Assembly (NCBI GenBank): GCA_947259305.1
Contig: CAMYML010000031.1
Coordinates: 1-33,076 of the forward strand
Length of the DNA: 33,076 nucleotides
Direction of reading: 5' to 3'
Origin: an uncultured Gammaproteobacteria bacterium
GTDB taxonomy: Bacteria; Pseudomonadota; Gammaproteobacteria; GCA-001735895
The position numbers and the translations under genes are program-made. The notes under the pieces are model-generated. The model searched no databases and was not told the origin of the DNA. It saw nothing but the letters and a program-made list of their open reading frames with translations. Below, piece by piece: positions 1 through 33,076 of the stretch. Positions within the stretch are counted from its first letter, which is position 1, and each line of letters starts with the position of its first letter.

Positions 1-126
1 CAGTGCGACCGCCAGACCGATTAGCCTTGCCCGTTGTGGTAGCAGAAAACACAACACCGCCCCGATCAGCGGCAGTGTGACTACCATCACCAGCCAGGGT
101 GCATCGAGATATTGCGCGGGCAACAT
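1..126 (-). CDS. mnhD: Mrp-type antiporter subunit D (NuoM/NuoN-like), N-terminal part only
   Basis: Reading on the minus strand from ATG at 126, the 42 visible residues begin MLPAQYLDAPWLVMVV and form one hydrophobic helix, then a short basic loop and the start of another helix. The gene runs off the left edge. It begins three bases after the stop of the subunit C gene, so it belongs to the same operon. In Mrp and Mbh antiporter operons the gene after subunit C is the large NuoL/M/N-like proton-channel subunit (MnhD). That identity rests on position and hydrophobicity, because no diagnostic motif is inside the window. Confidence 0.7.
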   Translation of the reverse strand, partial: MLPAQYLDAPWLVMVVTLPLIGAVLCFLLPQRARLIGLAVAL

Positions 127-129
127 GGG

Positions 130-435
130 CTAATCTGTCTTCTCTTCGGGCAGCTTGGCCTTACCACCCGCGTCCAGCAAGCGGCGCATCAACACCAACG
201 CCAAAGCGGTCGCGGATACCGCCACCACTATGCCGGTAATTACCATCGCCTGGGGCACAGGATCCGGCGTCGACTGGGTGCGAGTCGCCAGTGCAATCAG
301 CAGCAGAAAGACACCGCTGCCCATCACGTTTATCGCCAGAATCTTGCGTAACAGGTGAAGCTGAATAATGAGCGCGTAGAGTCCGAGGATAAACAAGGCA
401 ATCCCGGTCAGCGCATAGAAAAAAGCGGTGGTCAT
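130..435 (-). CDS. mnhC: Na+/H+ antiporter subunit C (NuoK-like)
   Basis: This 101-residue protein has three predicted membrane helices (about residues 4-24, 28-50 and 64-86). The conserved stretch DPVPQAMVITGIVVAVSATA at residues 58-77 is the hallmark of MnhC/MrpC, which is homologous to complex I NuoK and helps form the ion path of the multisubunit antiporter in the inner membrane. The ATG at 435 overlaps the TGA of the subunit B gene in an ATGA junction, which fixes the start and implies translational coupling. A longer reading of the frame to about 897 lies inside the subunit B gene and is not used. The C-terminus is short, charged and probably cytoplasmic. Confidence 0.93.
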   Translation of the reverse strand: MTTAFFYALTGIALFILGLYALIIQLHLLRKILAINVMGSGVFLLLIALATRTQSTPDPVPQAMVITGIVVAVSATALALVLMRRLLDAGGKAKLPEEKTD

Positions 436-1136
436 TTTTCGGCCCTCGACTCTGGTCGCGAGCCCGGGCTCTGGTCCGGCGACGGCCGACCGCCTAGAAA
501 CAACGCAACCAGGATCAAACCGATCGACAACGTGGCCGCGGCCTCGATAACCAGTATCAGGGCGCCGGCATAGGCGATCGGATATTCGAGAAAGCGGCCG
601 CCATGCAGCATCATCGCCAGTCCCGCCAGCACGAATACTGCCAATCCCCCCACGACAGTAATGCGTAGCGACAGTCCCGAAAACCGGGCACCAAAACGCC
701 AACCCGACAGCACCAGCAACAGCCCGGCCGCTGCCAATACCGAGCCGGCCTGAAACGCGCCGCCGGGTGCAACGGCGCCCACCCACAGCAGATAACCGGC
801 AACCAGGATCAGCAGCGGAACCAGCAGGCCCGTCAAATAAACCAGCACCTCGCCCGGCGCTAGTTCGCGTCTTTGCGGCTCCGAACCCAGAGACCACACC
901 ACCAGCAAGGCCAGCAGCAATACCGCCATTTCCAGCAAGGTATCGTAGCCCCGGAAATTAACCACCACGGCCGTCACGGGATTATCAACCCCGCTCATAT
1001 CGATATTATCCGCGACCGTCTTGCTCAATCCGGGAGCCTCCGCGGGCAACTTCAGCACGGCATAGGCGAGGCCTGCGCCCATGATCGACAGTACTATGAC
1101 GAGCAAAATACGCGGTATAACTTGTTTATTCGACAT
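432..1136 (-). CDS. mnhB: Na+/H+ antiporter subunit B, MbhE-like and MnhB domains fused
   Basis: This 234-residue membrane protein is longer than classical MnhB (about 140 residues). Near residue 60 it has NFRGYDTLLEMAVLLLALL, typical of MbhE and the C-terminal end of MrpA. This is followed by the MnhB domain with GLLVPLLILVAGYLLWVGAV and the APGGAFQ motif. I read it as an MbhE-MnhB (MbhF) fusion, common in bacterial antiporter operons of this type. The start at 1136 (MSNKQVIPRILL) was chosen because it directly precedes the first hydrophobic helix. The upstream extension in frame is basic and lies within the DUF4040 gene, which overlaps it by 11 bases. The product should sit in the inner membrane as part of the Mrp/Mnh complex. 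Confidence 0.9.
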   Translation of the reverse strand: MSNKQVIPRILLVIVLSIMGAGLAYAVLKLPAEAPGLSKTVADNIDMSGVDNPVTAVVVNFRGYDTLLEMAVLLLALLVVWSLGSEPQRRELAPGEVLVYLTGLLVPLLILVAGYLLWVGAVAPGGAFQAGSVLAAAGLLLVLSGWRFGARFSGLSLRITVVGGLAVFVLAGLAMMLHGGRFLEYPIAYAGALILVIEAAATLSIGLILVALFLGGRPSPDQSPGSRPESRAEK

Positions 1137-1482
1137 TTCGGTCACGCCGCTGCGCCTGCCGTGGAGTCGTCCCGCCGGGCGGCACCACGGTCTCCAGCGA
1201 TGCTTTTTCGCGCGCGGGATCCGATCCATCGGCCGGGGTCGATTCCAGCCGCGCCAGCGCCCCCAGCAACAATGCTCCGGTTATCCCGGCTCCTATGGCC
1301 GCCTCCGCGAGCGCGACATCCGGCGCCTCCAGTCGAACCCAGGTCAGCGCCAGTACCAAACCAAAGGTAATAAACAATACGATGCTCTTAAACAGGTCTC
1401 TTGACAGGGTTAGCCAGGCCAGCCATACCAGGGTAATTCCAAGCAGAGCATCGAAGCTCCATAGCAGAATCATTTTTTCCAT
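1126..1482 (-). CDS. Antiporter subunit with DUF4040 domain (MbhD-like, C-terminal MrpA equivalent)
   Basis: The 118-residue protein has three helices and the conserved stretch LTWVRLEAPDVALAEAAIGA at about residues 46-65. This is the signature of the DUF4040/MbhD family, which corresponds to the C-terminal part of MrpA. In Mbh-type complexes this piece is a separate small subunit at the interface of the antiporter module. The last 35 or so residues are polar, rich in Pro and Arg, and overlap the start of subunit B by 11 bases. Its own start overlaps subunit G by 13 bases. A second ATG lies three codons into the protein, so the exact start is uncertain by nine bases. Confidence 0.88.
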   Translation of the reverse strand: MEKMILLWSFDALLGITLVWLAWLTLSRDLFKSIVLFITFGLVLALTWVRLEAPDVALAEAAIGAGITGALLLGALARLESTPADGSDPAREKASLETVVPPGGTTPRQAQRRDRNVE

Positions 1483-1769
1483 ATTTCCAGCCCTCTTTGA
1501 TGCGCGGCGCGGGCCACCAGGTGGGCGACGCTGGCGCTGGCAAGCATGACCAGAAACCAGATTAACAGCAATCTGGCCACCTCTGTCCAGGACTCCGCCT
1601 GAAACGCAAGCCCGGCAAGCACCAGGCCGAGACCGAGATTATCAGCCTTGGTCAATGCATGCAGCCGGGTGTATACATCGGGGAATCGCAACAGCCCAAT
1701 CGTTCCCGTAATGAAGAAAAATACGCCGACAATCACGAATAGTATCGTCAGCAGGTTAGTTATCCCCAT
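1470..1769 (-). CDS. mnhG: Na+/H+ antiporter subunit G
   Basis: The 99-residue protein has three membrane helices and the family motif LRFPDVYTRLHALTKADNLG around residues 26-45, diagnostic of MnhG/MrpG (MbhC). It is a structural subunit of the multisubunit antiporter in the inner membrane. The start codon at 1769 overlaps the end of subunit F by 14 bases. The end overlaps the DUF4040 gene by 13 bases, so the operon is tightly coupled. Length is normal for the family. Confidence 0.95.
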   Translation of the reverse strand: MGITNLLTILFVIVGVFFFITGTIGLLRFPDVYTRLHALTKADNLGLGLVLAGLAFQAESWTEVARLLLIWFLVMLASASVAHLVARAAHQRGLEIWKK

Positions 1770-2034
1770 GGCCCGCTTCCTCGTCGTTCAAGACACGACG
1801 CACAAATGCAACCGAGGTAACCGCTGCCAGCAGGGCGAAGACCAGTGCGACGTCGAGTAACGCCACGCGCTCGAAAACCTGCGACAGCAACAGCACACAG
1901 GCCACCGCGGTAGTGCCAAATAACTGTGCTGCCAACATGCGATCGGCGGGGGTCGGACCACGCATTACGCGCCATAATCCCCCCACCAGCGTCAATAACA
2001 GCATCACTGCCATGCCTAAATAAAATTCATCCAT
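1756..2034 (-). CDS. mnhF: Na+/H+ antiporter subunit F
   Basis: The 92-residue protein has three helices and the motif RGPTPADRMLAAQLFGTTA at about residues 25-43, the characteristic cytoplasmic loop of MnhF/MrpF (MbhB). It ends with a short acidic tail. The gene sits 83 bases after the subunit E gene, a larger gap than elsewhere in the operon. It overlaps subunit G by 14 bases. Confidence 0.95.
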   Translation of the reverse strand: MDEFYLGMAVMLLLTLVGGLWRVMRGPTPADRMLAAQLFGTTAVACVLLLSQVFERVALLDVALVFALLAAVTSVAFVRRVLNDEEAGHGDN

Positions 2035-2117
2035 TACCCTGCTCGCTTAAATGCACCGTATCTATTTTTTGAAAAGAACCTGCGCTAGTAATAATCATAC
2101 CCGCGGCCAGATCTGCT

Positions 2118-2639
2118 TCAGGCCGGGCGATCAGTTATGTCCTCAGGCAATTCCGGCTGCGCAATTCCCAGTATCAGGTTTTCCAGTTGCACCATTTCTT
2201 CGGCGAAATTCCCGGTTTCATCGAGCACATGAATACGCAGGACACCTGCCTCCAATTCGACGCTTAACGTACCCGGCAGCAGATTGACGGTATTCACCAT
2301 GAAAACCCGCGGTAGTCCAGGCGAGAGTCGCAAACTGTATTCATATAACACCGGCGATGCTGGCAACCGGGGATGTAAAACGATGCGCGCGACATCTATG
2401 CCGCCACGTATCGATTGCCATAAGAAAAAGGGGATAAAACGCAAGATTCGGCGCAGCGACCAGGACGAGACCGGTAATATCACCAGGCTAACCATCGTTG
2501 CCGCCGCCACCACGGGCACTCCAATCAGCCACGAGCCGCTAGCTCCGTCGGTAAGAATCCACCATATCGAAGCATACAGTGCGCCTCGAACTAAGCCGAC
2601 TCGTAAAAAATGCGCCGCTGCGGTGCCGGTATTCTGCAT
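2118..2639 (-). CDS. mnhE: Na+/H+ antiporter subunit E
   Basis: This 173-residue protein matches MnhE/MrpE (MbhA) in layout: two N-terminal helices, then a soluble C-terminal domain. The conserved segments RVFMVNTVNLLPGTLSVELE (about residues 110-129) and LRIHVLDE are typical of the family. It is the first gene of the antiporter operon, and any operon promoter should lie in 2640-2814 or further upstream. I see no convincing ribosome binding site for the ATG at 2639. The next in-frame start would remove part of the first helix, so 2639 is kept. Confidence 0.93.
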   Translation of the reverse strand: MQNTGTAAAHFLRVGLVRGALYASIWWILTDGASGSWLIGVPVVAAATMVSLVILPVSSWSLRRILRFIPFFLWQSIRGGIDVARIVLHPRLPASPVLYEYSLRLSPGLPRVFMVNTVNLLPGTLSVELEAGVLRIHVLDETGNFAEEMVQLENLILGIAQPELPEDITDRPA

Positions 2640-2814
2640 TAAAGGCTAATCTGTCTCGTCTGCTTTCGTCGTCGGCTCATGATAAGTTAACGCCGCTCGC
2701 CCGAATCTGGTGACTGCAAGTCGGGTTCCACGACTTCCCAGGCAGTCGGGAACAGGCCATATTCAATAATCCTGTCGGCCCGGTGAGCGCTGACGGGCGG
2801 CCTCCACGCAAGCT

Positions 2815-4065
2815 TCATTCCTCTGGTTTCTGTTCGGTTTCAGGGTGTGATATCGAATCGACGCTGGATACAGTTAGCCCCACACGCATCGCGTCGGCGA
2901 AAGAAATATGCTCTTCCATCGGCGCCACCTCACGGCGTCGCAAGCGGTGGAAGACATATCCAATCATGCTGGCGTGCACCAGAGCGCTGAAAGCGAACAG
3001 GCCGCCCGGGCCGAAAAAGCGCATGCAAACCGATGCAACGATCGGCCCAATCACCGCGCCCAGCGCATAGACCAGCAACAATCCGCAGGCGACTTCGACG
3101 TATTTCGCTTCATCGGCAAAATCGTTGGTATGCGCGACGCACAAAGAATAGAGCGGAAATGCGAACAGCCCATAGGCAAAAGCGGTCGGTAATAATAGCT
3201 TATCCATGGACGGGTTTAGCAGAGCCAGCAAAATGCCGGCACACATAGCGCCGCTGCAGGTCAGCAATATCACGCGGCGCCTGTCCATGCGATCCGACAT
3301 TCGCCCCAGCGGCCACTGCCCCACGGCACCGGCGATGACTGCCACGCTCATAAATATCGCAACCGTGGCAACATCCGTCGAATCACCCTTGGCAAACACC
3401 GGCGCCAGCGCCCAGAAAGCGCCATTGGCCAGACCAACCGCCAGGCAACCGATCACGCCTACCGGCGAGGTCTGGAAGAGTTCGCGGAAGTTGATCTTGA
3501 CCGACTGGATAGGAGCCGGCTCCGCCGACTTGGAAAGTGCCACCGGCACGGCGGCGAGCGATACCAGGATCGAGGCAAACGAAAACAACATGAAATTGGT
3601 AGGTTCGTCCAGAACCAGCATCATCTGCCCGAGGGTTACCACGGTCAGGTTGATGATCGTATAAATCGAAAATACCGTGCCCCGGTTTTCGTTCGTGGCT
3701 TTCTCGTTTAGCCAGCTTTCGATGACCATGTATAAAACCGCAAAACAAATACCGGTGGCGACACGCAATACCCACCAGACCACCGCGTTCAGGACGAAGG
3801 CATGCACCAGGACGGCACAGGAAGCGATAGTCGCCATCGCGGTAAAGGTGCGAATGTGCCCCACCCGGCGCACGAAATAAGGGCCGTAAACGCAACCCGC
3901 GGCGAACCCCAGGAAATAGGCGGAACCCATTATGCCGATATCGATCGCGGAGAATGACTCGATACTGGCGCGCACCGGCAGCAAGGTGTTTTGCAGGCCA
4001 TTGCCCATCAGCAACAGGGATACGCTTAATAGCAGGGCTAATATCGGAGTAACAATTGCAATCAT
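2815..4065 (-). CDS. Major facilitator superfamily transporter (YcaD-like)
   Basis: The 416-residue protein is almost entirely hydrophobic with about twelve predicted helices and an inter-domain loop near residues 190-210. The loop between helices 2 and 3 (GPYFVRRVGHIRTF) and that between helices 8 and 9 (LGRMSDRMDRRRVI) match the MFS signature loop GxxxDRxGR/R. The segment ESWLNEKATNENRGTVFSIY after helix 4 resembles the YcaD-like subfamily. Family members are inner-membrane exporters or uptake carriers of small molecules; the substrate here cannot be told. The C-terminus is a 45-residue polar tail. A GGAA lies about nine bases before the ATG. It is on the same strand as the antiporter operon, with a 175-base gap that contains no clear terminator. 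Confidence 0.88.
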   Translation of the reverse strand: MIAIVTPILALLLSVSLLLMGNGLQNTLLPVRASIESFSAIDIGIMGSAYFLGFAAGCVYGPYFVRRVGHIRTFTAMATIASCAVLVHAFVLNAVVWWVLRVATGICFAVLYMVIESWLNEKATNENRGTVFSIYTIINLTVVTLGQMMLVLDEPTNFMLFSFASILVSLAAVPVALSKSAEPAPIQSVKINFRELFQTSPVGVIGCLAVGLANGAFWALAPVFAKGDSTDVATVAIFMSVAVIAGAVGQWPLGRMSDRMDRRRVILLTCSGAMCAGILLALLNPSMDKLLLPTAFAYGLFAFPLYSLCVAHTNDFADEAKYVEVACGLLLVYALGAVIGPIVASVCMRFFGPGGLFAFSALVHASMIGYVFHRLRRREVAPMEEHISFADAMRVGLTVSSVDSISHPETEQKPEE

Positions 4066-4597
4066 TGGTATATTTCCAAATGGTCAACAATTTCGCAGGT
4101 TCAGTGTCGAACGATACGACAAGTTTTCACGAAAGCGTTGAGACTACTGGTACAGCCGGCCAGGAGCGTCTCGCAGTTGCCGGGAAACATGAAAGGAGCC
4201 GGTTTTAAAATTGATTATCAGCTGACGGTCACTACGAAATTCCCGAGTGACGGGATTTTAATCGAAAGCGTGGCTGAACACCACGCATTCGGGAATACCG
4301 ATGATGGCATCAGGCAATAGTTTTATACCCCGAAATCATGTTCCGTCCGGGTGCGGGGAGCGCTGCAAAAACCTGCGGCCGCCTGGAGTGAAAAATAAAA
4401 TTGCTGCAATCCGAGTTCTGGTAACAAGCTGGCGTTGCAGGCAATCACTTGACTCCCGGCAGGGGCCAAAGAATCGGTACGCGGCTGCAGAATTAGTTGC
4501 GCTATCTGGCGCTCGGAAAGGCTATACTGGGTCGCTTTTATTTTCATTATTATTGCGCGCAAAATGGATTTAGAACCACACAAATAGTTATCTGACG
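4066..4597. other. Intergenic region between divergent MFS and patatin genes
   Basis: This 532-base gap separates two divergently transcribed genes. It contains a hairpin GCGTGG / CCACGC at 4268-4286 with a seven-base loop. It also has a weaker imperfect hairpin at 4237-4259 with a short T-run. A TATACT box lies at 4523-4528, but the best upstream hexamer (TTGCGC, 4497) is 20 bases away, so I do not call a promoter. Short open frames here lack ribosome binding sites and recognisable protein features. Confidence 0.4.
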
Positions 4598-6880
4598 ATG
4601 TCCTATTTTCCGAGAAATAAACTTCCAGTCCCGGTTGCAGGCAGACCTTTATATAAATGTCATTTCGGCCTGTTTCTGGTTCTGCTCCTGATCACATCGC
4701 CCGTCTTCGCCGAACGTCCAGCGATCGGCCTGGCGTTGTCCGGCGGCGGCGCCAAGGGCAGCGCTCATATAGCCGTGCTTGAATTGCTGGAAGCAAACCA
4801 CATTCCGGTCGACTACATAGCGGGCACAAGTATTGGCGCTTACGTGGGTGGTCTGTATGCGCTCGGTTACAGCGCTGCCGAAATCAAAAAGATAATGTAT
4901 GAGGCCGATCTCGAACGTGGTTTTTCGGACACGATCGACCGGCAGGACCTGCCTTACCGGGCCAAGCAACAGAAAGACAGGTTCAATGTTCCAGTTGAAA
5001 TTGGATTTCGCGCCGGCAAAGTCCGATTGCCTGGCGGTCTGCTGTTTGGACAGACTATGTCATCTATTTATCGCAGCTCAGTCGGAAATGTAGCAAATTT
5101 TGATAGCTTCGATGATCTGCCCATCCCGTTTCGCTCGGTCGCGACAGACCTTGCCACCGGGCATACCGTGGTCCTGGCTAGCGGCAACCTGGTCAAGTCA
5201 ATGCAGGCCTCGTCGGCGGTTCCCGGAGCCCTGGTTCCCGTCGAGCTGGAGGGCAAATATCTGGTGGATGGAGGTTTGTCTGAAAATCTGCCTATTAGCC
5301 AGGTAAAACAAATGGGCGCCGATATTATCATCGCGGTCGACATCAGTTCGCCGCTACAGGATAAAGAGGCCCTTGGCAACAGCATCTCGGTATTACAACA
5401 GCTCTCAAAGTTTCTCACCCTGCAAAATATCGAGAGTCAGAAAGAATTACTTTCCAGCGACGATATTTATATTCGTCCCGATGTCAGCCAACTGAGCACC
5501 ACCGATTTCGATGCTCTGCCAAAAGCCTTCGAAGCGGGTAAATTAGCAGCCCAACTTCGGCTGGATGAGCTACGAAAGTTGAGTATCGATTCCGCTGAGT
5601 ATCGGCAGTACCGCGAACTCAAACGGGAAAAACTCGACCTCATCAAGCGTGCCGGCAGGCAACCGGTGGTTAAGGTCATTCTGTCGAACCGCTCCAGCGT
5701 GAACGATAAATTCCTGACGACAGTCCTCGGGATTTCAGACGGCTCGTATGTTTCCGAAGATGAGCTTGCAGCGGCCGTAAACCGGCTCTACGCACTGGAC
5801 CGTTTCGAACGTGTCGATGCAGAATTTGAATTGCGCAAAGAAGGCAAAGTATTGAAAGTTGATGCCAGCGAAAAATCCTGGGGCCCCAATCACTTCGAGA
5901 TGGGGTTAGGGTGGGAAGACGACTTTACCCTGGATTCGGTTATCAATCTCGACTTTGCCTATATCAGAAAAAACATTACCGACAATGATGGTGAGTGGCG
6001 CAGCGAAATTGGATTAGGCACCAATAAGAGTTTCGCCAGTGAGGTTCATTTACCGCTGGGTGACGCGCAGCTTTGGTATCACTCCGCGTCATACGAGTAC
6101 CAGAACGAAAGCCGTGATTATTTTATTAGTAATCGACCGGCAGTCTTCTTCAAATTCGATATCCATCGGGTAGATTTAAGCATCGGCTACAATTTGCAGA
6201 ACGAGGGCGTCATCGAGACCGGCCTCACTTTTGCAAAGGCCGATTACGACAACGAGCTGTCGGTGCAGGATGATCTGCGCTACGACAGCCCGGGCATTTT
6301 CCTGACCTACGGCTTCGACACACTCGATCGGCGCAGCTTTCCAAGCCGGGGGGATCGCATTACCCTGAGCATTATTCATTGGCAGGAAGATGTTCGCGGA
6401 GATCTGATAACCGGCGCGGAATCGATCGCAGACACTTACCGCAGCACCCAGTACCTCGCGGACTGGAAAACCGCGACCAGCCTGGGCGGTCATGGCCTGG
6501 TCGGCAAGCTGTCATTTGCCTATACAGATAGCGAATCCGAGCAGAGTATTCATTATTCTCAGCTCGGTGGTTTCCTCAACCTGTCCGGCTACCATAAGAA
6601 CGCGCTGATAGGTAACAGCAAGGTCTTCGCCGCGCTCGCCTACCAGTATGACCTGGGGAAAAGCCTGCTGGGTTTAACCGGCTTTCCAGTCTATATCGGG
6701 GTTAGCATCGAATCCGGTAACGTGTGGCTAATCGACGAGTCAGTCAAATTCGATGACCTTATTCCCGCCGGCAGCATTTTTCTAAGTACCGACAGCAAGC
6801 TCGGACCTATCGCGCTGGGAATAGGTTTCGCGGACGGCGACAATAATTCAGTTTACTTTTATCTGGGCAAAAATATCTAG
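4598..6880 (+). CDS. Patatin-like phospholipase fused to outer-membrane beta-barrel (PlpD-type, type Vd secretion)
   Basis: The 760-residue protein begins with a signal peptide (hydrophobic about 22-36, cleavage near VFA-E). The patatin domain, about 41-330, has the oxyanion GGGAKG at 49-54, the nucleophile elbow GTSIG at 76-80 with Ser78, and the DGG dyad at 224-226 with Asp224, so all catalytic residues are present. A POTRA-like segment follows (about 352-425: KVILSNRSSVNDKFL, LAAAVNRLYALDRFERVDA). A bacterial surface antigen (BamA/Omp85-like) barrel then runs to the end (VYFYLGKNI). This order matches PlpD of Pseudomonas, a phospholipase that carries its own transporter; it may be released or stay displayed. 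It is monocistronic and convergent with the LEA14-like gene. Substrate is unknown. Confidence 0.92.
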   Translation: MSYFPRNKLPVPVAGRPLYKCHFGLFLVLLLITSPVFAERPAIGLALSGGGAKGSAHIAVLELLEANHIPVDYIAGTSIGAYVGGLYALGYSAAEIKKIMYEADLERGFSDTIDRQDLPYRAKQQKDRFNVPVEIGFRAGKVRLPGGLLFGQTMSSIYRSSVGNVANFDSFDDLPIPFRSVATDLATGHTVVLASGNLVKSMQASSAVPGALVPVELEGKYLVDGGLSENLPISQVKQMGADIIIAVDISSPLQDKEALGNSISVLQQLSKFLTLQNIESQKELLSSDDIYIRPDVSQLSTTDFDALPKAFEAGKLAAQLRLDELRKLSIDSAEYRQYRELKREKLDLIKRAGRQPVVKVILSNRSSVNDKFLTTVLGISDGSYVSEDELAAAVNRLYALDRFERVDAEFELRKEGKVLKVDASEKSWGPNHFEMGLGWEDDFTLDSVINLDFAYIRKNITDNDGEWRSEIGLGTNKSFASEVHLPLGDAQLWYHSASYEYQNESRDYFISNRPAVFFKFDIHRVDLSIGYNLQNEGVIETGLTFAKADYDNELSVQDDLRYDSPGIFLTYGFDTLDRRSFPSRGDRITLSIIHWQEDVRGDLITGAESIADTYRSTQYLADWKTATSLGGHGLVGKLSFAYTDSESEQSIHYSQLGGFLNLSGYHKNALIGNSKVFAALAYQYDLGKSLLGLTGFPVYIGVSIESGNVWLIDESVKFDDLIPAGSIFLSTDSKLGPIALGIGFADGDNNSVYFYLGKNI

Positions 6881-6922
6881 TTGCCAGGAAGTTGCGGCTA
6901 ACCCGGCAGACGGGCGGACAGT

Positions 6923-7381
6923 TCACTGCACCGTAATCGCTCCAGTTTTATTAATATTAATCATCGGGTAGAAGGCGCCCACGTCGATTTGCGCATTGAA
7001 CTCAAACTCAATCTGGTCGCTGGGCGCGGCTAACAGACCGGCGAGCAAATTGAGCCCGCCAAATAAATCGGCCGTGGCACGCAGTGTGACATCCTCTTCG
7101 CCATAGGCTGCAATTTTTGGCAGATCACTGGCGACGCCTTCGATCACCTTATTGCCTTCAAGGTGAATCGTATAAAACAGCCCGGCCAGTTTTAGCGGCC
7201 TGCGATTTGGGTTTGTTACCCGGAGCACGATTTCGAATTCCGGGGTAAAGCTATTCCAGTCACGCGGCAGGACCGACACTACCGCCACGCCGGGCTGCAC
7301 AAAGTCAGCCGGGATCGTGGCGCAACCAGTAAGAATCGTCGCCGCAATAAGTTTGAAAATTAATCGTCGCATAACATTCAT
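6923..7381 (-). CDS. LEA14-like (WHy domain) lipoprotein
   Basis: This 152-residue protein has a lipoprotein signal with lipobox LTGC (Cys20). The rest looks like one LEA_2/WHy beta-sandwich domain, with PEFEIVLRVTNPNRRPLKLA and the following GLFYTIHLEGNKV typical of the family. Such proteins are linked to desiccation and stress tolerance, with unknown molecular role in bacteria. The start at 7381 has GGGGA eight bases upstream. A TTG at 7396 and an ATG at 7372 are alternatives. It should be anchored to a membrane facing the periplasm. It lies next to other stress-type genes but overlaps none of them. Confidence 0.85.
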   Translation of the reverse strand: MNVMRRLIFKLIAATILTGCATIPADFVQPGVAVVSVLPRDWNSFTPEFEIVLRVTNPNRRPLKLAGLFYTIHLEGNKVIEGVASDLPKIAAYGEEDVTLRATADLFGGLNLLAGLLAAPSDQIEFEFNAQIDVGAFYPMININKTGAITVQ

Positions 7382-7482
7382 TACGGATTTCCCCAACAGA
7401 GCCGGATTCAGCTCCTGGCCGAACCGTCGCGCAATCCCACCGAACCCATCAGTTTCACGGAATAATAATGCCCTGGCGGCAG

Positions 7483-8103
7483 CTATTTTTTCCTGATAGC
7501 TCTTTTCGATGAGGCAACTTTCTTTTTAGGCGACGCTTTCTTTGTAACCGCCTTCTTCGCGGAGGCTGCTTTCTTTACCGCCGCCTTCTTCACCGCCGCC
7601 TTCTTCACCGCCGCCTTCTTCACCGCCGCCTTCTTTACCGCCGCCTTCTTCACCGCCGCCTTCTTCACCGCCGCCTTCTTCACCGCCGCCTTCTTCACCG
7701 CCGCTTTCTTTACCGCTGCTCTCTTGTTTGGAGCTTTGCGAGCCTGCTTCTTTTTCGGTGGCGGGGTTACCACGGCCTCGCGTAGCTGATTGAATTTTGC
7801 GCTGATACCCTCGATCAGGCCTTCCGCGACACCTTCCACATCCTCAGCCAGTTCGCGAATCATTTCTGCCGGATGCGCCTCGCTCCAGGAGCCTTTTACG
7901 CTTTCCGTCGCTTCGGCAGCCATCTGACCTGCCATTTTCGCTTTCTTGCTTACCACGTCAAATCCGTCCTGGATCTCGCGCACGGCCTTTTCTTTCGCTT
8001 TATCGATGTCCTCGGCAAAGGCTGCCGCGGCATCGCTGACACTGTGCCTGATATTGTCCAGACTGGATTTAGATGTAGCAGATTTTTTAGTTTGCTTGAC
8101 CAT
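7483..8103 (-). CDS. Histone H1-like protein with phasin-like N-terminus and AAVKK repeats
   Basis: The 206-residue protein has two halves. Residues 1-115 look like long amphipathic helices rich in Ala, Glu and Lys, similar in character to phasins or apolipoprotein-like helices. Residues 120-206 are extremely basic: ten perfect AAVKK pentapeptides flanked by less regular Lys/Ala blocks, ending KRAIRKK. The tail resembles eukaryotic H1 tails and bacterial H1-like proteins (AlgP, HctB) and should bind DNA. The combination recalls PhaF of Pseudomonas, a phasin with an H1-like tail that links polyhydroxyalkanoate granules to the nucleoid; that function is inference. The ATG at 8103 was chosen for spacing from GAGAGA; the ATG at 8109 is also possible. 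Confidence 0.75.
7571..7720 (-). repeat. 15-bp tandem repeat encoding AAVKK, ten units
   Basis: Ten consecutive 15-base units of the form TTCTTCACCGCCGCC (plus strand) lie inside the histone-like gene. Only a few synonymous changes are seen, mostly C/T in the codon for Lys and at the two ends. Such near-identity suggests recent expansion by slippage or recombination, and the copy number may vary between strains. Confidence 0.95.
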
Positions 8104-8386
8104 TTTCATTCTCTCGCTTGATTGGCTAAGATGCGACCAGAACCTGCACCGCATCGAAATTAAAGTAAATTTAAGATAATCGGGTTACATCGAATACGCT
8201 TCACGACGAGTCAATACAGACGACCCGCAGCTCGCAGGGCCTCTGTATCGCTTACATTTAACCTGTTGCGATAAACCATATTGATACGCCAGGCAACTCC
8301 ATACACGGCCGGATCTCGTCAACGCTCCAGGACTCATGCCCAAATGCCCGGTCTGATCCAGCGGATCATTCGCCTGCTAACACTGC

Positions 8387-9241
8387 TCATCGGTCGATTT
8401 GCTGCCGGTTTAACAGGGTAATATTGCCGTCGAGATGCACGTCCTGTTGCGGGAAGGCAATGACGATGTCATTTTCCTCGAACAGCTCGACGATACGAAA
8501 TCTGATATCACTACGGATCACGCGCAGGTTGCGTTCGGCGGTGGCGTTGACCCAGAAGTAAACATCGAATACCAGCGCGCTATCGCCGAAGTCATCGAAA
8601 ACCACGCTCGGGGCAGGATCATTCAGCACCGCCTCCAGTTCCTCTGTCGCCTGCAATATCAGCTCGGCAACCCGTTTCACCGGCGAACCATAAGCCACGC
8701 CAACCGTAACGATGGTGCGCGCCAGGTTGTCGATCAGCGTCCAGTTAACGACAGTGTTCTCGAGCAGCGCGCTGTTCGGAATCAGCATGTGCACGCCATC
8801 GGTGCGGCGGATTCGCGTGGAGCGCGTATTGATCGCTTCCACCGTGCCCTTGTCTGCCCCAACCTCGAGATAATCACCGATGCGGATGGGGCGCTCCCAC
8901 ATCAGGATCCAGCCGCTGATGAAATTATTGATAATATTCTGGGCGCCAAAGCCGACCCCGATCGCGATTGCACCGGAGACAAAAGCAAAGGCAGTCAGCG
9001 GCACATTGAGCAGATCCAGTGTTGTAATAGCCAGGATCGCCAGCGCGATAACATAGAAAATGCGCCGCACCAGGTGCACCACGTCGGCTTGCATGTTACG
9101 CGCCACCAGCCGATTCGTAATGATGCGTGCCAACCACTGGATTACCAGGTAACCGACAATCAGTACGGTCGGGATAAGCAGCATCTGACCCAGCGTATAG
9201 CTCTGGTCTGAAAGCGTAAAAATCACATCATCGAGTGCCAT
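8387..9241 (-). CDS. mscS: Small-conductance mechanosensitive channel (MscS family)
   Basis: The 284-residue length is typical of minimal MscS (E. coli 286). Three helices are seen at about 18-40, 60-78 and 83-112. The pore helix contains the Gly/Ala pattern GAIAIGVGFGAQNIINNFISG (90-110), followed by the beta domain with RIGDYLEVGADKGTVEAIN and the alpha/beta C-terminal domain. The product opens under membrane tension to release solutes during hypo-osmotic shock. The gene starts with ATG at 9241, with AAAGAA just before it. It stands 36 bases after the lipoprotein gene and could be co-transcribed. Confidence 0.93.
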   Translation of the reverse strand: MALDDVIFTLSDQSYTLGQMLLIPTVLIVGYLVIQWLARIITNRLVARNMQADVVHLVRRIFYVIALAILAITTLDLLNVPLTAFAFVSGAIAIGVGFGAQNIINNFISGWILMWERPIRIGDYLEVGADKGTVEAINTRSTRIRRTDGVHMLIPNSALLENTVVNWTLIDNLARTIVTVGVAYGSPVKRVAELILQATEELEAVLNDPAPSVVFDDFGDSALVFDVYFWVNATAERNLRVIRSDIRFRIVELFEENDIVIAFPQQDVHLDGNITLLNRQQIDR

Positions 9242-9277
9242 GTTCTTTACCGATTACCTTGTTCGAATGCCACGGAC

Positions 9278-9712
9278 CTAGTTGTCCTCGGGCTTGTCGA
9301 TCAGTTTGAGTTTGAAACCCCATTTTTGCTGTTGCGGCAAATATAACTTTATCCCCACGTTATTGTTTTCATAATCACGCAAGATCTCGGCCTGTCTTTG
9401 TTGCTTAAGCGTACTGCCGGAAGGAGAGATAATCCGCACCTCATCGACCTGGTCCGGATCGACAGGAATACTAACTTCTATAATCTGTAGTTCCTCGGCG
9501 CTGAGATCGGATACGCCGATGACTTCGGCGCCCAGCACGCTGCCCGTGTAACCGGGCGTAGCTTCAAGATAACCGGTGTCCAGGGTCGTGATGCCAGGCG
9601 GCGTTGGCACTGCCTCTGGTGAGTCATGACCCGGGGAGCCATTGCCCGAGGCACAGCCCTGAAGCCAGACAGAAATAAGAATAATTCGAATAAAATTTTG
9701 TTCAAAAACCAT
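9278..9712 (-). CDS. Putative lipoprotein of unknown function
   Basis: The 144-residue protein starts with a hydrophobic leader and lipobox LQGC (Cys20), followed by a Gly/Ser/Pro-rich linker to about residue 40 and a domain of about 100 residues with no family I can name. The C-terminal 31 residues (VGIKLYLPQQQKWGFKLKLI region) resemble a short translated segment just upstream at 9799-9909, so the family is duplicated here. GGGG lies seven bases before the ATG at 9712. It precedes the MscS gene on the same strand with a 36-base gap, so a link to the cell envelope is possible but unproven. Confidence 0.75.
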   Translation of the reverse strand: MVFEQNFIRIILISVWLQGCASGNGSPGHDSPEAVPTPPGITTLDTGYLEATPGYTGSVLGAEVIGVSDLSAEELQIIEVSIPVDPDQVDEVRIISPSGSTLKQQRQAEILRDYENNNVGIKLYLPQQQKWGFKLKLIDKPEDN

Positions 9713-9798
9713 CGTAACCCCGCTTGGCCATAGACCATAACATCAGGCAATAGTATTCAGGTTGTATCGCTTTCTTGCCCGTTGCATTAACCAATATA

Positions 9799-9909
9799 TT
9801 ATTCATCGGGCAGGTCAACCATTTTAATTTTAAACCCCGTTCTACCGTTGCCTGGCAGGGTTAGAATTATACCCACTTTACTACCTGCATGATCCAGGGA
9901 TATTTTCAT
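9799..9909 (-). pseudogene. C-terminal fragment of a paralog of the 9278-9712 lipoprotein
   Basis: Minus-strand reading from ATG at 9909 to TAA at 9799 gives 36 residues. By eye, residues 6-36 align without gaps with the last part of the 144-residue lipoprotein: 13 of 31 positions are identical, including VGI, LP, GFK and the D-P pair near the end. An in-frame TGA lies six codons upstream of the ATG. The rest of the paralog is absent because the next gene ends at 9940. I read it as the remnant of a tandem duplication. A functional 36-residue peptide cannot be excluded, though no signal peptide is left. Confidence 0.65.
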
Positions 9910-9939
9910 ATGTGCAGCAACGAGTCAGTCCGCCGAGTG

Positions 9940-11001
9940 TCAGACCAAGGGTGGCTCGTCATCCTCGTCATCGCCGCCGTTGGGCGACAATCTCTCGTGA
10001 TGGGCGTCGATCCGACCCGAAACCAGGTCCAGCGACTCATAGGCGGCGATATTGAAAATTGCCTCACCCTCGAACACGAGCGGCAGGTTGGTCTTGCCGA
10101 TGATAATGCCATCCATGGGGCTCGATAGTTCGCTGTGATTTTCACCCAGTGGATCGTTGACATAAGCAAGCGTATCGCCGACTTCGACCCTGGCGCCGAT
10201 GGCCGCCACCGCGCGCAGAATGCCGCTCTGTGGCGCGCGCACCCAGCGAGTAGTGTTGGCAATCATGCTTGCCGGCAGCAGGCGCTTTTTCTTTTTCAGG
10301 CGCATATCGAGCGACGCCATCACGTTGAGCACGCCCTTGACCCCGGCGCGAATTGCGACTTCGTTAAAGCGCAGCGCTTCCCCGGCCTCGTACACCAGCA
10401 TCGGGATTTTCAGCGCGTAGGCGGCTGCCCTGAACGAATCATCCAGCAGGTTGGAGTCCAGAATTACCGGGACGCCGAAGGCGCGCGCCAGCGCCTCAAT
10501 CTCCGGCTCGCCACTGATCTTGGCGCGGATTTGCGGCAGGTTCTCGCGGTTGACCGCGCCGCTATGTAAATCGATGATATGGGTACAGTGAGGAATGATT
10601 TGCTGCATCAGCACATTGGCCAGGCGCGAGGCCATCGATCCGGATTCGGATCCGGGGAATGAACGATTCAGATCGCGTCGATCGGGCAGGTAGCGCGATT
10701 TCGAAACAAAGCCGTAAACGTTGACCACCGGAATCGCGATCAGGGTGCCGCGAATTCGATCGATAAATTTGTAGGCCAGCAGGCGCCGAACGACTTCGAC
10801 GCCGGTGATTTCGTCACCGTGAATCGCGGCGCTTACCAGCAACACCGGGCCGGGACGGCGTCCGTGCACCACGTGCACCGGCATATTGACGCTGCTATGG
10901 GTGTAAAAACTCGGCAGCGGAATATCGACCGATTGCCGGCTGCCAGGCTTGATGCTGACGCCGGCAATTTCAATGGCTGTCTGCTTGCTAACCCTTGCCA
11001 C
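9940..11001 (-). CDS. Succinylglutamate desuccinylase / aspartoacylase family metalloenzyme
   Basis: This 353-residue protein has the family zinc motif HGDE at 61-64 (His61, Glu64), the substrate-site Arg/Asn segment [10 protein letters not shown] at 108-117 and the third ligand DLHSG with His146. These mark the M14-like AstE/AspA family. A C-terminal beta domain (about 255-330) has lipoyl-like repeats ([21 protein letters not shown]). The start is GTG at 11001, inside the end of rimK with a 14-base overlap, so translation is coupled. In many gammaproteobacteria such a gene follows rimK and may act on a glutamyl or related amide, but its substrate is not established. The tail is highly acidic. 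Confidence 0.85.
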
Positions 11002-11890
11002 GGGTTCTGGTTCTGCCGGGTTTCAGTTTTTCCAGGTTGGTAATAATCATGCCGGCGACATCCTTGCCGGTGGCGCCCTCGATGCCTTCGAGCCCCGGGC
11101 TGGAATTGACTTCCATCACCACCGGGCCGTGATTGGAGCGCAGCAGGTCGACACCGGCCACGTTCAGGCCCATGATGGCGGCAGCCCTGACGGCCGTGGA
11201 GCGTTCTTCGGGCGTAATCCTGATCAGGCTGGACGACCCGCCACGATGCAGGTTGGAGCGGAACTCGCCCTCGGCGCCCTGGCGTTTCATCGCCGCGGCC
11301 ACCTTGCCGTCGATAACGAAACAGCGAATATCGGAGCCGCCGGCTTCCTTGATGAATTCCTGGATCAGGATATCGGCCTTGACGCCCATGAAACCCTCGA
11401 TGACGCTTTCGGCCGCCTTTTGCGTTTCCGCCAGCACCACGCCGATGCCCTGGGTACCCTGCAGCAATTTGATCACCAGCGGCGCGCCGCCGACCATCTT
11501 GATGACGTCCTTGATATCGTCGGGTTTGCTGGCATAGCCGGTGAGGGGCATGCCAATGCCCTTGCGCGACAACAATTGCAGCGAGCGCAGTTTATCGCGC
11601 GAACGCGTAATCGCCACGGATTCGTTGAGTGACACGACGCCCATCATCTCGAACTGGCGCAGTACCGCGGCGCCGTAAGCCGTTACCGACGCACCGATGC
11701 GCGGAATGACGGCATCGAACCCTTCCAGGGATTTACCCCGGTAGTGAATCGAGGGCTTATGCGAGACAACATTCATGTAGGCGCGCAGTACATCGATGAC
11801 GACAACTTGGTGCCCCCGACTTTCGGCGGCTTCGATGAGGCGACGCGACGAGTACAATCTTCGGTTGCGTGAAAGCAGAGCTATTTTCAT
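10988..11890 (-). CDS. rimK: RimK-type ATP-grasp ligase
   Basis: The 300-residue length equals E. coli RimK. An N-terminal domain ([18 protein letters not shown]) is followed by the ATP-grasp fold with the glycine-rich loop [12 protein letters not shown] (about 141-152) and the metal-binding end [14 protein letters not shown] (about 258-271). RimK adds glutamate residues to the C-terminus of ribosomal protein S6 and makes poly-glutamate in vitro. AGGA lies five bases before the ATG at 11890. It overlaps the aspartoacylase-like gene by 14 bases. No rimB-like protease gene is next to it. Confidence 0.93.
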
Positions 11891-12237
11891 GGTAATCCTG
11901 ACCTCAGGTTATGCAGCTTACGCTGTCTTGATTTAAAGTGAGATCGATAACGCTTTCATCGATCACCCGGCGACCCTGAAGCAGGTATACAGCGCCGGCC
12001 TTCGTAAAGGCCCTACTGCTGCTGGCGTAAAGGTCAATTTAATAGACGCCTGGCGGCCCACGGAAGTCACACTATTTAAACTCGAAAGATAACTCAAGCT
12101 TGCTTGCGTTATCGAATTTTACTCGAAATCCAGGTTTATTTAAAATCCGGGCATTGCTAAAGGTCTGTAGAATGAAGGTTCCGATTGCACCTGGCTCAGG
12201 CTTTACATGACATTCGACCGACGACCGGACCAATAAA
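11891..12237. other. Intergenic region between divergent rimK and mltF
   Basis: This gap of about 350 bases should hold the promoters of both neighbours. I see no convincing -35/-10 pair, RNA gene or conserved frame. An open frame on the minus strand at 12072-12353 overlaps the mltF signal peptide and shows no protein-like features. Confidence 0.4.
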
Positions 12238-13644
12238 CTGAAGCATTCAGCCTTCTTTCTGCACAAACTCGCCTGCTTTGCCGGCCTTGTCCTGCTGCTC
12301 GCATCCTGCAACCAGATCAGCAACGAGGCGCAGCAACCGACGCGCAGCCTCAAGCAAATTCAGGAATCCGGCAAGCTGATCGTGTTGACCCGCAACGCGC
12401 CCACCAGTCTGTACGTCGATCGCGACGGCAAGCAGAGCGGCCCGGAATACGACATGGTTGAAGCCTTTGCCGCATCGATGAATCTTGCAGTCGAGTACAA
12501 GACCCGTACCTCGATCAAGGAGATCATCAGCGGCATCGAAAATGCGCACGGCGACCTGGCGGCGGCGGGCCTGACCATTACCGGGCAGCGCCGGGAAAAG
12601 TTTCTGTTCGGCCCAGCCTACCAGGATGTTACCCAGCAAATCGTCTGCCGGCGCGACAATGTGCAACCGGAATCGATCGAAGACCTGCTCGGGCTGAACA
12701 TCGTCGTGATTGCCGACAGCAGTTACGTCGAGCAGCTGAAATCGCTGCAACGGAAGCATCCCGCGCTGGCATGGAAAGAAACCGACACCGAGGACACCGA
12801 GCAATTGCTGTACTCGGTGTGGCGACGAAAAATCGACTGTACCGTCGCGGATTCAAACATCGTCGATATCAACCGTCGCTATTACCCGGAACTGATCGCA
12901 CCGCTCAACCTTCATCAGTCGGAATCCCTGGGCTGGATGATGTCGGCTGAGCGCGACGACCTGCAGAGCGCCATCGAGGCATGGTTCGAGTCCTTCCAGA
13001 AAAGTGGCGAACTGGAGTCCTTGCAGGAACGCTACTACGGTTTCTTCGAAGTCTTCGACTACGTGGACACGCGTAAATTCATTACTCGAATCAAGCAACG
13101 CTATCCGAAATACGAAAAGCTCTTCAAGGAAGCGGCTAAAAAATACGATCTCCCGCACCTGTTGCTGTCCGCCCAGGCGTACCAGGAATCACACTGGCGC
13201 GCCAATGCCCGCAGCCCGACCGGCGTCCGCGGAATCATGATGCTGACCCTGGCAACCGCGCGTGCGATGGGCGTGAAAAGCAGGCTGGATCCCCGGCAGA
13301 GTATCTTCGGCGGCGCCAAATACATGTCCCACCTGATCAATGATCGTTTCTCGGACGAGGCCGAAGAACCCGACCGCACCTGGCTTGCGCTGGCCGCCTA
13401 CAACATCGGCCGCGGCCACCTGCACGATGCGCAAGGCCTGGCGCGTGAGCAGGGCCTCAATCCTTATCTCTGGGGTGACGTCAAACAGGTGCTGCCGCTG
13501 CTGTCCGACAAAAAATACTATAGCAAACTGAAGTATGGCTATGCCCGCGGCAACGAACCGGTGCGTTACGTGCAAAGCATTCGCGAATACCAGCATATCC
13601 TGGAAAACGAGTTAAACAAGCTCAGCCGTCAGGCTCGGCCGTGA
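12238..13644 (+). CDS. mltF: Membrane-bound lytic murein transglycosylase F
   Basis: The protein joins a solute-binding-protein-3-like domain (about 50-285) to a lytic transglycosylase domain (about 296-455), the MltF layout. The catalytic segment AYQESHW carries Glu317, close to Glu314 of E. coli MltF, followed by SPTGVRGIMMLT and AYNIGRGH. It cleaves peptidoglycan glycan strands by non-hydrolytic turnover. A lipoprotein signal with lipobox LASC is translated from 12241 to 12309, yet no ATG, GTG or TTG lies in frame between the TGA at 12208 and a GTG at 12382. CTG at 12238 is therefore proposed. Alternatively an ATG at 12207 with AGG upstream would reach this frame if one base had been lost or gained. 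Confidence 0.9.
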   Translation: MKHSAFFLHKLACFAGLVLLLASCNQISNEAQQPTRSLKQIQESGKLIVLTRNAPTSLYVDRDGKQSGPEYDMVEAFAASMNLAVEYKTRTSIKEIISGIENAHGDLAAAGLTITGQRREKFLFGPAYQDVTQQIVCRRDNVQPESIEDLLGLNIVVIADSSYVEQLKSLQRKHPALAWKETDTEDTEQLLYSVWRRKIDCTVADSNIVDINRRYYPELIAPLNLHQSESLGWMMSAERDDLQSAIEAWFESFQKSGELESLQERYYGFFEVFDYVDTRKFITRIKQRYPKYEKLFKEAAKKYDLPHLLLSAQAYQESHWRANARSPTGVRGIMMLTLATARAMGVKSRLDPRQSIFGGAKYMSHLINDRFSDEAEEPDRTWLALAAYNIGRGHLHDAQGLAREQGLNPYLWGDVKQVLPLLSDKKYYSKLKYGYARGNEPVRYVQSIREYQHILENELNKLSRQARP

Positions 13645-13733
13645 TCGCGGTGCATCGCTATTGACGCGCAAGCCGTTGCCGCGGCGGATCGCCTGTTGGC
13701 CCGAGTAGCGCGTCGCGAAAACCCAACGACCTG

Positions 13734-15113
13734 TCAGGACAACAGTTGCGGCATGAACAGGGTTGCCAGGCTTAGCACAAGAAAAAAGCCCGCCATGTCG
13801 GTAACCGTGGTCAACAACGGGCCCGCGGCCACCGCCGGGTCGATACCGAAATTCTTCAGTATCAGCGGCACGGTACCGCCAATCGAGACCGCAACAACCG
13901 TGTTAATCGAGAGCGCCAGACCGATGACGAGGCCAAGATATCCATTATCTTTCCATACCCAGGCCACAATCCCGATCAGGATTCCGAGCGCTATCCCGTT
14001 GATGACACCCACGCCAAGTTCCTTTTTCAGGACGTGAAAAAGATCGGCCGGCCGCGTGAGTCCGAGTGACAGTTCACGCATGCTGACGCCGACTGCCTGA
14101 TTTCCCGAACAGCCGCTCATGTCGGACACCATCGGCAGAAATACCGCGATTGCGATGACCGCCGCGAGGGTTTCCTCGTAGGCGGAAATCACGCTCGCGG
14201 CGATGATGTTAAGCACGATATTGGAGGTCAGCCAGGCGAGCCTGCGCCTCGAGCGCAGCAGGGTCGGCATCGAACGCAACTCATCGCTGATCTGTTGCCG
14301 CGCACGGCTCTCATGCTCGGCGCGTTCCAGCTCGGCCTCCGCGAGCTCGAGTCTCGACACCACGCCCAGCAGTATGCCTGCGTGATCCACTACCGGGATA
14401 CCGAGAAACGGGTTTTCATGAAACAGATCAGCCAGTTCATCCTGGGTTGTTTCTGGCAGCACCGACAGCGGCGGATGCATGACGTCGGCCAGCGGCACCG
14501 CACGTCTGTTTCTCAGCATGTCACGCAGCGACACCACGCCAATCAGCTTGCCGGAATCATCGATAATATAGGGATGCTGCCCGCGATGCCGCTCGAAGGC
14601 GTCGTCGCCTTCCACCAGCCTTCTAAGCACGCTGCCTACTGTTTCGCTGAGCGCAAAGGAAAACACTTCCAGCTCCATCAAGCCGCCGGCGGTATCCGGC
14701 TCGTACTGTGACAGCATGCGCACGCCGTCGGCGCGCTCGGCGTCCATCGCAGAAAGTATGGCTTCCGAATCCTCCGGCTCCATCTCCTGGACGATGTCGG
14801 CCTGCGTATCGGTATGCAATTCCTCCATGATCTTGGCGGCGACGGAGGAATCCAGATCCTGCATCATGCTCACAGCCAGTTCCGCAGGCGCCTCTTCGAT
14901 CAATTCGGCCGCGGTCTGCGGTTCCAGCAGCGAGATTAAATTGTCGCGTTCGACAGGCTCCATCCTGGAAACCTGGCGCAAGGCTTCCTGGCTGGAAATC
15001 GAGTCGACAATTTCCTCGACCTGCTGCTTGTCCGCAGCGCCAATGGCCTCGTGCAGCGTGTCCTCGAGCTTATCAAGCTCGGCCTGGTTTTCCTTTTCTG
15101 GCATGTCGCTCAT
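13734..15113 (-). CDS. mgtE: Magnesium transporter MgtE
   Basis: The 459-residue protein shows the full MgtE order: an acidic helical N domain (about 30-140), a pair of CBS domains (about 145-265, SGKLIGVVSLRDML and AGILLGVVSRLELA), a linker helix, then five membrane helices (about 295-459). The pore segments MSGCSGNQAVG and TTVTDMAGF (Asp439) match the Mg2+-binding residues of the channel. It imports Mg2+ and is gated by cytoplasmic Mg2+ through the N and CBS domains. GGAG lies eight bases before ATG at 15113. It is convergent with mltF. Confidence 0.95.
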   Translation of the reverse strand: MSDMPEKENQAELDKLEDTLHEAIGAADKQQVEEIVDSISSQEALRQVSRMEPVERDNLISLLEPQTAAELIEEAPAELAVSMMQDLDSSVAAKIMEELHTDTQADIVQEMEPEDSEAILSAMDAERADGVRMLSQYEPDTAGGLMELEVFSFALSETVGSVLRRLVEGDDAFERHRGQHPYIIDDSGKLIGVVSLRDMLRNRRAVPLADVMHPPLSVLPETTQDELADLFHENPFLGIPVVDHAGILLGVVSRLELAEAELERAEHESRARQQISDELRSMPTLLRSRRRLAWLTSNIVLNIIAASVISAYEETLAAVIAIAVFLPMVSDMSGCSGNQAVGVSMRELSLGLTRPADLFHVLKKELGVGVINGIALGILIGIVAWVWKDNGYLGLVIGLALSINTVVAVSIGGTVPLILKNFGIDPAVAAGPLLTTVTDMAGFFLVLSLATLFMPQLLS

Positions 15114-15473
15114 GACATTTACTCCGGTTCGTCAGTCAATGATCTCATCGACCGCGCTATTAAATCATAAGAGCATGAGATACCGGATCGAACTTTTTGA
15201 CCAGTGCCTCAAGTCCTCTTGGCGTGCTGACTTCGTTGGTCAAAAACGATAAGAGATGATAGATCAGAATCTACATGCTGAAGCTGCATTAAAATGCCGA
15301 TCGATCCAGCTGCTTTACTTTCGGGCAAACGCTAACAAGCTGCGGGCCAATCTCGCCACGAGGTTCGGTACCGCAGCTCGGAGTCTGCTACGGGACGAAT
15401 CGATTTTTGCGATCGCCCCGATACTGTCCCTCAAATCACGCAATGTTCGAAAGCCGCTTTGCTCGGCATCCGC
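15114..15473. other. Gap between MscS-like gene and mgtE; mgtE leader region with inverted repeat
   Basis: No gene is seen in these 360 bases. The part next to mgtE would be its 5' leader. At 15194-15246 it has a perfect 10-base inverted repeat TTTTTGACCA / TGGTCAAAAA enclosing a 5-base repeat AAGTC / GACTT. I could not match this to the M-box magnesium riboswitch. A regulatory role is only possible. Confidence 0.4.
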
Positions 15474-16802
15474 TTATCCGCCCGGTGAGCGAGTACCCGA
15501 AAAATTATCATTCAATACGCGCACTTCTCGCTGCGGGAACGGGATCTCAAAACCGTGCTCGCGAATCGCATCCAGGATCATCAATAAAAGATCGCCTCCG
15601 ACGCGATTTTTACCATCGTCGATACCATCCATCCAGAATTCGACGAACATGTTGATACCCGAATCGCCAAAACTGTCGATTTCGCAATCGGGGCGCTCCT
15701 CGATGGGCACGTCCTCGCCACTGAAAACCTGGGGATGACTGGCAACGACCTGCTTTACGATCTCTACCAGCTTTCTGACATCGGAATGATAGGCAACCGA
15801 AAAATCAACCCGATAGCGCTGGCTCTTGTCCTTCTGCGTCCAGTTGGTAAAAGTCTCGACAATGAACTTTTCGTTGGGCACCACGATATCCTTGCCATCG
15901 AATGTTTCCAGGGTGGTGGAGCGCATGTCCAGCTTGCGGACCGTACCCCCGCGACCGTCCTCGAGTTCGACGTAATCCCCGATCGCGACGGATCGGTCAA
16001 GCAGAATAATGATCCCGGAAATAAAATTTGAAGCGATTGCCTGCAATCCAAAGCCCAGGCCAACGCCCAGCGCGCCGCCGAAGACGGCCAGTGCGGTCAG
16101 GTTAATCCCCATGACCTGCAGCAATAGCAGGAAGAAAATGAAAAATATCGCCACCTCGAACAACTTCGAGGCGACCTCGCGCGTGCGCAGTTCCAGGTTT
16201 TCCTGACGGCTGATAATCTCGCGACCGGTTTTGTTGGAAACGCGGCCCAGCCAGAATAACAGTGAGCCAAAAATGGCGACGCGGGCGATACCGTAGGCCG
16301 AAATTTCGATATTGCCGATGCTGACTGACATGGACTCGAGTATTTCGATTAAGCCATCGAGCAGGCCCAGCAGATGCAGCGCCAGCAGCGGTATACCGAA
16401 CCATCGGAGCACCCCTGCAATCATTTTATGCGTGATAAAGTCACGGATAATCGAATTAAACAAAAGCAGCATCGCGACGACGAGCGCGGTTTGCACAACC
16501 CAGCCCTGGCTTAAAACGCTCTCGCTTATTTCGACGGAAACCCGCAGCATCACGATGGCGATTATCGGAAATATCAACCCGCCCAGCTTGCTAATATATC
16601 TACGCCAGGGACGGACATCGTCGCCTTCAATTTTGATATCGAGAAACGGGGTGTGTCGCCTGATTCGATTAGCCAGCACGAAAGCAATCGCGTAGATACC
16701 GAGAATAATGCCTATCTGCGTATAGGTTTCCGGCTGGGATAAGACATCCCTTGTCTTATCGCCAAGTTGTTCGAAGAATTGAGTGAGTTTTTCTAACGCC
16801 AT
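15474..16802 (-). CDS. Mechanosensitive channel family protein, larger MscS homolog
   Basis: The 442-residue protein has about three or four extra N-terminal helices before the MscS core. The pore helix region contains GGALGVGLGFGLQAIASNFI (about 267-286), followed by the beta domain (RSVAIGDYVELEDGRGGTVR) and the C-terminal alpha/beta domain. It should be an inner-membrane tension-gated channel or a related channel of the MscK/YbiO/YjeP-like group. The start at 16802 has GAGAGG about nine bases upstream. A further upstream in-frame start at 16853 would add 17 polar residues. It is on the same strand as the Kef gene and mgtE, but with gaps of 162 and 360 bases. Confidence 0.88.
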   Translation of the reverse strand: MALEKLTQFFEQLGDKTRDVLSQPETYTQIGIILGIYAIAFVLANRIRRHTPFLDIKIEGDDVRPWRRYISKLGGLIFPIIAIVMLRVSVEISESVLSQGWVVQTALVVAMLLLFNSIIRDFITHKMIAGVLRWFGIPLLALHLLGLLDGLIEILESMSVSIGNIEISAYGIARVAIFGSLLFWLGRVSNKTGREIISRQENLELRTREVASKLFEVAIFFIFFLLLLQVMGINLTALAVFGGALGVGLGFGLQAIASNFISGIIILLDRSVAIGDYVELEDGRGGTVRKLDMRSTTLETFDGKDIVVPNEKFIVETFTNWTQKDKSQRYRVDFSVAYHSDVRKLVEIVKQVVASHPQVFSGEDVPIEERPDCEIDSFGDSGINMFVEFWMDGIDDGKNRVGGDLLLMILDAIREHGFEIPFPQREVRVLNDNFSGTRSPGG

Positions 16803-16964
16803 TTTCAAGAACCTCTCGGGGTATCGGTCAAACCGTAACGGTAAGCAATGCACATATGAATCGATCTAAGACTATTAGACTCGACCAGTGTTTACATAAG
16901 TCACAAAAATTTATCCTCCTGGCCGGCCGGTAAAATCAGATAAATCAATCGCTTACTGGATTAT

Positions 16965-18677
16965 TTAGTCATCTTCAGTCTCATCGCGCACCAGTTCATA
17001 TCCCTGGTCTCGCACCCCCTGCATCAACATTTCCGCGTTGCCCGCCGGAGCGCCCACCATTTGCAGCGCGATTGCGCCCAGGCGCAGGCTCGCTTCGAGG
17101 GTTTCGGGAAATGCCTGGGTGACGCCCGCCGCGAGCAGCTGGGCGCATTCATCCAGATCCCTGGCGCGGGCAATGATCGGCACCTGGGGGTATATATTTC
17201 GCAGATGGGAGACCGCCTGCAGTGCGGTGGGACCGCGGTTGATCGTGAGCACGGCCAGGGTGGCTTTTTCCGCGTGCGCGGCCGCGAGCAATTCGGGATC
17301 GGAAATGTCTCCGTACATTACCGCGTGGCCACATTCCTTGCCCTGGGCGATTCGTTTCGGATCGACATCGAAAGCCACGAACGGGATCCCGCTGGCCTCG
17401 AGTAACGCGGCAATGGTGTGGCCCACACGCCCATAGCCCCCGATCAAAACGGCCTGTTCCGGTACCTCCAGCTGCGTGCTGTCGACAGCCGGCGACGTTT
17501 TTGAACGAGCTTCGAGACGATCGGCTATCGTGTTGCCGAATCGTACCAGCAACGGGGTCAGCAACATGCTCATGGATATTACGCCCACGGCCATGACAAA
17601 GATTGACTCGTCGATCACCTCCAGCGCCAGGGCGGATCCGAACAACACGAAGCCGAACTCACCCGCCTGGGCCAGCAGGAATGTCATACGCAACGCGTTG
17701 CCGCGGGCGTATCCGAAGGCGATCGCGAGCGGGAACAGTACGGCAAGCTTGATGCCAATCAGGACGGCGGTATGCTGCAGGAATTCGAGCGGCTGCGCAG
17801 CCAGCTTACCCAGGTCTATGGACATGCCCACGGCGACAAAGAAAAGGCTCATCAACAGGCCCTTGTAAGGCTCGATGAGGGCGCGAATCTGCATATTGTA
17901 CTGTGATCCGGAAAGCAGCATGCCCATCAGAAACGCACCCAAAGCCATCGACAATCCCACCTGATGCATGGCCCAGGCCGCCAGCAAGACCGCGAGTAAA
18001 ACGACCAGCAGAAAAGCCTCCCGATTGTCGTGGCGCGCTAACCACTCGAGCGCGTAGGGAACCAGGCGCAGCCCAAAAACGAACAGCACGGCGAACATGC
18101 CGACCAATATGAGCAACTGTTCCCAAAGCGGGATGCCCGAGCCGATCGCCGCAGTTTTTGACAGCAATGGCACCAGCGCGAGCAGTGGAACGACCGATAG
18201 ATCCTGCGCCAGCAGAACCGCGAAGGTGCCGGTTCCGTGTCGGCTGGCGAATTCGCCTTTCTCATGCAACAGCTGCATGACGAAAGCGGTGGAAGACAGT
18301 GACAGACTGAGCCCGATTAGTAACGCTGTTTTCCAGGAATTGGTGCCCAGCGAAACATAGAGCGTGATAGCGAGCCCGGTTAGCAGGATCTGTAACGAGC
18401 CCATGCCCAGCAGGTCCCGGCGCAACGACCACAGGCGACCTGGCTTTATCTCCAGGCCGATGACAAACAGCAACAACACCACGCCCAGTTCGGTGAAGTG
18501 CCGAACATCCTCGACATGAGGGGTTACATAAGGCCCCGGAGAGTGCGGTCCGACCACGATTCCGGCAATCAGCAAACCCAGTACCGAACCAAGACCCAGT
18601 CGGCGGAAAAGCGCGACTGCGACCGAGGTGGCTGCTAACAGGAGCAAGGCGGATACAATGAATCCTTCCAGGTGCAC
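16965..18677 (-). CDS. Kef-type CPA2 cation/proton antiporter with RCK_N domain
   Basis: The 570-residue protein has about twelve helices (1-390) of the CPA2 Na+/H+ exchanger fold. The segment LVVLLLFVIGLEIKPGRLW-like at about 66-84 and AQDLSVVPLLAL at about 157-168 match KefB/KefC and YbaL. The C-terminal RCK_N domain (about 409-530) has the dinucleotide-binding GGYGRVG followed by an acidic residue after the second strand (FDVDPKR). It probably exports K+ in exchange for H+ with control by nucleotide or glutathione adducts; the ligand cannot be told. The start is GTG at 18677 with GAGG five bases upstream. No kefF/kefG-type partner gene is adjacent. Confidence 0.9.
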   Translation of the reverse strand: MHLEGFIVSALLLLAATSVAVALFRRLGLGSVLGLLIAGIVVGPHSPGPYVTPHVEDVRHFTELGVVLLLFVIGLEIKPGRLWSLRRDLLGMGSLQILLTGLAITLYVSLGTNSWKTALLIGLSLSLSSTAFVMQLLHEKGEFASRHGTGTFAVLLAQDLSVVPLLALVPLLSKTAAIGSGIPLWEQLLILVGMFAVLFVFGLRLVPYALEWLARHDNREAFLLVVLLAVLLAAWAMHQVGLSMALGAFLMGMLLSGSQYNMQIRALIEPYKGLLMSLFFVAVGMSIDLGKLAAQPLEFLQHTAVLIGIKLAVLFPLAIAFGYARGNALRMTFLLAQAGEFGFVLFGSALALEVIDESIFVMAVGVISMSMLLTPLLVRFGNTIADRLEARSKTSPAVDSTQLEVPEQAVLIGGYGRVGHTIAALLEASGIPFVAFDVDPKRIAQGKECGHAVMYGDISDPELLAAAHAEKATLAVLTINRGPTALQAVSHLRNIYPQVPIIARARDLDECAQLLAAGVTQAFPETLEASLRLGAIALQMVGAPAGNAEMLMQGVRDQGYELVRDETEDD

Positions 18678-18761
18678 GCTAACCTCGATTGACTGGCAAA
18701 GCTTCCCTGATCATACCGATCTGATTAGATATGGAGAAGTTTTATCAGCAGAGAAGATCCT

Positions 18762-18917
18762 TCAACTGCCGAATACATTGTCCCAGGGCGTTTCATAGGA
18801 GCCGTAATTACAGTCGAAATAGCGATGGTGTAACTGGTGCATGAAACCGCCGAGTTGCAGGCTGAAAAACCGCGTCAGCCGCATCCGATGGCAACCGCAA
18901 TGCGAGGTCGGCCCGGT
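18762..18917 (-). pseudogene. Remnant of a sterol desaturase / fatty acid hydroxylase family gene
   Basis: The minus-strand frame contains FMHQLHHRYFDCNYGSYETP followed by WDNVFGS. This matches the C-terminal histidine-box region of the fatty acid hydroxylase superfamily (HxxHH, then a Y/F-E/D-CNYG and PWDxxFGT/SFHDG pattern). The preceding TGPTSHCGC segment fits the region before this box. The frame stops right after FGS, and a one-base shift would give LKD, resembling the usual FHDG. The N-terminal 200 or so residues and the other histidine boxes are missing. It is a decayed fragment, not a working di-iron enzyme. Confidence 0.72.
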
Positions 18918-19084
18918 ACATCGCAGCAGGGCGCAGTGTGACCGCTTGTGGGTAGATACGAAGCCTATTACCTCGTGTATCAAAACCTGGAGAGCCTGTC
19001 GGGCGCCGCGCAAAATTGCGCTAGAGACAACAAAATACTGGCCCCAATCCGCAGATAGATAAATACGACATATCCAGATACCGC

Positions 19085-19116
19085 GCGGATTAGTTATTTT
19101 GCGGATTAGTTATTTT
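19085..19116. repeat. 16-bp perfect tandem repeat upstream of aprM
   Basis: The 16-base unit GCGGATTAGTTATTTT occurs twice in direct succession, about 90 bases before the aprM start. It lies in the AT-rich stretch where the aprMBA promoter is expected. It could be a duplicated regulator site or a slippage product. I do not see a clear -35/-10 pair within it. Confidence 0.85.
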
Positions 19117-19206
19117 TATGTAGGCACAATTTACATTGAATTGTGTTGCCCGCCAAAGTTGGTCACAATCCCCGCCACATCCCTGGCTCCCCGGAGAACA
19201 ACTATA

Positions 19207-20052
19207 ATGTTGGACCTTAACCCTTTTGCCGAGCTTTCGGCCACGATACCGGCTTCGGCCATGCAAACCTATGTTGTGCTGATGTTCCTGGCGGTGGTTG
19301 GCGGTACCATCATCGACACGCTTCACAAAAAGAGCGCTCAATACTTCTTTGAAAACGCGCAAAAAGCCCGGCAATCTGCGAAACGCACCGTATCTGGCGG
19401 TGAAAAGGTCTCGTTGGCTGTTTCTACCCTGGCCAATGAAGTGCTGACATCCTCCGAGTTCGCCAATCCACAACGTCGCCTGTCACACTTGTTGACGATG
19501 TACGGTTTTATCATTTTCGTCGTCACGACGGTGACGCTGATTTTCGGTTACCCGACACCTGCCGAGGCTGCTCCCGCAATACTCCCGGTGCTCTGGCATA
19601 TTGCCGCCCTGATGGTCTGTGTCGGCGGTTACTGGTTCTGGTTCTTCATCCGTTGCGATGTGAATTCCGAGGGCAGGCCCTGGTACCAGCTGGTACGTGC
19701 AGACCTGTTCATCCTGTCTCTGCTGATGACCACAAGCTTTGCCCTGATCTGGTCTGTCACGCGTGGCGCCGGCGCATTGAACATACTGTTCTTTGCCATC
19801 TTTATCCTGGCATCCACAACCCTGTTTTGCACCGTGCTGTGGTCAAAATTTGCGCACATGTTCTTCAAGCCGGCAGCCGCTTACCAGAAGAAAATCATCA
19901 TGGCAGATGGTTCGCAAGAGAATCTGCCCGACGTGGGCGAGCTGGCGGATCCGGAAGTTCAGGCCAGGTATCCGGATATCCCGGAATACATGGGTGAAAA
20001 ACCGCCCTACATGGGGCTTGGTATCAAGCGTGAATCTCCAAACCATTACTAA
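19207..20052 (+). CDS. aprM: AprM, membrane partner of APS reductase
   Basis: The 281-residue protein directly precedes aprB and aprA, the position of aprM in sulfur-oxidising bacteria. It has five or so helices (about 19-38, 93-115, 123-148, 165-185, 189-214) and a polar C-terminal tail with Pro- and Tyr-rich segments. His94, His131 and His217 lie in or next to helices and could bind heme or quinone, similar to HdrE/QmoC-type anchors; this is inference. Its expected role is to pass the electrons released by sulfite oxidation at AprBA to the quinone pool. The ATG at 19207 has GGAG 11 bases upstream. A TTG start at 19099 would add a non-membrane extension and is less likely. Confidence 0.85.
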   Translation: MLDLNPFAELSATIPASAMQTYVVLMFLAVVGGTIIDTLHKKSAQYFFENAQKARQSAKRTVSGGEKVSLAVSTLANEVLTSSEFANPQRRLSHLLTMYGFIIFVVTTVTLIFGYPTPAEAAPAILPVLWHIAALMVCVGGYWFWFFIRCDVNSEGRPWYQLVRADLFILSLLMTTSFALIWSVTRGAGALNILFFAIFILASTTLFCTVLWSKFAHMFFKPAAAYQKKIIMADGSQENLPDVGELADPEVQARYPDIPEYMGEKPPYMGLGIKRESPNHY

Positions 20053-20090
20053 AGATTTGATTAACTGATTAATTAGAAAAGAGAAATATT

Positions 20091-20573
20091 ATGCCTACAT
20101 TTGTATATATGACTCGCTGCGATGGTTGTGGACATTGCGTTGATATCTGCCCTTCAGACATCATGCACATCGACAAAGTTACTCGCCGTGCGTACAACAT
20201 CGAGCCAAACATGTGCTGGGAGTGTTACTCCTGCGTCAAGGCCTGCCCGCACAATGCGATAGACGTTCGCGGTTATGCAGACTTCGCCCCGCTGGGCCAC
20301 TCGGTACGCGTAATCCGTGACGAGGAAAAAGGTGTCATTGCATGGCGGATCAAGTCCCGCAACGGTGAAACCGACATGAATCTGCTGGCGCCTATCACGA
20401 CAAAACCCTGGGGTAAGCACATTCCTAAGCTGGCTGATGCGCCCGAGCCCTCCCAGGAAATGCGCGACAGTCAATTGCTGTACAGCGAGCCAAAGTATAT
20501 CCGTATGGATGACGGTGACATTCACACCTTGAAATCTAACGGACTCACCATGAAAGCAGGGGTCGCCTACTAA
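20091..20573 (+). CDS. aprB: Adenylylsulfate reductase beta subunit
   Basis: The 160-residue ferredoxin-like protein binds two [4Fe-4S] clusters. Cys10, 13, 16 (CDGCGHC) and Cys52 of the second motif, and Cys42, 45, 48 (CWECYSC) and Cys20 of the first, are the expected ligands. The C-terminal 80 residues wrap the alpha subunit in known structures, and the length agrees. It shuttles electrons between the AprA FAD and the membrane partner. The next gene starts in the TAATG stop/start overlap, so AprA and AprB are translated together. A GAGA lies nine bases before the ATG. Confidence 0.97.
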   Translation: MPTFVYMTRCDGCGHCVDICPSDIMHIDKVTRRAYNIEPNMCWECYSCVKACPHNAIDVRGYADFAPLGHSVRVIRDEEKGVIAWRIKSRNGETDMNLLAPITTKPWGKHIPKLADAPEPSQEMRDSQLLYSEPKYIRMDDGDIHTLKSNGLTMKAGVAY

Positions 20574-22369
20574 TGCCCAAGACTATCGTAGAAGACAATA
20601 TCGATATCCTGGTCGCGGGCGCTGGTCTGGGTGGTACCGGTGCCGCTTTCGAAGCGCGCTACTGGGGCAGAGACAAGAAAATAGTTATCGCCGAAAAAGC
20701 CAACATCGACCGTTCCGGCGCCGTGGCACAGGGCCTTTACGCGATCAACTGCTACATGGGCACTCGTTTTGGTGAAAACAATCCTGAAGATCACGTGCGT
20801 TACGCGCGTATCGACCTGATGGGTATGGTTCGCGAAGACCTGTTGTTCGACATGGCGCGTCACGTCGATTCCACGGTACACCAGTTCGAGGAATGGGGCT
20901 TGCCGATCATGCGCGATCCCAAGTCTGGTACCTATATGCGTGAGGGACGTTGGCAGATCATGATTCACGGCGAGTCCTACAAGCCGATCGTGGCTGAAGC
21001 CGCAAAGAAATCGGCTGACAAGGTATTCAACCGTATCTGTGTCACCCACCTGCTGATGGACGATGCCAAGGAAAACCGCGTCGCTGGAGCCGTCGGCTTC
21101 AACGTGCGTACCGGTGACTACCACGTATTCAAATCCAAAGCCGTTATCGTCGCTGCCGGTGGCGCATCCAACATTTTCAGGCCAAACTCGGTTGGTGAAG
21201 GCGCGGGGCGTGTCTGGTATGCGCCGTGGTCATCGGGCTCGGCCTATGGATTAATGATCGAGGCTGGCGCAAAAATGACCCAGATGGAAAACCGTATCGT
21301 CCTGGCTCGATTCAAGGACGGTTACGGCCCGGTCGGTGCCTACTTCCTGCACCTGAAGACTTACACCCAGAACTGTAATGGCGAAGAGTATGAGTCTAAA
21401 TGGTTCCCTGACCTGCAGAAAATGGTGGGCAAGGAATATCTGGATCCGGAACTTTCGCACGCGACTCACAGACCCATCCCGACCTGCCTGCGTAACCATG
21501 CGCTGATCTCCGAGGTCAATGCCGGTCGCGGTCCCATCCACATGGTTACCATGGAAGCCTTCCAGGATCCGCATCTGGAAGAGATCGGCTGGCACAACTT
21601 CCTCGGCATGACCGTTGGTCAGGCCGTATTGTGGGCAGCAACCGATGTCAATCCGAAGTACGAGAACCCGGAACTGACAACCTCCGAGCCCTACGTCATG
21701 GGTTCGCACGCGACCGGAAGCGGCGCCTGGTGTTCCGGCCCGGAAGACGTGTCGCCTGACGAATACTTCTGGGGCTACAATCGAATGACCACGATCGAAG
21801 GCCTGTTCGGTGCCGGTGACGCCGTCGGCGGTACGCCGCATGCATTCTCTTCCGGTTCGTTTACCGAAGGCCGTCTGGCTGCGAAGGCAGCCTGTAAATA
21901 TATTGACGATGGCAAGGCCGAGGGGATTCGGATTTCCGAGGAGCAGATCGAGCGCCGCAAGAATCAGATCTTCAAGCCGATGGAGCACTACAAGGTTTAC
22001 CGCAATGAGATGGACGAATATGCCGGTGGATCAACGGTTAACTACATGACCAACGACAAACTGTTGAGCATCGGTCTGAAGAAACTGAAGCTGCTGGAAG
22101 AGGACCTCGAGAAGGTTGCCGCGGAGAACATCCACGAGCTGCTGCGCGCATGGGAACTGAAGCATCGTCATCTTGCTTCCGAATCCGTTGTGCAGCACAC
22201 GCTGTTCCGCAAGGAAACCCGTTGGCCGGGTTACTACTACCGTGGTGATGCCTTGAAACTGGATGATGAAAACTGGCATGTACTGACCGTCTCCCGTCGT
22301 GATCCGAAAACCGGCGAATACACCATGGAAAAGGCCCCCTGCTACCATATCGTGGGCGAGGACGAGTAA
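20573..22369 (+). CDS. aprA: Adenylylsulfate reductase alpha subunit
   Basis: The 598-residue flavoprotein has the N-terminal FAD-binding GAGLGGTGAA (16-25). Conserved stretches of AprA follow: EKANIDRSGAVAQGLYAINC, HGESYKPIVAEAAKK, GGASNIFRPNS, and FGAGDAVGGTPHAFSSGSF in the second FAD-binding region. It catalyses the reversible reaction sulfite + AMP to APS + two electrons. In an organism with aprM, it is expected to run in the oxidative direction in the cytoplasm, with ATP sulfurylase then making ATP and sulfate. No sat, qmo or hdr gene is in the window. The gene starts in the overlap with aprB and ends at a strong terminator. Confidence 0.97.
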   Translation: MPKTIVEDNIDILVAGAGLGGTGAAFEARYWGRDKKIVIAEKANIDRSGAVAQGLYAINCYMGTRFGENNPEDHVRYARIDLMGMVREDLLFDMARHVDSTVHQFEEWGLPIMRDPKSGTYMREGRWQIMIHGESYKPIVAEAAKKSADKVFNRICVTHLLMDDAKENRVAGAVGFNVRTGDYHVFKSKAVIVAAGGASNIFRPNSVGEGAGRVWYAPWSSGSAYGLMIEAGAKMTQMENRIVLARFKDGYGPVGAYFLHLKTYTQNCNGEEYESKWFPDLQKMVGKEYLDPELSHATHRPIPTCLRNHALISEVNAGRGPIHMVTMEAFQDPHLEEIGWHNFLGMTVGQAVLWAATDVNPKYENPELTTSEPYVMGSHATGSGAWCSGPEDVSPDEYFWGYNRMTTIEGLFGAGDAVGGTPHAFSSGSFTEGRLAAKAACKYIDDGKAEGIRISEEQIERRKNQIFKPMEHYKVYRNEMDEYAGGSTVNYMTNDKLLSIGLKKLKLLEEDLEKVAAENIHELLRAWELKHRHLASESVVQHTLFRKETRWPGYYYRGDALKLDDENWHVLTVSRRDPKTGEYTMEKAPCYHIVGEDE

Positions 22370-22414
22370 GCCTCTAGGTGATGGGGAGGCGTTATCCAGG
22401 CCTACCCGAGTAAT

Positions 22415-22447
22415 AAAAAAGATCAGCAGTCGTGTTGATCTTTTTTT
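22415..22447 (+). terminator. Rho-independent terminator of aprMBA
   Basis: A stem of eight pairs, GATCAGCA (22421-22428) with TGTTGATC (22433-22440), has one G-U pair and a four-base loop. An A-run precedes it and seven T bases follow directly. It lies 45 bases after the aprA stop. The A-run makes it potentially effective in both directions. Confidence 0.92.
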
Positions 22448-22533
22448 ATTTGCAACATTGCTGTTTGATAATATTGCTCTCCTGCGGGAGACAGGCTATC
22501 GACAGCTGACCGCTTGTTTATTCCAGAGGTTGC

Positions 22534-22785
22534 ATGAACATTATTGACAAGACCGATGAAGAACTTAAGGAAATCGCATTCCCCTTTTGGGACGACCTGA
22601 TCAAGTACTCGAATAAAGGACAATACGCCAAATTCATTCTGAACTTTTCCTATGACCTGCTGCTTGGCCTGAATGAGATCGAAGTCGGCAAGCAGTTTGC
22701 CAATAGCGAACTGACGCGTAATCTTGTGCCGGAATATGATTTTCTTGGTTTTATCCGTCGCGGCGAGCACGAGGCGAATGGGTAG
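22534..22785 (+). CDS. Small protein of unknown function downstream of aprA
   Basis: The 83-residue acidic protein (MNIIDKTDEELKEIAFPFWD...) has no signal peptide, membrane helix or cysteine, and looks mostly helical. AGAGG lies six bases before the ATG, supporting expression. It sits 165 bases after aprA beyond the terminator, and 74 bases before the SlyD-like gene. I do not recognise a family. Its position invites a link with APS reductase or with the following protein-folding gene, but nothing in the sequence proves it. Confidence 0.7.
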   Translation: MNIIDKTDEELKEIAFPFWDDLIKYSNKGQYAKFILNFSYDLLLGLNEIEVGKQFANSELTRNLVPEYDFLGFIRRGEHEANG

Positions 22786-22858
22786 GACGCATGGTCATCG
22801 GCTATGAACGCGGCGAACTCAAAATTTTCGCGGCTGCCATTTTCTGAAGGTAATGGAT

Positions 22859-23374
22859 ATGAATGATAACGTAATTGCAGACGGCAAGTACGTCGAGGTG
22901 ACCTACAAGGTGATCGACCAGATTTCCGGAGGTGTACTGACACAGGTGGAATTTCCGCTCGGATACGTCCATGGCACGAACGAGATACTGGCACCGGCGG
23001 TCATGGCAGAACTGGAAGGAAAAGAAGCTGGTGAAGTGATCGAAGTGCCCATCGACTGCAAGCAGATTTATGGGCCACGCGACGAATCCCTGGTGATTAC
23101 CGACCGCATTCAAAACGTTCCGGAAGAATATCGGCAAGTCGGCATGTCCATCCTGATGGAAAGCGAAACGGGACAGACCAAAACCTTTCTGGTTACCCGA
23201 GTCGATGCAAAATCAGTGACCATCGACGGTAACAATCCACTCTGCGGTCGTGAAGTCATCTTTCGCCTGGAGATAATTCTGGTTCGTGACGCGACGGATG
23301 AGGAAATCCAGTATGGCGGCAAGATAGAAGAAGGCCCCGATCTCGAAGGCGTCACCCAGGTGCCGATTAATTAG
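22859..23374 (+). CDS. SlyD-like FKBP-type peptidyl-prolyl isomerase
   Basis: The 171-residue protein has an FKBP-like N-terminal part (VEVTYKVIDQ, FPLGYVHGTNEILAPAVMAE) with an inserted flap. It ends with the SlyD signature TIDGNNPLCGREVIFRLEI followed by RDATDEEIQYG. In this group the FKBP domain isomerises prolyl bonds and the IF domain works as a chaperone. The histidine- and cysteine-rich metal-binding tail of E. coli SlyD is absent. The ATG at 22859 is eight bases after GAAGG. The ATG at 22853 is too close to that site. It is followed after 24 bases by the HIT gene, suggesting one transcript. Confidence 0.88.
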   Translation: MNDNVIADGKYVEVTYKVIDQISGGVLTQVEFPLGYVHGTNEILAPAVMAELEGKEAGEVIEVPIDCKQIYGPRDESLVITDRIQNVPEEYRQVGMSILMESETGQTKTFLVTRVDAKSVTIDGNNPLCGREVIFRLEIILVRDATDEEIQYGGKIEEGPDLEGVTQVPIN

Positions 23375-23398
23375 TCAATCCGGTCTCGCGAGAAAATC

Positions 23399-23815
23399 AT
23401 GATTGAACAAACTGCGCTCACCGAACACGAAGAGTGTCGCTTCTGTCTAAGCAAACCCGGACGTCGCATTATGATCGAGGGGGAATACGGCTTTGCCGCC
23501 TGGGACCGGCATCCGGCAAGTCCGGGGCATTTCCTCGTCATGCCGTATCGGCATTTTTCCGATTACTTCGATATCACCGATGAGGAAGGCGAAGAACTGT
23601 GGCGGCTGGTCGCCGAAGGCAAGAAAATTGCCGACGAAAAGCATAGCCCCGACGGTTACAATATCGGCATCAATGTCGGAAAATGGGCCGGACAGTCGAT
23701 TCCTCACCTGCATATCCATGTCATTCCCCGCTACAAGGGAGACGTGGAAAACCCGAAAGGCGGTGTACGCGGCGTCATCCCCCAAAACAAGCTCTACACC
23801 TTCAAACCGGATTAA
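23399..23815 (+). CDS. HIT family nucleotide hydrolase/transferase
   Basis: The 138-residue protein has the histidine-triad motif HLHIHVIP with His103, His105 and His107, and an upstream zinc-type pair Cys13-x2-Cys16 (ECRFC). GHFLVMPYRH (43-52) is also typical. HIT proteins cleave or transfer nucleotidyl groups from mononucleotide or dinucleoside polyphosphate substrates. The length is right for the Hint/Fhit-like group with the C-terminal segment GDVENPKGGVRGV. It is 24 bases downstream of the SlyD-like gene and probably shares its transcript. Confidence 0.9.
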   Translation: MIEQTALTEHEECRFCLSKPGRRIMIEGEYGFAAWDRHPASPGHFLVMPYRHFSDYFDITDEEGEELWRLVAEGKKIADEKHSPDGYNIGINVGKWAGQSIPHLHIHVIPRYKGDVENPKGGVRGVIPQNKLYTFKPD

Positions 23816-24130
23816 CCCGAATATTTCACCAGCCGGACTCGACCCTAGTCGCAAGGCGATGATTGTTGGGAAATAACTGGAGTTTTCAACGACGAACTTT
23901 GGTGTACAGTTTGCAACCGACCCGAGTCCTATCCCGGCGCTGACTTGCCCAGACCAACCTCTGTCAGGCTGTTTGGAGATCCCGATACGTCGGACCGCCG
24001 CTTGCGCGGGGACGGGGCGCAGCAGGCAAAAAAAAACCGGCGAGGATGTTAATCCTCGCCGGTTTTCACAGTACTTATACTTAATTACAGGGTTGCGCCG
24101 GATCTTGCGGGCTAGCGCGACCGAGCAGGG
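23816..24130. other. Convergent intergenic region with terminator
   Basis: This 315-base gap separates the HIT gene (plus) from the small gene at 24131 (minus). Its only clear element is the terminator at 24028-24066. I see no further gene or repeat in it. Confidence 0.5.
24028..24066 (-). terminator. Rho-independent terminator of the 24131-24292 gene
   Basis: A perfect 15-base stem (24033-24047 with 24052-24066, AAAACCGGCGAGGAT and its complement) has a four-base loop GTTA. On the minus strand it is followed by a run of nine or so T bases. It lies 64 bases past the stop of the small minus-strand gene. The plus-strand side has only four T bases, so termination of the HIT transcript is possible but weaker. 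Confidence 0.95.
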
Positions 24131-24292
24131 TCATGGACGCTTGGGTGTTTCGTACTTGACCTCTTTATGAAATGATTCCCAGACGGTTTCATAACCGACG
24201 AAACCCTTTTCATTGGCTTCCATCTGGCGGGTAACAAGATAGCGTGCTTTACCATCGGGAACCTTGGGTCTGGTTTTCTTTTGCTCGCTCAT
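24131..24292 (-). CDS. Small basic protein of unknown function
   Basis: The 53-residue protein (MSEQKKTRPKVPDGKARYL...) is rich in Lys, Glu and aromatic residues, with no cysteine, signal or membrane segment. AGG lies nine bases before the ATG at 24292. The gene ends 64 bases before a canonical terminator on the same strand, so it is likely a real monocistronic gene. A longer frame to 24424 lacks a ribosome binding site. I do not recognise the family. Confidence 0.72.
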   Translation of the reverse strand: MSEQKKTRPKVPDGKARYLVTRQMEANEKGFVGYETVWESFHKEVKYETPKRP

Positions 24293-24760
24293 AAATAACC
24301 TATATCTATCGATTAAACTGTTGAAATGCGTCCGGGATAGAGAGCACAGATACCTGCCACTCCAGGCCATCCAGGGTAAGTAATACGGCTTTTTAAGAAC
24401 AAGAAGTATATCAATATCAGGCAAGAAGTCCTATCACTCCTTTTTATGCACGGAACACTGTAATGAATGGGACTTGCGATCCGCGCATGCTGTATTAAAC
24501 CGTCATAACAGTCAGAAATAGTAATAATTTCAATTAGAGACAGTAGTAACGATGGTCTGTAATGTACTCCATTAATGCAAGAGATTCGGCAGCAATCCTG
24601 AAACATTCCCTGCCACGTCAGAGTCCGCCAGGAAAACCATGCTTGCCCCGGTGGATGTGTCTGCTAATAAACCTGTATATCCAGAAATAATCGAGTAAAG
24701 TTCGCAGTTTAAGCAGGTCATGAATCACCAAGGCCTGCATTCGAACTGGAAAAAGCAGTA
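24293..24760. other. Divergent intergenic region
   Basis: This 468-base AT-rich gap lies between the small basic protein (minus) and the 211-residue protein (plus). It should hold both promoters. I see no gene, clear hairpin or good -35/-10 pair. Confidence 0.4.
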
Positions 24761-25396
24761 ATGAGCACGAAACTGGTACAAAAGCACTTTTTAAAAGGCA
24801 GCAGGGAATTTGAAATTGTAGATGACGCGATTAATGTTCGCATCAAGACGCCGTTTAAAGAAGAAAAATTGACCGTAGACCTGTCAATACTCAACCCCGA
24901 GCCCGTAGTGAATGAGCTGTCCCTGGAGTTTCACAGCCGCGTCAAATGTGGTCCTTTACTGTCGCTGTTGATAGATAAACCTGATTCGCAAAAATTTAAT
25001 GCCTTTGTCGATGAACTCAAACAGCGAGCACGCCAGGAATACAACGCGTTTGCCGGGCTCAAGGCCCGCTCTCTACCTGAAGGCATGGCTGCGAATGTCT
25101 TTACAGAAGCGCCGGAATTTGATGAGTCGGAGCAGGTTCGAATTGAGAAAAAGGTAAAACCGGTCAGGGTCGCCGATATCGACATTGCAATCCAGATGCT
25201 GGAGCGGCATCTGGATTGCGACGAGATCAAACCGATGCTCACTGCCCTGCAGGCACTCAAAGAAGATCCCGAAAATGAATCCTGTTTCGATCAATTGGTA
25301 AAGGCATTCGACGATCTGGGCCCACGCCAGGGCGCCGTTCTAACCTACGCACCCTATGTCAGTATTCTGCTGTCTGATGACCCGTTCGGGTTTTAA
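24761..25396 (+). CDS. Conserved-looking protein of unknown function
   Basis: The 211-residue soluble protein has no signal or membrane helix. The N-terminal 60 residues look beta-rich (FEIVDDAINVRIKTPFKEEK, LSLEFHSRVKCGPLLS), and the rest is helical and acidic. The end, LTYAPYVSILLSDDPFGF, is Pro/Phe-rich. There are three cysteines without a metal pattern. It stands alone between AT-rich gaps, with a weak purine stretch before the ATG. I do not recognise a domain. Confidence 0.7.
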   Translation: MSTKLVQKHFLKGSREFEIVDDAINVRIKTPFKEEKLTVDLSILNPEPVVNELSLEFHSRVKCGPLLSLLIDKPDSQKFNAFVDELKQRARQEYNAFAGLKARSLPEGMAANVFTEAPEFDESEQVRIEKKVKPVRVADIDIAIQMLERHLDCDEIKPMLTALQALKEDPENESCFDQLVKAFDDLGPRQGAVLTYAPYVSILLSDDPFGF

Positions 25397-25521
25397 GTAA
25401 CCTTAAACCTTTACCTGAAGATTCTTCACCTTCTCCGATAACTGTTAAAACCAGCCTTCGCTGTCCCATTGTCGCTAGCATCTGGATTCGAACGACCAAG
25501 CGAAAAACGGCTTGCTAAGTA

Positions 25522-25551
25522 TTGTATAAATAAAAATATATCGGATAGAAT
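25522..25551 (+). promoter_or_regulatory. Candidate promoter of the MerR-type regulator
   Basis: TTGTAT (25522-25527) and TAGAAT (25546-25551) are separated by 18 bases in an AT-rich stretch. TAGACA elements follow at 25555-25560 and 25608-25613, the same element found in the operators at 26821 and 29291. This may reflect autoregulation. The hexamers match the sigma-70 consensus only moderately. Confidence 0.4.
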
Positions 25552-25626
25552 ACCTAGACAAAACCTGGTATCGAAGGCTCGTTACCGCTCGAGTGGTTAA
25601 TAAATAGTAGACACAACGCCCTTTTC

Positions 25627-26619
25627 ATGGAGATTCGACCCGAAATGCCTGACGCTCAAGATTCCCCGACCCAGGACCAAGCAAAATATCGTATCGGCGC
25701 CGTGTGCCGACTGACCGGCTTGTCGCAGCACGTGTTACGAGTATGGGAGAAGCGTTACCAGGTCGTTAAACCCGAGCGCAGCGAAAGCCAGCGCCGCCTT
25801 TATCGGGAAAGCGATATTAGCCGGCTCACGCTGCTAAAAGCGCTGGTCGACCGCGGCCAGGCAATTGGCTCGATTGCCGATCTCGATACCGCGGAACTGG
25901 AGCGCCGCCTGCAGCAATCTACGGGCACGCCGCTCGGCGCCGGCGCCAGCGAAAAACCTCGTCTGGCCCTGTTCGGCGAATCTTTCGCGGCGCACGAGGC
26001 GGCCTGCGCCGCCAGTGAAATATTCGCGCTTTGCGGGCATTTCGACGCAGTATCGGAATTCAGCGTGCAAAAGCCCGCGATGCGCCTTGACGTAGCGGTA
26101 ATCGAGTGGCCGAGCCTGCATCTGGATTCGGGCATCGAGGCAACCCGACTGGCCAACCGCCTCAACGCGAGGCTCCTGATCCTGATTTACGACTATGCGC
26201 CACGCGCCGCGCTGCAACGACTGCAGAGCGACCGCATCACGGCGCTACGCTCGCCGCTCGATATCGCCGCACTCGAGGCCGTGATTGCCTGGCGCTTTGG
26301 CTTTATTCCTGCAGGTAATACGTCAGCTGAGCCAGTGGGAGGCTTAATCCCGTCGCGAGAGTTCAACGACCGCGAGCTCGCCTACCTGGCAACACAAAGC
26401 CCGGCAATCGCCTGCGAATGCCCAATGCATCTGGCCCAGCTGATAACCAGCCTGGTCCGCTTCGAAAGTTACAGCGCAGAGTGCGAAAGTCGCAATAGCG
26501 CGGATGCGGCACTACACAACTATTTGCACAACACAACCTCACGCGCCCGGCATATGATGGAGCAAGCACTGGCTCGGGTCGTCGAACTGGAAAACTTGTC
26601 ACCGCTACCCGACTCCTGA
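25627..26619 (+). CDS. MerR-family regulator with motif-less cobalamin-like domain (LitR/CarH-like layout)
   Basis: The 330-residue protein has an N-terminal MerR helix-turn-helix and wing (YRIGAVCRLTGLSQHVLRVW at 21-40, then EKRYQVVKPERSESQRRLY). Residues 111-225 look like the Rossmann-type B12-binding fold of LitR/CarH (LALFGESFAAHEAA, DVAVIEWPSLHL, LLILIYDY), but the DxHxxG cobalamin motif is missing. The third part (246-325) has Cys263-x-Cys265-Pro and His268 and further helices. MerR proteins bind DNA as dimers or tetramers. The nearby photolyase and HiPIP genes suggest a role in light or oxidative stress. ATG at 25627 has no good ribosome binding site; ATG at 25645 is an alternative. 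Confidence 0.85.
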   Translation: MEIRPEMPDAQDSPTQDQAKYRIGAVCRLTGLSQHVLRVWEKRYQVVKPERSESQRRLYRESDISRLTLLKALVDRGQAIGSIADLDTAELERRLQQSTGTPLGAGASEKPRLALFGESFAAHEAACAASEIFALCGHFDAVSEFSVQKPAMRLDVAVIEWPSLHLDSGIEATRLANRLNARLLILIYDYAPRAALQRLQSDRITALRSPLDIAALEAVIAWRFGFIPAGNTSAEPVGGLIPSREFNDRELAYLATQSPAIACECPMHLAQLITSLVRFESYSAECESRNSADAALHNYLHNTTSRARHMMEQALARVVELENLSPLPDS

Positions 26620-26666
26620 ACGGACTCTAACCCAGCCAGTTTACTTAGCGCGTTTACCAAGCCCGC

Positions 26667-26701
26667 AAAAAAGCGCGCCCGGCGCATTATGCCGGGCGTG
26701 C
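26667..26701 (-). terminator. Rho-independent terminator reading leftward
   Basis: An 11-base stem (26673-26683 with 26691-26701, GCGCGCCCGGC type, one G-U pair) has a seven-base loop. On the minus strand it is followed by six T bases at 26672-26667. The plus strand has no T-run, so this is built to end minus-strand transcripts. The only open frame it could serve is the tiny ORF at 26730-26810. It may also work weakly for the MerR gene. Confidence 0.75.
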
Positions 26702-26729
26702 ATTCCTTACTAGCTGTTGATATTTACCT

Positions 26730-26810
26730 TCACTGCTCCGCGGAAAAAGGGTCGCCGTCCATGGCGCTTTTAACGAGAGGACGAGAAATATTAAAAATGA
26801 TAATAATCAT
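26730..26810 (-). CDS. Possible 26-residue ORF or small RNA, divergent from HiPIP
   Basis: The minus-strand frame reads MIIIIFNISRPLVKSAMDGD then PFSAEQ and stop. It begins about 10 bases from the 11-bp-repeat promoter region, runs opposite to HiPIP and ends 29 bases before a canonical minus-strand terminator. No ribosome binding site is visible before the ATG. It could be a tiny membrane peptide, a non-coding RNA of about 130 bases, or the last 20 codons of a lost gene. The protein-like C-terminus (MDGDPFSAEQ) slightly favours a coding origin. Confidence 0.35.
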   Translation of the reverse strand: MIIIIFNISRPLVKSAMDGDPFSAEQ

Positions 26811-26820
26811 ATGTTAATAC

Positions 26821-26849
26821 TTGACATAGACTATATATAGACATATATT
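26821..26849 (+). promoter_or_regulatory. Sigma-70 promoter with 11-bp direct repeats, upstream of HiPIP
   Basis: TTGACA (26821-26826, perfect consensus) and TATATT (26844-26849) are separated by exactly 17 bases. The spacer holds TAGACTATATA and TAGACATATAT, direct repeats with an 11-base step (26827 and 26838). Another TAGACA is at 26890-26895. Operators of CarH-type MerR regulators use 11-bp direct repeats near the -35 box, so the neighbouring regulator is the likely binder. It drives the HiPIP gene, whose start is 78 bases downstream of the -10 box. Confidence 0.7.
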
Positions 26850-26926
26850 CCCTCTCAGACGTATTTATAGAAATTTAGTAAACTTTATTTAGACATTTAC
26901 TTGAGAGCACCTGCCAGGAGTGACTA

Positions 26927-27229
26927 ATGAAAAAACTGACTCGAAGAGATTTACTAGGCCTGTCGGCGGTGGCTATCGTCGCCAGTCCGGCGCTCGCCCT
27001 GACCAGCCGACTTGCCTTTGCAGCCGATGCGCCCAGGCTTGACCCGAACGATGCACAGGCCAGCGCGCTTGCCTACACGCACCAGTCAGCAAAAGCCGGC
27101 AGCAACTGTGCCAACTGCCAATTGTACTCCGCTGGTGCCGGCGCGGCCTGGGGTCCATGCGCGATATTTCCAGGCAAGCAGGTTGCCGGCGCGGGCTGGT
27201 GTAGCGCCTGGGTGAAGCGGGCTGGATAG
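26927..27229 (+). CDS. High-potential iron-sulfur protein (HiPIP), Tat-exported
   Basis: The 100-residue precursor has a twin-arginine signal (KKLTRRDLLGLSAV) with likely cleavage after AFA near residue 32. The mature part has the HiPIP cysteine pattern Cys61-x2-Cys64, Cys78 and Cys92 (NCANCQLYS, WGPCAIFPGK, WCSAW), binding one [4Fe-4S] cluster. HiPIPs are periplasmic one-electron carriers, in purple bacteria to the reaction centre and elsewhere to cytochrome oxidase. AGGAG lies seven bases before the ATG. It follows a strong promoter with 11-bp repeats. The next gene begins 56 bases downstream. Confidence 0.95.
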   Translation: MKKLTRRDLLGLSAVAIVASPALALTSRLAFAADAPRLDPNDAQASALAYTHQSAKAGSNCANCQLYSAGAGAAWGPCAIFPGKQVAGAGWCSAWVKRAG

Positions 27230-27285
27230 GCCTGACCAGAGCCGTTTACATCCACACTGACAACTATTTAAACGAGGAAAGAAAA

Positions 27286-27462
27286 ATGGAAAACGACATA
27301 GCGTTAATGGCCACCGGTTACGTCTTTGCCCGCCTCGGCATTTTGGCGGCGTTTGGCTACCTTATCTACCGGGTTTTGGGCCGCAAACCGGCCACGACTC
27401 GGGTCAGAACGCAGAGTAACTACGCGACCGAGCGCCTGCACAGCAGCCGCTTCGATCGTTAA
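27286..27462 (+). CDS. 58-residue single-helix membrane protein after HiPIP
   Basis: Reading from ATG at 27286 gives MENDIALMATGYVFARLGIL, then AAFGYLIYRVLGRK, then a basic and polar tail ending RFDR. One membrane helix (about 10-33) is expected. GAGGAAAG lies five bases upstream, a strong ribosome binding site. It is 56 bases after HiPIP with no terminator between, so the two are likely co-transcribed. Function is unknown; it may anchor or hand over electrons from HiPIP, but there is no ligand motif. Confidence 0.75.
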   Translation: MENDIALMATGYVFARLGILAAFGYLIYRVLGRKPATTRVRTQSNYATERLHSSRFDR

Positions 27463-27468
27463 CTAATA

Positions 27469-27547
27469 CGTCTCCGCCGGTATTCCGCTTCCCGCTCCTG
27501 GCAGCCTGGCTTCACCAGGCTGCTGATCCAGATACCGGCGGTAGACG
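27469..27547. repeat. Nested inverted repeat after the HiPIP operon
   Basis: The outer arms CGTCTCCGCCGGTAT (27469-27483) and ATACCGGCGG-T-AGACG (27532-27547) pair over 15 bases with one bulged T. Inside is a second hairpin GCAGCCTGG / CCAGGCTGC (27501-27509 with 27515-27523) with a five-base loop. No T-run follows. It may be a transcript-end or RNA-stabilising structure, or a mobile-element-like palindrome. Confidence 0.85.
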
Positions 27548-27703
27548 TTCCACTAACTCATCGGTCTAGTTTTCACTCGCCACCATATTCTCACCCCACA
27601 GTCGTAACGATCCCTCAAGGCTCCGACCTCTCATGCACTCGAAACCGCAGTTCATCTCGCGTAAAATTTATTCGGACATGCTTACTAGCCGACGGATTTC
27701 ACC

Positions 27704-29275
27704 TTGATTAACGCCAATAAGAAAGCACGCTTCCACTCGCTTCGTCTGATCCTCGGTGATCAGCTAAACGCTCGACACAGCTGGTTTATGCAAAAGAACG
27801 CGGGTGTTTTATACGTCATTGGCGAGATGAAGCAGGAGGCGACTTACGTCAAGCACCACGCACAAAAACTCTGCGCCTTTTTTGCTGCAATGGAAGCCTT
27901 CGCGAGCCTTATCGACGCCATGGGCCACAACATAGTTCATTTGACGCTCGAGGACACGGTCAAGTGCAACAATCTTTCAGACCTGGTCGCGTCGCTTTGC
28001 GATCACTACCAGGTGACACGTTTCGAGTACCAGTCTCCGGACGAGTATCGATTGCGGCAGCAACTGCGTTCTCTCGAGATCCCAGACTCGATATCGGTGC
28101 AGGAATTCGACAGCGAGCACTTCCTGCTGCCAAAGGCAGAATTCGAGCGGTATCTTACGCCAGGAAGACACAATCGCATGGAATCGTTTTATCGAAAAAT
28201 GCGCAAACGCCTCAACCTGCTGCTGGACGGGGATCAACCGCAGGGCGGCCAATGGAACTATGACAGTGAAAATCGAAACAGGCTGCGGCCGGCTGATTTA
28301 GACGAGATTCCAGCCCCACTGGTTTTCGATAACGACGTTGAACCATTCCTGCAACGCATCGACAAACACGGTATCGAACATTTCGGCGAGCGCCGCAGGT
28401 CTCTGCCCTGGCCGATAAACCGGGCGCAGGCGCTTGAACTGCTGGCATATTTTTGTCAGCACTGCCTGCCGAGATTCGGTCGCTTTCAGGATGCGATGAC
28501 CTGCCAGCACGAACACCAGTGGAGCCTTTACCACTCGCGACTGTCGTTTGCGCTCAACAGTAAAATTTTGCACCCGATGGAAGTGATCGAGGCCGCGATA
28601 CAGCGCTACCAGGGCAGCGACAAAGAGATTTCTCTTGCGCAGATCGAGGGTTTTGTGCGCCAGATCATCGGCTGGCGAGAATACGTGCGCGCCGTTTACT
28701 GGATCAATATGCCCGGCTATGCCCAACTCAATCACCTTGGGGCTAAGCGCGACCTGCCCGCCTCTTTCTGGCATGGGGAAACTCGAATGAATTGCATGCG
28801 CCAGGCAATCGGGCAATCGCTAGACTTTGCCTACGCGCACCATATTCAACGCCTGATGGTCACCGGAAATTTCTGTCTCCTGGCAGGCATCGACCCGGCA
28901 CAGGTCGACGCCTGGTATCTGGGCGTGTACCTGGACGCCATAGAGTGGGTGGAAATGCCCAATACCAGGGGCATGAGCCAGTTTGCGGACGGCGGCCTGA
29001 TCGCCACCAAACCCTATGCCGCGGGCGGTAACTACATCAACCGGATGAGCGATTACTGCAAACACTGTCATTACGACGTTAAACAAAAATCGACCGATTC
29101 GGCCTGCCCGTTTAACAGCCTCTACTGGAGCTTCATGATCCGCCACCGCGAAAAACTCGCCACCAATCCGCGTATTGGAATGATTTACGGCAGCTGGGAC
29201 AGGCAAAACCAGCCAGAGCGAGAAGCAACGCTGGCGCGCGCAGACTGGTGTCAAAAAAATCTGGATATTCTATAA
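27704..29275 (+). CDS. phrB: Iron-sulfur cryptochrome/photolyase (FeS-BCP, PhrB type)
   Basis: The 523-residue protein has the N-terminal LRLILGDQLN of the photolyase-like domain and the C-terminal FAD domain with EWVEMPNTRGMSQFADGG, KPYAAGGNYINRM and SDYCKHC. The four cluster cysteines are Cys364, Cys452, Cys455 and Cys468. Their spacing of 88, 3 and 13 equals that of Agrobacterium PhrB (350, 438, 441, 454). PhrB repairs (6-4) photoproducts with light. The start is TTG at 27704, since a TAG lies six codons upstream and the conserved domain begins at residue 13. It is the main sign of a light-response function in this block. Confidence 0.93.
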   Translation: MINANKKARFHSLRLILGDQLNARHSWFMQKNAGVLYVIGEMKQEATYVKHHAQKLCAFFAAMEAFASLIDAMGHNIVHLTLEDTVKCNNLSDLVASLCDHYQVTRFEYQSPDEYRLRQQLRSLEIPDSISVQEFDSEHFLLPKAEFERYLTPGRHNRMESFYRKMRKRLNLLLDGDQPQGGQWNYDSENRNRLRPADLDEIPAPLVFDNDVEPFLQRIDKHGIEHFGERRRSLPWPINRAQALELLAYFCQHCLPRFGRFQDAMTCQHEHQWSLYHSRLSFALNSKILHPMEVIEAAIQRYQGSDKEISLAQIEGFVRQIIGWREYVRAVYWINMPGYAQLNHLGAKRDLPASFWHGETRMNCMRQAIGQSLDFAYAHHIQRLMVTGNFCLLAGIDPAQVDAWYLGVYLDAIEWVEMPNTRGMSQFADGGLIATKPYAAGGNYINRMSDYCKHCHYDVKQKSTDSACPFNSLYWSFMIRHREKLATNPRIGMIYGSWDRQNQPEREATLARADWCQKNLDIL

Positions 29276-29290
29276 AATAAATTACCTCTC

Positions 29291-29334
29291 TTGTCTATTT
29301 ATTGTCTAATATTTTTTAGATCCAAACTAGACAA
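29291..29334 (+). promoter_or_regulatory. Operator-like 11-bp repeats with inverted arm, before 29372
   Basis: TTGTCTA occurs at 29291-29297 and 29302-29308, an exact 11-base step. Its complement TAGACAA is at 29328-29334. TAGACA is the element also repeated at 11 bases in the HiPIP promoter. A TATACA box at 29342-29347 could be the -10 region. The site lies between the photolyase and the 104-residue membrane protein. Confidence 0.65.
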
Positions 29335-29371
29335 AGCATCGTATACATTGCTCCTCATCGGAGATAATGGC

Positions 29372-29686
29372 ATGCAACAGCAACTCGAATTGACGTGGAA
29401 CGCAGTAATGGACTATCGCTACAACCCACTAAAATACATGGATCTCGCTTCGCGGCACTACGTAATGCAGGTACTTGCATGGATGTGGAGCATGATTTTC
29501 TCAGTTTCTTTCCTGTCCATCTATTACTTCAGCTATGTCTGGCTAGGTCACCTGCTGATTATTGCCGGCGTGTTCTTTACGATCACGATATTCAAACGGG
29601 CGGAATCGAGACGCGAGAGACTGGCACCGGTGCCGATGTTGAGCAGCGCTTCGAAATGCGTCTGGCAAATGGACCGCGAAGCCTGA
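29372..29686 (+). CDS. Small membrane protein of unknown function
   Basis: The 104-residue protein has two hydrophobic helices (about 26-48 and 50-70) and basic flanks (FKRAESRRERLAP). GGAG lies eight or nine bases before the ATG at 29372; an in-frame upstream start at 29291 would translate through the operator and is not used. It is 96 bases after the photolyase stop but has its own repeat-type operator region. I do not know the family. By position it belongs to the light-linked block. Confidence 0.75.
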   Translation: MQQQLELTWNAVMDYRYNPLKYMDLASRHYVMQVLAWMWSMIFSVSFLSIYYFSYVWLGHLLIIAGVFFTITIFKRAESRRERLAPVPMLSSASKCVWQMDREA

Positions 29687-29768
29687 ACCTGGCGTCCGTT
29701 AAAGGTCCAGTACTGGTGAGGACATTTATTTAAGCTCAATGACACTGAGAGCGCATGCTCATGACTGC

Positions 29769-30047
29769 TTAGGATTCGGACTTTTTGAAATTGACGATGC
29801 GGGTGGTTGCGCCGTCATCCGCGAACACCGGCAAGTCCGGATTTTGATTACCGCTCAATTCGCGTTCGCGCGCCGCGATCAGGGCGAAGCAGGCACGAAT
29901 ATCCTCGATGGTCCGGTCCGATAACGGGTTAGGTCTGCCGGCAGCCGGCGTGACATCGCGGACCACGCTTGCCAATACCTGGCGCACCTGTATTAGAATA
30001 CGATGTTCGAGGGTCAGTTCTTTCGTTTCTTTGTCTTGATCGGTCAT
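29769..30047 (-). CDS. Small conserved-looking soluble protein
   Basis: The 92-residue protein is soluble, with a helical core (LEHRILIQVRQVLASVVRDV, then LSDRTIEDIRACFALIAARE) followed by a short polar tail. There is no signal or known motif, and a single Cys. It resembles small uncharacterised proteins seen in gammaproteobacteria, but I cannot name a family. It is divergent from the 30261 gene. Confidence 0.65.
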   Translation of the reverse strand: MTDQDKETKELTLEHRILIQVRQVLASVVRDVTPAAGRPNPLSDRTIEDIRACFALIAARERELSGNQNPDLPVFADDGATTRIVNFKKSES

Positions 30048-30260
30048 TATCCTGATCCATTGATTCGGCTGATATTTGTGCGGCGGCAGGGCGAGCGGTT
30101 AATACAGATGCTAGCATGCCTGGTTCATGGCATTAAATATCTATCCTCGAAGGGTTAGGGCGGGCATTTCGAATCGCGCTACCGAGGACTGCCTGGACGA
30201 CCCGACAGCTGTGCCGCAAACGATCGACGAAATAGCCCGAAGATAAAAATTCACAAGGTC

Positions 30261-30680
30261 ATGTCCGCCGAAACACGATGCTGGTTTGAAAAAGCCCTGA
30301 TCTCCGGGTCCGGGGAATGCGCCCAGGTTAAACGCCTCGAGATTGGGGAACGACTCGTTTGCGTTTGCCGCTTGCCTGCGGCCGCGCAACTCTGTGAACG
30401 GTATTTATCCTTGCTCAGAAAAAATGCACGCTTCGTTTTTCGACAGGCCGGAGCGCGCGCTTCAATATTGTCCAACTACCAGGAAATTCGATTACAGTGC
30501 GGTGGTCTGCAGGGCCTGGCGGCCATGATCTACGGGGAGCAAGCCGATACCGGGTTCGATGTTAGCGCCCTGCTGGAGACGGCCGAAGTCCAGGGTCAGG
30601 GCATCGAGAATACCCGCCTGGATCGCATTATTCCTCGTATTGCGGCCTATAACCCAAGGCCCCACAGGAAAAAACGATAG
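30261..30680 (+). CDS. Protein of unknown function, 139 residues
   Basis: The protein has a mixed N-terminal half with three or four Cys and a C-terminal half GLQGLAAMIYGEQADTGFDV followed by a basic end (RPHRKKR). It has no membrane helix or signal. AAGG is only three bases before the ATG at 30261. It lies opposite to the two-component genes, 273 bases away. Coding is supported mainly by length and composition; it is less certain than its neighbours. Confidence 0.55.
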   Translation: MSAETRCWFEKALISGSGECAQVKRLEIGERLVCVCRLPAAAQLCERYLSLLRKNARFVFRQAGARASILSNYQEIRLQCGGLQGLAAMIYGEQADTGFDVSALLETAEVQGQGIENTRLDRIIPRIAAYNPRPHRKKR

Positions 30681-30925
30681 CACCTGGTTATGCTCGAAGT
30701 GGCGAAGCCGTCTTATCAGCCACGCAAAGATACGACCGAATTAACTGTAATCTCGTTTGGCTCGATTCGATATCGCCTTCCGGAAAACCGTCATTGCGTT
30801 CATTCGATGCCGCGCTTTCACTACATAAATTTCCCGCAACGGACCACGCTGACTAATCACCTCACCCGAAAAACCCTGGTTACGCCAGAAAGCTTAGCCA
30901 TAGATGGCAATTACGTTGTCGAGTT

Positions 30926-30957
30926 AAAAAACCTGACCCCCCGGGAGCCCGGGTCAG
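30926..30957 (-). terminator. Rho-independent terminator overlapping the response regulator stop
   Basis: The arms CTGACCC (30933-30939) and GGGTCAG (30951-30957) form a seven-base stem with further GC pairing inside the loop. On the minus strand it is followed by six T bases (30931-30926). The TGA stop of the response regulator at 30954-30956 lies inside the stem, so the transcript ends almost at the stop codon. Confidence 0.85.
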
Positions 30958-31340
30958 CCGAACATCCTGCGCTCCTGGGCCGCCTTATCGACTGCCGCAA
31001 TCAGCTTGTCTTTTGCCACGGGCTTGGTCAGATAATCCGTTACGTCCTGTTTTTTCATGAAGCCGACTGCAAGATCGACGTCTGGAAATCCCGTCAAAAC
31101 GATAACAGGCGTGTTCGGGTACTCGCGCTGAAAGTTTTCGACGGCCTCGACCCCGCCGACGCCCGGCATGCGCACGTCACAGATAATGACATCGGTGGTG
31201 ATGGCGTTTTCCTGCAATAACTTCATCGCCTGTTCAAAATTTTCCGCTTCGAGAATTTCGAAGCGCGTACCCTTGAGCTGTAAACGGATGGCAGTGCGAA
31301 CGTCCACCTCGTCGTCCAGAATCAAAACATGATGCGTCAT
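30954..31340 (-). CDS. Single-domain response regulator
   Basis: The 128-residue protein is a receiver domain only. The acidic pair Asp9-Asp10, phosphoacceptor Asp55 (IICDVRMPG), Thr83 and Lys106 (YLTKP) are all present. No output domain follows. It starts three bases after the kinase stop; the ribosome binding site AGAGGAG lies inside the end of the kinase gene, so the two are co-translated. Such regulators act as phosphate relays or by protein contact, not by DNA binding. Confidence 0.93.
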   Translation of the reverse strand: MTHHVLILDDEVDVRTAIRLQLKGTRFEILEAENFEQAMKLLQENAITTDVIICDVRMPGVGGVEAVENFQREYPNTPVIVLTGFPDVDLAVGFMKKQDVTDYLTKPVAKDKLIAAVDKAAQERRMFG

Positions 31341-31343
31341 TAG

Positions 31344-32531
31344 CTACTCCTCTGGTTTGTCTACCCGGTTATCCACGGGAAAACGGATTTCGAATCGAGT
31401 TCCGCCGCCATCGACGTTGTCGACTTCTATCTCGCCCCCGTAACGGGTGATAATCTGGCGCACGATATAAAGCCCCAGCCCTTCACCCTCATCCGGCCCC
31501 TTGGTCGTAAAAAACGGATCGAAAACGCGCTTCAGGAGTTCGCGCGGAATCCCACTACCGTTATCCTGGATAAGCAACCTGACGAAATTACCGTCCCTTG
31601 CCGTGCCGATTAGAATTCGTCCCTCGCCCGGCATCGCCTGTATCGCGTTGCGCAACAGATTGAATACTACCTGCAGAATTTCCTCGAAACGGGCCCTGAT
31701 TTCCGGTACGCGGCCATCCGTTATTTCGAACTCGATCTGTTCATCGTTCAACGACTGGCGCACGAGTCGTACCCCGTCCTCGACCACTTCCGCCAGATCG
31801 ACGGCCTGTAGATCGTGGCGCGTTCCTGGCTGCGCGTAGCGCGACAGGTTTTTTACGGTCTCCGCGATACGCGTTACCTGTTTCAGAATATCTTTTCCGT
31901 AGGCGCGACAGCAGTCAATATCACTTTCATCGGCGAGCGCCTCCGCCGCCGCATGCAGCACGTAGAGCGGGTTGTTGATTTCGTGCCCGATACCGCTGAC
32001 CAGCGTGCCTATGGTCGTCATTTTTTCCGCCTGGATAAGCTGCTCGAGCATGCGCTCCTTCTCCTGCTGTGCATCCTCGAGTTCTCGGGTTCGCTCCGCA
32101 ACAAGCTGTTCGAGTTCTTGCTCGTGTCGGCGCAAACGCTCTTCGACGGCTTTGCGCACGGTAATATCGACTACCGTCGCCACTACCACAGCGCCGGACG
32201 GCGTCCGCGTCGGGCGCAAACCGATTTCTACCGGAAATTTATTCCCGTCCCTGGTTACGCCCTCGAGGTCGCGGCCCGAACCCATGTCCCGCGCATGTGG
32301 CGAGCGCGCATAATTCTCCATGTGGCGCCGGTGCGCAGCCGCAAACTGGCCGGGTATCAGGATTTCCACCGGCTCGTCCAATAGTTCTTCGACGCGATAG
32401 CCGAACATGTCGGCGAGCGTTTGGTTGCTGTAGCGTATCTCGCCGGATTCATCGACCACGAGGATGCCCGAAGGGGCCGCTTGCAGCGCCAGTTCATACA
32501 CTTCGGTTATTGAATTGCTTGTTTTTGTCAT
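31344..32531 (-). CDS. PAS-domain sensor histidine kinase
   Basis: The 395-residue protein has a PAS domain (about 10-125), a coiled coil (about 130-165), HisKA with GIGHEINNPL (His183) and an HATPase_c domain with N-box NLLRNAIQAM, DNGSGIP and the GEGLGLYIV lid. It has no membrane helix, so it senses a cytoplasmic signal; the PAS ligand is unknown. ATG at 32531 was chosen; ATG at 32558 would add nine residues. It forms an operon with the single-domain response regulator. Confidence 0.93.
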   Translation of the reverse strand: MTKTSNSITEVYELALQAAPSGILVVDESGEIRYSNQTLADMFGYRVEELLDEPVEILIPGQFAAAHRRHMENYARSPHARDMGSGRDLEGVTRDGNKFPVEIGLRPTRTPSGAVVVATVVDITVRKAVEERLRRHEQELEQLVAERTRELEDAQQEKERMLEQLIQAEKMTTIGTLVSGIGHEINNPLYVLHAAAEALADESDIDCCRAYGKDILKQVTRIAETVKNLSRYAQPGTRHDLQAVDLAEVVEDGVRLVRQSLNDEQIEFEITDGRVPEIRARFEEILQVVFNLLRNAIQAMPGEGRILIGTARDGNFVRLLIQDNGSGIPRELLKRVFDPFFTTKGPDEGEGLGLYIVRQIITRYGGEIEVDNVDGGGTRFEIRFPVDNRVDKPEE

Positions 32532-32654
32532 GCTCGATGCCGCCTCAGGCGGAATCATTCTAGCCCGTGGTTGACGGCGCGCGCAACGCCCTGTCGGCGC
32601 GGAAATATATTCCCGCGCATCGAATACGGGTTATTGACACGAATTCTTGAGCTG

Positions 32655-32681
32655 TGTCACTTCGTGTCACCACGGTGTCAC
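32655..32681. repeat. Three TGTCAC direct repeats, operator-like
   Basis: TGTCAC occurs at 32655, 32665 and 32676, spaced 10 and 11 bases. Each copy is preceded by G and two are followed by YACG. The phase of about one helical turn suggests a protein-binding site. It lies between the divergent kinase and the 43-residue peptide / Usp genes. GACAC at 32635-32639 is a partial inverted copy. Confidence 0.65.
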
Positions 32682-32751
32682 TACGTCTTGATACTTAAGC
32701 TCTCACAAAAATAACCAAACGTCTGCCGCTTACGGGAGAGGAGGAATCCGG

Positions 32752-32883
32752 ATGCCACTGACAAGTTCCATTCGTCATTCAGCTAGCCGCCTGAATGGAT
32801 TTGACTATTTCGTCCTTGCCGGCGCGGCCGTGAACCTGGTCGTGGTCGCAATCCTGGTCGGATACTGGCTGATCGCGGGCTGA
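32752..32883 (+). CDS. 43-residue single-helix membrane peptide
   Basis: Reading from ATG at 32752 gives MPLTSSIRHSASRLNGFDYF, then VLAGAAVNLVVVAILVGYWL and IAG. A single membrane helix with a basic N-terminal part is clear. GGAGAGGAGG lies about eight bases upstream, a strong ribosome binding site. It is 36 bases before the universal stress gene and likely shares its transcript. No family is recognised. Confidence 0.75.
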   Translation: MPLTSSIRHSASRLNGFDYFVLAGAAVNLVVVAILVGYWLIAG

Positions 32884-32919
32884 ACACATTAAAACCATGG
32901 CCAGCAAGGAGAACATGAA

Positions 32920-33076
32920 ATGAAAGCCAGCATTCAAACCGATCAGGTCGCTATCCCGCCACTACCCGGCTACCGCGACATCCTTCTCGCGGTCGATTCC
33001 TCCGATCATGCCAACCGCGGTATCGAGGATGGCGTGGCGCTGGGTGGACAGTTCTCGGCCTCGATCACCGCGGCGC
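32920..33076 (+). CDS. Universal stress protein family, N-terminal part
   Basis: The 52 visible residues contain YRDILLAVDSSDHANRGIED, the first strand and helix of the UspA fold with the usual VDxSxxA pattern. The gene runs off the right edge. AAGGAGA lies nine bases before the ATG at 32920. It is preceded by the 43-residue membrane peptide. Confidence 0.88.
   Translation, partial: MKASIQTDQVAIPPLPGYRDILLAVDSSDHANRGIEDGVALGGQFSASITAA

Follow-up and report, generated by a model that had tools for sequence, protein, structure and literature searches.

The window, the whole stretch of DNA analysed here (33,076 nucleotides from an uncultured gammaproteobacterium), carries a gene for a MerR-family regulator (merR) followed by hip, which encodes a high-potential iron-sulfur protein (HiPIP), by genes for a small protein and a deoxyribodipyrimidine photolyase-related protein (DPRP), and by a gene starting at 29372 (Table 1). 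HiPIPs are electron carriers best known from phototrophs.

Table 1. Genes, promoter elements and candidate operator copies of the merR-hip cluster, in window coordinates
Feature	Position	Strand	Evidence or remark
Possible merR -10, TAGAAT	25546..25551	+	By eye, just 5' of box 1; similar words before the box in several relatives, by eye
TAGACA box 1, merR upstream region	25555..25560	+	One of two boxes 52-54 bp apart in 9/10 genus regions
TAGACA box 2, merR upstream region	25608..25613	+	53 bp from box 1
merR, MerR-family regulator gene, 330 aa	25627..26619	+	Pfam MerR_1 4.7e-17
MerR protein domains: HTH, residues 21-86; Rossmann-like, 112-223; C-terminal CECPxHL helical, 248-321			Pfam, AlphaFold, alignments
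hip P1, sigma-70 type, TTGACA-N17-TATATT	26821..26849	+	11/12 consensus positions; aligned counterparts in G016 and G003
Reported operator copy (candidate), TAGACT-N5-TAGACA	26827..26843	+	Sequence pattern; fills the P1 spacer
Second, best-conserved operator copy (candidate), TAAACT-N5-TAGACA	26879..26895	+	8 invariant alignment columns; 21-nt repeat
Place of the relatives' ECF-type motif; window TAAAC-N17-TTGAG, CGTA absent	26879..26905	+	Alignment with relatives
hip, HiPIP, 100 aa, Tat-like leader	26927..27229	+	Pfam HIPIP 8.8e-18; leader by eye
Conserved 58-aa small protein	27286..27462	+	tblastn matches in G005, G016, G030, G029, G025, G014
DPRP	27704..29275	+	Pfam DPRP 1.1e-66
Operator copy (candidate), TAGACA-N5-TAGACA, upstream of the 29372 gene	29292..29308	-	Sequence pattern
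ECF-type motif, AGATC-N17-CGTAT	29318..29344	+	TAGACA box 29328-29333 in spacer
104-aa gene, no Pfam family	29372..29686	+	68-88% identity in G005, G030, G029, G025; 35% in G016

Homologues of the MerR protein were found among 115 related genomes in ten genomes of the genus, that of the window included (54-80% identity outside the window), and as six more distant full-length proteins with 35-39% identity. The gene hip lies beside merR in eight of the ten genus genomes (G000, G003, G005, G014, G016, G025, G029 and G030), split over two frames in G005; it was not found at merR in G018, and the contig of G028 ends early. The DPRP gene is present at merR in G000, G016, G029 and G030, and adjoins merR in G083 and G065, which belong to other families; the 16-kb stretches of G003 and G005 lack it, and the remaining four genus contigs are short. 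Because the genus genomes are related, counts across the genus are not independent. A scan of named genomes, with CECPxHL as one of two search seeds, gave 80 loci, the best 80 of at least 583 matches, mainly from gamma- and betaproteobacteria and Verrucomicrobia. Among these best 80, in which ORFs were called mechanically and clustered, hip was present at eight loci, of which L084 and L085 belong to the genus, and photolyase-type ORFs at seven, and recurring ORFs, named by eye, were ECF-sigma-like, carotenoid, fasciclin, lipocalin, SDR and CFA-synthase-like; the one non-genus hip checked, that of L127, matched Pfam at 9.6e-25.

The earlier note had described a near-perfect sigma-70 promoter upstream of hip, and its elements were found at every coordinate given, with TTGACA at 26821-26826, TATATT at 26844-26849 and a spacer of 17 bases. 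At the aligned place G016 has TTGACA-N17-TATATT and G003 has TTGACG-N17-TATTAT. The 11-bp direct repeats said to fill the spacer, TAGACTATATA (26827-26837) and TAGACATATAT (26838-26848), stood up in part: the 11-bp step is real, but in register only five of the 11 positions, TAGAC, are equal, the remainder being alternating A/T out of phase, so that what the note called direct repeats is TAGAC recurring at a step of 11 bp. The 17-bp spacer itself, TAGACTATATATAGACA, is exactly one unit TAGACT-N5-TAGACA.

A second such unit lies 52 bp downstream of the reported copy and is 81% identical to it over 21 nt. When the eight merR-linked hip upstream stretches were aligned, eight columns were invariant, all of them within T.AAC-N6-T.GAC (26879-26894 of the window), and by this alignment the reported copy is less conserved than the second. 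At the place of the reported copy, TAGACA comes immediately after the -35 box in G016 and G003; in the window, G016 and G005 a pair precedes the second copy by exactly 52 bp. A TnnACA step-11 pair with at most one mismatch was present in all eight merR-linked hip upstream regions of the genus (shuffle mean 0.86, maximum 4), but the same loose score at step 13 was also reached in seven of the eight, these regions being AT-rich, and the alignment is therefore the better evidence at hip. Among hip matches not beside merR, 23 of 24 were scanned (one with only 17 bp) and three had a pair (G003, G040 and G037), G003 and G040 being genomes that carry a merR homologue. Upstream of the 29372 gene, a step-11 pair was found in five of six regions (shuffle mean 0.27, maximum 2); the copy at 29292-29308 is strict at the same place in G016 and has variant half-sites in G030 and G029, clear boxes were seen in neither G005 nor G025, and the pair of G005 is weak and lies elsewhere.

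The search for TAGAC at an 11-bp step that the earlier note had proposed, genome-wide and in relatives, did not favour the exact pair. In the 4,290,584-base assembly, TAGACN6TAGAC occurs at two sites, 26827 (+) and 29308 (-), each within a promoter region of the merR-hip cluster; the reversed-pattern control gave four sites in the same assembly, so that the pair is not enriched genome-wide and it is its placement, not its number, that is of note. Across 31 genus genomes the strict pair has 20 sites, spread over 14 of them, and nearly all of the genomes have more sites of the reversed control. Only three of these 20 sites lie at the merR-hip cluster, two in the window genome and one in G016 upstream of the 29372 homologue, which rules out the exact pair as a conserved unit; at hip it is specific to the window among the 31 genomes. 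Lack of conservation in relatives, which the note had named as grounds against its proposal, thus applies to the exact TAGAC pair at hip and not to the TnnACA class: the conserved form, judged from the sequences compared, is the relaxed TnnACA-N5-TnnACA. Strict TnRACA pairs were likewise not above their reversed controls genome-wide (6 against 8 and 11 against 11), and a genome-wide regulon drawn from such pairs was set aside; of ten distinct strict sites outside the window eight were inspected, seven lying inside ORFs and one straddling an ORF start. Far from the cluster, G005 (L202, G005:C18:10384-10399), a genome with merR, has a strict TAGAC pair just 5' of a start codon, a pair that may mark a further target.

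The 80 named-genome loci, the best 80 of at least 583 matches, were scanned over 250 bp upstream of merR (only 5 bp at L135 and 139 bp at L153). Same-strand TnnACA pairs peaked sharply at step 11 in these best 80, with 49 pairs at 35 loci against 0.9 in shuffles, the next distances being 42 (13 pairs) and 52 and 53 (eight each). Under the strict form TnRACA, 33 pairs at 27 of the 80 loci were at step 11, and steps 8, 9, 10, 12, 13, 14 and 15 had 0, 3, 1, 2, 0, 1 and 2 pairs. Away from the merR upstream regions, the same 80 loci showed no step-11 excess (9, against 4, 7, 6, 10, 2, 2 and 6 at other steps). Within the genus, six of ten merR upstream regions had a step-11 pair with at most one mismatch (shuffle mean 0.55, maximum 4); the sole step-11 pair of the window there is a weak TTAATA-N5-TAGACA, and single TnRACA boxes 52-54 bp apart occur in nine of the ten regions, 53 bp apart in the window. 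The link that the earlier note had drawn between the repeat and the MerR gene upstream is supported by these pairs upstream of merR homologues and by those at merR-linked hip. As separate observations, step-11 pairs also lie 5' of an ECF-sigma-like ORF and a fasciclin-like ORF close to merR (L116 near 440 and L131 near 4815), and in L079 (G079), upstream of 6847, TAGACA-N5-TAGACA followed 12 bp on by TGGACA lies 5' of a MerR-type gene without the CECP motif.

The second copy at hip coincides with a further promoter-like element. TGA(A/T)C-N17-CGTA spans it in six of the eight merR-linked hip upstream regions (shuffle mean 0.01), and G029 has AAATC-N17-CGTAT; the sigma-E motif of Vibrio cholerae is given as TGATC-N16-18-CGTAW in the part of PMC5241685 available to us. 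The window has TAAAC-N17-TTGAG at this place, so that the box pair is still there but the ECF-type promoter appears to be lost. Upstream of the 29372 homologues the motif reads TGATC-N17-CGTAT in G030, TGATC-N17-CGTAC in G016 and TAATC-N17-CGTAT in G029, with the strict form in two of six regions. Upstream of merR it was found in none of ten genus regions and in none of the 80 other loci (the best 80 of at least 583). Away from the merR-hip cluster, the window genome encodes an ECF sigma factor directly followed by chrR (TIGR02451, 182 bits against a cut-off of 124.5) and, one ORF on in the same direction, a DNA photolyase; the sigma-70 and ChrR cupin domains were found in adjacent ORFs. Two divergent TGATC-N17-CGTA sites lie at the start of this ECF sigma gene, one of them inside its mechanically called first codons. 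TGATC-N16-18-CGTAW has 70 matches genome-wide against three for the reversed word, which is a poor control, and the chrR locus is the sole one inspected among the 70.

The AlphaFold model of the MerR protein (pLDDT 88.2) comprises the HTH, five alternating strands and helices over residues 112-223, and then helices at 248-256, 265-289 and 291-321; the pTM of 0.53 makes the placement of the domains uncertain. The best solved relatives of the HTH (hmmsearch) were CarH (5c8d, 2.9e-14; 3whp, 4.5e-14) and 2jml (1.1e-11), listed as a DNA-binding domain and presumably that of CarA, and the NCBIfam CarH model matched the HTH only, with 45.8 bits against a cut-off of 400. The earlier note had described a cobalamin-like but motif-less domain, and this holds as far as no cobalamin domain was detected: the B12-binding family was matched at 0.01 by none of the 81 members (80 of them the best of at least 583), for which nine families were matched in all. 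The cobalamin likeness itself did not reach significance. Among 41 middle domains with E up to 10, AppA_SCHIC (0.033), B12-binding (0.045) and Response_reg (0.11) were each matched by a single member and AcnX by four, at best 0.0033; against PDB profiles all matches were non-significant, glutaredoxin being first (0.19) and receivers following at 0.24-0.96, among them 1s8n, which we take to be a receiver. The middle domain is thus predicted to have a Rossmann-type fold, with non-significant similarity to cobalamin-type and receiver-type domains. A further C-terminal domain with conserved Cys and His residues, missed by the earlier note, had no family match below 0.02 (best 0.35 and 0.023). C263, H268 and C286 are invariant in the 81 members (80 being the best of at least 583) and C265 and H297 are conserved in at least 90%; all five are invariant in a 14-sequence alignment drawn from 16 full-length homologues found by whole-protein similarity, and so not seeded by CECPxHL. 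As judged from these profile searches, the sensing half of the MerR protein appears to belong to no described family.

The claim that direct repeats at an 11-bp step have the geometry of CarH operators agrees with what has been published. The operator repeat of CarH (Thermus thermophilus, Bacillus megaterium) and CarA (Myxococcus xanthus) is described, in the portion of PMC9304148 available to us, as tandem 11-bp nnnnTnnACAn over the -35 and -10 elements, and CarH-type proteins with such operators are described there as repressors; half-site and step are identical to those of the merR-hip system, a likeness of sequence pattern. The MerR-type HTH is also common to both. The domain order, however, differs: in CarH it is HTH, helical B12-binding bundle and Rossmann B12 domain (as excerpted from PMC9758184), and in the MerR protein HTH, Rossmann-like domain and CECP helical domain. 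The B12-binding helical bundle and cobalamin-motif Rossmann domain that define CarH/LitR were not detected in the 81 members of the MerR protein family, and the presumed target in the window, unlike those of CarH and CarA, is a HiPIP/photolyase cluster. Because the cobalamin module was looked for and not found, the MerR protein is not classed as a CarH member; it may still act like CarH at the DNA.

Class II LitR proteins (PplR of P. putida, PmlR2 of P. mendocina) are, according to the same part of PMC9758184, B12-independent MerR-type regulators of light-induced genes that include photolyase, which resembles our reading of the MerR protein. Their published site in that source, TGTACA-N12-TGTACA, has in contrast a step of 18, and TGTACA pairs at this step occur in none of our 80 loci (the best 80 of at least 583), where looser TnnACA pairs at step 18 numbered four against 0.9 in shuffles. 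Nine presumed class II proteins from genomes of the same class, assigned by eye, have, again by eye, a helical-then-Rossmann order, unlike the MerR protein, and their C-terminal halves showed no detected homology to its own (hhalign probability below 1%, with a template Neff of 3.3 that limits sensitivity). Four of the nine have a TnnACA step-11 pair upstream, and the step is thus not special to the MerR group studied here. MlrA and BluR of E. coli are MerR-type proteins with a non-cobalamin second domain, and a model of MlrA matched the MerR protein in the HTH alone (residues 19-83). In V. cholerae, VCA0056 is a MerR-like gene that adjoins phr and acts with ChrR in the blue-light response, as far as the available part of PMC5241685, which gives no operator for it, describes it; with its ChrR/sigma-E setting it is, by description, like the window in having a MerR gene near a photolyase.

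The paired boxes at hip are probably docking sites of the MerR protein encoded next door, as their sequence, conservation and linkage suggest. From these, the spacing, the promoter motifs and the predicted domain order we infer binding, repression and a signal, and we consider it likely, with appreciable doubt, that the MerR protein acts as a CarH-like repressor, independent of cobalamin, on a photo-oxidative stress cluster that includes hip. Its CarH/CarA-like DNA-binding domain would recognise TnnACA repeats arranged in tandem, head to tail, every 11 bp. At hip the protein would occupy both 17-bp units, which are 52 bp apart; 52-54 bp is about five helical turns, which suggests cooperation on one face of the helix. 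One unit fills the spacer of the sigma-70 promoter and the other lies where relatives have the ECF/ChrR-type motif, so that the protein, once bound, would keep RNA polymerase off both places. It would also repress its own gene and the 29372 gene. A photo-oxidative or redox signal, suggested by the neighbouring genes and the ECF motifs, would lift repression without cobalamin, through the C-terminal Cys/His domain or a partner; light control as such is argued from the same neighbours and ECF/ChrR-type motifs. More tentatively, and with more doubt than confidence, the protein might represent a widespread, undescribed CarH-like group in which a Rossmann-like domain and a Cys/His domain, the latter a direct sensor of photo-oxidative or redox stress, have replaced the cobalamin module, with direct-repeat operators nested in ChrR-type (singlet-oxygen) sigma promoters, so that the target fires only with sigma free and repressor off, and with two operators five turns apart bridged by one oligomer.

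The MerR-family HTH would also suit an activator of the classical MerR kind, which under stress would turn hip on from the downstream copy by remodelling a weak promoter whose spacer is too long. A long spacer of the 19-bp type is a feature of MerR activators, and by eye the downstream element of G016, G005 and G014 also reads as TTGAAC-N19 and then TATAAG, TATTCA or TAATAC, with TAGACA inside; the 29372 gene of the window fits the same reading (TAGATC-N19-TATACA), which gives activation some probability. However, G030 and G025 lack the preceding TTGAAC and yet fit TGA(A/T)C-N17-CGTA, the repeats are direct here and inverted in classical MerR activators, and a 17-bp spacer, as in P1, needs no MerR-type untwisting. 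The direct repeats, this spacer and the boxes over promoter elements favour CarH-type repression, as does the repression described for proteins with such operators (PMC9304148, in part), and we regard activation as unlikely.

If the conserved element were mainly an ECF (RpoE/ChrR) promoter, with TAGACA at hip a piece of promoter sequence and merR incidental, the motif in six of eight hip regions and the chrR gene in the genome would find an explanation. Yet the window lacks CGTA and keeps the TAAACT-N5-TAGACA pair, and step-11 pairs lie upstream of merR, where, as mentioned above, the motif was not found, which makes this quite improbable. An origin of the boxes by chance, from AT-rich repetition around a sigma-70 promoter that is strong, would agree with the five of 11 bases in register, the AT-rich spacer and the exact pair being neither conserved at hip nor enriched; against it stand the placement of both genome copies of TAGACN6TAGAC in the merR-hip cluster, the step-11 excess upstream of merR in the 80 loci and the 21-nt copy at a spacing of 52, and chance is hardly credible. 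Repression by a CarH-like MerR protein, our preferred reading, would provide a putative operator code and a target cluster for a group of MerR proteins whose sensor domain has no name, would tie HiPIP to a photolyase-type and ChrR-type stress setting, and suggests that CarH-type operator geometry persists without the cobalamin module. Among the papers found to name both 'high-potential iron-sulfur protein' and 'MerR', none, judged by title, dealt with merR-hip control.

Several minor observations concern the cluster and its relatives. A short BLUF photoreceptor gene on another contig of the same genome (L221, G000:C142:14955-15227) is a candidate light input; its 3.3-kb locus has no step-11 pair. 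In G003, hip beside merR looks broken (L072 near 8074), and an open hip on another contig (L037/L082, G003:C45) comes with a TATACA-N5-TAAACA pair and a match to TGATC-N17-CGTA. The merR of L070 (G016, 5875-6826) is in two frames, through a gene break or an assembly error, and L151, a record titled as a Klebsiella pneumoniae MAG, has a merR/hip pair resembling Burkholderiales loci, so its label may be wrong. Finally, a strong hairpin at 27468-27548 (-47.6 kcal/mol, z -6.9), which separates the 58-aa gene from that for DPRP, has both arms in five of six aligned genus copies, the sixth (G025) ending before the second arm, and is possibly a terminator, an attenuator or an mRNA-processing element.
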